Source of the DNA: Clostridiaceae bacterium
GTDB lineage: Bacteria > Bacillota > Clostridia > Peptostreptococcales > Tindalliaceae
Length of the DNA: 64,000 bases
NCBI GenBank assembly: GCA_024635995.1
Contig: JAGXHW010000028.1
Location: 1 to 64,000 of the forward strand
Direction: 5' to 3'
Below the pieces are notes generated by a model. It saw only the letters and a program-made list of their open reading frames with translations, ran no database searches and had not been told where the DNA came from. Numbering within the stretch: position 1 is the first letter of the stretch; every line of letters starts with the position of its first letter. Position numbers and translations under genes: made by a program. Of this stretch, positions 1 through 64,000 are shown in pieces.

Positions 1-180
1 CCTGTAACGGGGCTCACCGTCTACCCTTACTTGCCGGCCCAGGGCCAATCTTTAGGGGAGTCTGCTCAGGAGGGATTCTCTTGTGACAACAGTATCGGTT
101 TGCAGCAACCACCGACTCTCTTAAACTGTGAAATCGTCACCAGACTGTCTCCGTCTTCGCATTTCGTAATCACTAATTTA
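1..180 (-). promoter_or_regulatory. T-box leader RNA, 5' part, cut by the window edge
   Basis: Read on the minus strand this has the parts of a T-box Stem I: a lower helix whose GGAG and TCTG pair with CAGACTCC around a bulge (kink-turn site), the AGAGAG plus GG..GCTGCAAACC distal-loop motif, and a return strand GAATCCCTCCTGAGC. It is followed by GGGTAGACGG..CCCCGTTA, typical of the Stem II / IIA-B region. The antiterminator and the regulated gene lie left of base 1. Following the usual GAA-NNN layout of the specifier loop, the specifier would be TCC (serine), so an upstream-charging or serine gene such as serS is likely; this is inference. A sigma-A promoter lies directly upstream. Confidence 0.75.
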
Positions 181-186
181 AACAGA

Positions 187-215
187 ATTGTAACAGGGAA
201 AAACATCCTTGTCAA
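187..215 (-). promoter_or_regulatory. Sigma-A promoter of the T-box transcript
   Basis: TTGACA (210-215) and TACAAT (187-192) on the minus strand with a 17-base spacer. The predicted start is about seven bases before the T-box Stem I, which fits. Confidence 0.8.
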
Positions 216-283
216 CCACGAAATTGATAATTTTTTAAATATTTGCCAATTTTCTTCAATTCCGCCTATATGACATCGTTTTC

Positions 284-1174
284 CTACTCTTTTGTCGTGG
301 CTTCCTTCAAGAGTGCTTCCATTTCTTCCCGTTTAAACTGGTAGGCTGACAGACAGAAATGGCATGTTATTTCTGCACCACCATCTTCGTGAATCATGTC
401 ATGAATTTCTTTTTCACCCAGACTTATGAGGGCTTGTTCCATTCGCTCACGGCTGCAATCACATAAAAACATGGGTTCAAGTTCTTCTGTAATCACCGGA
501 TCAAGACCTTCCATGACCACTTCCATCAATGCTTTGGCATCCGTGTTTTCTTCCAGGATCTGGCTTAACGGTGGTAATCCCAGTAAACGTGCTTCCAGTA
601 AACGGAGGGCTTCTTCAGTGATCTCCGGTAATACCTGAATGATAAAACCGCCTGCTTCCTTGATGTGGTAATCAACGTCCACCAAAACACTGAGCCCCAC
701 AGAGGAAGGTTGCTGTTCTGAATGCATGAGGTACGCTGTCAGGTCTTCAGCGATTTCACCTGTGGTAAGGGCATAGGTGCCAATGTAGGGTTGTTTCATT
801 CCAAGGTCTTTGATTAAAGTAATTTCACCATCGGTGCCCACTGCTGCACCCACGTCCATTTTCCCCGGTGTTTTATTGACGGTTTCCACCAGTGGATCAT
901 CCACCAAGCCTTTTACCGTGCCGTTTTTCTGAGCCACACACAATATGGTGCCGATAGGCCCGCCACCATTAATGCGCAGCGTCACTTTTTGGTTGTCACT
1001 TTTCAGGGTTTGGGCCATCATGACGGCTGCTCCCATACTGCGGCCCAGTGCGGCTGAAGCCACTGGTGATAAATTGTGAATTTCTCTTGCTTTTTCAACA
1101 GTTTGTGTGTGCTGAATAAAAAAACCGCGAATCTGGTTGTCCGCTGCTGTGATGCGGATTAATTGGTCTTTCAT
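284..1174 (-). CDS. hslO: Redox-regulated chaperone Hsp33
   Basis: The 296-residue product matches the usual length of Hsp33, a cytosolic holdase chaperone that is switched on by oxidation and heat. The C-terminal zinc switch is visible as CDC at residues 238-240 and CHFC at 271-274, the four cysteines that bind zinc when reduced and form disulfides when oxidised. The N-terminal part has the expected Hsp33 pattern (ITAADNQIRGFF, AALGRSMGAAVMM). An AAAGGTGG ribosome site lies before the ATG. It is last in its own unit; the cold-shock gene upstream has its own terminator. In an anaerobe it would protect proteins during oxygen exposure. The identification is secure. Confidence 0.96.
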   Translation of the reverse strand: MKDQLIRITAADNQIRGFFIQHTQTVEKAREIHNLSPVASAALGRSMGAAVMMAQTLKSDNQKVTLRINGGGPIGTILCVAQKNGTVKGLVDDPLVETVNKTPGKMDVGAAVGTDGEITLIKDLGMKQPYIGTYALTTGEIAEDLTAYLMHSEQQPSSVGLSVLVDVDYHIKEAGGFIIQVLPEITEEALRLLEARLLGLPPLSQILEENTDAKALMEVVMEGLDPVITEELEPMFLCDCSRERMEQALISLGEKEIHDMIHEDGGAEITCHFCLSAYQFKREEMEALLKEATTKE

Positions 1175-1263
1175 TATTACGCCACCTTTCTTTCATGCCA
1201 TTACTGCCAGTACAACCATTCACTGCCAAGTTTGGCACATTAACTGACTTCAGGTTTTTAGTA

Positions 1264-1298
1264 TAATTAAAAAACAGGCCGGTAACTCCAGCCTGTTC
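1264..1298 (-). terminator. Rho-independent terminator after the cold-shock gene
   Basis: On the minus strand AACAGGC pairs with GCCTGTT around an 11-base loop, and TTTTTT follows. It ends the csp transcript before hslO. Confidence 0.8.
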
Positions 1299-1330
1299 AG
1301 GTTCGGGTCTATTTTGAAATCCGATTAGGA

Positions 1331-1531
1331 TTAAGCCCTTTGAACGTTTGTTGCTTGAGGACCTTTATCACCATCGATAATTTCAAAGCTAACTTCTTGG
1401 CCTTCTTCCAGCGTTTTGAATCCATCCATTGTAATTGCGGAGAAATGAACGAACACATCTTCACCATTTTCTCTTGAGATAAATCCATACCCTTTTTCTG
1501 CGTTAAACCATTTTACCGTGCCTTTTTCCAT
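1331..1531 (-). CDS. Cold-shock protein (CspA/CspB family)
   Basis: A 66-residue single cold-shock domain with the RNA-binding motifs RNP1 (KGYGFI, residues 13-18) and RNP2 (DVFVHF, residues 25-30). These OB-fold proteins bind single-stranded RNA and DNA and act as RNA chaperones. The start ATG follows a TAGGAGG site. The 5' leader between promoter and start is about 60 bases, shorter than the long thermosensing leader of enterobacterial cspA. It is a monocistronic unit with its own promoter and terminator. Which Csp paralogue it corresponds to cannot be told from sequence alone. Confidence 0.95.
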
Positions 1532-1595
1532 TCTTACATGACCTCCTAGATCCTTAAAAAATTAATGAAAATATCGTGTATTCCCACCAACTAGA

Positions 1596-1625
1596 ATAGT
1601 AACACAGTTGTTCGACATTTGTCAA
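1596..1625 (-). promoter_or_regulatory. Promoter of the cold-shock gene
   Basis: TTGACA (1620-1625) and TACTAT (1596-1601) on the minus strand with an 18-base spacer, about 65 bases upstream of the csp start. Confidence 0.75.
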
Positions 1626-1683
1626 CCAAATTGATGAATTTTGGGCCAGAAAAGAAATCGTTTGCAAAAAAACTAGCCGCTGG

Positions 1684-2670
1684 TTAGAACCGTCCCAGTA
1701 ACATGGAAATTTGAATGATCGCCACATGTATAAAAAGGGGAATGACTCCGGTTAATGGAAAATACTCCCACCACTGCACAGAATCATCATTCTCTTCCTC
1801 TTCTGTCGTCTCTACATCTGACATTTCGGATTTTTCTTCCTGATGAATTTCTTTTTGCATAGCAGGATCAGTGACTAATTTCAGTTTATTATACAGGAAG
1901 TAGGAAATCGCCATCCCCAGTACTGCCAGCACACCAAAAAATATCAGGCTGGCCAGCAGTGAATCACCCAGTGTCATTTCTGCCATTTCTATTTCTTCTG
2001 CTGGCAAAACATCGGACAAAAGCGTAAACACATATCCAAGGGTGATGGCCAGGCCGTTGTTGACAATGTGACCAACGATGCCTGCATAAAGGGAGTTGGT
2101 TACCCATACCATGGTGCCAAAAACCAATCCCAGCACAATGGCACCGAATAAATTGTAAAGGTTGTAGTGGAACATGCCAAAAAGGATGGCGCTTATAATT
2201 ACGGCCTTCCGTTGCCCCAGGTTTTCATAGCCCCTGAGTACAAAACCCCGAAAAAAGACCTCCTCACAAATCCCTGCCAGCAGGGAGACGATGAGCATGA
2301 GGCGAATGTATTCAAAGGGAGTGGTTGCTGTGGGCATCTCAGGAATATCAATGGTGCCAATACGTGTTAATATGTTGATCATAATCAGGTTTCCTGTTAC
2401 GGCAGCCGGATACATGAAAATGGTGATTAAGGCTGCCAGGACACCCTGTTTCAGGGTGATACGATTAAAGCGCAGGGCCGTACGCACATCCATTCTAAAT
2501 ATCTCGAGATAAAGAAAGGGAGGTAATAACACCACAGCCAGCTGTGTTAGGATGAGTCCGGTGAATAATTCCCGCTCCTGAACCGTATAACCTACGGTAA
2601 AAAACAATAAACTGCCAATGAGAAAGAGTAAGTTGGCATCAAATACGCGAAGGGTTGTCCTTCTAACCAT
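1684..2670 (-). CDS. CPBP-family intramembrane metalloprotease
   Basis: A 328-residue multi-pass membrane protein with the CPBP (Rce1/CAAX-protease-like) motifs: EEVFFR at residues 136-141, FH at 167-168 inside GMFHYN, and a further His at 201 in GIVGHIVNN. These supply the glutamates and histidines that bind the catalytic zinc. About eight hydrophobic segments are visible, with an acidic cytosolic stretch (residues about 275-305) before a last C-terminal segment. In bacteria such proteins process or bind membrane substrates, but the substrate here is unknown. It follows the M20 gene by 31 bases and probably belongs to the hpt operon, although no functional link is obvious. Confidence 0.88.
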   Translation of the reverse strand: MVRRTTLRVFDANLLFLIGSLLFFTVGYTVQERELFTGLILTQLAVVLLPPFLYLEIFRMDVRTALRFNRITLKQGVLAALITIFMYPAAVTGNLIMINILTRIGTIDIPEMPTATTPFEYIRLMLIVSLLAGICEEVFFRGFVLRGYENLGQRKAVIISAILFGMFHYNLYNLFGAIVLGLVFGTMVWVTNSLYAGIVGHIVNNGLAITLGYVFTLLSDVLPAEEIEMAEMTLGDSLLASLIFFGVLAVLGMAISYFLYNKLKLVTDPAMQKEIHQEEKSEMSDVETTEEEENDDSVQWWEYFPLTGVIPLFIHVAIIQISMLLGRF

Positions 2671-2701
2671 GTTGACTTCACTCCCTTTGTGCTGTCAAGC
2701 C

Positions 2702-3880
2702 CTAAAAGTCAAAGGCTGCTTTGTGAATCAGAATGTTTAAAAAGGCCTGAACGCCTGTGGCTAAAACCTGGTCATCAAAATTAAAACGTCCGTGGTGTAA
2801 TGAGTGAATCAAACCCTTCTCTTCGTTTCTGGTGCCCAGAAAGAAAAAGACTCCTTGGTATTTTTGCTGGTAAAAGGCAAAATCCTCTGCCAGCATCACC
2901 GGATCCGTCAGCACCACATATTCCTTACCCTGTGCCTGAATCCATTCTTCCACCAGCTCCGGCGGGTTATTTACTGCCGGGTACATTTCCCTCAAGTCAA
3001 CATCAATTTCGCAGTTGTATGTGATTTCCATACCATGGGCGATTTCCAGCAACCGCTGTTTCAATATGGCGTATGTTTCTTCCCGGAAGATTCGGATGGT
3101 GCCTTCCAGTACAGCTTTTCTGGCCACCATGTTGCGCACCTCTCCACCCTGCATTTTACCAAAACTGATGACAGCCGGGTCCAGGGGATTCAGGTTACGA
3201 CTTACGATGGTTTGGTATGACAATAACAGGTTTGCTGCCGTGATCAGGGCATCCCTGCCTGCATGAGGGGTTCCCCCATGAGCGTTTTCGCCCCACACTG
3301 TTATGTCGATTTCACTGTTCTGGGCCATCATGGGGCCTGGTCGGATTCCCAATTTACCCTGTTCAATCCCTGGAAACAAATGCAGTCCATATATCTCATC
3401 CACTTTGAATTCATCCAACAGCCCTGTATTGATAATCTTCTCTGCGCCGCCGGGGCCTTCTTCGCCTGGTTGGAACAACAACAGCACATTGTCGCGCAGC
3501 TGGTAACCACCCCTGGTTAACACTTCAGCAAACCCCAGAAGAATGGCCATGTGACCATCGTGGCCGCAAGCGTGCATGAATCCTGTGTTTTGTGAACGAA
3601 AAGGCACTTCATTCAGCTCCATCACTTCCAAAGCGTCCATGTCTGCACGAAAGCAATAGGTTTTTCGACCCTGACTGCCAGGTATATAGGCTGCAATGCC
3701 TGTTTCAACAATGCCCGTGCGGCAATCAAGCCCCAGTTCTTCCAAACGAGTCTTAACATAGGATGCGGTGTTGTTTTCATGAAAGGCCAGTTCTGGCATC
3801 TGATGAAGGTCGTATCGGGTATGAATGAGTCTGTCCATCACCTTATCAACTTCTCTTGACCAGGGCATTCCCCGATTCAT
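2702..3880 (-). CDS. M20-family amidohydrolase (aminoacylase / N-acyl-amino acid hydrolase type)
   Basis: A 392-residue metal-dependent hydrolase of the M20D group that includes hippurate hydrolase, IAA-amino acid hydrolase and N-acetyl-diaminopimelate deacetylase. Visible motifs are FRADMDAL (about 78-84), HACGHDGHMA (103-112, with metal-binding Cys105 and His107) and PGEEGPGGA (138-146, catalytic Glu). The C-terminal LAEDFA stretch carries another metal ligand region. It cleaves an acyl group from an amino acid or peptide in the cytosol; the exact substrate cannot be read from sequence. It lies 41 bases downstream of hpt in the same direction. Confidence 0.9.
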   Translation of the reverse strand: MNRGMPWSREVDKVMDRLIHTRYDLHQMPELAFHENNTASYVKTRLEELGLDCRTGIVETGIAAYIPGSQGRKTYCFRADMDALEVMELNEVPFRSQNTGFMHACGHDGHMAILLGFAEVLTRGGYQLRDNVLLLFQPGEEGPGGAEKIINTGLLDEFKVDEIYGLHLFPGIEQGKLGIRPGPMMAQNSEIDITVWGENAHGGTPHAGRDALITAANLLLSYQTIVSRNLNPLDPAVISFGKMQGGEVRNMVARKAVLEGTIRIFREETYAILKQRLLEIAHGMEITYNCEIDVDLREMYPAVNNPPELVEEWIQAQGKEYVVLTDPVMLAEDFAFYQQKYQGVFFFLGTRNEEKGLIHSLHHGRFNFDDQVLATGVQAFLNILIHKAAFDF

Positions 3881-3921
3881 AGCACATCCCCGCTTTCACT
3901 GGTATTTAGGTTTTGTTTTCA

Positions 3922-4461
3922 TTAACGATCCTGGTCAGTCACCACAAAAACATAGGGTACATTCCGGTAATAGTCACCATAATTCAGCCCATACCCGACC
4001 ACAAACCGGTCCGGTATGGTAAAACCAATATAATCCGGCTCCAGGTCCACTTTTCTGCGGGATGGTTTATCAAGCAACACGCAGGATTTTACACTGTTTG
4101 GGTTCTTTGTTTTCAGGTGTTTTATCACACAACCCATGGTAAGACCTGAATCTGCGATGTCATCCACCACCAGCACATCAAAACCGGTTAAGTCTTCTTC
4201 AATGTCCTTTAGAATCTGAACTGTCCCACTGCTTTCTTCACCGTGTTCATAGCTGGAGCTGGTCATAAAATCAACCTTTAATTTTAAATCGATTCGCCTA
4301 ACCAAATCAGCTGCAAAAACAAAGCTGCCCCGTAGCAACGACACAACGAACAGGTTTTTATCTGTGTATGCATCGGTAATTTCTGCTCCCAGTTCTCTCG
4401 TGCGCATTTGGATTTCTTCCTCAGAACAAAGAACTTCCCACACTTTTTTTTCGATATCCAC
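3922..4461 (-). CDS. hpt: Hypoxanthine phosphoribosyltransferase
   Basis: A 179-residue purine salvage enzyme that joins hypoxanthine or guanine to PRPP to give IMP or GMP. The PRPP-binding loop VLVVDDIADSGLTM lies at residues 96-109, and the flexible-loop region SSYEHGEESSG at 69-79. GTG is the start codon, preceded by a GAGGGGG site. It is the first gene of a probable hpt / M20 / CPBP unit with its own promoter. In many Firmicutes hpt lies beside tilS and ftsH, which is not the case here. Confidence 0.95.
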   Translation of the reverse strand: MDIEKKVWEVLCSEEEIQMRTRELGAEITDAYTDKNLFVVSLLRGSFVFAADLVRRIDLKLKVDFMTSSSYEHGEESSGTVQILKDIEEDLTGFDVLVVDDIADSGLTMGCVIKHLKTKNPNSVKSCVLLDKPSRRKVDLEPDYIGFTIPDRFVVGYGLNYGDYYRNVPYVFVVTDQDR

Positions 4462-4548
4462 TGAGCAATTCCCCCTCTTTGTCAGCTCATCATAAAATCC
4501 ACTTATCTTAAGAATTTAACTATGTTATTGAAAGGATGATTTCTGTTC

Positions 4549-4577
4549 ATTTTATTCGATAAATCAAGGTATGTCAA
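4549..4577 (-). promoter_or_regulatory. Promoter of hpt
   Basis: TTGACA (4572-4577) and TAAAAT (4549-4554) on the minus strand with a 17-base spacer, about 90 bases upstream of the GTG start. Confidence 0.7.
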
Positions 4578-4614
4578 TGAATGCAGCAGTCAAAGACAAT
4601 GGATTGAAAAAAAA

Positions 4615-4773
4615 TTACGCAAAGGGTGGATTTTGGTCGTTGGATTCATCATTGTCCAGTATTTTTTTAATTTGTGTTAACAGGTGAACAATCCGGTTCA
4701 AGGCGTACTGGATGGAAATTAAAATGATAAATAAAACCACAAGTGGTACGATGATGATTTCATTTGAAAACAT
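4615..4773 (-). CDS. Small single-pass membrane protein, 52 residues (not in ORF track)
   Basis: I read this ORF by hand: ATG at 4773, TAA at 4615. The product starts MFSNEIIIVPLVVLFIILIS, a short N-terminal tail and one strongly hydrophobic segment (residues about 5-23). An amphipathic stretch with IQYALNRIVHLLTQIKKIL follows, then an acidic, polar tail. A TAGGAGAG ribosome site lies five bases before the ATG. It is divergent from bioY, and the BirA-type operator sits in the shared upstream region. I do not recognise a family. The strong ribosome site and clean membrane topology make it a believable gene. Confidence 0.6.
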   Translation of the reverse strand: MFSNEIIIVPLVVLFIILISIQYALNRIVHLLTQIKKILDNDESNDQNPPFA

Positions 4774-4806
4774 AAGCACTCTCCTAACTTGACATCGCCG
4801 TTCATT

Positions 4807-4838
4807 TAGTCAACCTATATTTTTGTTTAGGTTGACAA
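4807..4838 (+). promoter_or_regulatory. BirA-type biotin operator upstream of bioY
   Basis: TAGTCAACC (4807-4815) and GGTTGACAA (4830-4838) form an inverted repeat with 14 bases between the arms, which matches the layout of Firmicute BirA operators (TTGTnAACC-N14-GGTTnACAA). The right arm contains the -35 box of the bioY promoter, so binding of biotinoyl-AMP-loaded BirA would block transcription. Confidence 0.8.
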
Positions 4839-4860
4839 TGAATCGTTGGATGATTATACT
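4832..4860 (+). promoter_or_regulatory. Promoter of bioY
   Basis: TTGACA (4832-4837) and TATACT (4855-4860) with a 17-base spacer. The -35 box overlaps the BirA operator arm. This also shows that the ORF-track start at 4823 lies upstream of transcription and cannot be the real start. Confidence 0.8.
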
Positions 4861-4894
4861 CTTAATTGTAAACGATTTGAAGGAGGTTCGTCCA

Positions 4895-5437
4895 TTGAAA
4901 TTACATTTAACAACCAGTGATACAACCCGCATTTCCCTTTTGGCAGCGCTGATCTGTATCTCCGGTTATTTAATCATACCACTACCCTTTTCTCCCGTCC
5001 CTGCAACAGCCCAATCCCTGGCAGTGATGCTGACAGGAAGTTTGTTATCCCCACTCCATACCTTTGTCACACTCTTGTTGTTTATTCTTCTTGGCACCAT
5101 TGGGTTGCCAGTATTTGCAGGGGGTGCTTCCGGCGTAGGTGTTCTTATGGGCCCCACCGGCGGATACCTGGCAGGGTTTCTGCTTGGTGCTGTGACCATT
5201 AGTCTGTTAAAAGGGCGAAAACCTGCTCTTCTTCGATATGGGATCGCCAACATTGTCGGCGGGATTGTGGTGGTTTATTGGCTGGGCATACTGCGTTTAT
5301 CACAGATGACTGGCATGACACTGAACAATGCCTTTGTTGTCGGTGCAGTACCTTTCCTGGCAGGCGATGTGATTAAGGTGTTTCTGGCCTCCACCATAGC
5401 CTGGAAAACAGTGCCTCACCTTATACGAAAACACTAA
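4895..5437 (+). CDS. bioY: Biotin ECF transporter substrate-binding component BioY
   Basis: The product from the TTG at 4895 is 180 residues, the usual BioY length; AAGGAGG lies eight bases upstream, and the longer ORF-track start falls inside the promoter. It is a six-helix membrane protein with the BioY features PLPFSPVPATAQSLAV near residue 28 and a glycine-rich GVGVLMGPTGGYLAGFLLG stretch. It captures biotin for an ECF-type importer; the energising ATPases are not in this window and are probably the shared EcfAA'T module. Regulation by BirA is indicated by the operator directly upstream. Confidence 0.93.
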   Translation: MKLHLTTSDTTRISLLAALICISGYLIIPLPFSPVPATAQSLAVMLTGSLLSPLHTFVTLLLFILLGTIGLPVFAGGASGVGVLMGPTGGYLAGFLLGAVTISLLKGRKPALLRYGIANIVGGIVVVYWLGILRLSQMTGMTLNNAFVVGAVPFLAGDVIKVFLASTIAWKTVPHLIRKH

Positions 5438-5455
5438 ATGACATAAATGACATTC

Positions 5456-5495
5456 AACCCCCTGGCAAATGAAAATTGCCAGGGGGTTGTTTTAG
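5456..5495 (+). terminator. Terminator between convergent bioY and metH
   Basis: AACCCCCTGGCAA pairs with TTGCCAGGGGGTT around a 7-base loop, and TGTTTTAG follows on the plus strand. The stem may also serve metH on the other strand, where the T tract is poor. Confidence 0.85.
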
Positions 5496-5498
5496 TCG

Positions 5499-7856
5499 TT
5501 ATCCCAACACTTTTTTGGCGATATCAACAGACGCTTTGGCGTCTTTTGCGTAGTAGTCGGCACCAATGAGAGCAGCGTATTCCGATGTAAGCACTGCTCC
5601 TCCCACCATCACTTCACAAGAAATCTCAGCCTCCCGTAAAACCTTAATGGTTTCTTTCATGGCACCCAGGGTGGTGGTCATTAACGCACTCAGCCCCACC
5701 AGCCGTACCTGGTGTTCAACTGCAGCCTGTGCAATTTGTTCCGGTGGAATATCCCGGCCAAGATCAATGACCTGGTAGCCATAGTTGGCAAGGATGGTCT
5801 TGACAATGTTTTTCCCGATGTCATGAATGTCTCCCTTTACCGTTGCCACAATAATTTTACCTTTTTTTACTTCTTCCTGTCCTAATGCCTCAAGATGTGT
5901 TTTAAGTACCTCAAAAGCTGCCACTGCAGCATTGGCGCTTTGCAGCAGCTGGGGCAGGTAGCAGGTGCCTTTTTCAAAACGATCCCCCACCATGTCCAGG
6001 GCAGGAATCAACAGGCTGTTGACAATTTCCTCCGGCTGCATGGTCTTCAGGGCTGTTTTGGCAGCGATGGCTGCCGGTGTTTTAAGCCCTTGTATTACAG
6101 CTTCCTGCAATGACATCTCATTCCCCTGGTTTTCCACCGGTGGTGACGTCCCTGCATAACGCTGCAGGTATTTTGTTGCCTGCCTGTCATGGTTGTACAA
6201 CACATTAAAACTGGCAATGGCTGCCATCATGGGTTCACTGAGCGGGTTAACAATGGGCATGTCCAAACCATGGGCCAGGGCCAGGGTTAAAAAGCTGGTG
6301 TTGATTTGTTCACGGTTGGGGAGTCCAAAAGAGATGTTTGACACGCCCAACACGGTTTTGACACCCAATTTTTCTTTCACCATCTTCAGTGCCTCCAGGG
6401 TTTCTTTCACATCTTCCTGTTGGGCACTGGCGGTGAGGGTGAGGCAATCGATATAAAGATCTTCCCGTGCCAACCCATGTTTTTCTGCTTCTCTCACAAT
6501 TTTTTCAGCAATGATGAATCGCTTTTCAGCACCCGTGGGGATCCCCTTTTCGTCCAATGTCAGTCCAACCACAGCAGCACCGTATTTTTTGCAAATGGGT
6601 AGCAGTTGATCCAGCACTGCCTGTTCACCGTTCACAGAATTGACAATCGGCTTGCCATTGTAGACACGCAGTCCGGCTTCCAACACGTCTGCCCTTGTGG
6701 AATCAAGCTGCAGGGGTAAATTGCTGACGCTTTGTATTGCCTTTACAGCTGAAACCATCATAGATACTTCATCTATTTCCGGCAGTCCCACGTTGACATC
6801 CAACACCATTGCCCCCGCTTTTTCCTGGGCTATGGCCTGTTCCAAAAGATAATCCATGTCTCCGTTGCGAAGGGCTTCCTTCAAGCGTTTTTTACCTGTG
6901 GGGTTGATGTTTTCCCCAATAACCGTTACCCGGTCCACTGTTACGGCTTTTATCGCGCTGCAAACAACACTTTTTCTCATTTTTTCTTCCTGCGGAGGTA
7001 CAACCCCCCGAAAAGAAGCGGTTAACAACCTTACATAATCCGGGGTTGTTCCACAGCAGCCTCCGATGGCCGCCACACCCAGTGATTTGTATGCTTGCAT
7101 TTCCTCACAAAACTGCCTGGCAGAAATAGTATAAGCCCCTGACCCAGGGTCAGGCAGCCCTGCGTTTGCCTTGACAAACACCGGCAAACTGGCTATCTCA
7201 CACATGCGTCGGGCCAAAGGCAACACTTCCACTGGTCCCAGGGAACAGTTTATGCCCAATCCGTCAACACCAAGCCCTTCCATGGTGGCCACCATTGACT
7301 CAATGCAGCAGCCTGTAAAAGTGCGTCCGTTTTCCTCAAAGGTCATGGATGCGAGAACAGGAAGGTTGGTGTTTTCTTTTGCTGCCAACACACCGGCTTT
7401 CAACTCATACAGGTCTGTCATGGTCTCCAATAAAATCAGGTCGGCACCAGCTTCTTCTCCGGCAACGACGATCTCCCTGAAAATCTCATAAGCTTCTTCA
7501 AACCCAAGGGTCCCACCAGGCACCAACATTTCACCAATGGGACCAATGTCCAGCATCACACGGGCATGGGTGCCCTTACAGGCTTGTTTGGCACAGGTCG
7601 TTGCTGCAGAAACAATGTCTCTCACTGTGTAGCCGCTGCCTTCCAACTTTTTAGCATTTGTTACGAAGGTATTGGTACAAATCAATTCCGCACCCGCCTC
7701 CACATAAGCGCGGTTAATCTCCGTTACAATGTCTGGATGTGTCACTGAGTATAAATCCGGCTGCTCACCCGGAGGCAAGCCTTTGCTTTGCAGCATGGTT
7801 CCCATGGCACCGTCCATGATCAAAATCCTGTTAGTCTCAAATAAGCGTTCTTGCAC
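5499..7856 (-). CDS. metH: Cobalamin-dependent methionine synthase (three-domain form)
   Basis: It transfers a methyl group from methyltetrahydrofolate through cobalamin to homocysteine. Numbering from the GTG at 7856 (785 residues): homocysteine-binding barrel 1-about 290 with zinc Cys in GGCCGTTP (265-272); pterin-binding domain about 310-570 with VIGENINPTGKKR; helical cap and B12-binding domain with GDIHDIGKN (675-683), whose His678 is the lower cobalt ligand. The C-terminal reactivation domain of E. coli MetH is absent and is supplied by the separate gene upstream. I prefer the GTG because GGAGGG lies nine bases before it, whereas the longer ORF start lies well inside the upstream gene. 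It overlaps that gene by 20 bases. Confidence 0.95.
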   Translation of the reverse strand: MQERLFETNRILIMDGAMGTMLQSKGLPPGEQPDLYSVTHPDIVTEINRAYVEAGAELICTNTFVTNAKKLEGSGYTVRDIVSAATTCAKQACKGTHARVMLDIGPIGEMLVPGGTLGFEEAYEIFREIVVAGEEAGADLILLETMTDLYELKAGVLAAKENTNLPVLASMTFEENGRTFTGCCIESMVATMEGLGVDGLGINCSLGPVEVLPLARRMCEIASLPVFVKANAGLPDPGSGAYTISARQFCEEMQAYKSLGVAAIGGCCGTTPDYVRLLTASFRGVVPPQEEKMRKSVVCSAIKAVTVDRVTVIGENINPTGKKRLKEALRNGDMDYLLEQAIAQEKAGAMVLDVNVGLPEIDEVSMMVSAVKAIQSVSNLPLQLDSTRADVLEAGLRVYNGKPIVNSVNGEQAVLDQLLPICKKYGAAVVGLTLDEKGIPTGAEKRFIIAEKIVREAEKHGLAREDLYIDCLTLTASAQQEDVKETLEALKMVKEKLGVKTVLGVSNISFGLPNREQINTSFLTLALAHGLDMPIVNPLSEPMMAAIASFNVLYNHDRQATKYLQRYAGTSPPVENQGNEMSLQEAVIQGLKTPAAIAAKTALKTMQPEEIVNSLLIPALDMVGDRFEKGTCYLPQLLQSANAAVAAFEVLKTHLEALGQEEVKKGKIIVATVKGDIHDIGKNIVKTILANYGYQVIDLGRDIPPEQIAQAAVEHQVRLVGLSALMTTTLGAMKETIKVLREAEISCEVMVGGAVLTSEYAALIGADYYAKDAKASVDIAKKVLG

Positions 7857-8499
7857 AGGTTTTTCCCTCCTTCTTACTCTGGCAGACAGATTCCAGCGTG
7901 CAGGTATCACACCCAGCCAGATGGCCTGTCACAGGCTGCGTGGAAATACCACACACAGCCGTAATGCTCTTGCGGGGTGTCAGGATGTGGGTTGGTGTTG
8001 CATAAAGCCCTATTTTCCTGCCAGCATCCAGCAAATGCAGAAAGTCATTTTGTACTGTGATGGGAAAATCGCCATATCCAGGAGAATACCGGGAGGTGAT
8101 AAAATGTCCCTGGTGACGGTATTCTTCCCGCACCTCTGCTTCAAACTCTTCCATCACCGCTTCGATTAAGACACTCGTTACCGCATCCATGATGACTGCC
8201 TCATTCATGTCACTCACAGAAGCTTTGCGGATCAATGTATCGATTTGTGACCCCAGCGTTGCGGCAAGCAACAGGCAACGGTGGCAATGAACCAGGTGCT
8301 TCTCGATGTCTCTTCCAGTAAGGTATGGTTCAAGGGATGTTAACGTAAACTCCTTTTGTGTGGTCCTGGGTGCGGCTGTTGTCATTATCTGGTCCGCCAC
8401 TTCATTTATCTTTTGACAGGTATAGACATCTGGCTGGTTTTCAGCAGGGTACCCCAATCGTCTGTATGCATCCTGGATGATCATTTCTGGTTGTATCAT
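7837..8499 (-). CDS. Methionine synthase reactivation-domain protein
   Basis: A 220-residue protein that matches the activation domain of MetH as a stand-alone unit. The SAM-binding signature is visible as RYSPGYGDFP at about 137-146, and LTPRKSITAVCGIS at about 173-186. In MetH this module binds SAM and remethylates oxidised cob(II)alamin. The C-terminus carries CDTCTLESVC and a later Cys, a cysteine cluster common in this clostridial type that may bind a metal. It overlaps metF by ATGA and metH by 20 bases, so the three are translated as one operon and together make a complete methionine synthase system. Confidence 0.9.
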   Translation of the reverse strand: MIQPEMIIQDAYRRLGYPAENQPDVYTCQKINEVADQIMTTAAPRTTQKEFTLTSLEPYLTGRDIEKHLVHCHRCLLLAATLGSQIDTLIRKASVSDMNEAVIMDAVTSVLIEAVMEEFEAEVREEYRHQGHFITSRYSPGYGDFPITVQNDFLHLLDAGRKIGLYATPTHILTPRKSITAVCGISTQPVTGHLAGCDTCTLESVCQSKKEGKTCARTLI

Positions 8500-9380
8500 T
8501 TCCAGTTCCTTTCCGGCAATAAATCTGAGATGCCTTCATACACCTTGCGGGCAACATCTGCATTGTTCATGGCGTAAAGATGAATGCCGTCTGCGCCACC
8601 AACGATCAGGTCACGGAGCTGGTGAATGGCAAACTCAATGCCTGCCTCGTAAAGTGAAGGAGGATCATTGTCGTATTTGCTAAGGATCTTTGTCAAAGAT
8701 GGCGGCATACTGGCAGAACTGAGGGCAATGGTACGCTGTACCTGCCGTTTGTTGACGATGGGCATGACCCCCGCCTGTACAGGCAGCACGTACCCAGCTT
8801 TTCTCGCCATGTTCAGAAAACGATAATAGCTTCCGTTATCGAAAAACAGTTGGGTGACCAGGTGAGACAACCCCGCCTGGATTTTATGGCGCATGTTCTT
8901 CAAATCCTGGGTCAGGTCAGGGCTTTCAACATGCCCTTCCGGATAACAGGCGCCTGCCACATTAAAATCTCCCTGACTGTGAATAAAATGCACTAAGTCA
9001 CTGGCATATAAAAAGTCTGTTTTTCGGGGCATGTTGGGGTTTATATCCCCACGCAGTGCCAGAATGTTTTTCACGTCATTCTGCTGTAGTTTTTGTAAAG
9101 TGCGCACCACTTCTTCCCTGTCTGCATTGACGCAGGTAAGGTGTGCCAAAGGCTCTATGTTCAGGTTGTCTTTCAGGTAACAGGCAATCTGACAGGTATC
9201 ATCTCCTGCTGCAGATCCGCCGGCTCCATAGGTGACACTGATATAATCCGGCTGCAGTTCAGCCAGCTCATTTAACACCGGGTAAAGGCTTTCCGGTGTG
9301 CCGCCGCTGGTTCTTTTAGGCGGAAACACTTCAATGGAGAAAACGCAGGGCGACTGCTCAAACTTTTCATATATAAACAT
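8496..9380 (-). CDS. metF: 5,10-methylenetetrahydrofolate reductase
   Basis: A flavoprotein of about 294 residues that makes 5-methyltetrahydrofolate, the methyl donor used by the MetH encoded downstream. Family motifs are FSIEVFPPKR near the N-terminus, ISVTYGAGGS (about 50-59), LALRGDINP (about 108-116) and THLVTQLFFDN-like SHLVTQLFFDN (about 183). I place the start at the fourth codon of the ORF, ATG at 9380, because AGGGGA is correctly spaced before it; the more upstream ATGs lie within the ribosome site. First gene of the metF / reactivation / metH operon. Its promoter carries a perfect palindrome (see 9421). Confidence 0.93.
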   Translation of the reverse strand: MFIYEKFEQSPCVFSIEVFPPKRTSGGTPESLYPVLNELAELQPDYISVTYGAGGSAAGDDTCQIACYLKDNLNIEPLAHLTCVNADREEVVRTLQKLQQNDVKNILALRGDINPNMPRKTDFLYASDLVHFIHSQGDFNVAGACYPEGHVESPDLTQDLKNMRHKIQAGLSHLVTQLFFDNGSYYRFLNMARKAGYVLPVQAGVMPIVNKRQVQRTIALSSASMPPSLTKILSKYDNDPPSLYEAGIEFAIHQLRDLIVGGADGIHLYAMNNADVARKVYEGISDLLPERNWK

Positions 9381-9408
9381 AATCATCATCCCCTAAATAT
9401 TAAACTCT

Positions 9409-9440
9409 ATTATAGCCCCGCGCTTTATCATTGTAAAGCG
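9409..9440 (-). promoter_or_regulatory. metF operon promoter with overlapping palindromic operator
   Basis: On the minus strand TTTACA (9432-9437) and TATAAT (9409-9414) have a 17-base spacer. CGCTTTA (9421-9427) and TAAAGCG (9434-9440) form a perfect 7-base inverted repeat with a 6-base centre that covers the -35 box and part of the spacer. That is the position expected for a repressor site. The regulator is not identified, and no SAM riboswitch is visible in the short leader. Confidence 0.65.
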
Positions 9441-9574
9441 AAATACCGTAGGAAATTGAAGGAATAGTGGATCAATAAAAACTGCTTGCTTTGATTGAGG
9501 TATGAAAAACCCCTGGTGCAGTGCACCAGAGGCTCTTTAAACAACTACTATTTAATGTAAAAGGTTCGTGACGC

Positions 9575-10237
9575 TTAACCCAGTTGTTCGTTGAGGATTT
9601 CAATCAGTTTACGTGTCACGTCAGCGGTTACACCTGCACAACGGCTCTTTCTTTCAGGATCGCCATACTCACAGCCTTGAGCTTCCATAAACTTGTTTAC
9701 AGATTGTTCACAAAGAGTGCTTTCTGCAACGGTTGAGGGTAGTCCTAATTCTTCAGGCTGGTACATGGGGAAGGGCGTTTCCTTGTACCACTCAGACAGT
9801 TCATAAACAATTTTCTTCGCCTGGTCACCTTCACAGACTGCACCTGCACAAGCTGCTGCCACGCCGATACATCCGCACAAGCTTGCCTGGCCATAACCAC
9901 TGGCGGCAGGGATAAAGGCTTCTGTAGGAATTTGGTTGTAGGGGTAACCAACTTGTGTTGCCAATGTGCCGAAGAACCCTTCGGCTACGCCAACACCTCA
10001 GCCACCTTTTTCTTTGTAACCTTTGAAAGCGTTCTCTTCGGCAACTGCAGGGTCAACCTTTTCATAAGGCAGTGGCCAAGCATATGGCTCTGGTGTCGCA
10101 CTTGCGGTGGTGGTGGAACAGGCTGTCAAAACAGTACCCATGGTCCCTGCCATGGCCACGCCTGCCAATGTCACTCCAGCACCTTTTAAAAACTCTTTAC
10201 GTGATAATTGCTTTGTTTCCAATGTTTTCTTTTCCAA
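9575..10237 (-). CDS. Selenoprotein candidate: Tat-like lipoprotein of the C_GCAxxG_C_C (split-Soret-like) family, with in-frame UGA
   Basis: The ORF track shows two pieces, but both are in the same frame, separated only by UGA at 9998-10000. Read through, they give 220 residues from the TTG at 10237 (AAGGAGG upstream). Residues 12-18 SRKEFLK resemble a Tat signal (RK for RR), and LTAC (37-40) is a lipobox, so the protein should be exported and lipid-anchored. After residue 80 (the UGA) the family pattern continues: GYGQASLCGC, ELSEWYKETPFPMY, STLCEQSVNKF and SRCAGVTADV. The family normally has Cys at the UGA position (KGGU). No CXXCH haem motif is seen. A SECIS-like hairpin follows. The electron-transfer role of the family is poorly known. 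Confidence 0.85.
9955..9997 (-). promoter_or_regulatory. Bacterial SECIS-like element directly after the UGA codon
   Basis: In the mRNA, 12 bases after UGA, GCCGAAG pairs with CUUCGGC around a GGUU tetraloop. A second, outer helix GUGUUG:CAACAC encloses it. The apical loop starts about 20 bases after UGA and contains GGU, as in the E. coli fdhF element. This is as expected for SelB-dependent selenocysteine insertion. The element lies inside the coding sequence, and the reading frame is kept. Confidence 0.75.
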
Positions 10238-10331
10238 TTAATTCATCCTCCTTGCATATGTATTGTTAAAATTTATACTATTAAGCAAAAAAATATATCC
10301 GGTTATTTATAGATATATATTTAACGATATG

Positions 10332-10360
10332 ATCATACCATAAGCATAATTACATATCAA
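10332..10360 (-). promoter_or_regulatory. Promoter of the UGA-containing lipoprotein gene
   Basis: TTGATA (10355-10360) and TATGAT (10332-10337) on the minus strand, 17-base spacer, about 95 bases before the TTG start. The 360-base gap 10238-10598 is otherwise AT-rich. It holds the 9-base inverted repeat CTTTGAAAA/TTTTCAAAG (10428-10465) and the terminator at 10522; I see no further gene in it. Confidence 0.6.
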
Positions 10361-10427
10361 GCTTTTTTATGATAGTATTTAATTTTTTTATACTTATTTA
10401 TACTTTCTTAAATCGATCCTGCGTAAT

Positions 10428-10465
10428 CTTTGAAAACTTGATAGCTTGTGATAGTATTTTCAAAG
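10428..10465. repeat. Inverted repeat upstream of the selenoprotein-gene promoter
   Basis: CTTTGAAAA at 10428-10436 and TTTTCAAAG at 10457-10465, a perfect 9-base inverted repeat with 20 bases between the arms. Two TGATAG words lie in the centre. It could be a distant regulator site; nothing identifies the protein. Confidence 0.35.
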
Positions 10466-10521
10466 CATTTTGCAGTCAGTGCATTTTTCATTATACTTTT
10501 TTTTATTAAATCCTGGACATG

Positions 10522-10560
10522 AAAAAACATGCTGCATTTTTATTATCAGCATGTTTTTTT
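10522..10560 (-). terminator. Bidirectional terminator after the polysaccharide deacetylase gene
   Basis: AAAAAACATGCTG pairs with CAGCATGTTTTTTT around a 12-base loop; a T tract results on both strands. It ends the minus-strand deacetylase transcript. Confidence 0.85.
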
Positions 10561-10598
10561 CTTATTTCAACTTGTTAATTGGATGACGAATCGCTTGT

Positions 10599-11777
10599 TT
10601 AATAGACCAGCATTTCATATCCAGCCATGTCGTCCGTTAAAAATTCCAACCGGTTTTCGGGAATGGCGATGGTCTTTGGATCGCCGTCACTGATATAGCG
10701 GGGTCGGCCTCCAGATTCAAAAGTGGCCAGCCAGTCATACATTCCCACATTGTCCACCTTGGTCTCGCTGGCTCTGATCCGCCTTATTTTATGGGGGTTA
10801 AAATCTTTATGAAATGGCGAGTGGTAAGGGTCCCAGCCTACTTCCAGCACAGCTTCATTTTTGTATGAAACACCTTCATGTTCTCCGGCAATCACAAAAG
10901 GAACCACCTCTTCATCCTTTGGCCTTGATCCGAAGGGAAGGGAAAAGGTGTTAACAATGTAATTATCCACATTGCGGTCCACCAGCATTTGGATGCGTGC
11001 CAGTTCCTGTTGCAGTCGTTCTGTACTGGTGTCGCCCAGGTGCAGGTGTGTCTCGGTGTGGTTGCCAATGTCCATACCATGCTCCACCAGGTAATTCAGT
11101 TTAAATTCCACCCAGTCTGCCTGTCCAAAAGGTGTGCCACCATTGATAAAGAAGGTGGCATGGGGTCTAAAATCCGGGTATTCCTCGTGAAAGGCCATGA
11201 GAACCCCCACGGCACTGTCTGGGTCGATGACCCATTCGCCTCTTTCATCTTCTATCATACTGAAATTATTATCATTGCCATCGTCGAAGGTCAGTACCAC
11301 AGGGGTTGTCCCTGCCGGCACGTTGATGTGTCCCCTGGCATAATCAATGAGACGCACAGGTCTGAAGTTTTGTTCGTAAAGTACTTCCAGATCACCACGA
11401 AAGTTTTCCGGTGTTCGTGACCATTCTTCTTCCGGTTCCTTCACATGATGGTACATCAACACCATCACCTGCCCCAGTTCGTTGGCTTCCACCTGGGCAG
11501 GGTCCATTCGCTCATACGAAGGTTCTTGCGTTAATCCAGGGTTTTCTTCCACTTCTTCAGAGCTATTTGCATCCACTTCATCGTTCTCTGGTGCTTCATC
11601 TTCTTCTTCCTGCGTCAAAGCTTCCTCTTGGGGAGCATCATTGGTAACGACCTCTTCTTCACCTTCAGAAGCTGCAGAGCAGCCTGTGACCAGTAACAAT
11701 AATAGCAGCATCAAGGCTGCTGTTATTGCGATTGACCATTTCAACTTTTTTCGGTTGTTATTTTTGTTATTATTCAT
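10599..11777 (-). CDS. Polysaccharide deacetylase (NodB/CE4-type) lipoprotein
   Basis: From the ATG at 11777 (GGAGATG upstream) the product is 392 residues; the longer ORF start has no ribosome site. A polar N-terminus rich in Asn and Lys, a hydrophobic run and LLVTGC form a lipoprotein signal. An acidic Glu/Asp linker (about 35-90) separates it from the catalytic domain. The NodB motifs are LTFDDG (metal-binding Asp pair) and GNHTETHLHLG (metal His). Such enzymes remove acetyl groups from peptidoglycan or other surface glycans outside the membrane. VLMYHHV matches the start of the domain. Substrate cannot be told. It is separated from the Fe-S protein gene upstream by about 80 bases. Confidence 0.9.
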   Translation of the reverse strand: MNNNKNNNRKKLKWSIAITAALMLLLLLLVTGCSAASEGEEEVVTNDAPQEEALTQEEEDEAPENDEVDANSSEEVEENPGLTQEPSYERMDPAQVEANELGQVMVLMYHHVKEPEEEWSRTPENFRGDLEVLYEQNFRPVRLIDYARGHINVPAGTTPVVLTFDDGNDNNFSMIEDERGEWVIDPDSAVGVLMAFHEEYPDFRPHATFFINGGTPFGQADWVEFKLNYLVEHGMDIGNHTETHLHLGDTSTERLQQELARIQMLVDRNVDNYIVNTFSLPFGSRPKDEEVVPFVIAGEHEGVSYKNEAVLEVGWDPYHSPFHKDFNPHKIRRIRASETKVDNVGMYDWLATFESGGRPRYISDGDPKTIAIPENRLEFLTDDMAGYEMLVY

Positions 11778-11856
11778 GAAATCATCTCCAGCATCATGGT
11801 GGATTACCGGCATCTCAATGGATGCCAGTGGATTGTGTGTCAAATTGTTGTCATTA

Positions 11857-12582
11857 TCATTTTGTTGTCGTTCCTCTTTTATTGTTACCCCAGGGACAAA
11901 CCCTGAAACAGATCCCGCAAACGGCACCACGTCCAATATGCTGGTACTTATTTTTCATATGGTGGCTACACAGAGCAGGTTCCACCAGGGCTTCCCTCTC
12001 CAGTCCAGGCACCCAGTTGACGTTACCCGCCAAGGCTCCTGCCGGACAGGCATCTGCACAGATGCGACAGTCGTTGCAGCGGCTTTCTGTGACTGGCTCA
12101 TTAACGACCAGGGGCATGTCTGTGAGGATGGTGACCAAACGAACCCTGGGGCCATATGCCGGGGTTACGAGGCAGCTGTTCTTACCAATCCACCCAAGGC
12201 CTGCCCGGGTGGAGGCCATGCGGTGGGGGAATCGTCCCCGAAATTGTTGGTCTTTTTCATTAAGGCTTTGGGAGGCGGGAATGGCCATGGCGCTGTACCC
12301 CCACCGCTGAATCTGCAACATACCCTGTGCTGCTAACTGATCCAGCATGGTATTGATGGTACGGTAATGATGAAAATAGGTATGGGTGGGTCCTATCTCT
12401 TCTGTGATTTCATCAATGATCCGATCTGAGAGATGTATGGCAACGCTTACTGCCTGTGTCAGGTCTTTCAGTGAAGCAGGCAAAAGCCCGCTGACATCCC
12501 CCACGCCCACCAGGTCAGCCCCTGCTTCTTTCAGGAGCTTTGTCAGGGTTTTCATTTCAGCAACCATTTGTTTGTCTGTCAC
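11857..12582 (-). CDS. QueG-like double [4Fe-4S] cluster protein, short form
   Basis: A 241-residue product from the GTG at 12582, which overlaps the folC stop as GTGA. Two ferredoxin-type motifs are seen near the C-terminus: CNDCRICADACP and, after a conserved VPGLE.EAL..P.LC stretch, CGICFRVCPWG. This resembles the Fe-S half of epoxyqueuosine reductase QueG, but the protein is shorter than typical QueG and the N-terminal cobalamin-binding part is not clearly present. Related short proteins occur widely in anaerobes with unknown substrates. Coupling to folC suggests cotranscription but not a shared pathway. Function left open. Confidence 0.8.
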   Translation of the reverse strand: MTDKQMVAEMKTLTKLLKEAGADLVGVGDVSGLLPASLKDLTQAVSVAIHLSDRIIDEITEEIGPTHTYFHHYRTINTMLDQLAAQGMLQIQRWGYSAMAIPASQSLNEKDQQFRGRFPHRMASTRAGLGWIGKNSCLVTPAYGPRVRLVTILTDMPLVVNEPVTESRCNDCRICADACPAGALAGNVNWVPGLEREALVEPALCSHHMKNKYQHIGRGAVCGICFRVCPWGNNKRGTTTK

Positions 12583-13895
12583 GCTTTTCTTCCTTCCAAT
12601 ATCCATTGTCTCACACTGCCTAACATATACAAAGAACCTGCACAAATAACGGCACCCTGTTCCGGTGTCAGTGCTAATGCTTCCTCCACGGCTTTTTCAA
12701 TGTTCGGCTCAACAACCACTTTTTCCATTTGCTGGCCAAAGGTTTCCACAATCATCCCGCCCAGTTTTTCCGGTTCCATGGCCCGGGGGTTATCCGGTTT
12801 TGTGACCACTACCCGATGTACGTAAGGAAGAATGATGCGCAGGAATCCGCGCACGTCCTTGTCGACCATCATGCCGGTGAGAAAGGTCACCGACTGCTCC
12901 GGGAGCAGCATCTGTATGCTCTTGGCAAGGGTTCTGGCCCCTGCCAGGTTGTGGGCTCCATCCAGTATAAAGAGGGGGTCCTGCTGTAAAATTTCTAACC
13001 TTCCCATCCAGTGCACGGTAGCCAACCCTTTTCGAAGGGCTTCCTCCGGGATGAACAGTAGTTGTTTCTCTTCCAATACCTGCAACACCATCAGTGCGAT
13101 GAGACAGTTGTCCACCTGGTGCAGGCCTGGTAGAGATACGTTGATTCTATCATAACGCCGGCCACCCAACACCGCTGAAAACACCTGTCCGTGAAGGCTG
13201 CTTTCATGAACCACCAGCTCTTCCGCAATCCCTCTCACCAGAGGTGCTTTCAGAGCCTTCGCTTGTTCTTCAATGACTTCAAGTGCTTCCGGTTCCTGTT
13301 GACCCACCACCACAGGACAATGGGTCTTGATGATGCCTGCTTTTTCACCGGCAATGGCTGCCAGTGTGTTGCCAAGAAATTCCATGTGGTCATAATCAAC
13401 GGGTGTGATTACCGCTGTCAAGGGCTGGTCTATGACATTGGTGGAGTCACCACGACCTCCCAGACCTACTTCAAGTACAAGGATGTCCACCTTTACTCTT
13501 TCAAAATACAGAAAACCAATGGCTGTTACCACTTCAAATTCTGTAGGATGGGTCAATCCTTCCGACAGCATGGCATCAACTGCCACTTTTACTTCCGCAG
13601 TCAGATCGGCCAAATCTGCATCGGGAATCATCTCTTCGCCGATGCGGATTCGTTCATTAAAACGTTGGATGTAAGGAGAGGTGTAGAGCCCGGTTTTATA
13701 CCCTGCTGTGGTCAACACCGATTGCAGCATGGAACAAACAGAGCCTTTGCCATTTGTTCCTGCCACATGAATCACTTTCAGGTTTTTTTCCGGGTTGTCC
13801 AGTTTTTTCAGTAGGTTATTGATGTTATCCAGTCCCAGCTTACTGCCAAATTTATAGGTGCCGTGGATGTATTCCAGGGCTTCTTCATAATTCAT
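12579..13895 (-). CDS. folC: Folylpolyglutamate synthase / dihydrofolate synthase
   Basis: A 438-residue Mur-ligase-type enzyme that adds glutamate to dihydropteroate or folates using ATP. The P-loop VAGTNGKGSVCSM is at about 44-56; the omega-loop and second ATP-contact region are seen as YTSPYIQRFNERI (about 75-87). VLEVGLGGRGDSTNV (about 141-155) and DYDHMEFLG (about 167-175) are further family marks. It follows valS by 35 bases and is probably cotranscribed with it, an arrangement common in Firmicutes. Polyglutamylated folates feed the metF/metH cycle encoded nearby. Confidence 0.95.
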   Translation of the reverse strand: MNYEEALEYIHGTYKFGSKLGLDNINNLLKKLDNPEKNLKVIHVAGTNGKGSVCSMLQSVLTTAGYKTGLYTSPYIQRFNERIRIGEEMIPDADLADLTAEVKVAVDAMLSEGLTHPTEFEVVTAIGFLYFERVKVDILVLEVGLGGRGDSTNVIDQPLTAVITPVDYDHMEFLGNTLAAIAGEKAGIIKTHCPVVVGQQEPEALEVIEEQAKALKAPLVRGIAEELVVHESSLHGQVFSAVLGGRRYDRINVSLPGLHQVDNCLIALMVLQVLEEKQLLFIPEEALRKGLATVHWMGRLEILQQDPLFILDGAHNLAGARTLAKSIQMLLPEQSVTFLTGMMVDKDVRGFLRIILPYVHRVVVTKPDNPRAMEPEKLGGMIVETFGQQMEKVVVEPNIEKAVEEALALTPEQGAVICAGSLYMLGSVRQWILEGRKA

Positions 13896-13930
13896 GGGGG
13901 CTCATTGCCTCCTCTACTCTAATTTTAATG

Positions 13931-16579
13931 TTACGCTTTCAATTCTTCAATTCGTTTTTCAAGTGTCCCCAGCATGTCCTGGAAGCCGTCTTTTTTCGCT
14001 TTTTCTTCCTCCACCAGCTTAGCAGGAGCCTTTTTCAGAAACCCTTCATTGGCCAGTTTACCTTCCACCCGTTTGATTTCGGAAAGGGCTTTTTCTTTTT
14101 CTTTCTCCAAACGCTGGATTTCTTTCTCAATGTCGATCAGTTCCGCCAGAGGAATGTAGAGCTCTGCCCCTGGAATGATGGTGGATACTGCCAGCTCAGG
14201 TACTTCTGTGGTTTCCTTCAGGAAGGTAACTTCTGCAATTCCCGCCAGGCTTTTCAGGTAGGGCGTGCCCGTGGTGATGACTTCCCGGCTTTCTTCCGTA
14301 TGTGCCATCACCTGAAGCGCTGCCTTGACATTGTGGGGTACATTCATCTCCGCCCGGATATTTCGGATGTTACGAATGGCTGTCATGAGATGTTCCATTC
14401 GGGTTTCAATGTCTGGCTTCAGGGCTTCTTCCTGTGCCTGTGGCCAGGGAGCCACCATAATGCTGCCTTCTGCGTTAGGCAGGGTTTGCCAGATTTCTTC
14501 TGTAATAAAGGGCATGAAGGGATGAAGCAGACGCAGGATGCCTTTCAACACTTCTGTCAGTAACGCCTGGGCGGTTTTACGTGGTTCCACCTGGTCGCCG
14601 TACAATCGTGTCTTAGTCATTTCAATGTACCAGTCGCAATATTCATTCCATGTAAAGTCATAGACTTTTATCAGTGCCAGTCCCAGCTCGAATTTATCCA
14701 GGTTGGCGGTTACCTCCTGGCGGGTACGCTCCATGCGCGACAAGATCCATTCATCTTCCAGGGCCAGGTTACCTGCCACCGCTTCCATGGTGGGCACCTC
14801 TTCCTCCAGGTTCATGAGGACAAAGCGGGTAGCGTTCCATAGTTTATTGGCAAAATTCCGTGCAGATTCCAGTTTTTCCTGGCTGAAGCGCAGGTCGCTC
14901 CCAGGGCTGTTGCCGTGGATTAGGGTGTAGCGAAGGGCGTCGGCACCGAATTCGTCGATGACTTGAAGTGGGTCAACCCCATTCCCAAGAGACTTACTCA
15001 TTTTTCGGCCTTGTGCATCCCGTACCAAGCCGTGGATCAGCACGTGTTTGAAAGGAATCTCTCCCAAATTCTCCAGACTGGAGAATACCATGCGAATGAC
15101 CCAGAAGAAAATAATGTCATATCCGGTCACCAGTACGTCGGTGGGATGGAAGTATTTCAGTTCCGGAGTCTCTTCAGGCCATCCCAGTGTGGAAAAGGTC
15201 CAAAGAGCCGAGCTGAACCAGGTGTCCAGGGCGTCTTCGTCCTGGCGGAGTTTTGTACCACCGCAGTCTGGGCAGGCTTCCGGTGCTGTTCGCTGTACGG
15301 TGATGTGACCGCAGTCATCACAATAGTAGGCAGGGATTCTGTGACCCCACCACAGCTGCCGTGAGATGCACCAGTCACGGATGTTGTCCAGCCAGTGGAA
15401 ATAGGTTTTATCAAAACGTTCCGGCACAATTTTAATGGACCCGTCCTTAACCGCTTTGATGGCAGGTTTTGCCAATGGTTCCATGTGAACAAACCATTGC
15501 TCAGAAGTGAGGGGTTCTACAGCGGTATGGCAACGGTAACAGTGTCCTACGCTATGGTTTCGTTCTTTGGTGGATACCAGAAGGCCCATTTCATCAAGGT
15601 CTTTCACGATTTGCTTACGGCATTCGTAACGGGTCATGCCCACATAAGGGCCGCCCAGTTCATTGATAGTGGCATCATCGTTCATGACGCGAATCTGTGG
15701 CAGGTCATGACGCTGGCCCACTTCGAAATCATTGGGGTCATGGGCTGGGGTGATCTTAACCGCCCCTGTTCCAAATTCCGGGTCCACATAGGTGTCTGTC
15801 ACAATGGGGATTTCCCGGTTTAGTATGGGAAGGATAACGGTCTTACCAACGAGGTGGCTGTAACGTTCATCCTCCGGGTGAACCGCCACGGCAGTGTCTC
15901 CAAGGATGGTTTCCGGGCGGGTGGTGGCAACTTCAATGTACAGGTCTTCATCTTTAATCGGGTATTTAACATGCCAGAAGTTGCCCATTTTTTCTTCATG
16001 TTCAACTTCTGCGTCGGAAAGGGAGGTTTTGCAATCGGGGCACCAATTGATGATCCGGTTTCCCCGGTAAATAAGACCCTTTTCGTACAGTCTCACAAAG
16101 ACTTCCGTAACGGCTTTGTTACAACCTTCGTCCATCGTGAACCGCTCCCGCTCCCAGTCACAGGAACTTCCCAACTGTTGCATTTGTTCTACAATGCGGC
16201 GGCCATAGGTGTCGCGCCAGGCCCAGGCTTCATCCATGAACTTTTCACGGCCCAGTTCCTTCTTGGTGAGGCCCTTTTCTTCCTTCACTTTTTCTACCAC
16301 TTTCACTTCTGTGGCAATGCTGGCGTGGTCAGTGCCGGGCATCCACAGGGCTTCATATCCACTCATGCGTTTGTAACGTATGAGGATGTCCTGGATTGTC
16401 TGGTCCAGGGCATGCCCCAGGTGAAGGGCACCGGTGATGTTTGGTGGCGGCAGCATAATGGTAAAAGGTTCTTTTTCCTCGTTGACTTCAGCGTGGAAAT
16501 AGTTTTTGTCCAGCCAGTTCTGGTACACCTTTTTTTCAAATTCCTTTGGGTCGTAATTTTTGGGCAGTTGGTTTAGCAT
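13931..16579 (-). CDS. valS: Valyl-tRNA synthetase
   Basis: An 882-residue class I aminoacyl-tRNA synthetase. The ATP-binding HIGH motif is [13 protein letters not shown] (about 46-58) and the KMSKS loop appears as [14 protein letters not shown] (about 518-531). The editing domain has the [15 protein letters not shown] stretch, and the C-terminal coiled coil is rich in Glu and Lys. The start ATG follows AAGGAGG. It is controlled by a T-box leader with a valine specifier directly upstream, and is followed by folC. Identification is secure. Confidence 0.97.
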
Positions 16580-16621
16580 ACAGGTTCCTCCTTATTTCTT
16601 TTTGTTGATCTTCAAGACATC

Positions 16622-16906
16622 AAAAAACCCTTCCATCCTGTATAAGGACGAAAGGGTATCGCGGTACCACCTTACTTTCGGCAGTCACCAGGGGGTGATG
16701 CCGACACTCTAACAGGGTAACGGCCTGTACCGTCTGAATGTACGCATCAGCACCAATGTCACCGGTTGCCAATTTCCATCCAAAAGCTCAGAAGCTACCT
16801 TCAGCAGTCAGGGTTCCAAAAAAGCCTTGCAGCCGGGGGCTTTTCTCTCTGGGGGATCTGCTCTGCCTACTCCTCTTCATCATTGCCTGATGTATGGGGC
16901 TTTCTT
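16622..16906 (-). promoter_or_regulatory. T-box riboswitch of valS (valine specifier)
   Basis: On the minus strand all T-box parts are present: Stem I with AGAGAG and GGCTGCAAGG, a specifier loop read as GAAG-GTA-GC, a Stem III region, and the conserved antiterminator AGGTGGTACCGCG (16660-16672). A terminator hairpin ACCCTTTCGTCC/GGATGGAAGGGT with TTTTTT lies at 16622-16658. GTA codes for valine, in agreement with the downstream gene. Uncharged tRNA-Val would stabilise the antiterminator and allow valS transcription. Confidence 0.95.
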
Positions 16907-16912
16907 TGGTTC

Positions 16913-16940
16913 ATTATATCGTACTGAAAAGGTTTGTCAA
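16913..16940 (-). promoter_or_regulatory. Promoter of valS leader
   Basis: TTGACA (16935-16940) and TATAAT (16913-16918) on the minus strand with a 16-base spacer. The -35 box lies within 10 bases of the end of the decarboxylase gene. Confidence 0.8.
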
Positions 16941-16946
16941 TACAGA

Positions 16947-18455
16947 TTATCCAATGTGTTGGGTTTCCACTGCCTGCAAATGGTGATGATTGACCACCTG
17001 AATGGTTTTTACTTCAGGGTCTTCAGTTCCCTGAATCCATAATCCGGCGGCACGCTGTGTTTCAATGTACTTCACAATATCTTCCGTGATCATTTCACCC
17101 GGGCACAACACCGGAATGCCTGGCGGGTAGGCCATGAGAAACTCGGCACTGATGCGGCCAATACTGTCGGCCAGGACCATGGGTGTGGTGTCACAATGCA
17201 TGGCGTCCCGGGGGGACAGCATCAGCAGGGGAATGCGGGGCATTTCCATGAAGGCTTCCTCCGGGTCATGCAGTGTGATGGTGTTACCATAGGTGGCGCT
17301 AATGGCCTCCAGTGCTTCCACCAGCGCGTCCACCTGCTCCTGGGTGTTGCCCAGTGATAAGGTGCACAGCACATTGTACAGGTCGGATAATTCCGGTTGT
17401 ATAAAATAATCCTTCGCCAGGATCTTCTCCAGCTGCTGGCCTGAAAGACCCAGTTTCCGGCAGGTGATGGTCAGTTTAGCCGGGTCAAAACCGTGAAACC
17501 CGGGTCGGCCCATTAACTCTTCCCCAAAACAACTGAACCCTTTGATGGCATTGATGCGCTGACGTGCCTGACGGGCCAGGGCTAAGGTGTCATCCATCAG
17601 TTTTCTACCTTCCATTGCCATCTGCCGTCTGGCGACGTCCAGTGAGGCCAGTAAAATATAAGAGGGACTGGTGGTATGGAGCAGGTTCATGGCTGCCTGC
17701 ACCCGTCGGGGGTTTACCAACCCTTCCCGCACGTGGAGCATGGAGCTTTGGGTGAGGGATCCAATGATTTTATGGGTGCTCTGGGCACAAATATCGGCTC
17801 CGGCTTCCATGGCGGAAACCGGTAAAGCCTCATGAAAACATAAATGGGGGCCATGGGCTTCGTCCACCATAAGGGGAATGCCGTAGTCATGGACCACTTC
17901 CACAATGGTTTCCAGGTCGGCTGCCACACCAAAGTAGGTAGGGTTGATTACAAGCACCGCTTTTGCGTCCGGGTGCTGTTCCAGGGCCTTCTGTATGCTT
18001 TCAGGGGTCACATTCAGGGCTGTGCCTGTGAGTGGGTCCAGCTCTGGCTGCACATAAACAGGCACTGCTCCGCTGAGGGCCAAGCCGCCAGTCACTGATT
18101 TGTGCACGTTTCTGGGAATGATTACTTTTTCCCCTTCCCGCAGCACACTAAGGATCATGGCCTGTATGGCACCGGATGTACCGTGAACACCAAAAAAGGT
18201 GTGGTCAGCATGAAATGCCTCTGCCGCCAAGGCCTGTGCCGTAGCAATAGGGCCGGATGGATGATGCAGGCTGTCCACCTGCTCAAAAACAGTAACATCT
18301 ATGCTCATGGCATTGACACCAATAAAATCACGAAACTGACTGTCCATACCCTGGCCTTTTTTATGGCCTGGCACATGGAAAGGAATGGTTTCATTGTTCA
18401 CATACGTTAATAAGGCATCAAACAGGGGTGTTTCAAATTGGTTCAAGTTTTTCAA
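16947..18455 (-). CDS. Orn/Lys/Arg decarboxylase family PLP enzyme (Bacillus SpeA/YaaO type)
   Basis: A fold-type I PLP decarboxylase of about 502 residues, without the N-terminal receiver-like wing domain of the enterobacterial enzymes. VPGHKKGQG lies near residue 30, and the PLP lysine is in STHKIIGSLTQSSMLHV. MVDEAHG holds the PLP-binding Asp. The C-terminal domain has YPPGIPVLCPGE, typical of this family. It makes a polyamine or diamine (agmatine, cadaverine or putrescine) by amino acid decarboxylation; which one cannot be told. I prefer the TTG at 18455, which has GGCAGGA well spaced before it, over the ATG at 18476, which has no clear ribosome site. Confidence 0.88.
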   Translation of the reverse strand: MKNLNQFETPLFDALLTYVNNETIPFHVPGHKKGQGMDSQFRDFIGVNAMSIDVTVFEQVDSLHHPSGPIATAQALAAEAFHADHTFFGVHGTSGAIQAMILSVLREGEKVIIPRNVHKSVTGGLALSGAVPVYVQPELDPLTGTALNVTPESIQKALEQHPDAKAVLVINPTYFGVAADLETIVEVVHDYGIPLMVDEAHGPHLCFHEALPVSAMEAGADICAQSTHKIIGSLTQSSMLHVREGLVNPRRVQAAMNLLHTTSPSYILLASLDVARRQMAMEGRKLMDDTLALARQARQRINAIKGFSCFGEELMGRPGFHGFDPAKLTITCRKLGLSGQQLEKILAKDYFIQPELSDLYNVLCTLSLGNTQEQVDALVEALEAISATYGNTITLHDPEEAFMEMPRIPLLMLSPRDAMHCDTTPMVLADSIGRISAEFLMAYPPGIPVLCPGEMITEDIVKYIETQRAAGLWIQGTEDPEVKTIQVVNHHHLQAVETQHIG

Positions 18456-18571
18456 CGGAGCATTCCTGCCTTTCATTCATATCAAAATTTATAGATGCAT
18501 ATGCTCCTAAATATACGCTGTTTTTCCCAAAATAGCAATGATTATTTTCACTTTTGAGAAAATATCCCAAA

Positions 18572-18592
18572 TGTAAGATTGTTAATCTTACA
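18572..18592. promoter_or_regulatory. Palindrome upstream of the decarboxylase gene
   Basis: TGTAAGATT (18572-18580) and AATCTTACA (18584-18592), a perfect 9-base inverted repeat with a 3-base centre. It lies between the end of the dehydrogenase gene and the decarboxylase start, about 115 bases before that start. There is no T tract, so it looks more like a protein binding site than a terminator. Confidence 0.45.
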
Positions 18593-18655
18593 CTACGAAG
18601 AAGATGCCAGTGTCCGAGAAGACCTTGGCATTGGTCAGCTCATTATTGTCTGTTT

Positions 18656-19615
18656 CTAGTACCCCTTTCTGGGGTCCACTACATTCATCATTTCGCCTTC
18701 CCCGGTTTGGTACACCGTCAGGTTATAACCGATGATTTCCATGGCTTTTTTCATGTACTTGGTGGATTCACCGCAAATATGAGGGGTAATCACCACGTTT
18801 TCCATCTTCCACAATGGACTGTCCTCCGGCAGGGGTTCCTGTTCGAAGACGTCGGCCCAGAAAGCCTTTATTCTGCCTTCCTGCAGCACGGGGATCAGGT
18901 CCGCTTCTTTCACGGTGCTGCCCCTGCCCATATTGATTAAGCAGGCTGACCTTTTCATTTGGTTAAGCAGGGTGGCATCCACCATATGCTCTGTTTCCGG
19001 GGTACCGGGCAGCAGGTTGATGATGTAGTCACTTTCACTGAAAAGCCACCCGATGTCTTCCATGCCCACCACCTTTTCCACATGGGGTACTGGTTTAGGA
19101 TTGTTTTTTAGCCCAATGACCCTCATGCCCATGAAGGCTGCTTTTCGGGCCACTTCCTGGCCGATGGTGCCCAGACCCAGAATGCCCAGGGTAGCACCGT
19201 TGATTTCTCCCTGATCTGACCGTCGGTCCCAGGTGCCTTCAAACTGCTGTCGCATGAAAATATGCACATTGCGGGCCAGCATCACCATGGCCATGGTGGC
19301 GTATTCCGCCATGTGAATCCGGTGAATGCCTTTTCCATTGGTCACCACAGCTCCCTGGGCTATCAGTTCTTCCAGGGGAAAGGCGTCGACTCCCACGCTG
19401 AGGGCCTGGACCCATTTCAGTTTTTTGCCTTTCAGTAGAATGTCTTTGTTGCAGGGTAAAGCCACCAGGATTTCTGCCTCCGGGATGATTTTTTCCAGTT
19501 CTTCCGGTTTCAGAACGATGTCAAGCTGCCAGTCCTGGGAAGGATCAAGGTATTTCTCAATTTCGTTTCGTTCCACCTTCAGGTATTTTGGGGCATACAC
19601 CACCATTTTTCCCAT
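18656..19615 (-). CDS. D-isomer-specific 2-hydroxyacid dehydrogenase
   Basis: A 319-residue NAD-dependent dehydrogenase. The dinucleotide fold is GLGTIGQEVARKAAFMG (about 146-162). The catalytic Arg, Glu and His are visible in NMGRGSTV, DVFEQEPLP and ITPHICG in the expected order. The family includes lactate, phosphoglycerate and hydroxypyruvate dehydrogenases. The N-terminal part is closer to the general hydroxyacid group than to SerA, and no ACT domain is present. Substrate not assignable. It stands alone between nrdG and the decarboxylase gene. Confidence 0.88.
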   Translation of the reverse strand: MGKMVVYAPKYLKVERNEIEKYLDPSQDWQLDIVLKPEELEKIIPEAEILVALPCNKDILLKGKKLKWVQALSVGVDAFPLEELIAQGAVVTNGKGIHRIHMAEYATMAMVMLARNVHIFMRQQFEGTWDRRSDQGEINGATLGILGLGTIGQEVARKAAFMGMRVIGLKNNPKPVPHVEKVVGMEDIGWLFSESDYIINLLPGTPETEHMVDATLLNQMKRSACLINMGRGSTVKEADLIPVLQEGRIKAFWADVFEQEPLPEDSPLWKMENVVITPHICGESTKYMKKAMEIIGYNLTVYQTGEGEMMNVVDPRKGY

Positions 19616-19645
19616 GGTTTCATCATCTCCTTATTATTGAAACAA

Positions 19646-19676
19646 TCCCCCAGGGTCAAGACACCTTGAGGGATCA
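19646..19676 (-). terminator. Stem-loop after nrdG, probable weak terminator
   Basis: On the minus strand ATCCC..TCAAG pairs with CTTGA..GGGGAT with small internal mismatches, then GTTTC. The T tract is poor. It lies between the nrdG stop and the dehydrogenase start. Confidence 0.4.
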
Positions 19677-19701
19677 CTCTTGTTTATATCGTTTGCCACA
19701 C

Positions 19702-20388
19702 TTAAAAGCGAATGATCACTTCTTCAAACCATTGTAGAATTTCGCTGTGCACTTCTTTCAGGAAGACTTCTGAATAAGGATGAAATTTTCCTTTGCCTGC
19801 CAGTACATGCTGGCTGTCTCGGAAATTTTGCAGCACATACCTTTTACTGCCTTTTACCCAGTAAGCGATGGCGATAATATCATCCTTGGTTAACAGTTCC
19901 TGGCACACCGTGGTACGAAATTCGTAATTGGCCACGTGTTCCTTAATCAAAGCGATGCTTCTTTCCAGGGTTGCTTTATCTACAGACACCCCTGTCGCCT
20001 TTTCGTATTTTTCCGGGGGGGCTTTTATGTCCATGGCCACGTAATCCACCAGGGATTCGCGGAACAGTTTTTCCAGGAGCTCCGGGTTCGTACCATTGGT
20101 GTCGATTTTCACCTGGTATCCCATTTTTTTGACGTCTACCACCATCTCATATAAATCGTCGGACAGGGTACATTCTCCTCCGGAAAACACCACTGCATCA
20201 ATGAGATGTGATCTTCTTGCCAGTTCTGCCATGAGCTCATCACGGTTCAATGCTTCACCATCCAGGGCCAACAGTTCACTGTTATGGCAATAGGGACACT
20301 GTAAGTTACAGCCCCTGGTAAAAAGCACGGTAGAGAGCCCGTTGGGAAAATCGATGAGAGACGTTTTTTGTATACCGCCAATGGTCAT
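19702..20388 (-). CDS. nrdG: Anaerobic ribonucleotide reductase activating enzyme (radical SAM)
   Basis: A 228-residue radical SAM enzyme with the cluster motif RGCNLQCPYCHN (about 26-37, CxxxCxxC), which installs the glycyl radical on NrdD. VFSGGECTL holds the GGE SAM-contact motif. Its length and the KTSLIDFPNGLSTVLFT start match the NrdG2 (pflA-like) type that pairs with long NrdD enzymes in Clostridia. I use the ATG at 20388 since GAGGTGAC precedes it; the GTG at 20397 is inside that ribosome site. The gene follows nrdD after a 180-base gap that holds a stem-loop and a possible weak promoter. Confidence 0.92.
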   Translation of the reverse strand: MTIGGIQKTSLIDFPNGLSTVLFTRGCNLQCPYCHNSELLALDGEALNRDELMAELARRSHLIDAVVFSGGECTLSDDLYEMVVDVKKMGYQVKIDTNGTNPELLEKLFRESLVDYVAMDIKAPPEKYEKATGVSVDKATLERSIALIKEHVANYEFRTTVCQELLTKDDIIAIAYWVKGSKRYVLQNFRDSQHVLAGKGKFHPYSEVFLKEVHSEILQWFEEVIIRF

Positions 20389-20494
20389 CCATGTCACCTC
20401 GATCAGTTAGTTTACATTGCCTGTTACCCTTTCATGTTAATGCATTATCTTCCGATTGACAAGCAGCTTTTTAAACAGAATAGAGCACACACAT

Positions 20495-20538
20495 AAAAGC
20501 AGGGAAATGCGGCGGATTCCCAGCAGATCCCTGCTTTT
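20495..20538 (-). terminator. Stem-loop between nrdD and nrdG
   Basis: AAAAGCAGGGA and TCCCTGCTTTT pair with a 22-base loop. T tracts are short on both strands. It may be a terminator or attenuator that sets the ratio of nrdD to nrdG message, because nrdG lies downstream on the same strand. Confidence 0.5.
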
Positions 20539-20566
20539 GTAGTTCAGTTCAATTGTTTCCAGTTTA

Positions 20567-22708
20567 TTAACCAGCCTTGCTTTCAGTTTTTACACTGGCT
20601 GTCGTCTGATGTTGGCTGTTTAGGCTGACTTCTGTGTCGAATTCCAGCCGGTCTTTAAACTCTTCCTTCTTGCCTTTGTTCCAAGACTGCACCGGACGGT
20701 GGAAGCCAACCACCCTGGTCCATACCTCGGATTCCTCGCCGCAGGTGGGGCAGGTAAAATGCTCTCCCTTGAGATAACCATGCTCCGGACAAATACTGTA
20801 AGTGGGTGTCAGGGTCATGTAGGGCATATGGGAGTATTGGAAACTACGCTTAATCAGCAGCTTGGCTGTTTCCACGTTTTCAATTTCCTCTCCCATGAAA
20901 CCGTGGAACACGGTACCGCCAGTGTATTGGATTTGCAGGGCTTCCTGTGCCTGAATGGCTTCAAAAATATCCTTGGTGTGACCCACAGGCAGCTGGGTGG
21001 AATTGGTGTAGTATGGTTCATTTTCTCCCTGGCTGATGATGCGAGGGTACATGGCCTTGTCAATGCGGGCAAAACGGTATGAGGTGCCTTCTGCCGGTGA
21101 TGCTTCCAGGTTCCACAGGCTGCCGGTTTCTTCCTGGAAGATGGAGATCACACGGTTCATGAATTCCATGATTTCCACTGCGAATTCATGGCCCTGCTCT
21201 GTGGTGATGTCTTCGCCAAACAGGTTCAGGCAGGCTTCATTCATGCCATTAAGGCCGATGGTTGAGAAGTGGTTTTTAAAATATTCTCCCGTAGAATCTT
21301 TCACGCTTTGCAGGTAAAAACGAGAATAGGGGTAAAGCCCTGCCTCCATGTAGTTTTCCAGCACTTTTCGTTTTTCATCGGAAATTTCCCTTGCCAGTTC
21401 CATCAATTCACGCACCCGGCGTTTAAAATCTTCCGGGCTGGTGGCCAGGTAGCCGATGCGGGCCATGTTCAGGGTCACCACGTTGATGGACCCGGTCATG
21501 GGGTTGGCTCCAAAGAGACCGCCACCCCGTTTGCGCAGTTCCCGGTTGTCCAGTCGCAGTCGGCAACACATACTTCGGATGTCTTCCGGCGCCAGGTCTG
21601 AGTTGAGGAAGTTGGCAAAATAGGGGGTGCCAAACTTTCTGGTCATCTCCATGATGGCATCCGCCACCTTTGAATCCCAGGGGAAATCATGGGTGATGTT
21701 GATGGTGGGAATGGGGAAACTGAAAGCACGTTCCGCTCCGTCACCTTCCATCATCACTTCGCAGAAGGCTATGTTGAACATGTCCATTTCTTTCTGGAAT
21801 TCACCATAGGTTTTTTCCACGGGTTTACCGCCAATAATGGCAGGTTCGTTCTTTAGCAGGGGATGGGGGGCTATGTCCAGGGTTACATTGGTAAAGGGTG
21901 TCTGGAACCCGACCCGTGTAGGTATGTTCAGGTTGAATATGAAACGCTGTAACGCTTTTTTAACCTGACCATAGTCCAATTGGTCATAATAAATGAAAGG
22001 TGCCAGGTAGGTGTCGATGCTGGAGACAGCCTGTGCACCTGCTGATTCGCCCTGAAGGGTGTACAGTAGGTTCACCAGCTGGCCTAAGGCAGTTTCCAGG
22101 TGTTTTGGCGGTCGTGACTCAACTTTACCCTTTGCCCCTTTGAACCCCCGGCGAAGGAAATCTTCGATGTCCCATCCGCAACAATAGGGTGCCAGCAGGC
22201 CCAGGTCATGGATATGTAAATCACCTCTTACATGAGCGTCACGCAACTCTTTGCCATAAATTTTATTCAACCAGTATTTTGAACTGATGGATTCGACAAT
22301 GTGGTTGTTCAGTCCCTGGAGAGAAAATCCCATGTTGGCGTTTTCATTGACACGCCAGTCTGCCAGGCTGACATATTCTTCCACCATTTCTTCAGCGTCC
22401 ATGAACAGGTTTTTCACTTCACGAATTTCTTCTCTTTTCTTACGGTACAGAATATAGGCTTTGGCGGTTTTCGCATGACCTTCTTCAATCAGTACCTTTT
22501 CCACGATGTCCTGTATGTCCTCCACTGAGGGAATACTGGCTCGGTAGGTTTCGTTGAGAATGTCCTCTGCTTTTTTTGCCAACATAACAGCCTTCATTTC
22601 GTCGTTTCCGCCCACAGACTTTACTGCAGCGAAAATGGCATCCTTTATTTTTGTCAGCTGAAAATCGGCAATTTCGCCATTTCGTTTCTGTATCTTTGTG
22701 ATCGCCAT
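20567..22708 (-). CDS. nrdD: Anaerobic ribonucleoside-triphosphate reductase
   Basis: A 713-residue class III reductase that makes deoxyribonucleoside triphosphates without oxygen. The N-terminal ATP-cone (KIQKRNGEIADF, about 5-90) is the allosteric activity site. The catalytic barrel contains the DNRELRKRGGGLFGA stretch and GSINVVTLNMARIGY. The C-terminal zinc site is CPEHGYL..HFTCPTCG, and the glycyl radical lies in RVVGFHRPVQSWNKGK. A GGGAGG site precedes the ATG. The downstream nrdG supplies the activase. A degenerate NrdR-type box is seen in the promoter region. A strictly anaerobic lifestyle fits, although aerobic reductases may exist elsewhere. Confidence 0.96.
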   Translation of the reverse strand: MAITKIQKRNGEIADFQLTKIKDAIFAAVKSVGGNDEMKAVMLAKKAEDILNETYRASIPSVEDIQDIVEKVLIEEGHAKTAKAYILYRKKREEIREVKNLFMDAEEMVEEYVSLADWRVNENANMGFSLQGLNNHIVESISSKYWLNKIYGKELRDAHVRGDLHIHDLGLLAPYCCGWDIEDFLRRGFKGAKGKVESRPPKHLETALGQLVNLLYTLQGESAGAQAVSSIDTYLAPFIYYDQLDYGQVKKALQRFIFNLNIPTRVGFQTPFTNVTLDIAPHPLLKNEPAIIGGKPVEKTYGEFQKEMDMFNIAFCEVMMEGDGAERAFSFPIPTINITHDFPWDSKVADAIMEMTRKFGTPYFANFLNSDLAPEDIRSMCCRLRLDNRELRKRGGGLFGANPMTGSINVVTLNMARIGYLATSPEDFKRRVRELMELAREISDEKRKVLENYMEAGLYPYSRFYLQSVKDSTGEYFKNHFSTIGLNGMNEACLNLFGEDITTEQGHEFAVEIMEFMNRVISIFQEETGSLWNLEASPAEGTSYRFARIDKAMYPRIISQGENEPYYTNSTQLPVGHTKDIFEAIQAQEALQIQYTGGTVFHGFMGEEIENVETAKLLIKRSFQYSHMPYMTLTPTYSICPEHGYLKGEHFTCPTCGEESEVWTRVVGFHRPVQSWNKGKKEEFKDRLEFDTEVSLNSQHQTTASVKTESKAG

Positions 22709-22751
22709 AATTCCGATACCTCCCTATTTAGTAGTGCAAAAGAATTAGATG

Positions 22752-22765
22752 TACAATATATGGTA
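22752..22765. promoter_or_regulatory. Possible degenerate NrdR box upstream of nrdD
   Basis: TACAATATATGGTA resembles the NrdR consensus ACACWATATWTWGTGT and overlaps a plausible -10 region (TTGAAA, 18 bases, TATATT on the minus strand). Only one box is clear, whereas NrdR usually binds a pair, so this is tentative. Confidence 0.35.
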
Positions 22766-22899
22766 TAGTCTAACGGATTTTCAAGAAAATTCAAAACACC
22801 GTTATGATTGATTTGCTTTGTTAATATCCCATTTTCTGCCTTTATCTTTCATTATCTACTTCTTTTCATTTGTATAATGATTTTTTAACGAAACACCCC

Positions 22900-22995
22900 T
22901 TGACAAAAGCCGAACGACCATTTAATGACTGAATTGTTGGCTGGATTCAGCCTAAAGGCAGGCCTTCAGGCTGTTCTATGCCTGAAGGCCTATTT
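22900..22995 (+). ncRNA. Candidate small RNA or stem-loop region in the nrdD / ABC-F gap
   Basis: In the 352-base gap (22709-23060) TTGACA (22900-22905) and TAATGA (22923-22928) have a 17-base spacer on the plus strand. They are followed by a small hairpin GGCTG-GATT-CAGCC and a perfect 12-base stem AGGCCTTCAGGC/GCCTGAAGGCCT (22960-22991). The trailing T tract is weak (ATTTG). Alternatively the long stem is the terminator of the minus-strand ABC-F operon. Nothing else is seen in the gap. Confidence 0.3.
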
Positions 22996-23060
22996 GTCCG
23001 ATGACTACCACCGCTAAGACTCCTGTTTATCCGATGACAATTATTGTTTGAGAATCCTAT

Positions 23061-24971
23061 TTATAATTGGCTTTGTTGTTCAATGGTATCTGCTTTTTCC
23101 GTTAGTTCTGTCCATCGTTCCAGCAGCCTGTCCATTTCTTTTTCCAGGGATTTCTTTTCTTTTCCGGCTTGTTCCAGGTAGTGAAAGTCACTGGCGTTGT
23201 TCGCCATGGCGTTTTCCATTTCTGCAATTTTTTGTTCCAACTGTTGTATGTTCGTTTCAATGTGGTCAAATTCCTGTTGTTCTTTATAGGAAAATTTCAA
23301 AGGCCGATCAGAGGCTTGCCGTTTTTGACCTTCCTGCGCCTGTTTTTTCGGTGGATCAGATTTACCAGCATCTTTCTCTGCCGCTACCCATTCTGAGCAG
23401 GAAAGACCCGTTTCCTCCACTTTGCCTTTCCCTTTGAACACCAGCATCCGGTCAGCCAATCGGTCGAGGAGGTAGCGGTCATGGGAGGCAATGACCACCG
23501 TTCCGGGAAAGTGGTCCAGGTAGTCTTCCAACACTGTCAGGGTGGTAATGTCCAGGTCGTTGGTGGGTTCATCCAGCAGTAGTAAATTAGGTTCTTCCAT
23601 CAGCCGTCTCAGCAGCAGGAGTCTTCGTTTTTCACCACCGGATAGAGAGCCCACAGTGGTCCACTGCTTTTCCGGTGAAAACAGAAACTGTTCAAGCATT
23701 TGTGAGGCAGTGATCCGTTGATCTTTACTGAGGGTAACGACTTCACGCCCTTCCTGTATGTATTCCAGCACCTTCTGGCCACCATCCAGTTCAAGGTTTT
23801 CCTGACGGAAATAAGACAACCGCACTGTCTCACCCCGTTCAATGATGCCGCTGACAGGCTCCAGTTCACCGGCAATCAGTTTCAGCAATGTGCTTTTGCC
23901 GGTGCCATTGGGGCCAGCCAAGCCCACAATTTCACCAGGCTTTAGCAACAGGTCCAGTGACTTAATAAGGGGCTGGTCATCATAGGAAAAACTGACATTT
24001 TTCAATTCAATCACTTTTTTCCCCAGACGCCGTGTTAACACAGGTACTTCCAGCTCAGCTTTGGATGTTTTTTCAAGGGTTTCTTCCAGCTGTTCAAACC
24101 GTCCAATACGTGCTTTTTGTTTGGTTGTGCGTGCCCGTGCGCCTCTTTTCATCCATGCCAATTCCTGCCGGTACAGTGTTTGAAGACGTCGCTCCGTGGC
24201 AGCGTCCTTGGCCAGTATTTCTTCCTTTTCCACTAAATACTGTTGGTAACTGCCGCTATACTGGGTTAACTGGCCTGCTTCCAGTTCTACAATGGTGTTG
24301 GTAACCCTGTCAAGAAAATACCGGTCATGGGTGACCATGACCAGGGCACCATTACGGTTTTTCAGGTAGTTTTCCAGCCACTCAATCATGTCCAGGTCCA
24401 GGTGGTTTGTTGGTTCGTCAAGGATCAGTACACTGGATGGCCTGATGAGAGCACCAGCCAGGGCTATGCGACGTCGTTGTCCTCCGGAGAGGGTTTCCAC
24501 CAATGCATGGTAGTCTTCAAGTCCCAGTTGATGTAACACTGTTTTTGCCTGGGTTTCCAAGTTCCATACCTGTTGGTCGTCCATCTTTTGTTGAAGTTTC
24601 ACCACTTCTGCCTGCAACACTTCATTTTCCGGATGCTTTTGCAGCCTGTCCATGGCCTGTTCATAGCTAAGCAACAGCCTGCACAAGGCATCGCCACCCT
24701 GAAGTGCGGCTTCCAACACCGTCATACCGGAAGGTATGGGCGGGTCCTGGTCTACCATGCTAACCACTACTGAAGGGTGGTGAATCGTGTCACCGGACTC
24801 AGGCTGAATTTCCCCGGCGATGATCCGCATCAGGGTGGTTTTGCCTGTACCATTGACGCCGATCAGGCCTACTTTTGTTTCGTCTGTGATATGAAGTGTC
24901 ACACCATCAAGCAGCCTATGAATGCCGTAATGATGGGTCACCTGTTGTAAGGTTATGAGGTTCATGTTCAT
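23061..24971 (-). CDS. ABC-F family ATPase (Uup/YdiF type)
   Basis: A 636-residue soluble protein with two ABC ATPase domains and no membrane segments. Walker A motifs are GVNGTGKTT (about 38-46) and GPNGTGKST (about 351-359). The signature LSGGQRRR with LILDEPTNHLD lies in domain 1, and LSGGEKRR with LLLDEPTNDLD in domain 2. The C-terminal 90 residues form a charged coiled coil (QEFDHIETNIQQLEQKIAEME), as in Uup. ABC-F proteins act on the ribosome as translation factors or antibiotic-resistance factors; this one looks like a housekeeping type. It overlaps murI by four bases (ATGA). Confidence 0.92.
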   Translation of the reverse strand: MNMNLITLQQVTHHYGIHRLLDGVTLHITDETKVGLIGVNGTGKTTLMRIIAGEIQPESGDTIHHPSVVVSMVDQDPPIPSGMTVLEAALQGGDALCRLLLSYEQAMDRLQKHPENEVLQAEVVKLQQKMDDQQVWNLETQAKTVLHQLGLEDYHALVETLSGGQRRRIALAGALIRPSSVLILDEPTNHLDLDMIEWLENYLKNRNGALVMVTHDRYFLDRVTNTIVELEAGQLTQYSGSYQQYLVEKEEILAKDAATERRLQTLYRQELAWMKRGARARTTKQKARIGRFEQLEETLEKTSKAELEVPVLTRRLGKKVIELKNVSFSYDDQPLIKSLDLLLKPGEIVGLAGPNGTGKSTLLKLIAGELEPVSGIIERGETVRLSYFRQENLELDGGQKVLEYIQEGREVVTLSKDQRITASQMLEQFLFSPEKQWTTVGSLSGGEKRRLLLLRRLMEEPNLLLLDEPTNDLDITTLTVLEDYLDHFPGTVVIASHDRYLLDRLADRMLVFKGKGKVEETGLSCSEWVAAEKDAGKSDPPKKQAQEGQKRQASDRPLKFSYKEQQEFDHIETNIQQLEQKIAEMENAMANNASDFHYLEQAGKEKKSLEKEMDRLLERWTELTEKADTIEQQSQL

Positions 24972-25807
24972 TCCTCTTCCGTAAAAAACGTGATATGTTG
25001 CTGAATAAAGTCTTCTGTAATTCCTCTGAGAATCAATTGCTTCACCAGAATGTGTTGCATGTGTTCGATGGTCTCAGGCTTAAGTGAAGAAGATTTTAGG
25101 GTGACACGGGTTTCTGCAGGGTTTCCTTCTTCCTGTAACAAACGCATTACCTGTCGCAGGGTTCCCTTGTTTCCATCGATGAGCTGCACGTTGTCGCCCA
25201 TGAGTTGCTGCCACTTATGACGAATGAGTACATAATGGGTACACCCCAACACCAGTCGGTGTATTTCCTCGCATTCATAAGGGGCCACCAATGTCTTCAG
25301 CTTTTCATCCACCTCCGAAGCATCTGGCCCCTCTTTTTCAATGATTTCCACCAACCCCGGACAGGGTAGCAGCAGTACCCTGTTAGACCCCCGCCACTGC
25401 TCCATCAGACTGGCAAATTTCTTTTCCCGCAACGTTAAGGGTGTGGCCGCTACCAGAATGGTGTTGCCTGCACTTCCCACCACCGCAGGTTTAAGGGCAG
25501 GTTCCATGCCCACCACAGGAATAGCGGTTTTTTTTCTGATAGTTTCCACCGCAGCACTGGTGGCTGTGTTGCAGGCAATCACCAGTAAACGAATGCCGGA
25601 AGTGACCAGTTGATCGGCCACTTCCAGCACTCTTTTTTCAAGGTCTTCCCTGCTTTTAATACCATAGGGGGCATAATGGGTATCTGCATAGTACAGGTAA
25701 TGGTCATGGGGTCTTTCGACAATGAGGTCCGCCAGTACACTAAGCCCACCCAGTCCTGAATCGAAGATACCGATGGGCCTTTCACTGCCCTTTGTTACTC
25801 CTGCCAT
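24968..25807 (-). CDS. murI: Glutamate racemase
   Basis: A 279-residue enzyme that converts L- to D-glutamate for peptidoglycan. Catalytic cysteines appear in [11 protein letters not shown] (about 80-90) and [11 protein letters not shown] (about 190-200). [13 protein letters not shown] (about 12-24) is the substrate-binding N-terminal motif. It overlaps the ABC-F gene (ATGA) on one side and the end of pgi by 13 bases on the other, so pgi-murI-ABC-F is one translational cluster. Confidence 0.95.
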
Positions 25808-27135
25808 CGACTTTCAAGCTCCTTTTTCAGCTTCTCATAACCCGGTTTGCCCAGCAAGGCAAACATGTTGGCTTTATAAGCCTCCACACCGGGTTGGTTA
25901 AAGGGGTTGACCCCCAGCAAATAACCGCTGATAGCACAGGATTTCATAAAAAAATAGAAGAGCTGCCCAGCCCAGTAGGGGCTTTTTTCAGGTATGGTGA
26001 TTTGTAATACAGGCACACCTCCATCTGTGTGTGCCATGGACGTGCCCTCCATAGCCTTTTTATTGACCAAGGACAAGGGTTTACCTGCCAAATAACCCAG
26101 ACCGTCGTCATCGCTGCCGGTGTCAGGCACCAGGATGTCTTTTACAGGTTTTTCTGTTCTTACCACTGTTTCAAAAAGGTTGCGCAGGCCTTCCTGCACG
26201 TATTGTCCCATGGAGTGGAGGTCTGTGGTTAGTTGGAGGGAAGCTGGGAAAATACCCTTACCATCCTTTCCTTCACTTTCTCCAAAGAGCTGTTTCCACC
26301 ATTCTGCCATGTAATGGTAGGACGGGTCATAGCTCACCATGATTTCGGTGGTTTTACCTTTTCTTGATAAGGCGTTTCGGTAAGCTGCATACTGGTAAGA
26401 TGGATTGTCGGTGATCACCGTTTCATTGTACAATGTCTGGGCATCCCGTGCACCCTGGAGCATACTTTCAATGTCAATGCCCGCCACCGCAATGGGCAAC
26501 AGTCCCACAGGGGTAAGCACAGAGTAGCGTCCGCCAATGTCATCGGGAATCACAAAAGTTTGGTAGCCTTCACTGTCTGCCAGGGTTTTCAGTGCTCCTT
26601 TGGCAGCATCTGTTGTGACCACGATACGGTCCTTCGCTCCATCCCGACCGTATTTTTCTTCCATCAATGCTTTAACCATTCGAAAAGAAATGGCTGGTTC
26701 AGTGGTGGTGCCTGATTTGGAGATGACATTAACGGTTACTTCCTTGTCCTTCAGGTATTGCATCAGACCAAATAGATAATCGCTGTCCAGGTGGTGGCCT
26801 GCGTAGATGATTTCAGGGTTGCCTTTTGCGTTTGGTGTAAAGGGTGGTGTCAGCCATTCAATGGCGGCCCGTGCACCCAGGTACGATCCGCCAATACCAA
26901 TGACCAAAAAAACCTCTGATTGTTCCCGTAACTGTTGTGCCGTTATTTTTATTTTTTCAATTTCTTCAGGTTTCATGGTGGTGGGCCAGTCCAGCCAGCC
27001 CAGAAAATCATCGCCAGGTCCGTCCTGTTCTTGCAGCATGGCTTCAACGGCCTCCAACAATGCTTTCATTTCCTGCAATTCCCGTTCACTGATGGTTTCC
27101 CTGGCCAATGTTGTTTCCAGGTTTAGGCGTTGCAT
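25795..27135 (-). CDS. pgi: Glucose-6-phosphate isomerase
   Basis: A 446-residue enzyme interconverting glucose-6-phosphate and fructose-6-phosphate, of the Firmicute length. [18 protein letters not shown] (about 77-94), [13 protein letters not shown] (about 140-152) and [14 protein letters not shown] (about 200-213) are sugar-phosphate-binding motifs of the SIS fold, and the PGI signature [14 protein letters not shown] lies near the C-terminus. The start is the fourth codon of the ORF (ATG at 27135), because the GTG at 27144 is within the AAGGGGTG ribosome site. Confidence 0.95.
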
Positions 27136-27157
27136 TGATTTCACCCCTTAACATATT

Positions 27158-28048
27158 TTATTCTTCTATCCTGTTTTCCAGTGTGCCTATGCCTTCGATG
27201 GTGCAGGTGACTGTGTCTCCTGCCTTCAAATATTTTGGAGGGTTAAAACCCATCCCAACCCCTGCCGGGGTTCCCGTGGCAATCATGTCACCAGGTTTTA
27301 GTGTAAACCCTTTTGACAGATCGCTGATCACATAGGGCAGGTCAAAGATGAAGTTTTGCGTATTGGAAGATTGTCTGATTTCTCCGTTCACTGCACAACT
27401 CAGGTTTAGTTCTGGTGGATCATTAAACTTACTTCGGTGTACCAGTACGGGACCCATGGCCGTGAATGTATCCAGGCTTTTACCTCTCACCCATTGGGTG
27501 TGGCGGTGCTGGAGGTCTCTGGCAGTAACATCATTCATGATGGTATACCCAAATATATGATTAAATGCGTCTTCTGCTTTGATATTTGTGCCACCCTTGC
27601 CAATGACAGCCACCAACTCCACTTCGTAATCGATGGTTTCTGTTACGCCTGCATGACGACTGATAATCGCACCTGGCCCTACAATTACATCGGCCATCTT
27701 GCCAAAATACACTGGTGCCGACGGCTCCTTCCGATCCTTTCCGAAGCTGTCTTTTAACTCTGTCGCATGGTCTGAATAATTCAAACCCAGGCAGATGACA
27801 TTACGAATTGGATGAGGAATGGGTGCCATTAGTTCAACATCTGCCAGGTACAATGTGTCTCTGCCCGGATTCTCCTGGGCATCACGCAGGGTTTCTAACA
27901 TTGTCTCATCGTTATGCCTCACCAATTCCAGTAATGTGTCAGGGGCATTGTCTCCCAATGCAGCGGACAAAGGCAGTATTTCATGGCCGTCCCGCACCAA
28001 AAGTGCAGGTGTTTCTTTTCCCTCAATTTTAACTGTAATGAATTTCAT
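27158..28048 (-). CDS. Fumarylacetoacetate hydrolase (FAH) family protein
   Basis: A 296-residue protein starting MKFITVKIEG at 28048, with GGAGG in front; the longer ORF start lacks a ribosome site. The FAH fold is shown by ICLGLNYSDHATE (about 86-98), KMADVIVGPGAII (about 119), YEVELVAVIGKGG (about 137, metal-binding glutamates) and PGDMIATGTPAGVGMG (about 260). Members hydrolyse or decarboxylate 2,4-diketo- or oxaloacetate-like acids. It lies 22 bases upstream of the pgi start and may be cotranscribed. Substrate not assignable. Confidence 0.87.
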   Translation of the reverse strand: MKFITVKIEGKETPALLVRDGHEILPLSAALGDNAPDTLLELVRHNDETMLETLRDAQENPGRDTLYLADVELMAPIPHPIRNVICLGLNYSDHATELKDSFGKDRKEPSAPVYFGKMADVIVGPGAIISRHAGVTETIDYEVELVAVIGKGGTNIKAEDAFNHIFGYTIMNDVTARDLQHRHTQWVRGKSLDTFTAMGPVLVHRSKFNDPPELNLSCAVNGEIRQSSNTQNFIFDLPYVISDLSKGFTLKPGDMIATGTPAGVGMGFNPPKYLKAGDTVTCTIEGIGTLENRIEE

Positions 28049-28106
28049 AAAAAACCTCCTTTTTTCCATCTTTATGTTCATATTTTTGATACACCATGGA
28101 TTCTAT

Positions 28107-29474
28107 TTAATGAATACCCAAAATTAGGGTGGCAATTCTGAAATAAACGATCAGGGCCATGGCATCTACAATGGTGGTAATCAGAGGCCCTGCCATGATG
28201 GCGGGGTCCACCTTCAATTTTTTAGCTATGATGGGCATTAGTCCACCGAAAATCTTTGCCAACACCACTGTGATGGCCAGCGTAAAAGATACCGTAATGG
28301 CGATGAGCCAGGATGTTTTAACCATGATCAACATTCTTGCCAGATTGACAACGGCCAGCATGACTCCCACCACAATACTGATGCGAAATTCTTTCCACAA
28401 TACTGTCAGATAGTCTCCCATCTCAATTTCACCAAGGGCGATGCCGCGGATCACCAGGGTGGATGACTGGTTCCCAGCATTACCGGCTGTGTCCATGAGC
28501 ATAGGAATGGCGGCGGCCAGCACCACCACCGCCTGCAAAACATCCTCAAAGCGACTGATGATGCTGCCGGTGAAAGTGGCGGAAATCATCAGTATCAGCA
28601 GCCAGGGAAGTCTTTTTTTTGCCATGTTGAAAATGCCGGCATCAAGGTATTCTTCCTCCCCTGGCAGAAGGGCCGCCATTTTCTCAAAATCCTCTGTGTT
28701 TTCCTGTTCAATGACATCCACAATGTCATCGATGGTGATGATTCCCACCAAACGGCTTTCCTGGTCAACAACGGGTATTGTCATTAGGTCATATTTTTTA
28801 AAGAGATCTGCCACCTCTTCCTGGTCGTCCAAGGTGGTTGTATAAAGCAGGTCTTCATCCATGATGCTACCCACGGTCATTTCGGGTTCTGCCAGTACCA
28901 GTTTGCGAAGGGAAACGATTCCCTCCAGCTTTCTGGTTTCGTTTAAGACGTAGGAGGTATAGATGGTTTCCTTATCAACCCCTGTGTTTTTAATGTATTG
29001 CAGTGCCTCTGCCACCGTCATCTCCTTTTTTAGGTCGATGTATTCGATGGTCATCAGGCTGCCGGCTGAGTCTTCCGGATAGTTGAGAAACTGGTTAATC
29101 AGCTTTCGTTCCTCTTCAGTCACATTCAGTAGAATCCGTTTCACCACGTTGGCTGGCATTTCTTCCAGAAAGTCAATTTTATCGTCAAAGTTCAGTTCTT
29201 CCACAATTTGTTTCAACTGATGTTCATGCAGGACGTTAACAATATTCTTTTGGTCACTTACTGACAAGTGTGAAAACACATCTGCTGCCAGGTCTTTTGG
29301 TAAAAGCCGGAACAGCAGGATGGTGTTTTGGGGTTCTTCCTCTTCCATTTCTTCTATGGCTTCCGCTATATCCACCGGTTTGGCTTCTGCCAGTAACTCC
29401 CTCAATCGGGTAAAACGTTTTTCCTCTAACAACTGAAGGATCTCATCAAAGAAAATTTTCATTTCTTCATTCAT
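28107..29474 (-). CDS. mgtE: Magnesium transporter MgtE
   Basis: A 455-residue Mg2+ channel. The N-terminal superhelical domain (about 1-130), two CBS domains (about 135-255, with GSIMDEDLLYTTTLDDQEEVADLFKKYDL and VVDQESRLVGIITIDDI) and five C-terminal membrane helices from about 283 are in the usual order. The ion-path motif appears as PMLMDTAGNAGNQSSTLVIRG. CBS domains close the pore when cytosolic Mg2+ is high. No M-box riboswitch is seen upstream; instead a 29-codon ORF with a strong ribosome site ends 23 bases before this start (see 29498). Confidence 0.95.
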   Translation of the reverse strand: MNEEMKIFFDEILQLLEEKRFTRLRELLAEAKPVDIAEAIEEMEEEEPQNTILLFRLLPKDLAADVFSHLSVSDQKNIVNVLHEHQLKQIVEELNFDDKIDFLEEMPANVVKRILLNVTEEERKLINQFLNYPEDSAGSLMTIEYIDLKKEMTVAEALQYIKNTGVDKETIYTSYVLNETRKLEGIVSLRKLVLAEPEMTVGSIMDEDLLYTTTLDDQEEVADLFKKYDLMTIPVVDQESRLVGIITIDDIVDVIEQENTEDFEKMAALLPGEEEYLDAGIFNMAKKRLPWLLILMISATFTGSIISRFEDVLQAVVVLAAAIPMLMDTAGNAGNQSSTLVIRGIALGEIEMGDYLTVLWKEFRISIVVGVMLAVVNLARMLIMVKTSWLIAITVSFTLAITVVLAKIFGGLMPIIAKKLKVDPAIMAGPLITTIVDAMALIVYFRIATLILGIH

Positions 29475-29497
29475 TTTTATGTCACCTCACCTATCTG

Positions 29498-29587
29498 TCA
29501 GGTAACACACCGCCTGGGAGGACGGGTGTCATCCTGACCGTATTCATTTTTACTGGATCTACTGTCTATATCAGGTCCTGAATCCAT
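29498..29587 (-). CDS. 29-residue leader peptide ORF upstream of mgtE
   Basis: ATG at 29587 to TGA at 29498, preceded by GGGAGGTGG at good spacing. The peptide is very polar: acidic residues in the first half (MDSGPDIDS, EYGQDD) followed by RPPRRC. It lies between rodA (29 bases after its stop) and mgtE (23 bases before its start). Short ORFs with acidic and proline-rich codons control Mg2+ transporter genes in enterobacteria (mgtL, mgtP), so a regulatory role is possible here; that is inference by analogy. The ORF track shows it only as the tail of a longer shadow ORF. Confidence 0.5.
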   Translation of the reverse strand: MDSGPDIDSRSSKNEYGQDDTRPPRRCVT

Positions 29588-29616
29588 CCGTTTCCACCTC
29601 CCAAAGGAATGATTTT

Positions 29617-30726
29617 TTAGAAGTTGATTAAGTCTCGCCGCATGTTCACATTCAGCACCATCCCTATGGCAATGAAGTTCGTCAGCATAAAAGTGCCCCC
29701 GTGGCTTATAAAAGGAAGCGGCTTCCCTGTTACAGGAAAAAGACCAATGGTCATGCCAACATTGATAATGATATGAAAGGCCAGCATAAAGACGACACCT
29801 ATGACCAGGTACATGCCAAAATCGTCCCTGGCATTCATGGCGATACGAACGCATTTAAACAATAAGATAAAAAAGAGCCCCATCAAGACAGCGGTACCAA
29901 TGAAACCCAATTCTTCCGCAATCACTGAGAAAATAAAATCCGTGTGTCTTTCCGGCAAAAATCCGTACTGGCTTTGGGTTCCCTTGTATAAGCCTTGTCC
30001 CCACATCATGCCTGAACCGACCGCACGTTTTGACTGAATGATCTGGTACCCTGCGCCGGATGGGTCCATCTCAGGGTTTAAAAAAATGAGAATTCTTGTC
30101 TTTTGATAATCTTCCAGGAACTGCCAAAAGATGGGCAAGGCGACCAAACTCATGCCAAAACCTGCGAAAAGGTAACGGTATTGCAATCCGGCGATGTACA
30201 GAATACCTATGGTAAACGCCGCAATGATGACAGTGGTTCCCAAGTCTGGCTGCATCATGATGAGGCCCATGGGCAACGCCATCAACAGGCCAATTTTAAT
30301 CAAAACACCAGGACTGTCCAGGTAATCTCTGTGATCTTCCGCCACCCTGGCCAAAAAGATAATTAGCCCCAGTTTCACAAAGTCTGCAGGCTGAAACCCA
30401 AACCCGCCGATGCGGATCCAACGGTTGGCGCCCCATTCTTCCGCCCCTGTACCGGCAAACAATACCAGGAGCAGCAGCAGGATGCTGACCCCGTAGATGG
30501 GCAGAGCCAACCTTCTGATTGTTTTATAATCGATGGCCACGGTGACCACCATGGCCACAATTCCCACAAGAATGGACCTTATTTGACTTTGTATAAATGT
30601 GCCTGCTCCCAGGCGGTGGTTCAGGGCAGCACTGGAGATGGCCACTAAGCCATAGGCACATAACAGCAACACAATAATGATGAGACCTATGTCTATTTTT
30701 CGAACCAGCTTCATATCTGGCTTCAT
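29617..30726 (-). CDS. rodA: SEDS-family peptidoglycan glycosyltransferase RodA
   Basis: A 369-residue membrane protein with about ten helices, starting at the ATG 30726 (CAGGAG upstream). SEDS marks include GSGMMWGQGLYKGTQSQYGFLPERHTDFIFSVIAEE in pieces: GSGMMWGQGLY, then PERHTDFIFS, and the C-terminal GLFPVTGKPLPFISHGG. These proteins polymerise lipid II during cell elongation together with a class B PBP. The rod-type rather than FtsW/SpoVE assignment rests on PERHTDFIFS and the overall pattern. It is followed by the mgtE leader ORF and mgtE, possibly in one transcript. Confidence 0.9.
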   Translation of the reverse strand: MKPDMKLVRKIDIGLIIIVLLLCAYGLVAISSAALNHRLGAGTFIQSQIRSILVGIVAMVVTVAIDYKTIRRLALPIYGVSILLLLLVLFAGTGAEEWGANRWIRIGGFGFQPADFVKLGLIIFLARVAEDHRDYLDSPGVLIKIGLLMALPMGLIMMQPDLGTTVIIAAFTIGILYIAGLQYRYLFAGFGMSLVALPIFWQFLEDYQKTRILIFLNPEMDPSGAGYQIIQSKRAVGSGMMWGQGLYKGTQSQYGFLPERHTDFIFSVIAEELGFIGTAVLMGLFFILLFKCVRIAMNARDDFGMYLVIGVVFMLAFHIIINVGMTIGLFPVTGKPLPFISHGGTFMLTNFIAIGMVLNVNMRRDLINF

Positions 30727-30827
30727 GTTTTCAACTCCTGCGAAATAGAATGAACGATTTGGTGTACTTATCTGCATTTAGTGTAACGCAGTTTAGAGGC
30801 TTTTGCAATCGATAACCATAACGAATA

Positions 30828-30854
30828 AAACCGCCATTTTTTAAATGACGGTTT
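30828..30854 (-). terminator. Terminator after the activase operon
   Basis: AAACCGCCATTT pairs with AAATGACGGTTT (one mismatch); on the minus strand the stem is followed by TATTCG, on the plus strand by CTTATT. T tracts are short, but the position after the 30905 stop fits a terminator. Confidence 0.6.
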
Positions 30855-30904
30855 CTTATTAAAGACAAAAGGAATGGCTGGGTAGAACAGAGATGTCCTC
30901 TCTC

Positions 30905-31879
30905 TTACAACACAGTTTTAACAGAATTTGTCCACTTTCCACATCGATCGCCCCAACGGGCAACGATTTTTTTATCCAGACGGACTTCCACCACTTCGCA
31001 GTGGTTTGGACAATCTTCACATTCAAAGGTGCTGGGAACAAACTCCAGGTCTGCCGCTTCAAACCCTCTAAACTGGGTTTCCACCCGAGAATTCCAAATC
31101 TCATCACGTGCTAAGATGGCAGAACCAAGAGCACCCATGATGTTATAGTGTTCCGGTATAATGATTTCGTGATTAATTTCCTTTTCAAAAGCAGCTTTGA
31201 TCCCTTTGTTAGCAGCAACTCCACCCTGGAACACAAAGGGAGGTTCCAGTTTTTTGCCCCTGCCCAGGTTATTGATATAGTTTCGTACCAGTGCCTCACA
31301 TAATCCTTTGATAATTTCAGATTTGGAAAAACCAAATTGTTGCTTGGCAATCATGTCTGATTCTGCAAAAACAGTACATCTGCCTGCAATACGAACATCT
31401 CTGTCGGCTGCAAGCGCTTTGTCGCCAAAATCTTCAATGGGAATGCCCAGTCGTTCAGACTGGTGGTCCAGAAAAGAGCCTGTACCTGCTGCACAGACTG
31501 TGTTCATGGCAAAATCTGTGACCATCTGGTCATCCACCACGATAATTTTAGAATCCTGTCCACCAATTTCAAAAATGGTTTTGACATTTGGTACAAAATG
31601 AATGGTGGCTGTTGCATGGGCAGTGATTTCGTTTTTAATCACATCAGCCCCTATCATAACTCCTACCAGCTGTCTGCCGCTGCCGGTCGTACCAACACCT
31701 TTGATCATGCCATCGGCTGGAAATTCTGTTTTAAGCTTCTTGAGCCCTGATTTTACTGTTTCCAAAGGTTGCCCATTGGTACGAATGTACTGGCTTGAAA
31801 TCACATTAATTTCTTCATCCACCAGCACAATGTTTGTGCTGACAGATCCCACGTCTACTCCCAAATAAAGCTCTCGCAA
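30905..31879 (-). CDS. 2-hydroxyacyl-CoA dehydratase activase-like ATPase (BadF/BcrA/HgdC family)
   Basis: A 324-residue ASKHA-fold ATPase. LYLGVDVGSVSTNIVLVD is the N-terminal phosphate-binding motif, GVGTTGSGRQL follows, and CAAGTGSFLDHQ holds the first cluster cysteine; IAGRCTVFAESDM holds the second. Such dimers carry a bridging [4Fe-4S] cluster and pump one electron into a partner dehydratase with ATP. The TTG at 31879 is preferred because the ATG at 31888 abuts the GGAGG. Unusual for this family, a C-terminal CEDCPNHCEVV..DRCGKW cysteine-rich tail is present. It is the last of a three-gene operon with two dehydratase-like subunits. Confidence 0.9.
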   Translation of the reverse strand: MRELYLGVDVGSVSTNIVLVDEEINVISSQYIRTNGQPLETVKSGLKKLKTEFPADGMIKGVGTTGSGRQLVGVMIGADVIKNEITAHATATIHFVPNVKTIFEIGGQDSKIIVVDDQMVTDFAMNTVCAAGTGSFLDHQSERLGIPIEDFGDKALAADRDVRIAGRCTVFAESDMIAKQQFGFSKSEIIKGLCEALVRNYINNLGRGKKLEPPFVFQGGVAANKGIKAAFEKEINHEIIIPEHYNIMGALGSAILARDEIWNSRVETQFRGFEAADLEFVPSTFECEDCPNHCEVVEVRLDKKIVARWGDRCGKWTNSVKTVL

Positions 31880-31914
31880 CGATTTCATCCTCCTATAATC
31901 AACAAATAATCTGC

Positions 31915-33057
31915 TTAACCAATGGCGGAGACTTGTTGTGTACTTTTATTGATGTTTTTGTCGGCTTGGTTTAATCGCTCTTTATGTTTGTTTTTAACCA
32001 AATCAATGAAAGCTTCCACCCTGGTTTGGTTATTGGCTATGCCTGATTGTTCGTCCAGGGATATGGTGAGTACCGGAATCCCAAAATCTTCAGTGATTTT
32101 AGGAATAATACTCTGTGATACCAATTCAGGCAGGCATCCAAAGGGCATCAGATGAACGACTCCGTCGAACCCTCTAAGGCTGTAATCAACGATTTGGCCT
32201 ACACTTTGTTTGGCGTGTCCGCCAATTTGTATGGGTAAATATGGGTCACTTAGTTTCAGGACATGTTTTTCATGGGACCAGTTTATCCATTTAGGCAGCA
32301 TATTATAGGTAACCCACTGTGACAGGTATTGGGATCTTTCCACCTCAGCGCCAAGGCTGTTAAGAAGCTGTTCCATTTTCATGTTGATGGAATCTTCCAT
32401 GACCACATAGATTTCTCCAACTATTCCGATGCGGATGCGGTTTTCTTCCTCCACAGGGTTCAACTCGATGGCCGCCAGCATTTTTCTTCCTTTATTGTAG
32501 GCATTCCGCAATGCACCTCGTGTATATGCCTTGTCAAACATTTTCTGTATGTGTTCCCATATACGAGTGGTTTCCCCCCGGTTCACTTCATGGGCACGTA
32601 TGCGTTGCACCTCTATTTCCAGTTTGTCCAACTTGCCAATCATATCGTACACCGTCCATAAGGCGTGGGCTACCTTATGCAAAGGCGTTTTACCTTTGAG
32701 GCGTTTGACATTTTTAATGAAAGTTTTACGATCGCGGAACATGGAATCGAAGACAATAAAATCGACAAAGTGTCCTTCTGCTTCCAGAATACTTCTGTGA
32801 ACGCGCTCGTAAAAGCCCGCACGGCAAGGCCCGTGACCACCTGACGTTATAATAACCTCAGCACCTTTGTCGATGGCTTCAAAATAACTGCCCATGATCA
32901 CCTTTAATGGAAAACAGGCAAACTCAGGACTATATTTGACCCCCAGGTTAATGGTTTTTTGTGTGGGTTTCGGCGGCATAATCACCTCATGCCCCAGCAT
33001 TTCCAGTAATTTCTTATAAACGACAGTGGTACCCATATAGGGAAATGACACTTTCAT
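31915..33057 (-). CDS. 2-hydroxyacyl-CoA dehydratase-like protein (DUF2229/activase-associated type), subunit 2
   Basis: A 380-residue cytosolic protein beginning MKVSFPYMGTTVVYKKLLEMLG. Cysteines lie at SPEFACFPLK, HGPCRAGFYE and MPFGCLPELV, positions comparable with cluster ligands of the 2-hydroxyacyl-CoA dehydratase fold. The C-terminal DEQSGIANNQTRVEAF motif also occurs, slightly changed, in the neighbouring gene (DEHSGENHLQTRIEAY), so the two proteins are distant paralogues. In many Clostridia these units are fused with the activase in one very large protein. The reaction is unknown. It is placed two bases after the 33060 gene and 35 bases before the activase. Confidence 0.82.
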   Translation of the reverse strand: MKVSFPYMGTTVVYKKLLEMLGHEVIMPPKPTQKTINLGVKYSPEFACFPLKVIMGSYFEAIDKGAEVIITSGGHGPCRAGFYERVHRSILEAEGHFVDFIVFDSMFRDRKTFIKNVKRLKGKTPLHKVAHALWTVYDMIGKLDKLEIEVQRIRAHEVNRGETTRIWEHIQKMFDKAYTRGALRNAYNKGRKMLAAIELNPVEEENRIRIGIVGEIYVVMEDSINMKMEQLLNSLGAEVERSQYLSQWVTYNMLPKWINWSHEKHVLKLSDPYLPIQIGGHAKQSVGQIVDYSLRGFDGVVHLMPFGCLPELVSQSIIPKITEDFGIPVLTISLDEQSGIANNQTRVEAFIDLVKNKHKERLNQADKNINKSTQQVSAIG

Positions 33058-33059
33058 GG

Positions 33060-34073
33060 CTAAGCACCTCTTTGCGTATTCAACTGTTTTTTACGCCGCA
33101 ACATATCCACGTACGCCTCAATCCGGGTTTGTAAATGATTTTCGCCGGAATGCTCATCAATGCGTACGGTCATAAAAGGTTTCTGGTATTTGACAGAATC
33201 CAGTTCAAGCAATTTCCCCAGCATGGAATCCGGTCCGCAGCCAAAGGCTGTTACATGGATCAGGCCGTCAATGTTTTCTTCGTTATAGAAGTGATACCCT
33301 GCTGCAAACAGTTTGTCGCTAAATGTCCAGAACATGGTTTTGGGCATTCCTATCAGCCGTTCTTTTAACATGCGTTCAGGGATCATCTCAAAGGTTTTCA
33401 CCTTAACATTCATCTCCCGCAATTTGCTGAGAACATCCAAGCTGATCATGGAATCATACAGGTTATATACATACCCCAGAACGCCCAGGGTGATTTCGTC
33501 CTTTTGTAGCTCTGTATTGCTTACTGCCACTTCCTGCGGTTTTTTGGTGCCCAGGGCAATGGCCATTGCATCGGGAACCTCGTAGCCTTTCAGGCTCAAT
33601 CGTCGAAAATCCAGCCATACCATTTCTGCTTTTTTCAATGCCTTTTTGTTGGCAGCGTTGGTAACGCCTAACTTCTCCTCGATTTCACGGTATTGCTTCG
33701 GCGAAGTGGCTAAATCGTCGGTGGTGCTTTCGATGGCCGGTATCAATAAACGTGAGGCAATGTGGGGAAACGAATGGCGGATCATGTCCGGCAGCCCCAT
33801 GAATTTGGGACAGAAAAACTGACCTTTTTGTATGGACACGAACCGGGGAACAAAAATCCAGTCTGCTCCCATGTTAACCAGCTGCAAGACATGCCCCAGA
33901 TAGACCTTAATGGGAACGCAAATTTCCGGAACGGAAGCTTTGACACCCAGGTCCATCACGATTTTATTGGTAGGCGGTGAAACCACGACTTCTATGCCCA
34001 ATTCTTCAAAATACGTTTTCCAGAACGGGTAATAATAATGGTAAAGCAATGCTCTGGGAATTCCAACTTTCAT
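33060..34073 (-). CDS. DUF2229-type acyl-CoA dehydratase activase-related protein, subunit 1
   Basis: A 337-residue protein with the family start KVGIPRALLYHYYYPFWKTYFEELG. Conserved cysteines appear in VPEICVPIKVYLGH, RFVSIQKGQFFCPKFMG and TAFGCGPDSM; the C-terminal VRIDEHSGENHLQTRIEAYVDML is a family mark. The start is the ATG at 34073, GGAGG upstream. The family is found in anaerobes beside activase ATPases and probably binds an Fe-S cluster; its substrate is not known. First gene of the three-gene operon, with a strong promoter. Confidence 0.84.
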   Translation of the reverse strand: MKVGIPRALLYHYYYPFWKTYFEELGIEVVVSPPTNKIVMDLGVKASVPEICVPIKVYLGHVLQLVNMGADWIFVPRFVSIQKGQFFCPKFMGLPDMIRHSFPHIASRLLIPAIESTTDDLATSPKQYREIEEKLGVTNAANKKALKKAEMVWLDFRRLSLKGYEVPDAMAIALGTKKPQEVAVSNTELQKDEITLGVLGYVYNLYDSMISLDVLSKLREMNVKVKTFEMIPERMLKERLIGMPKTMFWTFSDKLFAAGYHFYNEENIDGLIHVTAFGCGPDSMLGKLLELDSVKYQKPFMTVRIDEHSGENHLQTRIEAYVDMLRRKKQLNTQRGA

Positions 34074-34118
34074 CAACACAACCTCCTGTCATGCTGTCGC
34101 AATATGCGGGTACAATCC

Positions 34119-34147
34119 ATTATAACGCTTTTTTGACATTGTGCCAA
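34119..34147 (-). promoter_or_regulatory. Promoter of the dehydratase-like operon
   Basis: TTGGCA (34142-34147) and TATAAT (34119-34124) on the minus strand with a 17-base spacer, about 45 bases before the first gene. Confidence 0.75.
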
Positions 34148-34211
34148 TCATAAGATATATACCCTTATTCCCAGGTCATTTCCCATTTTTTTTACAACTT
34201 ATCGTTATAGT

Positions 34212-35105
34212 TCAATGGCTTTCAATTTTCACTCTGACCAATGACCTGCTTCTGTTTAATAGTTTTGACAATGTCATCCAGGAGTCTGTTTCCGCAAAAT
34301 CAGCTGCCCTGGATTCAATTTGTTTTTGCATCATCAAGATGTCAGCGTCAATAAGCTTTGCTGTTTGTTTCATTTTTTTTATTTCACTTTTATGAAGACG
34401 TTTTAACATCCATTGGCGTTTCCAGTCAGGGTAATGAAGAAGCCATTTGGCTGAACGCCAGGCCATGCCTCCGGCAGCCAGGGTGATGAGCAGGCCGGGA
34501 ACCAGGCTTTTATGGCGGTCTCTTCCCGGACTAATAGCTTTTAGACCGCTGGCGATGCCCCTGGGTGTCAAGCCTCTTTCTCCTGACACTGCCACCATGC
34601 CTATGGGTACACCCAACCCAATAATTCCTGCAAGGGTTTGACGGGCAACCTTACTTGTTAGTTTTTCAGGCTGTAGTTCCGGCAGGTATGCGCTGTCATT
34701 TTTGTACATTAGATGGATCATATCAATGTGCTCTTCCTGAACAGACAGTTTTTCCAAAACCTGGTTAAAGAGTCGAACTTCTTCGTCTCCTTCATCGTGG
34801 TCTGCCATAAGCATGTGATAGATATCTTCCACCAATGAAAAACGCAACAGATTTCGTTCTTCCTCCAATTCCACTGACATCAGTGTGTTGCATAATGTTT
34901 GCAGGTCTGTGTCCGGCGATAACATAAATTCCAGTACTGCTCGTCGTTCCTTGTCTTTTAATGCCAGTTCCTGTAATGACCTGTAAAAAGCCACCACCAC
35001 TGAGGTTTCCGGATAAGGGGTTGCCATTATTATCAACCCGGCTATCTTAGCATAGGCAAGACGTATTTCCTGGGGCATGTCTCCCGGGGTTCTGTTTTTT
35101 TTCAT
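34212..35105 (-). CDS. TerB-like helical protein with a C-terminal glycine-rich hydrophobic region, function unknown
   Basis: The ATG at 35105 (GAAGGAGAG upstream) gives 297 residues. The first 150 residues are helical and acidic; EERNLLRFSLVEDIYHMLMADHDEGDEEVRLFNQVLEKL resembles the TerB/DjlA-N fold, including an acidic D-E-D patch that may bind metal. It is followed by GIIGLGVPIGMVAVS and LVPGLLITLAAGGMA, two short glycine-rich hydrophobic segments that may insert into a membrane, and a very basic helix (WKRQWMLKRLHKSEIKKMK). I do not recognise a named family for the whole protein. It is a single gene between two operons. Confidence 0.65.
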   Translation of the reverse strand: MKKNRTPGDMPQEIRLAYAKIAGLIIMATPYPETSVVVAFYRSLQELALKDKERRAVLEFMLSPDTDLQTLCNTLMSVELEEERNLLRFSLVEDIYHMLMADHDEGDEEVRLFNQVLEKLSVQEEHIDMIHLMYKNDSAYLPELQPEKLTSKVARQTLAGIIGLGVPIGMVAVSGERGLTPRGIASGLKAISPGRDRHKSLVPGLLITLAAGGMAWRSAKWLLHYPDWKRQWMLKRLHKSEIKKMKQTAKLIDADILMMQKQIESRAADFAETDSWMTLSKLLNRSRSLVRVKIESH

Positions 35106-35197
35106 GTTAATCTCTCCTTCACTCAAATCGATGATTATGAGCTTTACATCCATATTGTATCTTATTCCCCATAAAAGCACAAAGTAAAAGCACATGT

Positions 35198-35243
35198 AAA
35201 AACCTCCAGCCCAACATGTTTACCCATGTTGGCTGAAGGCTTT
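35198..35243 (-). terminator. Strong terminator after the aor / MoaD-like operon
   Basis: On the minus strand a stem of about 16 pairs (CCTTCAGCCAACATG with CATGTTGGGCTGGAGG) is followed by TTTTTAC. Confidence 0.9.
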
Positions 35244-35260
35244 ACTTTTTACATGAGCCA

Positions 35261-35458
35261 TTAACCCCCTCCAAGGGGACGTAAAACTTTAACCCGGTCT
35301 CCTTCGTGAAGCTGTCGGGTTTCGTACTCCTTTTGCAACAGCCGCTGGTCGTTCACCCAAACAGCTACCCTCTTTGACAGCCCCGCTGACACCAGCAGGT
35401 CAATGACCCGGCTTCCTTCATCGATGTGCATGTTTTTCTGGTTCATCGTTACAATCAT
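35261..35458 (-). CDS. MoaD/ThiS-family sulfur carrier, associated with aldehyde oxidoreductase
   Basis: A 65-residue beta-grasp protein ending VKVLRPLGGG; the C-terminal Gly-Gly is the site that is thiocarboxylated in MoaD and ThiS. The start is the ATG at 35458 with GCAGGTG before it. It lies 49 bases downstream of the aldehyde oxidoreductase gene. Such pairing is common in anaerobes, and the small protein is thought to supply sulfur for the pyranopterin of the tungsten cofactor, which is inference from context. A ThiS role is less likely, since no thiamine genes are close. Confidence 0.85.
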   Translation of the reverse strand: MIVTMNQKNMHIDEGSRVIDLLVSAGLSKRVAVWVNDQRLLQKEYETRQLHEGDRVKVLRPLGGG

Positions 35459-35507
35459 TGTAACACCTGCTTCAAGGATGAATTTATTCGATGACACGCT
35501 TTTTCGC

Positions 35508-37400
35508 TTACTTATCCAACAACCAGTTTAAGGAAAGCTTTCTCAGAGTTGCCTCCGTTGGTTTGCCATCGTTGTCCCAACCCATGAACCCATAGTAAGA
35601 TGCTCTGGCTTTTTCGAAGTCTGCTTTTTTCATCTGGTGTCCCTCAGAAGGGCCATTAGGCATGGGGTCAAAAAGACGTTCCGGCAGTACATCATCCTTG
35701 GCACTGAAACCATCTCGCACATTAAACCAACGCATCATGTTTATACGTCGCTCCCCGATATCCATTAACTCCTGCACAGATGTCTCCCAGCCAATGCCAT
35801 ATTTACATGCATCGACCAATTCGGCAGGTCCGTACAACTGCCAGGATGGTCCCCAGGAAAATTGACACAGACACAGTGAATCCATCATGGAATAAAACTT
35901 CTGACCTGCAATGGCAAAACGGACTTTTCCATCGTCCAGTGTTTTTTGATCATCATACTGGAGATTGATACCCAGCATTCCCAGCCACACTTGTTCTTTT
36001 GCATCTGCCGGCATAGTGAGAAAAGGATCATGTTCACAGGATTGGTGGTCTGCCCCAAAGTTGTTGACAGCATAGATCAATCCCATGGCCGGTTTATACT
36101 GGGGCATGTGGGCAGGCAGTTCCTGTTTCTTCACACTTACACTGAGTGGCAGCGCTTCGGGTCCCAGTTTTTCTGCCATACGGTAGCTGCCTTCTGCCAT
36201 CATGTTGCCTATTCCTTCCCGCAGGGCAATTTTTTTAATCAGCTCCGGATAAATTGATCCATTACCGAAGGTGATGTCCATGCCATCCGCATCTTCTTTG
36301 GTCAAAATGCCTTTTTCCATACACTCCATCACAAATGCGATGGTGGCTCCACAGGAGATGGTGTCCAGGCCATACATATTACAGTATTGGTTTGCCACGG
36401 CTATGTCTTCCAGGTTCTCTGTCTGACAAAACGAACCGAAAGCAGCACAAGTTTCATATTCCGGGCCGCCATAGAAAGGATCCACTTTACCTTCCACTTC
36501 GACAACACGCTTACAGCGTATGGCACAACTGAAACAGGTGTCTCTGCCTTTCAGAATGGTTTTAGCCATGGTTGTACCGGTAATTTTTTTGGCGCTGTCT
36601 CCAAAATACCCTGAGCTAAAATTGCGTGTGGGCAGAAAACCGTCCCGGTTATGACTATTCAGTTCACCGTCTGTACCAAACTGGCCTAACGCCTCGACGC
36701 CTTCATTTTCGGTAATACGTTCTTTCACATTACCTGTTAAAGTCTTAAAACCTTCCTGATCCACCGCCTTTCTTGCCTTACCTTTTTTTACCACCACAGC
36801 TTTCAATAGCTTGGATCCCATCACTGCCCCTGTTCCGTTGCGGCCGTTGGCACGATTTGACATGTTCATAATGGATGCATATTTTACCATATTTTCCCCA
36901 GCTGGACCGATTTGAGCAATTTCCAGTTGTTCGTCTTCCAATTCTTCCTTAATTATTTTTTCTGCTTCACCGGTTACCTTGCCCCACACTGAAGAAGCAT
37001 CTTTTAATGCCACTTTTTCTCCATCAATGTAAAGATATACAGGTTTTTCTGACTTTCCCCGAAAGATGATGGCGTCATAACCGTTAATCTTCAGCTGAGC
37101 CGGAAAAAAACCACCTGACTGGCTGTCACCTATGGTGCCTGTCAAAGGACTTTTTGTGGTGATGGTCAACCTGCTTTGACCGCTGATGGGCAACCCTGTC
37201 AGCACTGAAACTGAAAAAATCAACATATTCTCCGGGGATAAAGGATCAATGCCGGCTCCCATTTCCTGCAAGGCCAGGTATAACCCCAGGGAAGACCCTC
37301 CTGGGTACAACCTGTAAATCTCTCCGGACAGTGTTTTGGTATCAATGGCACCTTTGCTTAAATCAACGTCCAATATTTTTGCATCAGGAAACACACTCAT
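35508..37400 (-). CDS. aor: Aldehyde:ferredoxin oxidoreductase (tungsten pterin)
   Basis: A 630-residue enzyme that oxidises aldehydes to acids and reduces ferredoxin, or the reverse. N-terminal pterin-binding marks are YPGGSSLGLYL (about 29-39) and SVLTGLPISGQSRLTITTKSPLTGTIGDSQSGGFF in pieces. The [4Fe-4S] ligands lie in CFSCAIRCKRV and, further on, a single Cys in MDSLCLCQFSW. FGADHQSCEHDP and GIGWETS are also family-like. It binds a W- or Mo-bispterin without nucleotide. The start ATG has GAGGAG before it. Two 20-22-base direct repeats lie in the leader. Cotranscribed with the MoaD-like gene. Confidence 0.95.
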   Translation of the reverse strand: MSVFPDAKILDVDLSKGAIDTKTLSGEIYRLYPGGSSLGLYLALQEMGAGIDPLSPENMLIFSVSVLTGLPISGQSRLTITTKSPLTGTIGDSQSGGFFPAQLKINGYDAIIFRGKSEKPVYLYIDGEKVALKDASSVWGKVTGEAEKIIKEELEDEQLEIAQIGPAGENMVKYASIMNMSNRANGRNGTGAVMGSKLLKAVVVKKGKARKAVDQEGFKTLTGNVKERITENEGVEALGQFGTDGELNSHNRDGFLPTRNFSSGYFGDSAKKITGTTMAKTILKGRDTCFSCAIRCKRVVEVEGKVDPFYGGPEYETCAAFGSFCQTENLEDIAVANQYCNMYGLDTISCGATIAFVMECMEKGILTKEDADGMDITFGNGSIYPELIKKIALREGIGNMMAEGSYRMAEKLGPEALPLSVSVKKQELPAHMPQYKPAMGLIYAVNNFGADHQSCEHDPFLTMPADAKEQVWLGMLGINLQYDDQKTLDDGKVRFAIAGQKFYSMMDSLCLCQFSWGPSWQLYGPAELVDACKYGIGWETSVQELMDIGERRINMMRWFNVRDGFSAKDDVLPERLFDPMPNGPSEGHQMKKADFEKARASYYGFMGWDNDGKPTEATLRKLSLNWLLDK

Positions 37401-37417
37401 TTTGTCTTTCTCCTCTC

Positions 37418-37460
37418 TTTCTTTGCTTTCGGGTCAACCTTTTCTTTGCTTTGGTCAACC
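37418..37460. repeat. Direct repeats in the aor leader
   Basis: TTTCTTTGCTTTCGGGTCAACC (plus strand) at 37418-37439 in part, and TTTCTTTGCTTTGGTCAACC at 37441-37460: two adjacent copies that differ by two bases inserted. They are 18-60 bases upstream of the aor start. They may be a paired regulator site or a recent duplication. Confidence 0.55.
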
Positions 37461-37613
37461 TTCGCTGACCCGCTTCGTCGGTTATTCGACAAAAAACTTA
37501 AAATTCCTCCCAAATTTTCACATTTTTTGTAATTTCCATTCCACTTAACTTTGTGGTATCATAATCATAGAGAACAGTTATCAACTATCCCTTTTAAGAT
37601 TGAAGGTGAATGA

Positions 37614-37925
37614 ATGAAAAACAGTAAAGATCATCTCCTGGGTGCCGGTGCTGTTGTTGGTGCTTTCTTGTCAGCTATATGCTGAGTGGTGCCCATGGTG
37701 GTTGTGTCACTAGGACTTGGTGGCTTTGCATTGTCATATGTTTCTGTGCTGGCTCCTTACCAGCGTTACATTCAATTTGTAACCATAGGATTGCTCATGT
37801 GGGCTCATTACCGTATGGACAAACAGGTTATGAAACGCAGTACCATAATTTTTATCTGGACCGCAACAGTGGCTGTCATGCTCTTTCTGCTGTCGCCACT
37901 CATCACACGTCTTCTGCTCTATTAA
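37614..37925 (+). CDS. Selenoprotein candidate: MerT-like membrane protein with Cys-Sec pair (in-frame UGA)
   Basis: ATG at 37614 (GAAGGTG upstream) runs 23 codons to UGA (37683-37685), then continues in the same frame for 79 codons to TAA at 37923-37925, giving 103 residues. Three hydrophobic helices are visible. The first reads GAFLSAIC-U-VVPMVVVSLGLGGF, which matches MerT-type mercuric transporters (SLCCVxPLxLVSLGLGG) with selenocysteine in place of the second Cys of the vicinal pair. YQRYIQF at the second helix also fits. MerT's later cytosolic Cys pair is absent. Transport of Hg2+ or another thiophilic metal is inference. The ORF track calls only the part after UGA. No MerR or MerA gene is adjacent. 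Confidence 0.82.
37686..37718 (+). promoter_or_regulatory. SECIS-like stem-loop after the UGA of the MerT-like gene
   Basis: In the mRNA after UGA, CC-(A)-UGGUG pairs with CACUA-GG, with one bulged A and a 7-base loop GUUGUGU that begins about 16 bases after UGA. The distance, the bulge and a GU-rich loop agree with bacterial SECIS elements, but the helix is weaker than that in the gene at 9575-10237. Confidence 0.5.
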
Positions 37926-37927
37926 CA

Positions 37928-37948
37928 AAACCCCGGAAACCCGGGGTT
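37928..37948 (-). terminator. Bidirectional terminator between the convergent MerT-like and Cof genes
   Basis: CCCCGG pairs with CCGGGG around AAAC, flanked by A and T tracts. The minus strand has TTTTGTT after the stem. The stem touches the TAA of the Cof-type gene. Confidence 0.75.
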
Positions 37949-38814
37949 TATGTTTTGTGCAGCTCTCTAAGTTTTTCATACAGGTCCCACAATGCGTCTT
38001 CATTGTTCGTCAATGTGACGTAATCTGCCTGCTCCTTTATTACATGCTCCGCATTACCAGTGGCAAAACCAATCCCTGCCATTTGCACCATGCTGAGATC
38101 ATTGTCATGATCACCGATGGCAACAATCTCTTCCATTGAGATGCCTACAAATTCCGTCAACCAGCTCAATGCGTTGCCTTTGGTTGCATGCTGGTCAAGT
38201 ACTTCCAGGTTGTCATTTCCCGAGCGGGTCAAATAAATTCCCTCAACAAGTTCCAGTTGCTGTTTTTTTATGTCGAGGGCTTCCAAATCCCGTGATATGA
38301 TAATAAGATTTGCCAGACGTCCACCGTCTTTTGAAAACGTTGAAAAATTAACTTGCCGGTGTATGGGCGAGAGGCATACCGTGTTAAAAGCGTGGAAAGC
38401 TGCTTTCACAGGCGGACTCAGGCTCTTTCGTTCAAAGCCATAGATGTTTTTCATGCGATCCCATTGGCTTTGAATATACGTATTTTGGTTATCTGAACCG
38501 TGGTAATACAGTTTAGGCGGTTGACCCAGAATGAACAGTACCTTTTCCAATGCTTCGTGATGGATATACCGGGTGTGAATGATTTCGCCTTCCGGGTTTC
38601 TGATCACGGATCCGTTATTGGTGATGAGCCAACAGGGTAAGTCTAACTGGAGCAGGTATGGTTTCACCGTATGATAAGGACGGCCAGTGCACAGCACAAT
38701 CTGAATACCTGCTTCATGTAAATTTTTCAATGCCTCTTTATTTTTGGCAGATAATCGTTTGTAGTCATCCAGCAAGGTTCCATCCAGATCTGTTGCCAAT
38801 AGCTTGATGTTCAT
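37948..38814 (-). CDS. Cof-type HAD-superfamily phosphatase
   Basis: A 288-residue HAD hydrolase with a C2B cap. Motif I is LLATDLDGTLLDD (about 4-16, nucleophile Asp), motif II VLCTGRPYHTV (about 40-50), motif III around KGNALSWL (catalytic Lys), and motif IV AIGDHDNDLSMVQMAGIGFATGNA (about 237-260). Family members dephosphorylate sugar phosphates or pyridoxal phosphate. Substrate is not assignable. Single gene; convergent with the MerT-like gene, divergent from ferritin. Confidence 0.9.
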   Translation of the reverse strand: MNIKLLATDLDGTLLDDYKRLSAKNKEALKNLHEAGIQIVLCTGRPYHTVKPYLLQLDLPCWLITNNGSVIRNPEGEIIHTRYIHHEALEKVLFILGQPPKLYYHGSDNQNTYIQSQWDRMKNIYGFERKSLSPPVKAAFHAFNTVCLSPIHRQVNFSTFSKDGGRLANLIIISRDLEALDIKKQQLELVEGIYLTRSGNDNLEVLDQHATKGNALSWLTEFVGISMEEIVAIGDHDNDLSMVQMAGIGFATGNAEHVIKEQADYVTLTNNEDALWDLYEKLRELHKT

Positions 38815-38935
38815 ATACGGCCTCCTATTTCATGGCTCAGTTTTCCAGAAGCTAAGAATCCTGTTTAATTACAAGCAATAGGTGTATAATACATATAGTA
38901 CCTTATCTACTAAATTTTGAACAGGAGGATGAAGA

Positions 38936-39430
38936 ATGTTATCCGAAAACCTATTAAGAGAAATGAATGATCAAATTAAGTATGAAATGTTTTCAGCAAA
39001 TTATTATCTGGCAATGTCAGCCTGGTGCCAAGAGCAAAACCTTCCGGGCTTTGCTTCCTTTTTTAAAGTACAGGCACAGGAAGAGAACATGCATGCCATG
39101 AAATTCTTTTCTTTTATTGACGGATTAGCACAACGCGTCATTATACAGGGATTGGATGAACCCGCCAATGAATTTGAATCTTTGAAGGCTGTTTTCCAGG
39201 CTGCCTATGAACATGAGCAATTTGTAACAAAAAGAATCCATTTACTGATGAGCATTGCCGTTGAAGAGAAGAATTATCCGGCAGTCTCATTCCTCAATTG
39301 GTTTGTTGATGAACAAGTGGAAGAAGAAGCCTCCATGTTGACTATCCTGGAAAAAATTAAGATGGTTGGCGATAAGGGTCATGTGCTTTACATGCTTGAC
39401 AAAGAAATGGCAGCCAGAGGCGCTCACTAA
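38936..39430 (+). CDS. Ferritin (FtnA type)
   Basis: A 164-residue non-haem ferritin, four-helix bundle. Ferroxidase ligands are visible: Glu in REMNDQIKYEMFSANYYLAMSAWC pieces (NDQIKYEMFSANYYLA), EEnMHAMKFF and, in the third helix, EHEQFVTKRI; WFVDEQVEEEASM supplies the last group. It stores iron as a mineral in 24-mer shells and limits Fenton chemistry. AGGAGG precedes the ATG, and TATAAT lies about 50 bases upstream. Its terminator overlaps the end of the convergent GIY-YIG gene. Confidence 0.93.
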   Translation: MLSENLLREMNDQIKYEMFSANYYLAMSAWCQEQNLPGFASFFKVQAQEENMHAMKFFSFIDGLAQRVIIQGLDEPANEFESLKAVFQAAYEHEQFVTKRIHLLMSIAVEEKNYPAVSFLNWFVDEQVEEEASMLTILEKIKMVGDKGHVLYMLDKEMAARGAH

Positions 39431-39460
39431 ACACAGCTTCTATCTGACAAATGATTCTGG

Positions 39461-39488
39461 CCGGCATCTTACTGAGATGCCGGTTTTT
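39461..39488 (+). terminator. Terminator of the ferritin gene
   Basis: CCGGCATCT pairs with AGATGCCGG around TACTG, then TTTTT. The stem includes the stop codon and last codons of the convergent GIY-YIG gene. Confidence 0.9.
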
Positions 39489-39726
39489 CTATGTGCACCA
39501 AGGTGTCTTTATCGCTTCGTTTCATTTTTTTTATTTGGTGTTCCCTTTTTAAAGCGTCTGATTTATCCGCAAGTTCTTCCACATAAACCAGACTGACAGG
39601 CATACGAGACCTGGTATACCTGGAACCCTTGCCTGTGTTGTGCATGATAAGTCTTTTTTCCACGTCTGTCGTCCAACCGGTGTAATAGGTGTTGTCTGCA
39701 CAACGCAGCATATAGACATACGGCAA
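39469..39726 (-). CDS. GIY-YIG nuclease-domain protein (UPF0213/YhbQ type)
   Basis: From the TTG at 39726 (AGGAGGTG six bases before) the product is 85 residues: LPYVYMLRCADNTYYTGWTTDVEKRL in pieces, with VYML and YYTGWT as the GIY-YIG strands, the helix Arg in EKRL.HN, and GSRYTRSR plus a late Glu in REHQIKKMKR. The long ORF-track start at 39951 overlaps the lysC promoter and has no ribosome site. These small single-domain proteins may process branched DNA, but their role is not well known. C-terminus overlaps the ferritin terminator. Confidence 0.85.
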   Translation of the reverse strand: MPYVYMLRCADNTYYTGWTTDVEKRLIMHNTGKGSRYTRSRMPVSLVYVEELADKSDALKREHQIKKMKRSDKDTLVHIEKPASQ

Positions 39727-39770
39727 TGAAAACACCTCCTGAACTTCTTTTATCATCTTGACGAAAAAAG

Positions 39771-39800
39771 TTGACTCTGTCGGAATATTTACATTATAAT
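39771..39800 (+). promoter_or_regulatory. Promoter of the aspartokinase gene
   Basis: TTGACT (39771-39776) and TATAAT (39795-39800) with an 18-base spacer; start codon about 27 bases after the -10. No lysine riboswitch fits in so short a leader. Confidence 0.75.
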
Positions 39801-39826
39801 AGATTAATCGCCCGGAGGTGTTAATC

Positions 39827-41155
39827 ATGACTATTAAAATCGCCAAATTTGGCGGAAGTTCTCTGTCTGACCCAGCACAGTATGAAAAAGTTAAGTCCAT
39901 CATACTCTCTGACCCCGACCGTTTATTCATTATACCATCCGCACCTGGCAAACGTCACCGGGAGGACATTAAAATTACTGACTTGCTTTATTTATGCCAT
40001 GCACAGGTCTCTCACCGTGTTCCTTTTTCAGAAATTTTCCGCATGATTGCCGACCGGTATCTTCAAATAGCGGACGCATTGTCCATTGATTGTAACCTTG
40101 AACAGGTGTTGGAGGATACCAAACACAAAATTGGCAGCGGTGCCAGCCTGGATTATGTCGTCAGCAGAGGCGAGTACCTGAACGGTCTTTTATTATCCCA
40201 CTACCTGGGCTGCCATTTTGTGGATGCGGCAGATGTTATCTGTTTTAATCAGGATGGGTTTGTGGATCCTGATGCCACCCGTGAGGCATTGGAAAAAATG
40301 ACATCTCCCGGTGAGCGTGTCGTTATCCCCGGTTTTTATGGTTCGTTACCTGATGGAAGCTTAAAAATCTTTCCCAGGGGTGGCTCTGACATTACAGGTG
40401 CCGTGGTGGCGCGGGCAGCTGCTGCAGATATTTATGAAAATTGGACAGATGTTTCCGGATTTCTTGTCACTGACCCTGGCATTGTCCCAACATCAAAACC
40501 CATTCACACCATCACGTATCGTGAGCTGAGGGAGCTGTCGTATATGGGAGCACAGGTACTGCACGAAGAAACCATTTTCCCTGTGCTGGAATCTGGCATC
40601 CCCATCAACATTAAAAACACCAATGACCCATCAAACCCGGGAACCATGATTGTCAGCTATGCTGATCCGGTCACTCCACGGGGTTCCGTTACCGGCATTG
40701 CTGGCCGTAAGGATTTCACTGTCATCGCCATCGAAAAAAACCTGATGAAACGAGAGTCTGGTTTTGTCCGAAGGTTGCTGACCATTCTGGAACAGCTGCA
40801 AATTCGTTTTGAACACATGCCTTCGGGCATTGATACACTTTCGCTGGTCATTAGTAACAGTGAACTGAACAGCAAGTTGGACAAATTATTGGAAGACATT
40901 CAACACCAATGTCAGCCGGACCTGTTGGAAGTGTACCCCAATATGGCCCTGATTGCCACAGTGGGTCATGGTATGGCTTATACCCCAGGTATTTCTGCCA
41001 AATTGTTCACTGCCCTCTATCAATCAGGTGTCAATGTGCGGATGATCGATCAGGGATCCAGCGAAATTAACATTATTGTTGGTGTTGAAAACAAGGATTT
41101 TGAAAATGCCGTGGCAGCGATCTATCACGCCTTTTTCCCGGAAAAGGTATCATGA
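39827..41155 (+). CDS. lysC: Aspartate kinase
   Basis: A 442-residue kinase that makes aspartyl phosphate, the first step to lysine, threonine and methionine. The start is the ATG at 39827; the GTG start in the track lies in the CCGGAGGTG ribosome site. IAKFGGSSLSD (about 4-14) is the ATP/aspartate-binding motif, and GRGGSD-like PRGGSDITGAVVARA follows near residue 185. Two ACT domains at the C-terminus (FTVIAIEKNLM..., then VGHGMAYTPGISAKLFTAL) are the feedback sites. Which amino acid inhibits it cannot be told. Single gene. Confidence 0.93.
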   Translation: MTIKIAKFGGSSLSDPAQYEKVKSIILSDPDRLFIIPSAPGKRHREDIKITDLLYLCHAQVSHRVPFSEIFRMIADRYLQIADALSIDCNLEQVLEDTKHKIGSGASLDYVVSRGEYLNGLLLSHYLGCHFVDAADVICFNQDGFVDPDATREALEKMTSPGERVVIPGFYGSLPDGSLKIFPRGGSDITGAVVARAAAADIYENWTDVSGFLVTDPGIVPTSKPIHTITYRELRELSYMGAQVLHEETIFPVLESGIPINIKNTNDPSNPGTMIVSYADPVTPRGSVTGIAGRKDFTVIAIEKNLMKRESGFVRRLLTILEQLQIRFEHMPSGIDTLSLVISNSELNSKLDKLLEDIQHQCQPDLLEVYPNMALIATVGHGMAYTPGISAKLFTALYQSGVNVRMIDQGSSEINIIVGVENKDFENAVAAIYHAFFPEKVS

Positions 41156-41243
41156 TGAAATAAAATGATTGAACCCAGTGATCTGATGGGTATCTAGCTA
41201 TTGATCATAATGTGTACATAAATTTGGCGAATGGAGGGATTTT

Positions 41244-41825
41244 ATGAGCGCAAATCCTGAAAAAACTGCATTTTTAAAGGATATTAGAAGTATTAGGACT
41301 TATCTGGACAAACCCATCGACAACGAGATTCTTAAAGACCTGGTGGATGCCGCCCGGATGGCGCCTACCGCTCGAAACATTCAACCCTGGGAGTTTGTTG
41401 TGATTGACGACAGGGCAGTACTGGCTGAATTGGCTGAAACCCACGGCAATGGAAGGTTTATTAAAGATGCTGCAGCTGCCATTATGGTATTGTGTCACAA
41501 AAGTTCAGAGTATTATATTGAGGATGGATCTGCGGCCACACAGAACATCATCATCGCGGCACGCCTCTATGATCTGAAAAGCTGTTGGATTGGAGGGTGT
41601 AAAGGCCCATACTACGAAAATGATGACATCCCCATGTGCGAAGGGGTTCCATGTATAATACCACCCTTATACGACGACTTGTGCACACGTTTAAAGGAAA
41701 TCGTAAAAGCTCCCATGGATCTGGAAGTGATCTCTATCGTATCCCTTGGTTACAGTGATGAGGATTTTAAAGCACAAAAGAGATCTCTTAATGAAGTTAT
41801 GCACTGGAACCAATACGCACGATAA
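41244..41825 (+). CDS. Nitroreductase-family FMN oxidoreductase
   Basis: A 193-residue flavoprotein of the NfsB/FRase group. RSIRTYLDKPI (about 15-25) and AARMAPTARNIQPWEFVVI (about 36-54) contact FMN; the middle DGSAATQNIIIAARLYDLKSCWIGG stretch and the C-terminal VSIVSLGY are as expected. A CKGPYYENDDIPMCEGVPCIIPPLYDDLC insertion with several Cys is unusual for the family and might bind a metal. GGAGGG precedes the ATG. The substrate is unknown; a terminator follows. Confidence 0.87.
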   Translation: MSANPEKTAFLKDIRSIRTYLDKPIDNEILKDLVDAARMAPTARNIQPWEFVVIDDRAVLAELAETHGNGRFIKDAAAAIMVLCHKSSEYYIEDGSAATQNIIIAARLYDLKSCWIGGCKGPYYENDDIPMCEGVPCIIPPLYDDLCTRLKEIVKAPMDLEVISIVSLGYSDEDFKAQKRSLNEVMHWNQYAR

Positions 41826-41854
41826 CATAAAATATTGTTAAATGTTTAAAAAAA

Positions 41855-41893
41855 ATCCGCCTACCCTATCGTACAAAGCTTGGCGGACTTTTA
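41855..41893 (+). terminator. Terminator after the nitroreductase gene
   Basis: AAATCCGCC pairs with GGCGGACTT with a 20-base loop; TTTATT follows. Confidence 0.7.
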
Positions 41894-41924
41894 TTGTGCT
41901 GATGCCAGTTATAAAACATTCACA

Positions 41925-42026
41925 TTACATTTGTGATAATGCGTCTTCAATGGCTTCCAAAATTCCTTCGCTGGAACTGGTTATATATTCCGCTTCGCCG
42001 GCTAAGTAAACAAGTAGATCGTAGAG
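41925..42026 (-). pseudogene. Decayed 3' fragment of an FMN-binding-domain gene
   Basis: A 33-codon minus-strand frame from just after a TGA to TAA reads ...AGEAEYITSSSEGILEAIEDALSQM. This looks like the end of an FMN_bind domain (usual pattern SGATYTSxGIxxAVxDAL). No start codon or ribosome site exists and the upstream part is gone, so it is probably a remnant. The intact form would be a target of ApbE-type flavin transferases; an ApbE-like gene lies about 11 kb away. Assignment from a short tail is tentative. Confidence 0.45.
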
Positions 42027-42072
42027 TCATGGGACTTTTATCCTAGTTTCTTTCATCCGCTAAGAGTACTGT

Positions 42073-42720
42073 TCATCGATCAAATAGCCGATTACCCGGC
42101 TTATGTTTTAACCAAAATGCGGCTGCTTCTGTGCGGTTACTAACCTCTATCTTTTTCATGATTTTTGTAATCAGGTTTCTCACTGTTTTTTCCGCCAGGA
42201 ACAGGCTTTCACCAATTTCTTTATTGGTTTTGCCTTTGCTGATCAGGTTCAGCACCATCTGTTCTCTTTCATCCAACTTTGCTATAACAGAGTTCTCAAC
42301 TGGTGACATCATACTGTTACCCACGGAGGGGTCTACCACCATCAATCGATTCAACACATTATGAATGGCTTGGGTGATGGACCTGCCGTCAACGTTCTTT
42401 AACAAATAACCATCAGCTCCATTTCTCAGGGATTCCTGTACCATATAATCTTCAGCATAAGCTGTTAATATCAACACCCTGACACCCGGTTTCAATTTTT
42501 TTATTTCCCTGACACCTTCCGATCCATCTCCATCAGGCAACTTCATGTCTAACAGCACCAGGTCTGGTGTTACTGTTTTCAACAGCTCATAAGCCTCTTC
42601 CAGTGTGGATGCTTCAGCACAGACATTTAGCTCCGGGTCTTTATCAATGAGTCCTCTAAGACCCATTCTGATGATGTTATGATCATCCACCAGCATGATT
42701 TTATTGACGCTAGTGTTCAT
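42073..42720 (-). CDS. NarL/LuxR-type response regulator
   Basis: The ATG at 42720 (GGGAGGAG before it) gives 215 residues. The receiver domain has IMLVDDHNIIRMG with the acidic pair (about 10-12), the phosphate-accepting Asp in DLVLLDMKLPDGDG (about 60), and a Lys in YLLKNVDG. The LuxR-type helix-turn-helix is LDEREQMVLNLISKGKTNKEIGE...KTVRNLITKIMKKI. It overlaps the sensor kinase gene by 11 bases and is its partner. Targets are not known. Confidence 0.94.
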   Translation of the reverse strand: MNTSVNKIMLVDDHNIIRMGLRGLIDKDPELNVCAEASTLEEAYELLKTVTPDLVLLDMKLPDGDGSEGVREIKKLKPGVRVLILTAYAEDYMVQESLRNGADGYLLKNVDGRSITQAIHNVLNRLMVVDPSVGNSMMSPVENSVIAKLDEREQMVLNLISKGKTNKEIGESLFLAEKTVRNLITKIMKKIEVSNRTEAAAFWLKHKPGNRLFDR

Positions 42721-44077
42721 ATAAACGCTCCTCCCATGGAACCACAATGATGACATTGGTAAAACCATTTTTTCGTTCAAAAGTTATGGTGGCACCGATT
42801 TCTTTTGCACGATCCTTCATTGTTTGTAGACCAAACCCTTCCGTTTCCTTGTGTGACGGGGTTATGCCAACACCATTATCTGATATATGAATCACCAGCT
42901 CCTGTAAGGTGGAAGACACACTCACCTTCACAAACGTGGCAAGAGCATGTTTTTGAACATTGAATAATGCTTCCTGAACGATAAAGTATAGCTGCGCGTT
43001 TTTAACAGGTGACAGCTTTCCCAGTACCATTGGTGGTACATGGTATTCAAATTGCACTTTGATGTGTGTGTTCATTTTGATTCGATCGATGAGATTCTGG
43101 ATGTTGTCCTGAAAATCTTCCATTACGATGCTCGTTTCTGAAAAGCTTTTTAAGAATGTGCGTGCCTCACCAATGGTTTCGTTCAATTCTTTTTTTAACA
43201 ACAACAAGTCTTTTCGGTAGGTGGCAGGGTCGTTATCCATCATGTTTTCGATAAACATCCCAGCGCCAAACAAACGTTGAATTATTTGATCGTGTATCAT
43301 ACGTATGGTTTTCTTGCGTTCCTGCAATAGCATCTGTCCCTGGGCATATTTATTAAGCCGTTCCTGCATTTCCCACATGAAAGAATCAAAAAGTCTAATG
43401 GTGATCAGAGAAATGCCGATGGCTGAGATTACCCGAAGCATTTCCATATACTGACGGACAACCTGGTTGAACGCCAGCATCAGTACGCTGGTGGTTATGG
43501 CAAAGAATAACAACAACAGCCCTCCGAGATGGTACATGCGTGCATACGTAATCAATTTCATTCGTTCCAGCTGTCTGCCATTGATGAAATAAGCGGCGCC
43601 TGCCAGAAGTGCGCCTGGAAGTCCCAATAAATACCAGGTGATACGATCGAATACCTGTATATGGGCAACGTAATCCATAGAAACAGAATAATACCTGCCA
43701 AGAAAAAAGAAACTCCATAACACAAAAATCATCCAGGGCAACCATATATGTAAATTTAAGTGTCTCAAGCGAGTCGTTGCCAATAGCGCTATGCCAAAAC
43801 TAAGTAAAATTGTAAACGCAAACCCATGTATTTGTGTTTCTGCTAAATAAAGAAACTGATCTTTTTCAGGATAAACACCCATCAGCCTGATCATGGTAAT
43901 CCACTCAGCTATGCCATAAGAAACGCCAAATACGCCAAGCAAATGGATCCATCGCATCAATGGAAATTCACTGCTGTGTCGCAGTTTTTGTTGTAACGCA
44001 GAGACACCCATGATAAAGAAAGCCAACCCATAAAAAAAATACAGCCAAATGTATGATTGAGCACTCAATTCAAACAA
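42710..44077 (-). CDS. Membrane sensor histidine kinase (HisKA_3 / NarX-UhpB type)
   Basis: The preferred start is the TTG at 44077, since AGGAGG lies seven bases before it within the longer ORF. The product is about 455 residues: seven hydrophobic helices in residues 1-230, then a coiled linker (MQERLNKYAQGQMLLQERKK), the phospho-acceptor H box RMIHDQIIQRLFGAGM, and a HATPase domain with IVQEALFNVQKHA (N box), HISDNGVG and GFGLQTMKDRA. The membrane part replaces a periplasmic sensor domain, so the signal may be sensed in or near the membrane. Partner of the response regulator downstream. Confidence 0.92.
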   Translation of the reverse strand: MFELSAQSYIWLYFFYGLAFFIMGVSALQQKLRHSSEFPLMRWIHLLGVFGVSYGIAEWITMIRLMGVYPEKDQFLYLAETQIHGFAFTILLSFGIALLATTRLRHLNLHIWLPWMIFVLWSFFFLGRYYSVSMDYVAHIQVFDRITWYLLGLPGALLAGAAYFINGRQLERMKLITYARMYHLGGLLLLFFAITTSVLMLAFNQVVRQYMEMLRVISAIGISLITIRLFDSFMWEMQERLNKYAQGQMLLQERKKTIRMIHDQIIQRLFGAGMFIENMMDNDPATYRKDLLLLKKELNETIGEARTFLKSFSETSIVMEDFQDNIQNLIDRIKMNTHIKVQFEYHVPPMVLGKLSPVKNAQLYFIVQEALFNVQKHALATFVKVSVSSTLQELVIHISDNGVGITPSHKETEGFGLQTMKDRAKEIGATITFERKNGFTNVIIVVPWEERLYEH

Positions 44078-44175
44078 TCCAGAACCTCCTGCCATCGTTC
44101 TTTGTACTTCTTATATTTTATCAGATTTTTGAATACATATCGAGTATGAACACAGGAGGTTTGCATGTAGCAGAT

Positions 44176-44203
44176 AAAAACCCGCAGCTTAGGTGGCTGC
44201 GGG
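44176..44203 (-). terminator. Terminator of the DUF523/DUF1722 gene, overlapping its stop
   Basis: On the minus strand CCCGCAGC pairs with GCTGCGGG around CACCTAA, then TTTTTATC. The loop contains the stop codon and the 5' arm encodes the last residues (DPAAT). Confidence 0.9.
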
Positions 44204-45148
44204 ATCGTCTTCCATTATTTTCCGTACTCTTTGTTCGCTACGGTACAAGATTGGTGCGGAAGAAAAAAATTGTCCTTTTTCAAAAGCATTACGTTCCATG
44301 GCTAATAGCTCTTTGGTAATCTGCGTAATGTTTCGGGGTGTTTCAGGTGGCAACACCACATCAACTTCCCCATAAGCTGTTCGGCGATGGTAGATATAAC
44401 TCTTCCAGAGCCGTTGCTTTATTCGGTTTACACTTGATGGTTTGCGCAAAATCTCAAGAACACTTGTCTTAAGGTCTTTTGCATCAGTCGGGGAAAAACC
44501 CTTTGGAAGATTAGCCAGCTTCTTCCCAAGGTTTCTGGCCAGAGACTCATCCAGTTCCTGGCACAAAAATTTAACAGTATACCACATGTTATACAAGTCT
44601 TGCTTTGATGTTATTTCCTGCTGCTTAACCCAAACAAATGCGTGCAACCTTCGTCGCCAATCCCACCAACGCAAAGGACTTTCCAGGTCTATGGCTGGAA
44701 TGAGAAAAAACCCTTCCCGTAATAATAATGCACCAAAAACACCTGGCGGGTGCCCCAATCGTTTGTTTTTTAAACTTGTTCGATACACACCACAGGTGGG
44801 ACTGCCTTCCATGAACACATACCCCACTGCACCTGCCTTTTTCAACGTCTCAAGAGATTGCAAACACGCCTGCTTAAGGCGTTCCGTAACATCCTCACCT
44901 TTCCGGTTAAGCACTTTGGCTGTTCCGTCCCACACGTCTTGTCCATTGCCACCCGAAATTCTGATGGGTTCTCTTGGAACACCCAGTGCAGCTATCACTT
45001 CAGGACAAACCGGATGCCAGATAAAATCACCCTGTTCCCGGTTCAGCTTCTTGATACGGTCCCATCCTTTACGGTTATAGCGGTAAGGAGCTCCAAAATT
45101 ACATCCGCTCACGCCCAATACTACTTTTTCCTGGAGCAGAAACTTCAT
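44189..45148 (-). CDS. DUF523 plus DUF1722 protein (TudS/YbgA-type)
   Basis: From the ATG at 45148 (CGGAG before it) 319 residues. Residues 1-about 150 are DUF523: VLGVSGCNFGAPYRYN, HPVCPEVIAALGVPREPIRI and FMEGSPTCGVY each supply one conserved cysteine, a set known to hold a [4Fe-4S] cluster in the thiouracil desulfidase TudS. Residues about 190-310 are DUF1722, with HAFVWVKQQ at its start. The fusion is found in many bacteria; a role in removing sulfur from thiolated compounds is plausible but unproven. Single gene with its own promoter. Confidence 0.85.
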   Translation of the reverse strand: MKFLLQEKVVLGVSGCNFGAPYRYNRKGWDRIKKLNREQGDFIWHPVCPEVIAALGVPREPIRISGGNGQDVWDGTAKVLNRKGEDVTERLKQACLQSLETLKKAGAVGYVFMEGSPTCGVYRTSLKNKRLGHPPGVFGALLLREGFFLIPAIDLESPLRWWDWRRRLHAFVWVKQQEITSKQDLYNMWYTVKFLCQELDESLARNLGKKLANLPKGFSPTDAKDLKTSVLEILRKPSSVNRIKQRLWKSYIYHRRTAYGEVDVVLPPETPRNITQITKELLAMERNAFEKGQFFSSAPILYRSEQRVRKIMEDDPAAT

Positions 45149-45318
45149 TGTCATCAACTCCGTTTCATATGATAACATCCTGAGGTTACTTGAACTGCCA
45201 AGATCTTTTACGCTTATACCCCAACCTGGTTACCATAAGCAGAAATCTTCATGATGACTTTCAAACAAAGTTTCGTTTCTATAACGTGGTCCTCAACCTT
45301 AAAATGTATATTAATACA

Positions 45319-45346
45319 TTTATAATTATATTAATTCATTTGGCAA
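45319..45346 (-). promoter_or_regulatory. Promoter upstream of the DUF523 gene
   Basis: TTGCCA (45341-45346) and TATAAA (45319-45324) on the minus strand with a 16-base spacer. The AT-rich leader of about 165 bases shows no clear further element. Confidence 0.5.
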
Positions 45347-45360
45347 GTCTTGCATAACAC

Positions 45361-45393
45361 AAAAACCGGCTTCCTGGGGAAACCGGCTATTTG
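45361..45393 (-). terminator. Terminator after the DUF948 gene
   Basis: On the minus strand AGCCGGTTTCC pairs with GGAAGCCGGTT (two wobble pairs) around CCA, followed by TTT. Confidence 0.8.
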
Positions 45394-45414
45394 CAATTAT
45401 TCATATTATGTTAC

Positions 45415-45810
45415 TTAAAACCATCTCTTCTTTTTGGGTCCGCCAAAAATTGATTTAATCATAAGTAATATTTTAAACACTTCCTTGAGAGGTTCCACCA
45501 CTTCTTCATTAATGCCTTCCACCATGTCTGTTACATAGTCTGAAACATCACTGACATTTTCAATAGTGGTTTGTACATGAACCATGCTTTTGTTTACATT
45601 ATCCGTGATCCCCTCAACATTTTCCAACACCCTTGGAATTCTCTCAAGGGTTTCATCCAGGTATTTTTCATTGCGATTGACAAGCCCCTGGATATTTTTA
45701 AGGGTTTCATTTACTTTCATCAATAATATAACCAGGTATGCCAAAACACCTACACCCAGAATTGACATTAATACTACCAGCAGCTCACCTACGGTGATGG
45801 TCGCATTCAT
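45415..45810 (-). CDS. DUF948-family single-pass membrane protein
   Basis: A 131-residue protein with one N-terminal membrane helix (VGELLVVLMSILGVGVLAYLVILL, residues about 7-30) and a long helical segment with heptad-like Asn/Val/Ile spacing (ENVEGITDNVNKSMVHVQTTIENV). The end is basic (GGPKKKRWF). DUF948 proteins often occur next to YtxH proteins, as here, 21 bases downstream. General stress or envelope roles are suggested in Bacillus relatives, without a defined mechanism. Confidence 0.8.
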   Translation of the reverse strand: MNATITVGELLVVLMSILGVGVLAYLVILLMKVNETLKNIQGLVNRNEKYLDETLERIPRVLENVEGITDNVNKSMVHVQTTIENVSDVSDYVTDMVEGINEEVVEPLKEVFKILLMIKSIFGGPKKKRWF

Positions 45811-45831
45811 GTTATCCCACCTTTATGTTGG

Positions 45832-46392
45832 TTATTTTTCAAGCTCATTCTTAGCCGCAGAGGCAGCTCTTTCCATCCTATCTTTTGCTTCTTCCGTTCT
45901 TTCCTTTACCTCATCCACTTTATTTTCGGCTTTTTTCTCTGCCTCTTTCTTTTTTTCCTTTAACTCTTCCGCTTTCTCATCCATCAGTTCTTCAGCTTCA
46001 TCACCGGCTTCTTTTGCTTCTTTCTTAACGATACCCTTGATTTCCGAAGCTTTTTCTTTTAAATCTGCAGCTTTTTCGCCTAACACTTCTTTCGTTTCTT
46101 CATAGTAAGCCGATAGTTTCTCTTTGCCTTCACCGAGGTTTTCTTCCAGTCGGATTTTTGTTTCCTTCAATTCCTCTTCAACTTTGTTTTTTGCTTTTTC
46201 CAACTCTTCTTTGGTTTTTTTCCGTGTGTTTTCACCTTTGTCAGGTGCAAAGAATATACCTGCCAGGCCTCCTAAAAAAGTACCGGCAGCCAATCCTTTG
46301 ACAACTCCCTTACGCTTTTCCTTGCGCACTTTTTCGGGGTTAAAGGTGGCAACTACCTCTTTCAATTTTTCTCCAAGATCTTTCATATTCAT
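45832..46392 (-). CDS. YtxH-domain protein with long charged coiled coil
   Basis: The ATG at 46392 (AAGGAGTG before it) gives 186 residues. The YtxH segment GVVKGLAAGTFLGGLAGIFFAPDKGENTRKK (residues about 28-58) is a glycine-rich hydrophobic helix followed by APDKG. The remainder is almost only Glu, Lys and Ala (for example EELKEKKKEAEKKAENK), predicted to form a long amphipathic helix like apolipoprotein or LEA proteins. Expressed with the DUF948 gene; a stress-related role at the membrane is inference. Confidence 0.8.
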   Translation of the reverse strand: MNMKDLGEKLKEVVATFNPEKVRKEKRKGVVKGLAAGTFLGGLAGIFFAPDKGENTRKKTKEELEKAKNKVEEELKETKIRLEENLGEGKEKLSAYYEETKEVLGEKAADLKEKASEIKGIVKKEAKEAGDEAEELMDEKAEELKEKKKEAEKKAENKVDEVKERTEEAKDRMERAASAAKNELEK

Positions 46393-46465
46393 TATATCCA
46401 CTCCTTTTTTAGCATTGTGACTTATACATACCCGTCGGATTGTATGGTAAACAAGGGTTTCATGA

Positions 46466-46490
46466 GAAAACCCCGGATGTCCGGGGTTTT
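46466..46490. terminator. Bidirectional terminator after the glutamine synthetase gene
   Basis: AAAACCCCGGA pairs with TCCGGGGTTTT around TG/CA; A and T tracts on both sides. Confidence 0.85.
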
Positions 46491-46507
46491 ATTGGTTAAA
46501 TTGTTAA

Positions 46508-48454
46508 TTAGTTACCATTACCATTCGTCTCTTCCAACAAATTACGACGATATTTCAAATACAGTTCTTTTAGTGATACCACTTTATCTGCAATCAGCAA
46601 TTGAAGTCCGGACACCTTTTCGTAGTCCTGTTCAATGATGGCTTCCCGGGTTTGTGTGATGTAGGATTTCTTCTCCAAACTGTCTTTCATCAAATCATAG
46701 CGTATGGCATTGATTTTTTCCCAGTTAACGACATCAAGGTCTGTCACATAATCTAACCCATGTTGTTTTTTTGTGTTTCTGACCAGCTTCATGTATTGAG
46801 GTAGCAGGCGGCCGGAAATTTCCATTACCCATTGGTCCAGCGTAGCCAGTTCGTAAGACCTGACAATGGCCTCTGTAAACACATTTCCAGCAAACAGTTT
46901 AGAACGCTTATCAACAGATTTGTTGAAATTACTCACGTTTTCCCACACGGTTGCAGGAGGTCTTCCAAATAGATTGTTACGTTCTTCTTCTGTATAATCA
47001 TCAAAAACATCGTGTTCACTACGAAACATCCTGTCTTTAGCCAGGTAGAGCTTTTCTTCCCCTGCCCCTTTGGAAAACTCCATTTCCAACTGTTTTGAAT
47101 TCATGCCTGATTTTGCTGCCGCAGTCAACCCATCCAACATCATTTGGTAGGAAGCTGCTACGTACAAATAAGTGTTGGACATAGGGTTGGGTGCTCTTAA
47201 TTCAAAGCGGGTAGCCAGCGAATTTTTCATGTCCCTCACTAAACCCACTAACACGGTTCTGTTTCGCGATGGGATTTCTGGTGTGTGCCCAACAGATGCC
47301 ACAATGCACACAGGTGCTTCAAAACCTGGTTTTAGCCGGTTGAACGCATCGTTGCTGGAAGTGATAAAAGGGTTAATGGCTTCATAGTTTTCTAGCAACC
47401 CCATCAAACAACCCCATCCTGCCACGCTCATGAATTCATCACTCTTGCTGGTGGCCATGATGTTGACCCTTTTGCCATTTTTTAGGACCAGGGCGATCCC
47501 CATATGTGTGTGCTTTCCGCAGCCAGCCACACCTTCAATGGGTTTTGCCCTGAATGTAACTTCAAGGCCATGGTGTTCAAATACCTCTTCAACAATATCA
47601 CGGACAAAGGCTTCATTGTCAGCTGTCTCAATGGGTGTGTTGAATTTCCAGTCTATTTCCAGCTGTTCCATGACATGGTTCAATTTACCGGTGTTGCTGA
47701 TTTTAGCCGTTACGCCACCCACTTCTTTATGTCCCATTTCAGGTTCCAAACCGTAGTATTCAAGCATGAGAATTGATTCTTCCAGCGCGGTGCGCACGCT
47801 TCCTTTTGTTCTTTTCCAATACTGTTCTTTCAATGTCTGGGATGCAGTCAGTTTCTCTTCATCCGCTTTATCCTGTGGCGTCTTTACCCAAAATTCCATC
47901 TCAGTGGCTGCTGTCAAATTCACCTTCTCAATTTCATCCGCTGAACTGACACCGTATTCCTCCAACAGGTGCGGGTTCTGTGACAGCACGTCCATCAGCT
48001 TTCGGTCCAGATAATCTTCCATACGTTTCAACACACCTCTGGACCCTACGTACGTGCCATTGTGTTGTAGGAAAGCAGGAATACGCAATGTCCCTACAGG
48101 CAGACCCGATTCTTCCTGAATGTGATCTCTGTTATAATCAACATACCAGCTAACGTCAAGGTCCGGGATCAAATCAACCTTCGCATTGTTCAATGTAGCG
48201 ATTTCATGTAACATAACACTGGAACCATCTGTCTGTACACCACGTTCCAGAAATTGATCCATGTCACCCATCATGATGGCAATGGGAATTTTTTCATCAG
48301 TGTTGTTTCCCCGCAGATCGACACCTACCAGTGAAACAAACTGAATGTTAGTAAATTTTTGCAGCAACTGGGTTAAAACATCCTTGTCATGTGCTCCAAC
48401 CGGCACACTGTACAGCATTTTTTGAGATAAAAGTGATTCTACATTTTTTTCCAT
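46508..48454 (-). CDS. Large, divergent glutamine synthetase-family ligase
   Basis: A 648-residue member of the glutamine synthetase fold, about 200 residues longer than the GlnA of Bacillus. Visible catalytic parts are AATEMEFWVK (metal Glu), GVAGCGKHTHMGIAL (the usual GSGxHxH site has Cys/Gly changes), FNRLKPGFEAPVCI, RNRTVLVGL and RFELRAPNPMSNTYLYVAASYQMMLDG. The extra length is an N-terminal 150-residue segment and a C-terminal 130-residue helical part. It may make glutamine or couple glutamate to another amine. A leader of about 175 bases with a hairpin and its own promoter precede it. GAGGAGGG lies before the ATG. Confidence 0.85.
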   Translation of the reverse strand: MEKNVESLLSQKMLYSVPVGAHDKDVLTQLLQKFTNIQFVSLVGVDLRGNNTDEKIPIAIMMGDMDQFLERGVQTDGSSVMLHEIATLNNAKVDLIPDLDVSWYVDYNRDHIQEESGLPVGTLRIPAFLQHNGTYVGSRGVLKRMEDYLDRKLMDVLSQNPHLLEEYGVSSADEIEKVNLTAATEMEFWVKTPQDKADEEKLTASQTLKEQYWKRTKGSVRTALEESILMLEYYGLEPEMGHKEVGGVTAKISNTGKLNHVMEQLEIDWKFNTPIETADNEAFVRDIVEEVFEHHGLEVTFRAKPIEGVAGCGKHTHMGIALVLKNGKRVNIMATSKSDEFMSVAGWGCLMGLLENYEAINPFITSSNDAFNRLKPGFEAPVCIVASVGHTPEIPSRNRTVLVGLVRDMKNSLATRFELRAPNPMSNTYLYVAASYQMMLDGLTAAAKSGMNSKQLEMEFSKGAGEEKLYLAKDRMFRSEHDVFDDYTEEERNNLFGRPPATVWENVSNFNKSVDKRSKLFAGNVFTEAIVRSYELATLDQWVMEISGRLLPQYMKLVRNTKKQHGLDYVTDLDVVNWEKINAIRYDLMKDSLEKKSYITQTREAIIEQDYEKVSGLQLLIADKVVSLKELYLKYRRNLLEETNGNGN

Positions 48455-48637
48455 GCAATGCCCTCCTCGTCTCTACAAACAATCATCTATGTGAATTAAT
48501 TGTTTACACTAAAAGATTTCTCAACTTTAAATGAAGTTTATTTCATTATGCAGCTTACATGCGTTATCCTTTTGAAGCGTATCTTCCAATAGAGAAGCGG
48601 AAGATTTAGTATGTTGTCATATGATAAATAAATTCTA

Positions 48638-48665
48638 TTATAGCATTCCAGTATTAATTGTAAAG
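48638..48665 (-). promoter_or_regulatory. Promoter of the glutamine synthetase-like gene
   Basis: TTTACA (48660-48665) and TATAAT (48638-48643) on the minus strand, 16-base spacer. The long leader contains ATCTTCC/GGAAGAT with an 11-base loop (48587-48612 area). Otherwise the gap 48455-48734 shows nothing I can name. Confidence 0.65.
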
Positions 48666-48761
48666 GAATTTTGCGGCGATATTTGAAAAAACGTATATTT
48701 ATGCAAACCTTTTCCCACACTCACCCATTCTATTTCATGCCTTTATTGATTCTAAAAAATA

Positions 48762-48783
48762 AAAAGCCCCACACTTCGGGCTC
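48762..48783 (-). terminator. Terminator next to the tandem repeats, for the PP2C gene
   Basis: On the minus strand AGCCC pairs with GGGCT around GAAGTGTG, followed by TTTTTATTTTTT. The 5' arm is the end of the first tandem repeat. Confidence 0.7.
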
Positions 48784-48882
48784 CTGCAAACACAACATTG
48801 CCTGACAGATAGGGCTCCTGCAAACATAAACATTGCCTGACAGAATCGGGCTCCTCCAAACACAACATTGCTTGACAGAATA
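48778..48882. repeat. Three tandem copies of a 34-36 base repeat
   Basis: Copies at 48778-48811, 48812-48847 and 48848-48882. Each begins GGGCTCCTGCAAACA (third copy CTCC for CTGC) and ends CATTGCCTGACAGA(A)TA with only a few changes and one or two inserted bases. No spacer separates them, so this is not CRISPR. They lie between the PP2C stop and its terminator. Copy length is not a multiple of three, so they are not protein repeats. Confidence 0.85.
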
Positions 48883-48916
48883 GGATAAAAAATATTCAAA
48901 TAGCTGTTTCGCTGCT

Positions 48917-50155
48917 TTATCCTTCCAGGGATTGCCAAACCATTTCAATGAGGGTTAGGTCATCTTTAACTGCCCCCTGTTGGTCAGCCATTCTCTTGAA
49001 TTTCATGGAAAATGGACGGTTGTCATCGGATGTCATGTATTCCTGTGCGAGTCGAAACAATTTATCATAGTCCAGGTTTTCCCTGTGTTCATCTTCAAGT
49101 TCCAATAAACCGTCTGTGTAGATCATGAGACGATCACCAGGATTAAGATGTAAGACCCCTTCTTCATAACCTTGTGAAAACTCAAATCCTACAGGGGTGC
49201 CATAAGCGTTCAATGTTTCAATGTTACCGTTCTGCCTCATAAGTAAAGGTTCTGGGTGTGCACCCCGCACATAATGTAATTCCCCTGATTCTATGTTAAA
49301 CACCATGTAAAAAATCGTAAAATAATGTTGGTACTTGGAAAAGGCAAATCGTTTGTTTAAATATCGTATCACTTCCAGGGGTGATATGATTTCATAATAG
49401 GGAACTTCTTCCAATACTCTTTTTAGCGGTGTTCCCCGTTTTGCATCCACCACCAAAAACTCTGACAATGCCACGGCCAACATGGATGACGCCACACCAT
49501 GGCCCATCACATCTACCATGTAAAGACCCATGTGAGTGTCATCCAGCATAAAAATATCGTAGATGTCTCCCCCCACCCTGCCTGATGGTTGAAAATGGCA
49601 GTAAAAATTGCAGAAGGGGACTTGTATGAGGTTGCTGGGAATTAGTGATTCCTGAATTTTTGCTGCCAAGGCCAGGTGATAATCCAGTTCAGATTTTTGT
49701 CTTTTAATTTTAAACAAACTCTCTTCCAGGGCATTTTGCGAAGCATCCAATTTCTTTTGCAGCAGGGCAGAAGCTATGTGCTGCTGTACACATGCCCTTA
49801 ATTCCACATCAAGCACAGGCACCACCAGACAGGCATTCACACCTGACTGGTAAAGGTCTTGTTTTAGAGATTTAAGTTCTTCCGACAACAACACAATTAA
49901 TGAAACCGAATAAAACATACCGTATGCCCGTATGCTTCTAACCGATTTCATGACTTCCTCTTTATTAGATTTTTCAGCCTGCAACACAATCAGCTGGGGA
50001 TCTGTTTTCGTTACATCAATCACAAGGTTGTCACTATTTTTGTTGCCAACAACCTCATGACCCCATTTACGCAGTTTGTCCTTAATTGAATTTTCCGTTA
50101 CTGCATGATCAATGTTGCTGGCGCTTCCGACGATAAGAATTTTTCCGATAATCAT
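48917..50155 (-). CDS. PP2C (SpoIIE/RsbU-type) phosphatase with an N-terminal pseudo-receiver
   Basis: A serine phosphatase of about 412 residues; I prefer the ATG at 50155 because AAGGGA lies before it. Residues 1-about 130 have the receiver fold outline (KILIVGS..., QLIVLQAEKS, IVLLSEE, LVVPVLD), but the acidic pair is GS and the phospho-Asp position reads Gln, so it should not be phosphorylated. After a coiled coil comes RsbU-type PP2C: AAKIQESLIPSN, SGRVGGDIYDIFMLDDTHMGLYMVDVMGHGVASSM in pieces, and IYTDGLLELED, with the metal-binding Asp residues. Such proteins act on anti-anti-sigma factors. No STAS or anti-sigma gene lies close. Confidence 0.9.
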   Translation of the reverse strand: MIIGKILIVGSASNIDHAVTENSIKDKLRKWGHEVVGNKNSDNLVIDVTKTDPQLIVLQAEKSNKEEVMKSVRSIRAYGMFYSVSLIVLLSEELKSLKQDLYQSGVNACLVVPVLDVELRACVQQHIASALLQKKLDASQNALEESLFKIKRQKSELDYHLALAAKIQESLIPSNLIQVPFCNFYCHFQPSGRVGGDIYDIFMLDDTHMGLYMVDVMGHGVASSMLAVALSEFLVVDAKRGTPLKRVLEEVPYYEIISPLEVIRYLNKRFAFSKYQHYFTIFYMVFNIESGELHYVRGAHPEPLLMRQNGNIETLNAYGTPVGFEFSQGYEEGVLHLNPGDRLMIYTDGLLELEDEHRENLDYDKLFRLAQEYMTSDDNRPFSMKFKRMADQQGAVKDDLTLIEMVWQSLEG

Positions 50156-50326
50156 CAGATATGGCGTCCCTTCTTTGGTCATTGGTCATTGCTCATTGAC
50201 TTCATCGATCGATAAATATTTAACCGACATCATGTTTCTTATAGTGTAACGCTTCTTACATTTTTTCGCAATCAAATTATCAATCTCTGATGTTATCCGG
50301 CTCTTATTTTATGTTGTTTTGCTTTG

Positions 50327-50343
50327 CATACCTTTGGGGTATG
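50327..50343. promoter_or_regulatory. Palindrome upstream of the MBL nuclease gene
   Basis: CATACC and GGTATG with a 5-base centre, about 42 bases before the start codon and near a likely -10 (TATGAT). It could be an operator. It is G/C-tract poor compared with CsoR sites, so no regulator is assigned. Confidence 0.35.
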
Positions 50344-50384
50344 ATAGATAACATATAATGATAAACGACGAAAGGTGGAGTCTA

Positions 50385-52016
50385 ATGGAAATACAATTCT
50401 TAGGTGCAGCTCAAGTGGTTACCGGTTCAAACATTCTCATCAAAACAAAAGCGTGTAATCTTTTGATCGACTGTGGTTTATACCAGGGTAGCAATGAACT
50501 GGAAGCAATGAATTTCAAAGCTTTTGATTATGACCCTTCCACCATTGATTACCTTTTTCTTACTCATGCTCACGTAGATCACAGCGCACGGATTCCCAAG
50601 CTGGTGAAAGAAGGGTTCCGGGGTAAAATTTATACCACACAGGCTACATCTGATCTTTCGGAGATCATGTTGTTGGACAGTGCACATATACAGGAATCTG
50701 ATGCTGAGTGGACTAACCGAAAAAGAGAGAGGGCCGGAAAAACTCCCGTCGTACCCCTTTATAATGTTCACGATGCAGAGGAAAGCCTTCGTTATTTTGT
50801 TCCTGTTCAATATGGTCAAAAAATCGATGTCAATGAAATCATCAGTATACGATTCCGTGATGCAGGACATATTTTGGGGTCTGCTATTTTGGAACTATGG
50901 ATTACCGATGAAGAAGATACCGTTAAAATTGTTTTTTCAGGTGATTTGGGCATGAAAAACAAACCTTTGATCCGTGATCCGGAACTGATTGAAGAAGCAG
51001 ATTACTTGATCATGGAATCAACCTACGGCGATCGCCTGCATGAACAGGTTGATGACCGTATGCACCTGTTGATTGATACCATTAACCGGACCATTAAGCG
51101 ACAGGGTACCGTGGTGATCCCCTCCTTTGCAGTGGGAAGAACACAGGAGCTTATATATGGACTCAACAAGTACTTTGCCGAGACCAGTAAATTAGATGTC
51201 TTTAGAAACACACCTGTGTACATTGATAGTCCAATGGCCACCTCAGCCACCAGGGTGTTTCAAAAAAATGCCCAGAACTTTGATGATGAGACCAAGGAAT
51301 TAATTCTTAGCGGTGATAATCCCCTGGAATTTGAAAACCTGCATTTTGTACGTGATCACTTGGAATCAATGAAATTGAATTCCGACAGAACACCTAAAGT
51401 CATTATATCTGCCAGTGGTATGGCCACAGCCGGCCGAGTAAGGCACCATCTAAAACATAATTTGTGGGATGAGAAAAATACAGTGATTTTTGTCGGGTAC
51501 CAAGCCCAAGGAACCCTTGGGCGCATTTTGAAGGAAGGCGTTAAAAAGGTTAAACTGTTCGGTGAAGAAATTGCTGTTAAGGCCGAAATTGTCAGCACTG
51601 ATGGCTTTTCTGGCCACGCTGACCAGCAGGGCCTGATGGAATGGCTAAGAGGTTTCAAGAAAATGCCGAAGAAAATTTTCCTGGTTCATGGGGAACCGGA
51701 GGCAACCGAAACATTGGCTGGTCTGATTCGGAATGAAATGAACATTCCAGTGGAAACCCCCACTGTGGGGTATGCTTTTGAAATGGAAGAGGCTGTGCTG
51801 AAGGCAGATTCCAAGGAAATGTTGTTGCCGGTACAACGCAGAGAGAACATAAAAAAGGAATTGGACGAAGTGTTTGCACAGATGGAAAGACTTGTACCAA
51901 AAGCCGACATGTTTCTTGATGAAAAAGTGCTGGAAAAAGAATATGACACCCTTAAAAACAAGCTGATTGATCTACAACGGGAATTAATGAACCTGAGTAT
52001 ACTCCTTGGTGAGTAA
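50385..52016 (+). CDS. MBL-fold beta-CASP ribonuclease (CPSF73-like)
   Basis: From the ATG at 50385 (AAAGGTGGAG before it) 543 residues. The metallo-beta-lactamase motifs are LTHAHVDHSARIP (HxHxDH), a later His in FRDAGHILGSAIL, and Asp in FSGDLG; the beta-CASP part has VVIPSFAVGRTQEL, ISASGMATAGRVRHHL and the terminal LVHGEP with FSGHADQ. Such enzymes cut RNA. The C-terminal extension of about 90 residues, helical and charged, is not part of the core. Single gene with a strong terminator. Confidence 0.92.
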   Translation: MEIQFLGAAQVVTGSNILIKTKACNLLIDCGLYQGSNELEAMNFKAFDYDPSTIDYLFLTHAHVDHSARIPKLVKEGFRGKIYTTQATSDLSEIMLLDSAHIQESDAEWTNRKRERAGKTPVVPLYNVHDAEESLRYFVPVQYGQKIDVNEIISIRFRDAGHILGSAILELWITDEEDTVKIVFSGDLGMKNKPLIRDPELIEEADYLIMESTYGDRLHEQVDDRMHLLIDTINRTIKRQGTVVIPSFAVGRTQELIYGLNKYFAETSKLDVFRNTPVYIDSPMATSATRVFQKNAQNFDDETKELILSGDNPLEFENLHFVRDHLESMKLNSDRTPKVIISASGMATAGRVRHHLKHNLWDEKNTVIFVGYQAQGTLGRILKEGVKKVKLFGEEIAVKAEIVSTDGFSGHADQQGLMEWLRGFKKMPKKIFLVHGEPEATETLAGLIRNEMNIPVETPTVGYAFEMEEAVLKADSKEMLLPVQRRENIKKELDEVFAQMERLVPKADMFLDEKVLEKEYDTLKNKLIDLQRELMNLSILLGE

Positions 52017-52046
52017 GGATACGTTAAAATGCTTTCATTGTTGTTA

Positions 52047-52079
52047 AAAACAGGAGAACCGATAGTTCTCCTGTTTTTT
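52047..52079 (+). terminator. Terminator after the MBL nuclease gene
   Basis: AAAACAGGAGAAC pairs with GTTCTCCTGTTTT around CGATA, then TTTT. Confidence 0.9.
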
Positions 52080-52119
52080 CAATGATACCCTGATGGTGTT
52101 ACCTGTTCAAACCATATGT

Positions 52120-53235
52120 TTACAGTAACTTTTCCGGATTCAGAACCTGCAGTGAGTCAGGCACAAAATAGCCATCTTTTCTCACAAGTACATCGTCAAA
52201 GTACATTTCTCCGCCGCCATAAGCCGCTGTCTGGATGCAAACAAGATCCCAGTGAACCGAAGAGCTGTTGCCATTATCTGCTTCCTGGTATGCATTGCCA
52301 GGCGTAAAGTGAAAGCTTCCCATAATTTTTTCATCAAACAGCGTATCTTTCATGGGGTTTAAAATATAGGGATTGACGCCAATGGCAAATTCGCCAATGT
52401 ACCTGGCGCCTTCATCCGTGTTGAATACATCAGACATTTTATCACTGTCGTTGCATTTGGATTCAACTATTTTTCCATCTTTGAAGGTTAGTTCTATGTT
52501 TTGAAATACAAAACCCTGGTAGAGTGAAGGGGTGTTGTAGGTAAGTGTACCGTTTACTGAATTTTTAACCGGTGCTGTATATACTTCACCATCAGGTATG
52601 TTACGTTTTCCTGAACACTTAACAATTCCCATGTCTTTGATAGAGAAAGTCAGGTTCGTTCCAGGTCCTGTGATGCACACCTGATCAGTCTTTTCCATCC
52701 ATTCCACAAGGGCATCCATTGCCTGATCCATTTTTTGATAGTCGAGGTTGCATACGTTAAAATAAAACTCTTCAAAGGCTTCTGTACTCATGGACGCAGA
52801 CTGTGCCATGGCTTCATTGGGGTATCGAAGTACAACCCATTTTGTCTTTGCCACCCGTTCCTGGATGTGTACCGGTCCTATCAATAGTTCTGAATACAGT
52901 TTCATCTTATCACTAGGGACATCGGCCAGTTCATTGGCGTTGTTACCCGCCCGAACGCCAATATATGCGTCCATTTCTTTCATTCTCATCAGTTCAAAGG
53001 AAGCTGCCATTTTTATCTGCTCTTTCGTAGCGCCCATTAACCATTCCCGAGTAAACCTGGGTTCTTTCACTGTCACAAAGGGCAGTCCCTCTGCCTTATA
53101 CACTTCTTTCACAAGGGCTTCCACCAAAGGTGTTTCCAGACCCACTGCCTCTATCAACACTTTTTCTCCAGGTTTCAGTGAAATGGAATAATGAACTAAA
53201 TTGTTTGCCAATTGGTTAATGCGAGGATCTTTCAT
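52120..53235 (-). CDS. M29-family aminopeptidase (AmpS/PepS type)
   Basis: From the ATG at 53235 (GGGAGAG before it) 371 residues, the common length for M29. Family parts: LVHYSISLKPGEKVLIEA near the N-terminus, GPGTNLTFSIK, SGKRNIPDGEVYTAP (metal Glu), a second Glu region DEGARYIGEFAIGVNP, and HFTPGNAYQEADNGNSSSVHWDLV (His and Asp ligands). These metal-dependent enzymes take single residues from peptide N-termini in the cytosol. Single gene. Confidence 0.93.
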   Translation of the reverse strand: MKDPRINQLANNLVHYSISLKPGEKVLIEAVGLETPLVEALVKEVYKAEGLPFVTVKEPRFTREWLMGATKEQIKMAASFELMRMKEMDAYIGVRAGNNANELADVPSDKMKLYSELLIGPVHIQERVAKTKWVVLRYPNEAMAQSASMSTEAFEEFYFNVCNLDYQKMDQAMDALVEWMEKTDQVCITGPGTNLTFSIKDMGIVKCSGKRNIPDGEVYTAPVKNSVNGTLTYNTPSLYQGFVFQNIELTFKDGKIVESKCNDSDKMSDVFNTDEGARYIGEFAIGVNPYILNPMKDTLFDEKIMGSFHFTPGNAYQEADNGNSSSVHWDLVCIQTAAYGGGEMYFDDVLVRKDGYFVPDSLQVLNPEKLL

Positions 53236-53401
53236 ATCACTCTCTCCCATTCTTTTTGAAATCTTTGCTTGATTCTGTTTATTCTACCATACAACACAGG
53301 TTTCTTCCATTGACTTCCCACATTCCATATGCTGTAATAAGAGTGTTCCCTGTGCATCTTTCAGAAGACATACATATATTTTATGAAAAGAGGATTGCTC
53401 T

Positions 53402-54487
53402 ATGCTGCTGCAGATTAAAAACAAATATCCATCAATGATTTTTCTTATGGTTATCATTTTTACATTGTCTGGCTGCACTTCACCAGACAGTGGATGGTCC
53501 GACAACCAGATGACCATCATGAACACCTCTTCTGAGATCAGGGTGTTATACCAGGATCGGTCACTGGGAAGCGATGCCATTTCAGAAGCATTTGAAAGAA
53601 TGTTGGAAATTGAAAGCGCCTTTTTCACACATCATGCGCCCAGTCAAATCAGCCGCATCAATGCTTCTGCCGGAATTTCTCCAGTGTCTGTTGATGATGA
53701 AGTCAGGTTTCTTGTGGAGGAAGGATTGCGGCATTACGAGTTGAGCGGTGGCTTGTTTCATATAGGTTTGGGTAATCTCACTGCTTTATGGGGTTTAAAC
53801 AGTGAACAGCCACATATACCGGATGCCGATGCCATTGCCACAACACTCGCGACAGCAAAAATTGAATCGGTCCAGTTGACGGGCAACGAGATCATGATGC
53901 TTGATAGAGAATCATCCCTTGATCTGGATGAACTTGCCAAAGGCTATGCCCTGGACGAAGCTGCCCGGGTTTTGCGAGACCTGGGGATTGTCAGCGGGCT
54001 CATTACCTTGGGTGATGATGTGTACGTTTTGGGTGAGAAACCAGGAGGAGATTCCTGGCATGTATGGATCAAGAAACCTTTTGCACCAAACCATGAAATG
54101 CTTGGTTATCTGGAAGTGATTAACCTGGCTGTTATCACCACGGGAAATGACACATCTGTCAATTTCATTGATAATGACGCCGAATATTATCACCAGGTTA
54201 TCGATCCCCGGACTGGTCGGTTGGTCTCAAACGACCTGGCCAGTGTCACAGTGGTCACCGACACAGGTCTGGACGGCAGTGTTTATTCGATGACAGCCTT
54301 CATTATGGGTTTGGATGAAGGCTATCGCTATCTCCTTGAAGCACCTGGTTTGGAAGGATTATTTATCACTAAGGATAACATCATCTATACCACACCAGGC
54401 CTGACAGAGATGTTCCAATTGATTGATGAAGAGAATTATACCATGGAGATCATGGTCATTGAAGATGAAGCGGATAATGATCAATAA
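53402..54487 (+). CDS. ApbE-like FAD:protein FMN transferase lipoprotein, divergent
   Basis: A 361-residue protein with a lipoprotein signal (KYPSMIFLMVIIFTLSGC). ApbE features: LDLDELAKGYALDEAARVL, GLITLGDDVYVLG (usual GGNV is changed to GDDV), TTGNDTSVNF and YHQVIDPRTG. The usual C-terminal DALSTALFVMG is replaced by LDGSVYSMTAFIMG, with an apparent insertion between the Asp and Thr. ApbE attaches FMN to FMN_bind domains of exported proteins; changes in the active site raise doubt about activity. A GAGG site precedes the ATG, and a terminator follows. Confidence 0.87.
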   Translation: MLLQIKNKYPSMIFLMVIIFTLSGCTSPDSGWSDNQMTIMNTSSEIRVLYQDRSLGSDAISEAFERMLEIESAFFTHHAPSQISRINASAGISPVSVDDEVRFLVEEGLRHYELSGGLFHIGLGNLTALWGLNSEQPHIPDADAIATTLATAKIESVQLTGNEIMMLDRESSLDLDELAKGYALDEAARVLRDLGIVSGLITLGDDVYVLGEKPGGDSWHVWIKKPFAPNHEMLGYLEVINLAVITTGNDTSVNFIDNDAEYYHQVIDPRTGRLVSNDLASVTVVTDTGLDGSVYSMTAFIMGLDEGYRYLLEAPGLEGLFITKDNIIYTTPGLTEMFQLIDEENYTMEIMVIEDEADNDQ

Positions 54488-54490
54488 AAG

Positions 54491-54540
54491 AACTCCCACA
54501 GCCAGCATTTATTAATATTGCCGGCTTTGGGAGCTTTTGT
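54491..54540 (+). terminator. Terminator after the ApbE-like gene
   Basis: AACTCCCACAGCC pairs with GGCTTTGGGAG (two mismatches) around a 19-base loop; CTTTTGTTT follows. Confidence 0.65.
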
Positions 54541-55266
54541 TTATAAAACTTTTACAGATGCGTCAAATTGGTAAATAACATCTTTGCGTTCAATAATGAT
54601 CAACGTACGTTTAGCAAGATTTTTGTCTTTTTTAATTTCAAACAAAAGCTCTTTGGCTGGGTTGATGGCCACCGGATGCCGGACTACCTTTAGCATAGCT
54701 AAATCGCCTTTTGTGTCACCGTAGGCGTAGCTTTGACTTAAATCAATGTCATAGACTTCCACCAGCTCCTTAATTGCTACAGATTTACTCTGTGAATCCC
54801 ACATTCGTTTGATTTCGCCAGTAAAATTATAGTTTTTATCCACCATATACTCTGTGGCCCGAAAGTCATCGGCCCCAAATTTCTCTGCCATACGTTCCAC
54901 CAGGTAATCAGGACTTCCCGAGATAAAAATGACACGATGTCCCTGTTCTTTATGCCAGTCGATCCGGTCTCGTGTGAACCGGTACACCCGGTCTCCCTTG
55001 GTTTCAATCACCTGGTTAACAATGAAGTCAATGTAATTTTTGTTTTGACCTTTCATGGAATTCAGGTATATTTCAGCAACTTCCAATAAGTAGTCTTCAT
55101 AATTACCCATACGTTTATCCCAGTCTTGAAAGGCTTTTTGGGCATGGCTGTACCAATAGCGAGGATCAATGATCTCATAACGAATCAACCGCTTGAAATG
55201 TTCCATCATTAAGGAATCTCTGTGAAGTGTTCCATCGATATCAAAAAAAGCTGCTGGTTGACCCAT
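54541..55266 (-). CDS. HAD-IB family phosphatase (SerB-like)
   Basis: A 241-residue HAD hydrolase with motif I FFDIDGTLHRDS (about 7-18), motif II VIFISGSPDYLVERM and motif IV YAYGDTKGDLAMLKVVRHPVAINP. The middle helical cap is C1-type, as in phosphoserine phosphatase. Related proteins act on phosphoserine, phosphoethanolamine or lipid phosphates. It follows the Na/Pi transporter gene by 11 bases on the same strand, so a phosphate-related role in one operon is possible. Confidence 0.86.
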   Translation of the reverse strand: MGQPAAFFDIDGTLHRDSLMMEHFKRLIRYEIIDPRYWYSHAQKAFQDWDKRMGNYEDYLLEVAEIYLNSMKGQNKNYIDFIVNQVIETKGDRVYRFTRDRIDWHKEQGHRVIFISGSPDYLVERMAEKFGADDFRATEYMVDKNYNFTGEIKRMWDSQSKSVAIKELVEVYDIDLSQSYAYGDTKGDLAMLKVVRHPVAINPAKELLFEIKKDKNLAKRTLIIIERKDVIYQFDASVKVL

Positions 55267-55277
55267 GTTGTTCCTCC

Positions 55278-56897
55278 CTATTTATACCTGCCGCCACGAA
55301 TCTCGTCACGTGCTGCCAGAGCAATGTTGGCAGCGTGGTCTGAAATTCTCTCCAGATTACTAATCATATCCAGGAAAATAACACCGGAGCTTGGTATGCA
55401 TTGGTGGGCATTTAACCGGCTGATGTGATTTCCCCTGAAACGTTTTTCGAGTCGGTCAACTTCTTTCTCTTTGTGTAAAACATCATTCACCATGTTTTCA
55501 TCCAGTGTGACCATTGCACTAAGTGCCGTTTCATAGGCTTCAATGGTGAGTGTGGAAATCTCCCTTAATTCAACAAAGGCTTCGTCGGAAAAGTGAAGAT
55601 TACCATCCAATTTGAATTGTGCCAGTTCTGCCAGGTTTTCCGAATGGTCACCCACCCGTTCAATGTCATTGATTGTGTTAAACAGCCCGTCCACTGTCTC
55701 ACGGCTTGAGGCTGAGAGGTTTGAATTGGACAGTTTAACCAGATACATGGATATTTCCCGTTCCAGCTCATTGGTAATACGCTCAACCCGCATGACCTCG
55801 TCAATTTTTTTCTGGTCTTTATAAAAAATGGCATCCATGGAAGCATGAAGTGTTTGCCCTGCCGTTTTCCCCATATGAAGGGTTTCTTTAATGGCCGCAC
55901 CAAGGGCGATGGCAGGGGTGCTGAGAATACGTTCATCTATGTATTTCACACCCAATACTGCTTCTTCTCCGCCAGGCACCATCTTAAAAGCTACTTTAAT
56001 GAGTAAGCTGGTGAATGGTAGTAAGATGATCGTAGTAGTTACATTGAAAAAGGTATGGGCATTGGCAATTTGCCGTGCTACATCACCTGGGCTCAAATAC
56101 GTTATGAGAAGATAAGTTGGTTGTCGTAACAGTGAGACGAAAATCAATGTGCCAATCACATTAAAGAGAAAGTGAAAGGCAGCTGCTCTTTTTGCCGTTT
56201 TATTGGCACCCACACTTGAAATAATGGCCGTGGTTGTGGTTCCCAGGTTAATACCAAATAAAATTGGCAGACCTGATTCGATAGGGATTAATCCTTCTAT
56301 GGCCAGAGCCAATAAGATGCCTGTGGAGGCACTACTGCTTTGTACAACCACTGTAATGGCAAATCCTGCAAGGATTCCCATAAAAGGATGCGTTCCAAAA
56401 CTGACCAACATGGTTCGAAAGGCTTCAACATCTCGCATTGGTCCGAGTGAGTCACCCATCATTTTCATCCCGATGAATAACATTCCGAAGCCAATAAACG
56501 CTTCTGCCATCTGTTTTGTTTTTCGATTTTTGGTAAAAAGCCAAATGCCCACAGACACACCAATGATAATGGGTGCATATTTGACAATTTTAAAACTGAT
56601 GATCTGTGCTGTGATGGTGGTACCAATGTTAGCCCCCATAATGAGACTGGCAGCCTGTGCTAATTGCATCATACCTGCATTGACAAACCCGACAACCATG
56701 ACTGTGGTGGCACTACTGCTTTGAACAATGGCAGTAACCAAAGCGCCTACCATAACCCCCATGATTCGATTGGACGTCAACATACTGATAATGTCTTTCA
56801 GTTTACTGCCCGCCACTTTTTGCAGCCCGGCACTCATGACATGCATACCGTACAGGAATAAACCCAATCCTCCCAACACGCCAAAAACAATATCCAT
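55278..56897 (-). CDS. Na+/phosphate cotransporter (NptA/PNaS type) with PhoU domain
   Basis: A 539-residue protein. The transporter half has two inverted repeats with the mark QSSSA: AIVQSSSATTVMVVGFVN (about 57-74) and VVQSSSASTGILLALAIEG (about 185-203), and GANIGTT / GINLGTT motifs. About nine helices lie before residue 325. Residues about 345-535 are a PhoU-like four-helix bundle (RVERITNELEREISMYLV; NDIERVGDHSENLAELA), also typical. It imports phosphate with sodium. Probably expressed with the HAD phosphatase downstream. Confidence 0.94.
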   Translation of the reverse strand: MDIVFGVLGGLGLFLYGMHVMSAGLQKVAGSKLKDIISMLTSNRIMGVMVGALVTAIVQSSSATTVMVVGFVNAGMMQLAQAASLIMGANIGTTITAQIISFKIVKYAPIIIGVSVGIWLFTKNRKTKQMAEAFIGFGMLFIGMKMMGDSLGPMRDVEAFRTMLVSFGTHPFMGILAGFAITVVVQSSSASTGILLALAIEGLIPIESGLPILFGINLGTTTTAIISSVGANKTAKRAAAFHFLFNVIGTLIFVSLLRQPTYLLITYLSPGDVARQIANAHTFFNVTTTIILLPFTSLLIKVAFKMVPGGEEAVLGVKYIDERILSTPAIALGAAIKETLHMGKTAGQTLHASMDAIFYKDQKKIDEVMRVERITNELEREISMYLVKLSNSNLSASSRETVDGLFNTINDIERVGDHSENLAELAQFKLDGNLHFSDEAFVELREISTLTIEAYETALSAMVTLDENMVNDVLHKEKEVDRLEKRFRGNHISRLNAHQCIPSSGVIFLDMISNLERISDHAANIALAARDEIRGGRYK

Positions 56898-57101
56898 TCT
56901 ATATCCTCCCTGTCTACGTCTTCAAAACCATTACCATTATACACTGAGTCACCGTGGAATGTCATGTTATAAAAAAAAATAAAAAAAATAAGGAAAATTC
57001 TCTTGAAATATTGGCAAAAAACCGATGCAAAAGAAAAGGAAGTATGGTATCCTTATGTCGGATGTTTTTTCAATAAGCATTACCATAAAAGGAGGATCCT
57101 C

Positions 57102-57341
57102 ATGGTACTAACAACAATACAAAAAATGATTGCAAACCAGCTGGGCATAAACGATTCATCAAGCATCACATTGGAAACCAGTCTCCTGGATGATCTGGAT
57201 GCAGATTCCCTGGATGCTGTGGAAATTATCATGGCTATTGAAGATGAGTTTGGTCTTGAAATACCCGATGAGTTGGCTGAATCGCTAAAAACCATCGGTG
57301 AAATTGTTGAATACGTTGAAGAGCATAAACAAGAGTCTTAA
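57102..57341 (+). CDS. acpP: Acyl carrier protein
   Basis: From the ATG at 57102 (AAAGGAGG before it) 79 residues, the normal length of ACP. The phosphopantetheine serine is in DADSLDAVEIIM (the DSL motif, Ser at about residue 38), and the acidic helix II (EFGLEIPDELAE) follows. It carries growing fatty acyl chains. The longer ORF-track start at 57003 has no ribosome site. It is isolated from other fatty acid genes, so it could serve a specialised pathway, but its sequence looks like the housekeeping type. Confidence 0.93.
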   Translation: MVLTTIQKMIANQLGINDSSSITLETSLLDDLDADSLDAVEIIMAIEDEFGLEIPDELAESLKTIGEIVEYVEEHKQES

Positions 57342-57369
57342 CGGTGGTTGTCATCGGACAAAAATGCAT

Positions 57370-57394
57370 GAAAAAAGTGCTGAAAATCAGCACT
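57370..57394 (-). terminator. Terminator of the Asp23 gene
   Basis: On the minus strand AGTGCTGA pairs with TCAGCACT around TTT, then TTTTTTCA. Confidence 0.85.
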
Positions 57395-57401
57395 GAACCT
57401 T

Positions 57402-57427
57402 AAACGACCTGACCTCAGGTCGTTTTT
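57402..57427 (+). terminator. Terminator of acpP, overlapping the Asp23 3' end
   Basis: AAACGACCTGA pairs with TCAGGTCGTTT around CC, then TTA. The 3' arm contains the last codons of the convergent Asp23 gene. Confidence 0.85.
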
Positions 57428-57780
57428 AAATTGTGGACAAAAATATTTACCTGCTGAACATTGATTTCGGTCATGGTTTCCACTGCGTCTTTCACTTTTT
57501 TCTGGGCTTCTTCCACCAACCGCGGAATTGGCATGCCATAAACTATTTCCAGTGATAAATTCAGCACCAAATGATCTTCTTCCTTCTCAAGAAGGACTCC
57601 GCTTCTTGCCGTTGTATTTCGATTAAAAATTCTCACTATTCCACCAGGAAAGCCGCCGCTGATGTCGGTAATTCCTTCAATTCCGCTGACTGCATTTCGG
57701 GCGATGGTCATAATAATGTCTTCCGATATTCTGATTTTACCCTTTTCGCTTTGCATCACCAATGGATCTGTGTTTGTCAT
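57415..57780 (-). CDS. Asp23/Gls24-family envelope stress protein
   Basis: From the ATG at 57780 (GGAGGG before it) 121 residues. The family core is GKIRISEDIIMTIARNAVSGIEGITDISGG, then VLLEKEEDHLVLNLSLEIVYGMPIPRLVEEAQKKVKDAVETMTEINVQQVNIFVHNL in order. Asp23 proteins are small and cytosolic or membrane-associated, with roles in cell-envelope homeostasis; related YqhY acts near acetyl-CoA carboxylase genes. The start lies within mobA, a 44-base overlap, which points to coupled translation. Confidence 0.88.
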   Translation of the reverse strand: MTNTDPLVMQSEKGKIRISEDIIMTIARNAVSGIEGITDISGGFPGGIVRIFNRNTTARSGVLLEKEEDHLVLNLSLEIVYGMPIPRLVEEAQKKVKDAVETMTEINVQQVNIFVHNLKTT

Positions 57781-58450
57781 ATCTTTGCTCCCTCCTTCGG
57801 TTGAGCTGGTCACAATCTGACCATTCATCATACCAGCGATTTTTATGATTTTCCCACATCATTAAAAGCTGTTGGTAATCCTCTTCACTGTTCACATTCA
57901 TAAAACTGGTCAGTTGGGGATCAAATCGGTGAATGGTTTCTTCATCCACTGTCCTTACCAACACTTCATCATAAAAGTGGCTGACTTTATAGTGTCCTGA
58001 TTCGATGGACTGCCGCATATAGGGAAGACAGCTTTTCCTGTAAAAGGCGTGTAAAGGTTGGTAGTGTGGTCCCATGATCGGAACCCGTACGTCCTCCCCA
58101 TCCAGAAGACCAATCATGTGTTCAATCAACTTTCTATTAAGCAGGGGCATGTCACAGGGTACTACGAAGATGGTGTCATGACCTGCTTCCATTAAACCGG
58201 TGTAAAGGCCCACCAGGGAGTTTCGACTGGGTGTATTAACGGCATCCTGGACAAAACTAACATTTTCAAGGGTAGAAAAAAGTTGTGGCTGGTGTGTTAC
58301 CACGATGACCTCGTTGAACAAGCAGCTCATTGAACTGACAATCCATTCAATCATTCGCTTCTCACCCAGAGGCAATTGTGCTTTGCTTCGTCCCAATCGT
58401 TTACTATTGCCTCCTGCCAAAACAACGCCTGATATGCTGTGCTTCATCAT
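57737..58450 (-). CDS. mobA: Molybdenum cofactor guanylyltransferase
   Basis: A 237-residue nucleotidyltransferase; GVVLAGGNSKRLGRSKAQLPLGEKRMIE in pieces is the GTP-binding loop (LAGGNSKRLGRSK, about 11-23), and FVVPCDMPLLN holds the metal-binding Asp. It attaches GMP to molybdopterin to make MGD used by DMSO-reductase-type enzymes such as formate dehydrogenases. The aldehyde oxidoreductase in this window does not need the nucleotide form, so other Mo/W enzymes should exist elsewhere. The last 40 residues are basic and hydrophilic, and their codons overlap the Asp23 start. Confidence 0.87.
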   Translation of the reverse strand: MMKHSISGVVLAGGNSKRLGRSKAQLPLGEKRMIEWIVSSMSCLFNEVIVVTHQPQLFSTLENVSFVQDAVNTPSRNSLVGLYTGLMEAGHDTIFVVPCDMPLLNRKLIEHMIGLLDGEDVRVPIMGPHYQPLHAFYRKSCLPYMRQSIESGHYKVSHFYDEVLVRTVDEETIHRFDPQLTSFMNVNSEEDYQQLLMMWENHKNRWYDEWSDCDQLNRRREQRYDKHRSIGDAKRKG

Positions 58451-58527
58451 GACTTTCCCCCGTCTGTGAATCTGTTCATTAAGATATTTACCCCTATTAT
58501 ACCATAGTGGTGCACGCAGTTACAGTT

Positions 58528-59241
58528 CTATAACAAGGATGGCAGCTGTTCAACATAATGCAGAAAATCAAGTGATGATCCCTGATGATCCGGGATAAAA
58601 TGCTGCTGGTCATCCTTAATCAGGCAATCTGTGACAAGGTAGGTGGCAACACCTAAATGGCCAGCAGCCAGATCTTCTTTAGCATCGTTTCCCACCATCA
58701 GTACCTCTTCAGGTGCAACGCTCAATCGGTCCAATACCTGCTGATAAAACATGGGATTGGGCTTACAAGCATGCATCGTTTCGAAACTGGTGATTAACTC
58801 AAAATCACTGGCGTTCAGACCTGCCCACGCTATACGTTGCTCCACCGCTTGGATGGGAAACAAAGGGTTTGTGGCAACAGCAAGGCGATAGCCTTTATCT
58901 TTGAGCTTTTTAACCGAGGTGACCATATGATCATTCTGTTCTGTGGCAGCCTTTGCCAGGTTAAAACCGGTTTGATAAAAATCTCCAAACACATGTACCA
59001 ACAACTCTTTTCTGTCTTCCATGCCATTAAAGAAAGAATCATAGAAGACCCTTTCATTACTTTTTCTTTCATCATTGTTGATCAACATCAACTTTGTACC
59101 TTCCCAAAGGCGTGCCTGAAATCGATCAGGATCCATATGGGGTGTAAAAGCTTTTATCAAAGATTCCATATACAGTTTCATAAATTGTTCAGTGTTCATG
59201 GTTAATAGTGTACCGTCCAGGTCAAAAAGTATAGTGTTCAT
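58528..59241 (-). CDS. HAD-superfamily hydrolase (phosphoglycolate phosphatase-like)
   Basis: From the ATG at 59241 (GAGGAG before it) 237 residues. Motif I TILFDLDGTLLTMN (about 3-16), motif II LAVATNPLFPIQAV, motif III CKPNPMFYQQVL and motif IV MVGNDAKEDLAAGHLGVATYLV, typical of HAD-IA enzymes with a helical cap. These dephosphorylate small metabolites; substrate unknown. Divergent from the 2-oxoacid oxidoreductase genes. Confidence 0.87.
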   Translation of the reverse strand: MNTILFDLDGTLLTMNTEQFMKLYMESLIKAFTPHMDPDRFQARLWEGTKLMLINNDERKSNERVFYDSFFNGMEDRKELLVHVFGDFYQTGFNLAKAATEQNDHMVTSVKKLKDKGYRLAVATNPLFPIQAVEQRIAWAGLNASDFELITSFETMHACKPNPMFYQQVLDRLSVAPEEVLMVGNDAKEDLAAGHLGVATYLVTDCLIKDDQQHFIPDHQGSSLDFLHYVEQLPSLL

Positions 59242-59314
59242 TAACAAGCTCCTCACAGATAGATTTTTCACTTCAATCATACCATAAAACGCCATTTGCT
59301 GATCCCTTTCACAG

Positions 59315-59339
59315 GGTAGCGTTTGATATATTCGCTACC
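59315..59339. promoter_or_regulatory. Inverted repeat upstream of the 2-oxoacid oxidoreductase genes
   Basis: GGTAGCG (59315-59321) and CGCTACC (59333-59339), perfect 7-base arms with an 11-base centre, 30 bases before the start codon. Could be an operator or a stem in the mRNA leader. Confidence 0.45.
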
Positions 59340-59368
59340 GGGTATCAGCTATTTGAGGAGGGATTTCT

Positions 59369-61054
59369 ATGGATTATAATGTATTAATCGGCGGGGCTGC
59401 TGGTCAGGGAATAGACACATTGTCAACTTTATTCCAACGCAGCCTTTATCGTCATGGATACCATGTTTTTGTGCATAAAGATTATATGTCCCGGGTGCGG
59501 GGCGGACATAATTTTATACAAATTCGCTTTAGTGACACGCCATTGCTGTCACATCGTGATCCGCTGGATCTGATTGTAGCCCTTGACGAAACAACTGTTA
59601 AAGAACATATGTCTCGTTTACAGAAAAGTGGATTTCTGATGGCAGATGAAGAAATCAAAAAACAATCAGACCGGATGATCACATTCCCCATCCATAAGTT
59701 GGCTAAAGAAGCCGGTAATTCCAAAACCTTCACGTCTGTCTTTTTGGGATTACTGCTTAAATGGTATGGTTTACCTTTGGAGCAGACAGAAGCTTTTCTG
59801 TTGGAAACATTTCATGACAAATCGCCTGAAGCTAATGTGAAAGCCCTTCAGTCAGGTGCGGCTCTGATTAAAGAGAAAGTGTCCCTTCCTCCTGGATCAC
59901 TGTCAGACCATCTGCTGGTCGACGGCAACCAGGCAATTGCCTTGGGCGCCATCGCTGCAGGCGTCACATTCTACTCCGCCTACCCAATGACGCCTTCCAC
60001 CAGTATTATGAACACCCTGGCATCATATCAAACAGAAGCGGGGATTGTTGTGGAACAGGCTGAAGATGAAATTGCCGCCATTAACATGGCCATCGGCGCC
60101 AATTATGCCGGTATCCGTGCCATGACAGGCACATCCGGCGGTGGTTTTTCCCTTATGACTGAAGCTCTGGGTCTGGCCGGCATCACAGAGACACCGTTGG
60201 TCGTGGCCAATGTACAACGACCGGGACCCGCCACTGGTTTCCCCACACGGACGGAGCAAAGTGACCTGAGCTTTATCCTCACCGCCTCCCATGGAGAAAT
60301 TACCCGCATGGTGATTGCTTTACGTAACCCGGAGGAATCCTTTTACCAGACAACCCGTGCCTTTAACCTGTCTGAAAAATACCAGGTACCTGTTATTCTT
60401 CTCAGTGATCAGTATTTAGCTGATTATACTGTGACTGTGCCCGCTTTTGATGTGTCCCATGTGACCATAGACCGCCATTTTGCTGATGGTTCCTCTTATT
60501 CTGAAGATCATCCGTACCAACGGTATGAACTAACTGATAATGGCCTTTCTCCCCGCCTCATCCCTGGAAAAATCCCAGGACTTGTGGTGCTTGCCGACAG
60601 TGATGAACATGACGAGGACGGGCACATCACCGAATCGGCCGAAATGCGGATCAACATGATGAAAAAAAGAATGGGTAAACTGGAACTTATAAAAGAAGAG
60701 TTGCAGGAACCCTGGATGTTGGGCGATGCTCAACCGGATATTCTATTATTGGCCTGGGGATCCATTGCCGGTCCCCTGGAAGAAGCCATTACCCGCCTAC
60801 GGAAAGAAAATGAATCGTTGTCCATTGGCGCCCTGGTCTTTGGTGATCTGTGGCCGCTCCCCACCAAGCAACTGACATCATTGGCAGAAAAAGCCAAAGT
60901 GCTGGTAAACATTGAACAAAACTACACCGGTCAGTTGGCTAAATTAATTCGTCAGGAAACAGGGTTTCATTGCACAAAAAGTATTTTAAAGTATGACGGC
61001 CGGCAAATGACGCCTGAATTCATCCTGGAAATGTTGAAAAAGGAGGTGCTCTAA
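59369..61054 (+). CDS. korA: 2-oxoacid:ferredoxin oxidoreductase, fused gamma-alpha subunit
   Basis: A 561-residue subunit. Residues 1-about 175 are the gamma domain (LIGGAAGQGIDTLSTLF; SRVRGGHNFIQIRFS), which binds the CoA end. Residues about 185-560 are the alpha domain: GNQAIALGAIAAGVTFYSAYPMTPSTSIM, VEQAEDEIAAINMAIGANYAG and GTSGGGFSLMTEALGLAG, the pyrimidine-binding part for thiamine diphosphate. This two-gene form fits 2-oxoglutarate- or broad 2-oxoacid oxidoreductases (KorAB type) more than pyruvate enzymes, but the substrate cannot be proved. The subunit beta gene starts directly after its stop. Confidence 0.92.
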   Translation: MDYNVLIGGAAGQGIDTLSTLFQRSLYRHGYHVFVHKDYMSRVRGGHNFIQIRFSDTPLLSHRDPLDLIVALDETTVKEHMSRLQKSGFLMADEEIKKQSDRMITFPIHKLAKEAGNSKTFTSVFLGLLLKWYGLPLEQTEAFLLETFHDKSPEANVKALQSGAALIKEKVSLPPGSLSDHLLVDGNQAIALGAIAAGVTFYSAYPMTPSTSIMNTLASYQTEAGIVVEQAEDEIAAINMAIGANYAGIRAMTGTSGGGFSLMTEALGLAGITETPLVVANVQRPGPATGFPTRTEQSDLSFILTASHGEITRMVIALRNPEESFYQTTRAFNLSEKYQVPVILLSDQYLADYTVTVPAFDVSHVTIDRHFADGSSYSEDHPYQRYELTDNGLSPRLIPGKIPGLVVLADSDEHDEDGHITESAEMRINMMKKRMGKLELIKEELQEPWMLGDAQPDILLLAWGSIAGPLEEAITRLRKENESLSIGALVFGDLWPLPTKQLTSLAEKAKVLVNIEQNYTGQLAKLIRQETGFHCTKSILKYDGRQMTPEFILEMLKKEVL

Positions 61055-61912
61055 ATGAATGAATCCAGTCGTTTTTATTCGTCTGATGAAGTGGCCTGGT
61101 GCCCAGGTTGTGGTAACCACGCTCTTTTGGCAATTTTAAAGCAAGCACTGGAAGAATTAGACAAAAACCCTCACGAAGTGTTGATTTGCTCCGGTATCGG
61201 TCAGGCTGCTAAAACGCCCCATTATGTGAACGTAAACGGCTTTAACGGTCTTCACGGACGAGCCATCCCCCCAGCCTTTGGCGCAAAGGTGGCAAATAAA
61301 GATCTGACTGTGATTATTAATTCCGGTGATGGTGATTCCTATGGTGAAGGTGGCAACCATCTGATTCATAACATGCGCCGAAACCTGGACATCACGCATT
61401 TTGTCCATGACAACATGATCTATGGCCTAACCAAGGGACAGGCTTCCCCCACAACCAGACCAGGGCATACCACAGGCATACAAACAGAAGGCGTTGTGCT
61501 TAACCCTCTTAATCCTTTGGCCTTGGCCATCACCATGGGTGCCACCTTTGTTGCTCGGGGTTTTGTTGGCGAAAAAGAACAGCTTGTGGAACTGATGAAA
61601 CAAGCCATTACTCATAAGGGGTATGCTTTACTGGATATTTTTCAGCCATGTGTAATCTTCAATAAAATAAACACCTTTCAATGGTATAAAGAGCACACAT
61701 TCAAACTGCCTGAATCCTACGATCCCACTGACCGGGCGACTGCGCTGCAGATGGCTTTTGAATGGGATGATGGCATTCCTCTGGGTGTGTTGTTTAAAGA
61801 GGACCGAACAACCTACACCGAATCCATTGAAGTGCTTCGTGAAGGTCCACCCCTTGTTGACCGAAAGTTAAAACCTGATCGTGTGATACCGTTCCTGGAT
61901 AACTTTAAATAG
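61055..61912 (+). CDS. korB: 2-oxoacid:ferredoxin oxidoreductase, beta subunit
   Basis: A 285-residue subunit. WCPGCGNHALLAILKQAL (about 15-32) holds the first two cluster cysteines; SGIGQAAKTPHYVNVNGFNGLHGRAIPPA in pieces matches the family, and GDGDSYGEGGNHLIHNMRRNLDIT carries the thiamine-diphosphate Mg-binding GDGD with its Asn. A later Cys (FQPCVIFN) completes the [4Fe-4S] site. The ATG follows the TAA of the alpha gene directly, so translation is coupled. Produces acyl-CoA, CO2 and reduced ferredoxin from 2-oxoacids. Confidence 0.94.
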   Translation: MNESSRFYSSDEVAWCPGCGNHALLAILKQALEELDKNPHEVLICSGIGQAAKTPHYVNVNGFNGLHGRAIPPAFGAKVANKDLTVIINSGDGDSYGEGGNHLIHNMRRNLDITHFVHDNMIYGLTKGQASPTTRPGHTTGIQTEGVVLNPLNPLALAITMGATFVARGFVGEKEQLVELMKQAITHKGYALLDIFQPCVIFNKINTFQWYKEHTFKLPESYDPTDRATALQMAFEWDDGIPLGVLFKEDRTTYTESIEVLREGPPLVDRKLKPDRVIPFLDNFK

Positions 61913-61981
61913 GGTAATTTTTTTACCTTTCACAGGGTCTTTAAGTTATCAAAAAAAAAATGCTTAAAGGTACGCTAAATA

Positions 61982-62015
61982 ATAAAAAAACGAGGAAACC
62001 AATTGGTTTCCTCGT
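61982..62015 (-). terminator. Bidirectional terminator between korB and the V-ATPase operon
   Basis: AACGAGGAAACC pairs with GGTTTCCTCGTT around AATT; the minus strand has TTTTTTATT after it. It ends the V-ATPase transcript and probably the korAB transcript. Confidence 0.9.
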
Positions 62016-62016
62016 T

Positions 62017-62655
62017 CTATGCTTTAGCTTTCTTTTTGGATTTTGACTTTCCCTTCACTCTCTTCAGTCTAAAGAAGTCTTCTCTTTCCTTCTCCTGCAG
62101 TACTTCGTCAATGTACTTGATTGTTGTCCTGTATTTAGGAATTTGTATTTTGTCAAGTGCATTGGCTCTTTTCTGGGTCTTCTTTATCTCCATTGCCAGT
62201 TTGTAAACTGAGTTTTCGACTTCAGCAAGCTGATAAATTAGTTTTCTTATTTCAATAAAGCTCAGAACCGTTCTGTCAAATGCTGAATTCGTTCTAAAAA
62301 ACCCATACTCTGTTGTGAATTCTCTTTCTTCTATCTTGATAATCGGCACTTCTACACCCATTACTGACTTATAGAGAATTGTATAATCAGGTTCTTTTTC
62401 AATAGACTGTGCAAGCTCCTCGATATATTCAGAACCCTTAGTAATGTTTGCAAGCTTCAGTGCCTCATAGGCTACAGAAAATTTTTCATCGATTTTATTT
62501 TGAAGCTCATTTGCATTGTCTATAAGGGCCATCATTTCCCTGATCAGCACAACTCTTTTTTTATCAAGAAGCTCAAAACCCTTAAGTGCGAATTGCAATG
62601 AACTCTTTGATTTTATCAAGTTTGCCTTGGTTGGAGTCACTTTATAAACAGCCAT
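62017..62655 (-). CDS. atpD: V-type ATP synthase subunit D
   Basis: A 212-residue central-stalk subunit. The N-terminal TPTKANLIKSKSSLQFALKGFELLDKKRVVLIREM in pieces (TPTKANL; GFELLDKKR) is typical, and ALDKIQIPKYRTTIKYIDEVLQEKEREDFFRLKRVK lies near the end. The protein is a long helical hairpin that couples the head to the membrane rotor. It follows subunit B by nine bases and is the last gene, in the usual A-B-D order. In many anaerobes the V-type enzyme transports H+ or Na+. Confidence 0.94.
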   Translation of the reverse strand: MAVYKVTPTKANLIKSKSSLQFALKGFELLDKKRVVLIREMMALIDNANELQNKIDEKFSVAYEALKLANITKGSEYIEELAQSIEKEPDYTILYKSVMGVEVPIIKIEEREFTTEYGFFRTNSAFDRTVLSFIEIRKLIYQLAEVENSVYKLAMEIKKTQKRANALDKIQIPKYRTTIKYIDEVLQEKEREDFFRLKRVKGKSKSKKKAKA

Positions 62656-62664
62656 AAATTCACC

Positions 62665-64000
62665 CTATTCCATGTACTTTGCTATAATATCCGGATTTAG
62701 TCTGTCCAGTTCCTCTCTCGGCAAAATCTTCAATAATTCCCATGCCAAGTCCAGCGTGTCAAATATTTCTCTATTCTCATTTAAGCTCTGGGTGATAAAT
62801 CTGCTTTCAAAAGCATCACCAAACTTCATGTAGTATTTATCTCTATCAGAAAGGTCCTCTTCTCCTACTATCTGAGCAAGTGCTCTTACCTCTTGTACTT
62901 TAGAGTAAGATGAAAACAACTGGTTTGAAACATCAGGATGGTCTTCCCGGGTAAATCCTTCTCCTATTCCATCTTTCATCAGACGTGAAAGTGATGGAAG
63001 TACATTGATAGGTGGATATATTGCCTTTTGATCCAGTGTTCTTTCCAATACAACCTGGCCTTCTGTTATGTACCCAGTAAGGTCTGGTATTGGGTGAGTA
63101 ATGTCATCATTTGGCATTGTCAATATTGGTATCAATGTTACGGAACCATCTATTCCATGAATCATACCAGCTCTCTCATAAAGAGAGGCAAGGTCTGAAT
63201 ATAGATATCCTGGATACCCTCTTCTACTGGGCACCTCTTCCCGAAGTGATGATACCTCTCGTAAAGCCTCACCGTAGCTGGTTATATCAGTCATAATGAC
63301 CAATACGTGTTGATTTTCCTCATAAGCTAGATACTCAGCAGCTGTTAACGCACACCTTGGTGTGATGATTCTCTCCATGATTGGATCATCTGCATAGTTT
63401 ACATACATAACTACCTTTTCCTGTACACCTGCTTTTCTAAATGCATCTTCAAAATAGAATGCTTCATCGTGCTTTACGCCTATCGCAGCAAAAATGATCG
63501 AGAACTTATTGTCTCCTTCTTTGGACTGGATTTTCGCCTGGCGTACGATCTGTGCGGCCAATTCATTATGTGGAAGTCCTGCTCCTGAAAAAATAGGTAG
63601 CTTCTGTCCTCTTATGAGTGTTGTAAGTCCGTCAATTGAAGATATCCCTGTCTGAATAAAGTTTCTGGGATACTCCCTTGAAACGGGATTTATAGGTCTA
63701 CCGTTTACATTGAAAAACTTTTCCGAGTAAATATCTCCTCCTCCATCAATAGGTTCCCCTATTCCATTGAAGGTTCTTCCGAGAATTTTTTTGGAGAGTG
63801 GTATTTCAAATGGCTTACCCTCAAAACTTACTTTTGTGTTCTCTACAGAAATTCCCATTGTTTGTCCAAATACCTGGACAACGACACTATCCTTGTCAAT
63901 CTTTATTACACGGCCAACCATTGTATTTCCCAGTCGATCCTCAACCTCTACTATTTCACCATATCCTACTGAATGGACCTTTGATAACTCTATCAAAGCT
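62665..64000 (-). CDS. atpB: V-type ATP synthase subunit B (5' end outside the window)
   Basis: At least 443 residues of the non-catalytic B subunit; the frame stays open to base 64000 and about 15 N-terminal residues are missing. The TTG start given by the track is an internal Leu codon. Family marks: [35 protein letters not shown] (the degenerate P-loop), [35 protein letters not shown] in pieces and TLTQKAIYP-like [21 protein letters not shown]. Codon usage in this operon seems slightly more AT-rich than in the genes to the left, seen by eye only. Confidence 0.95.

Follow-up and report, generated by a model that had tools for sequence, protein, structure and literature searches.

A split operon related to plasmalogen synthase

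The three genes at 30905..34073 on the minus strand of the window (the whole stretch of 64,000 nucleotides analysed here) probably encode a split, ATP-driven phospholipid ester reductase that resembles plasmalogen synthase and takes the place of PlsA. As the candidate reaction, we infer that an acyl ester of a phospholipid is reduced to a vinyl ether, because of family membership, the mutual exclusion of PlsA and operons of this kind, and the plasmalogens of Thermoanaerobacter, where PlsA is missing from the ten genomes searched. The original prediction was that the set may drive another difficult reduction, and the reduction left unnamed in it now has a strong candidate in this conversion. 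The operon would then act as a PlsA substitute, with three small proteins in place of the one giant enzyme of most related anaerobes, and a widespread, unassigned gene group would receive a testable job. Genome-based prediction of plasmalogens from PlsA alone would, if this is true, miss Thermoanaerobacter, Anoxynatronum, Natronincola and their like.

D1 (33060..34073, minus strand, 337 aa) is a DUF2229 (Red1-like) subunit with a Pfam match to PF09989 at 4.9e-50; its start is placed at the ATG at 34073, while a GTG at 34079 is a possible alternative. D2 (31915..33057, minus strand, 380 aa) is an HGD-D-like (PlsR/Red2-like) subunit that matches PF09989 at 1.6e-13 and PF06050 at 4.9e-09, and the third gene, ACT (30905..31888, minus strand, 327 aa), encodes a BcrAD/BadFG-type activase (PF01869, BcrAD_BadFG, 1.5e-43), whose TIGR00241 score of 188 bits exceeds the family cut-off. 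The gaps amount to 2 bases between D1 and D2 and 26 bases between D2 and ACT, and the operon is not a chance arrangement, since the order D1-D2-activase is kept in most split loci examined; the three-gene operon originally proposed is thus borne out. The promoter proposed with it corresponds to a promoter-like TTGGCA-17-TATAAT motif at 34119..34147 (minus strand), 46-74 bases 5' of the D1 start, which agrees with the consensus at 11 of 12 positions and, as a pattern match only, is the best of 13 matches in the region, where chance alone would give 9.3. Located 3' of the activase gene is a terminator-like hairpin with a 13-pair stem (30827..30855, minus strand), likewise a pattern match only. 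The C-terminal motif reported to be common to both D proteins was found again, as DEHSGENHLQTRIEA in D1 and DEQSGIANNQTRVEA in D2.

Fold and cysteine residues of D1 and D2

AlphaFold models of D1 (pLDDT 88) and D2 (pLDDT 83) were compared with solved structures by Foldseek, and matches with E < 0.001 were obtained only for members of the benzoyl-CoA reductase/2-hydroxyacyl-CoA dehydratase (BCR/HAD) family (2-hydroxyisocaproyl-CoA dehydratase, DCCP, BzdNO, and MbdON). Judged by these models, both subunits fold like this family. Exactly three cysteines are invariant in each of them across about 80 split operons, with one gapped row in D2, and these residues (C52, C88, and C279 in D1; C48, C78, and C308 in D2) are the candidates for cluster ligands. 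The D1 set is invariant in types A (to which the window's operon belongs), B, and C as well as in PlsA and the fused type F2, the D2 set is conserved in types A, B, and C and in PlsA, and all six residues are common to type A and PlsA. C308 of D2 additionally aligns with a cysteine of the HadC chain 3o3m_B. In BzdO, the catalytic cluster is held by three cysteines whose spacing is similar to that in the D proteins (PMC11971306), and the three cysteines per D subunit would, as expected, fit a predicted [4Fe-4S] cluster in which one coordination site is left free. Identity as a double-cubane cluster protein was rejected: DCCP shares the fold and the activase, whereas its [8Fe-9S] cluster has six cysteine ligands (PMC11971306, described for BzdN) and D1 and D2 have three invariant cysteines each.

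The activase and its C-terminal domain

Residues 8-271 of ACT align with HadI, HgdC, the MbdQ subunit, and the DCCP reductase, and its C132 and C171 are matched by conserved cysteines in 1hux, 4eht, 9gai_D, and 7yyl_E, at the positions that supply the ligands of the dimer-bridging cluster in HgdC. The ATPase domain and the two cysteines at these cluster-bridging positions place ACT, by its sequence, among the HgdC-type activases. The C-terminal cysteines reported as CEDCPNHC are present and form part of a C290-x2-C293-x3-C297-x18-C316 domain. They had been called unusual, which they are not: the four-cysteine motif is invariant in 70 split activases, save one gapped row at C316, and its C-x2-C-x3-C part recurs in PlsA-type fused proteins, after the second activase domain and ahead of DUF2229. 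The domain is a feature of the family. It is missing from the solved activases, whose matches stop near residue 271, and the C-x2-C-x3-C motif is absent from the fused types F2 and F3.

Relationship to PlsA and other DUF2229 proteins

DUF2229 is the family of the plasmalogen synthase PlsA/PlsR, and PlsA and PlsR make plasmalogens from diacyl lipids (PMC9702350; PMC12838417). PlsA-type fused proteins were recovered in our searches; PlsA in the comparisons stands for the proteins of Listeria, Fusobacterium, Collinsella, and Acetoanaerobium, with the C. perfringens PlsA and the T. maritima Ger outside the set. The operon has the same parts as PlsA/PlsR, i.e., an activase, a DUF2229 protein (Red1), and a Red2 partner, and shares with it the six cluster cysteines and the cysteine motif that follows the second activase domain of PlsA. 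They differ in that PlsA has two activase domains in tandem on the same chain as Red1, whereas the operon has one separate activase gene and consists of three genes in the order D1-D2-ACT. In the D1 tree, PlsA (type F1, which includes the proteins of Listeria and Fusobacterium) makes up one clade with support of 100, and type A falls into another clade, also with support of 100, which includes one fragment labelled type B and one unassigned row; both groups are likewise separate in the activase tree. By these sequence comparisons, the window's operon is a relative of PlsA and not PlsA itself, and type A is a well-supported clade of its own. Many conserved second-shell positions also differ between type A and PlsA (TRxEA versus IRxRS in D1), which, like the separate clade, speaks against plasmalogen synthesis. 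Residues common to type A and PlsA as opposed to type B were too sparse for use.

DUF2229 is carried by 278 of 300 genomes in our sample of the phylum. A 2026 paper on screened Bacillota genomes describes additional PlsA homologs that have no activation domain and whose role is unclear (PMC13274423), and the split D1 proteins fit this description. The split loci are probably complete three-part systems, as an activase gene adjoins D1 in most of those examined. Further fused DUF2229 proteins, type F2 (about 1300-1370 aa) and type F3 (about 1430 aa), were observed at loci L154-L159, L160, L161, and L163, F2 alongside PlsA in some genomes and alongside type A in others. Among the control genomes, Thermus composti gave a DUF2229 match and was not one of the controls matching the activase family; such a match is odd for an aerobe.

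Mutual exclusion of type A operons and PlsA

The comparison of phylogenetic profiles between split and fused forms that had been proposed as a check was carried out, and type A and PlsA proved to be mutually exclusive both in the order and in families that hold the two states. Of 217 genomes in the order, 26 carry type A, 174 carry PlsA, one carries both, and 18 carry neither (p = 3.6e-20), which means that PlsA is found in 1 of 26 type A genomes versus 173 of the other 191. The one genome with both has 6% contamination. Since relatedness inflates the order-wide p value, exact tests were repeated within five mixed families, where a single genome with both systems was counted against 9.8 expected (p = 1.3e-7, to be read as a guide, because the families were chosen for having both states and their member species are still related). 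The tables for families f3 and f11 were drawn from a fully listed set of 78 genomes; for f66 and f40 the sample of the phylum was used, and for f78 the entire order to which it belongs was searched. Even a single genus of f3 (g4) contains one species with PlsA and one with type A. Type B operons and PlsA occur side by side in f3 and f11, and the exclusion is therefore not a general effect of DUF2229 proteins in these families. The complete genome G189 carries both type A and PlsA, which argues against replacement. Exclusion is weaker in the phylum sample of 300 genomes (PlsA in 1 of 17 type A genomes versus 89 of 283 others, p = 0.027), and type B, too, seems rarer there where PlsA is present, as far as can be read from the lists.

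Plasmalogens in Thermoanaerobacter

Type A was detected in nine of ten Thermoanaerobacter genomes searched and PlsA in none, while in a sister genus (g134) PlsA is present in eight of nine genomes and type A in one. Dimethyl acetals, i.e., plasmalogens, account for about 17% in the T. kivui type strain and for 37% in a cold-adapted strain (PMC10601643). The genome G538, probably T. kivui, contains no fused PlsA, and its only DUF2229 genes belong to two operons, one of type A and the other of type B. The type A operon is complete, its proteins are 49-63% identical to those of the window, and all cluster cysteines are kept. Type A is the leading candidate for the enzyme behind the T. kivui plasmalogens, because this organism makes them without PlsA and carries type A; the source could also be its type B operon or some unrelated enzyme. 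At loci L222, L225, and L226 (Thermoanaerobacter genomes G536, G539, and G543), a type A D1 or D2 gene seems to be truncated, disrupted, or frameshifted. A search of open papers for fatty-acid data on Anoxynatronum, Tindallia, and Natronincola found none.

Proposed reaction and alternatives

The clusters, the electron path, the lipid substrate, and the vinyl-ether product are proposed by analogy with BCR/HAD enzymes and with the scheme put forward for PlsA, which comprises sequential electron reductions, protonation, and dehydration (PMC8788747). Ferredoxin would reduce the activase, possibly via the four-cysteine domain, which probably holds a further metal site and may accept the electrons. 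The activase is pictured as a homodimer in which C132 and C171 of both halves hold a single [4Fe-4S] cluster between them, and its hydrolysis of ATP would drive single low-potential electrons into a D1-D2 heterodimer. There, two [4Fe-4S] clusters, each held by three cysteines, would reduce the acyl ester at the sn-1 position of a diacyl phospholipid to the level of a hemiacetal, and loss of water from this product would yield the 1-alk-1'-enyl (vinyl) ether. More tentatively, and with chances that we would put a little short of even, the split three-gene form may represent a second, independent line of anaerobic plasmalogen synthases, which has taken the place of PlsA on several occasions within Clostridia and receives its electrons through the four-cysteine domain.

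Alternatively, the operon could drive the ATP-dependent reduction of a substrate other than a lipid, such as a small molecule, a cofactor, or a protein, and be kin to PlsA in chemistry only. The separate clade of type A with conserved residues of its own, the stand-alone operon with varying neighbours, and the reduction of small molecules by DCCP, which has the same fold (PMC11971306), would agree with such an activity; the exclusion of PlsA within families is not predicted by it, and we regard it as unlikely. Still less probable is full reduction of the acyl ester to a saturated alkyl ether, as by the glycerol ester reductase Ger, a modified PlsA. Ger belongs to the same PlsA-like ester-reducing family, and the operon differs from its published description: the validated Ger proteins, which are fused and make alkyl ethers, have two activation domains (PMC13274423). 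Also against a Ger-type reaction, the dimethyl acetals of T. kivui derive from vinyl ethers (PMC10601643). In preference to both, we retain the formation of a vinyl ether. That the operon encodes a benzoyl-CoA reductase or a classic 2-hydroxyacyl-CoA dehydratase, with CoA thioesters as substrates, is very improbable. The fold and cysteine ligands do match HadBC and BzdNO, and the paralogous subunit pair, the predicted three-cysteine clusters, and the homologous activase recall HadBC/HadI and HgdAB/HgdC; identity in structure alignments is about 15%, and the four-cysteine domain is additional. Against this reading, the HGD-D Pfam score is barely over the cut-off for D2 and under it for D1, no CoA-transferase or other CoA pathway gene was seen near the operon, the genome has no other activase, and the distribution of the operon tracks the absence of PlsA.

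Genomic context

In the window's genome assembly, which is 75% complete, the operon holds the sole matches to DUF2229, the activase family, and HGD-D, so that the sequenced part shows no other, classic dehydratase. In two further genomes of the genus (97% and 99% complete), too, this is the only DUF2229 system. Neighbourhoods of distant type A operons have only the three genes in common, so that conserved neighbours were dropped as a functional clue, and a constant lipid gene is absent from them, which counts against a role in plasmalogen synthesis. A CoA-transferase was not seen as a recurrent neighbour of split loci, where neighbours were identified mostly by reading. Reading of the window's open reading frames, with Pfam searches covering the operon and five neighbours, agreed with the original prediction that no CoA-transferase, acyl-CoA dehydrogenase, or Etf genes are to be seen nearby. 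The sole activase/HGD-D system of the genome and the three genes shared by distant loci uphold both the view of a stand-alone ATP-driven reductase and the doubt about a hydroxyacyl route, as the operon is probably no hydroxyacyl-CoA dehydratase.

Just upstream of D1, a protein of about 300 aa with no Pfam match is encoded at 34212..35195 (minus strand), and relatives of it occur near type A operons at 15 loci, in related families only. An aldehyde ferredoxin oxidoreductase (AFOR_N/AFOR_C) and a small ThiS-like protein follow at 35261..37400 (minus strand), and the former gene is close to the operon in both same-genus genomes as well; any connection with fatty aldehydes is speculation. The window also encodes a protein of the 2-thiouracil desulfurase (DUF523/TudS) family at 44192..45178 on the minus strand (PF04463, 5.5e-26).

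Follow-up and report, generated by a model that had tools for sequence, protein, structure and literature searches.

The window, a stretch of 64,000 nucleotides from a Clostridiaceae bacterium, contains a 103-codon MerT-like frame that is interrupted by a single TGA at codon 24, directly behind a Cys codon, exactly as the original prediction had described it. The frame is preceded by a Shine-Dalgarno-like sequence and followed by a stem resembling an intrinsic terminator (for an overview see Table 1). With UGA read as selenocysteine (Sec, U), the product is MKNSKDHLLGAGAVVGAFLSAICUVVPMVVVSLGLGGFALSYVSVLAPYQRYIQFVTIGLLMWAHYRMDKQVMKRSTIIFIWTATVAVMLFLLSPLITRLLLY. Standard ORF calling yields one entry in this frame, a shorter form that starts at a GTG immediately behind the TGA, so that the predicted active site is missed, as had been anticipated. 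The gene is flanked by a divergent gene for an aldehyde ferredoxin oxidoreductase on one side and by a convergent gene for a HAD hydrolase on the other, an order that is kept only within the same family, and it looks monocistronic. No mer neighbors of the gene were found in the window, in agreement with the earlier statement that neither merR nor merA lies beside it.

Some further observations were made in and around this region. The oxidoreductase gene is full length beside the MerT-like gene, and at three loci of the related genus g2 (L074-L076) a short piece of some 207 residues takes its place. Elsewhere in the window, a read-through frame of 220 residues with a TGA at codon 80 (GGUGVGVAEGFFG) represents a second selenoprotein candidate, which matches PF09719 (C_GCAxxG_C_C) above cut-off and, in addition, a split-Soret cytochrome model; C_GCAxxG_C_C has already been listed as a selenoprotein family (PMC13188914). 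A T-box leader is positioned upstream of an apparent valyl-tRNA synthetase gene.

Table 1. Positions of the MerT-like gene, its signals and other features within the window.
Feature	Position	Strand	Basis
MerT-like read-through gene (103 residues, C23-U24)	37614..37925	+	ATG at 37614, TAA end at 37925
TGC TGA, Cys23 and codon 24 read as Sec	37680..37685 (TGA 37683-37685)	+	TGA or Cys in all homologous loci read
Short form with GTG start	37686..37925	+	standard ORF calling
Shine-Dalgarno-like GAAGGTGA ahead of ATG	37602..37609	+	sequence
SECIS-like hairpin GUCACUA-GGACU-UGGUGGC	37706..37724 (loop 37713-37717)	+	synonymous-codon test, pair counts, bacterial SECIS rule
Intrinsic-terminator-like stem 3' of stop codon	37928..37949	+	9 pairs, 6 G-C
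Aldehyde ferredoxin oxidoreductase gene	35508..37400	-	
Second selenoprotein candidate	9575..10237	-	PF09719, split-Soret cytochrome model
T-box leader	16641..16892	-	RF00230, 107 bits

The prevalence of the gene was determined by profile searches in samples of the order, the class and the phylum. It was present in 15 of 41 near genomes, in 33 of the 297 order genomes, in 12 of the 391 class genomes (ten with a strong match), and in 23 of 260 genomes of the phylum sample, and nearly all copies found by these searches contained exactly one TGA. One of the relatives, in Anoxynatronum buryatiense (L003), encodes a protein with 61% identity. Of the 60 loci that were read, 57, representing 37 genera of Bacillota, had TGA at the position corresponding to codon 24 (37 of the 40 order and class homologues, and all 20 read from the phylum search). 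The other three loci (L081, L094 and L100) had Cys at this site, which is the sole alternative to TGA and the residue that the original prediction had proposed to look for. The in-frame TGA of the MerT-like gene is thereby conserved far beyond chance, and as the same TGA recurs in 57 loci, a sequencing error, which had been considered at the outset, is ruled out. Purifying selection acts on both sides of the UGA, with a pooled pN/pS of 0.19 for the 20 codons before and 0.16 for the 69 codons after it. One of the Cys forms, L094 (G083:C36), is interrupted by an in-frame TAG within the conserved stretch LG*SG and may be decaying; a TGA-form copy is kept in the same genome.

The genome of the window (1.88 Mb, 75% complete) possesses all four genes for which a check had been suggested. 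selA, selB and selC are adjacent on contig C10, and selD, which carries a TGA itself, is located 2.3 kb beyond them. Within the order, SelA was identified in 30 of the 32 genomes with the TGA form, the two lacking it being 79% and 63% complete, compared to 177 of the 265 remaining genomes (Fisher p 6e-4 for TGA form vs. SelA). SelA was absent from both genomes that have the Cys form only (G019 and G489), each of which is 99% complete.

The presence of a stem-loop behind the UGA required an analysis at the level of the family. Plain folding of the 56-60 nt after the UGA of the window sequence gave a result no better than that of dinucleotide shuffles (z +1.2), and the stem-loop is therefore not demonstrable from the window sequence alone. 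Also RNAalifold returned no consensus structure for 15 aligned contexts, because the stem shifts by one register between subgroups. This slip was overcome by splitting the contexts into three registers and by a synonymous-codon test, in which the synonymous codons were randomised for each gene and windows of 24 nt were folded in steps of 3 nt. In this test, the segment +19..+42 after the UGA displayed a mean z of -2.56, with 29 of 37 at p<0.05, and when one locus per genus was used (n=21) the mean z was -2.74 with a combined p of 9e-18. No comparable window occurred in the rest of the gene. The signal was reproduced by the 20 phylum loci (mean z -2.45, 15 of 20), the hairpin of the window sequence itself reached z -2.6 (p 0.01), and the three Cys homologues gave no hairpin signal (z -0.1 to -0.6). 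Covariation was observed in register group A3, where two pairs showed double changes and 100% of the cells were paired, and for one pair in register group A4; the paired positions of register group A5 showed none.

In the window sequence the loop begins 27 nt downstream of the UGA, and in many homologues it reads AGGUCU or GGUCU. The rule for bacterial SECIS elements asks for a G in the first two loop positions, a distance of 16-37 nt from the UGA and a folding energy of -7.5 kcal/mol or below (PMC13188914). Loop and spacing of the window hairpin agree with this rule, and the energy of its 24-nt piece, -7.4 kcal/mol, is borderline. The stem-loop is real at the family level and is kept beyond the constraint of the protein. 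The earlier proposal of such an element is supported by the family-wide selection, and its place and loop are corrected to those given in Table 1. Taken together, the conserved TGA, Cys as its alternative, the presence of selABCD and the hairpin indicate that the UGA at codon 24 almost certainly encodes Sec. None of the three refuting outcomes named with the original prediction was observed.

The window protein matches PF02411 with 28.0 bits (E 2.4e-6), which is below the curated cut-off of 32.9, and it falls under the curated NCBIfam cut-offs too; upon omission of the part before the UGA, the E-value for PF02411 rises to 0.073. At the family level, each of the 16 members of alignment A1 hits PF02411 and the two NCBIfam MerT models NF010314 and NF033560 at E<0.01, the best model being that of the Bacillus RC607-type MerT (NF033560). 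Matches to annotated MerTs on plasmids extend over almost the entire length (e.g., Halomonas, E 6e-9). These results support the original proposal that the protein is MerT-like. C23-U24 aligns on the C-C pair of three annotated plasmid MerTs. The MerT part of NF045683 (MerT_CopZ_Se) also matches all 16 members and covers residues 7-60 of the window protein (E 1.5e-5; 24.6 bits vs. a cut-off of 375). This model of 235 positions describes a fusion with a C-terminal HMA/CopZ-like part that the window protein does not have, and the phylum search with it retrieved mainly HMA/CopZ domains and no member above cut-off.

An AlphaFold model of moderate confidence (pLDDT 67, pTM 0.46) consists of three helices, and by hydropathy helices 1 and 3 are strong and helix 2 is weak. 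MerT of the Tn501/Tn21 type possesses a second pair of Cys residues, located on the cytoplasmic side between its helices 2 and 3. This pair is absent from the window protein and from the family, as had been noted before; its absence, together with that of merR and merA, had been taken as a hint of a separate metal or selenium-linked function. An RC607-like MerT of Exiguobacterium, the gene of which adjoins merB, merR, merE, merP and merA, has the same short loop without Cys between helices 2 and 3, and the missing pair therefore fits an RC607-like MerT and does not constitute a departure.

At most loci of the relatives the gene stands alone and in unrelated places. A second copy in genome G122 (L092, G122:C35:24000-40000) is located inside a mer operon with the order CopZ-like selenoprotein (U-C), MerB, MerT-U, ArsR, MerA and CopZ-like selenoprotein (C-U), in which MerB (261 bits) and MerA (573 bits) are both above cut-off and three selenoprotein genes occur in one operon. 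ArsR adjoins the TGA loci L097, L156, L160, L161 and L163, a MerR-family regulator adjoins the TGA locus L162, and a CopZ-like protein adjoins the Cys forms L094 and L100. The neighbors of several relatives include Csac_0668 / CopZ_Nterm_CU 2Fe-2S (seleno)proteins (NF045877), which have a C-U motif of their own but are soluble, metallochaperone-like and without homology to the window protein. Nine phylum relatives (L154, L155 and L165-L171) have the form C-x-[TAS]-U, and in each case a rhodanese gene of lipoprotein-like character comes next (+316 to +363), the rhodanese domain having been confirmed for two of the nine; a two-component system is located beside some of these pairs. MerA was detected above cut-off in 3 of the 297 order genomes and in one of the 33 that have the MerT-like gene, namely G122, and was not found in the clade of the window.

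MerT picks up Hg(II) at the Cys24-Cys25 pair of its first helix and relays it across the membrane, and Hg(II) transport requires this pair (PMC5715351). By analogy, the best explanation for the window gene is a MerT-type (RC607-like) inner-membrane carrier that uses a thiolate-selenolate pair to move Hg(II) or a different soft ion, to which we assign a probability of roughly 0.6. SelB and tRNA-Sec would decode the UGA at codon 24 as Sec, aided by the hairpin about 27 nt downstream. The vicinal pair Cys23-Sec24 would sit in the first of three predicted membrane helices, where it may capture a soft cation, for which Hg(II) or an organomercurial is the likeliest candidate, and hand it across the membrane, and the selenolate would be expected to give tighter binding than in MerT. 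As MerA was not found in the clade of the window, Hg(II) moved by the protein would need another fate there, such as capture by thiols, by selenide or by a partner as yet unknown. Judged from the sequence comparisons, the recoded frame, the family, the site, the Sec machinery and the SECIS-like hairpin are, as a set, very probably correct, and for the substrate, the direction of transport and the role of Sec as a ligand taken jointly the odds appear slightly better than even. The carrier interpretation is favored by the position of C-U on the C-C pair of MerT, by the operon of L092 and by the ArsR or MerR neighbors at six further TGA loci. Against it speak the lack of mer neighbors in the window, the rarity of MerA among the order genomes with the gene, the scores of the window protein below the curated cut-offs and the rhodanese gene beside nine relatives. 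A wider proposal, which we put forward tentatively and consider rather doubtful, is that such thiolate-selenolate carriers are widespread and mostly stand-alone in Bacillota, serve in normal physiology to handle a chalcogen or a soft metal independently of mercury reductase, and have been recruited by mercury operons.

The Cys-Sec pair might carry sulfane sulfur, selenide or a similar species through the membrane and not a metal, with the extracytoplasmic rhodanese lipoprotein loading or unloading the chalcogen in some relatives. Because of the rhodanese gene that follows the nine C-x-[TAS]-U relatives, a sulfur or selenium substrate stays a rival, and most hosts of the gene are without MerA. 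However, it is the C-x-x-U subfamily that has the rhodanese neighbor, not the vicinal C-U form to which the window protein belongs, and C-U relatives are found beside metalloregulators and once beside MerA and MerB. Moreover, genomes lacking SelA still retain Cys forms, so that supplying selenium for Sec is not the role of the Cys forms. We regard transport of a chalcogen as unlikely. A little less probable still is a membrane thiol/selenol redox protein, in which a Cys23-Sec24 selenylsulfide would shuttle electrons and no metal would be carried. Known selenoproteins use Sec mostly for redox chemistry (PMC13188914), and the vicinal pair could conceivably form a selenylsulfide, but the homology to MerT extends over the whole length, metal-related genes occur among the neighbors, and no conserved redox partner gene was found among them.

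It might finally be argued that the TGA is an ordinary stop, the product being either the short protein starting at the GTG or the remnant of a decayed merT. The result of standard ORF calling and the in-frame TAG in the Cys copy L094 would be in line with this, but the TGA is kept in 57 loci, purifying selection acts on the 20 codons that precede it, the match to MerT needs the part before the UGA, and SelA co-occurs with the TGA form, rendering an ordinary stop highly improbable.

If the interpretation as a soft-ion carrier is correct, a selenolate in the MerT relay pair would represent the use of Sec as a metal ligand in transport and not in redox catalysis, and the natural Cys twins make a comparison of Sec and Cys testable. 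The stand-alone copies pose the question of which role a MerT-like carrier has in hosts without MerA. As standard ORF rules drop the active site, a gene that occurs in 33/297 genomes of an order is easily overlooked.

The idea of a MerT selenoprotein is not new, since the selenoproteins listed in reviews already include a PF02411 member, ABB16073.1, under the name 'putative mercuric transport protein' and with the motif C/SxxU (PMC9312934, PMC13188914); in addition, two mercuric-transport selenoproteins were listed in the Global Ocean Sampling study (PMC2398784), and NCBIfam includes a MerT/CopZ selenoprotein model (NF045683). In the literature, of which recent work was incompletely covered, we found no description of a short, mostly stand-alone subfamily with vicinal C-U or of a mer operon with three selenoproteins. 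Like MerT of the RC607 type (NF033560; PF02411), the window protein has about 100 residues and the first-helix pair at the same place, with three helices predicted at moderate confidence, but the second residue of its pair is Sec and no mer operon surrounds its gene. With ABB16073.1 (PF02411, C/SxxU) it shares the character of a MerT-family selenoprotein, but it has a vicinal Cys-Sec pair, ABB16073.1 being compared by its published motif only. The nine C-x-[TAS]-U relatives fit C/SxxU and their Sec aligns to the Sec column of the window protein, suggesting that the Sec site of the listed selenoprotein is probably the codon-24 column as well. The window gene thus belongs to an unannotated subfamily of the already known MerT-family selenoproteins.
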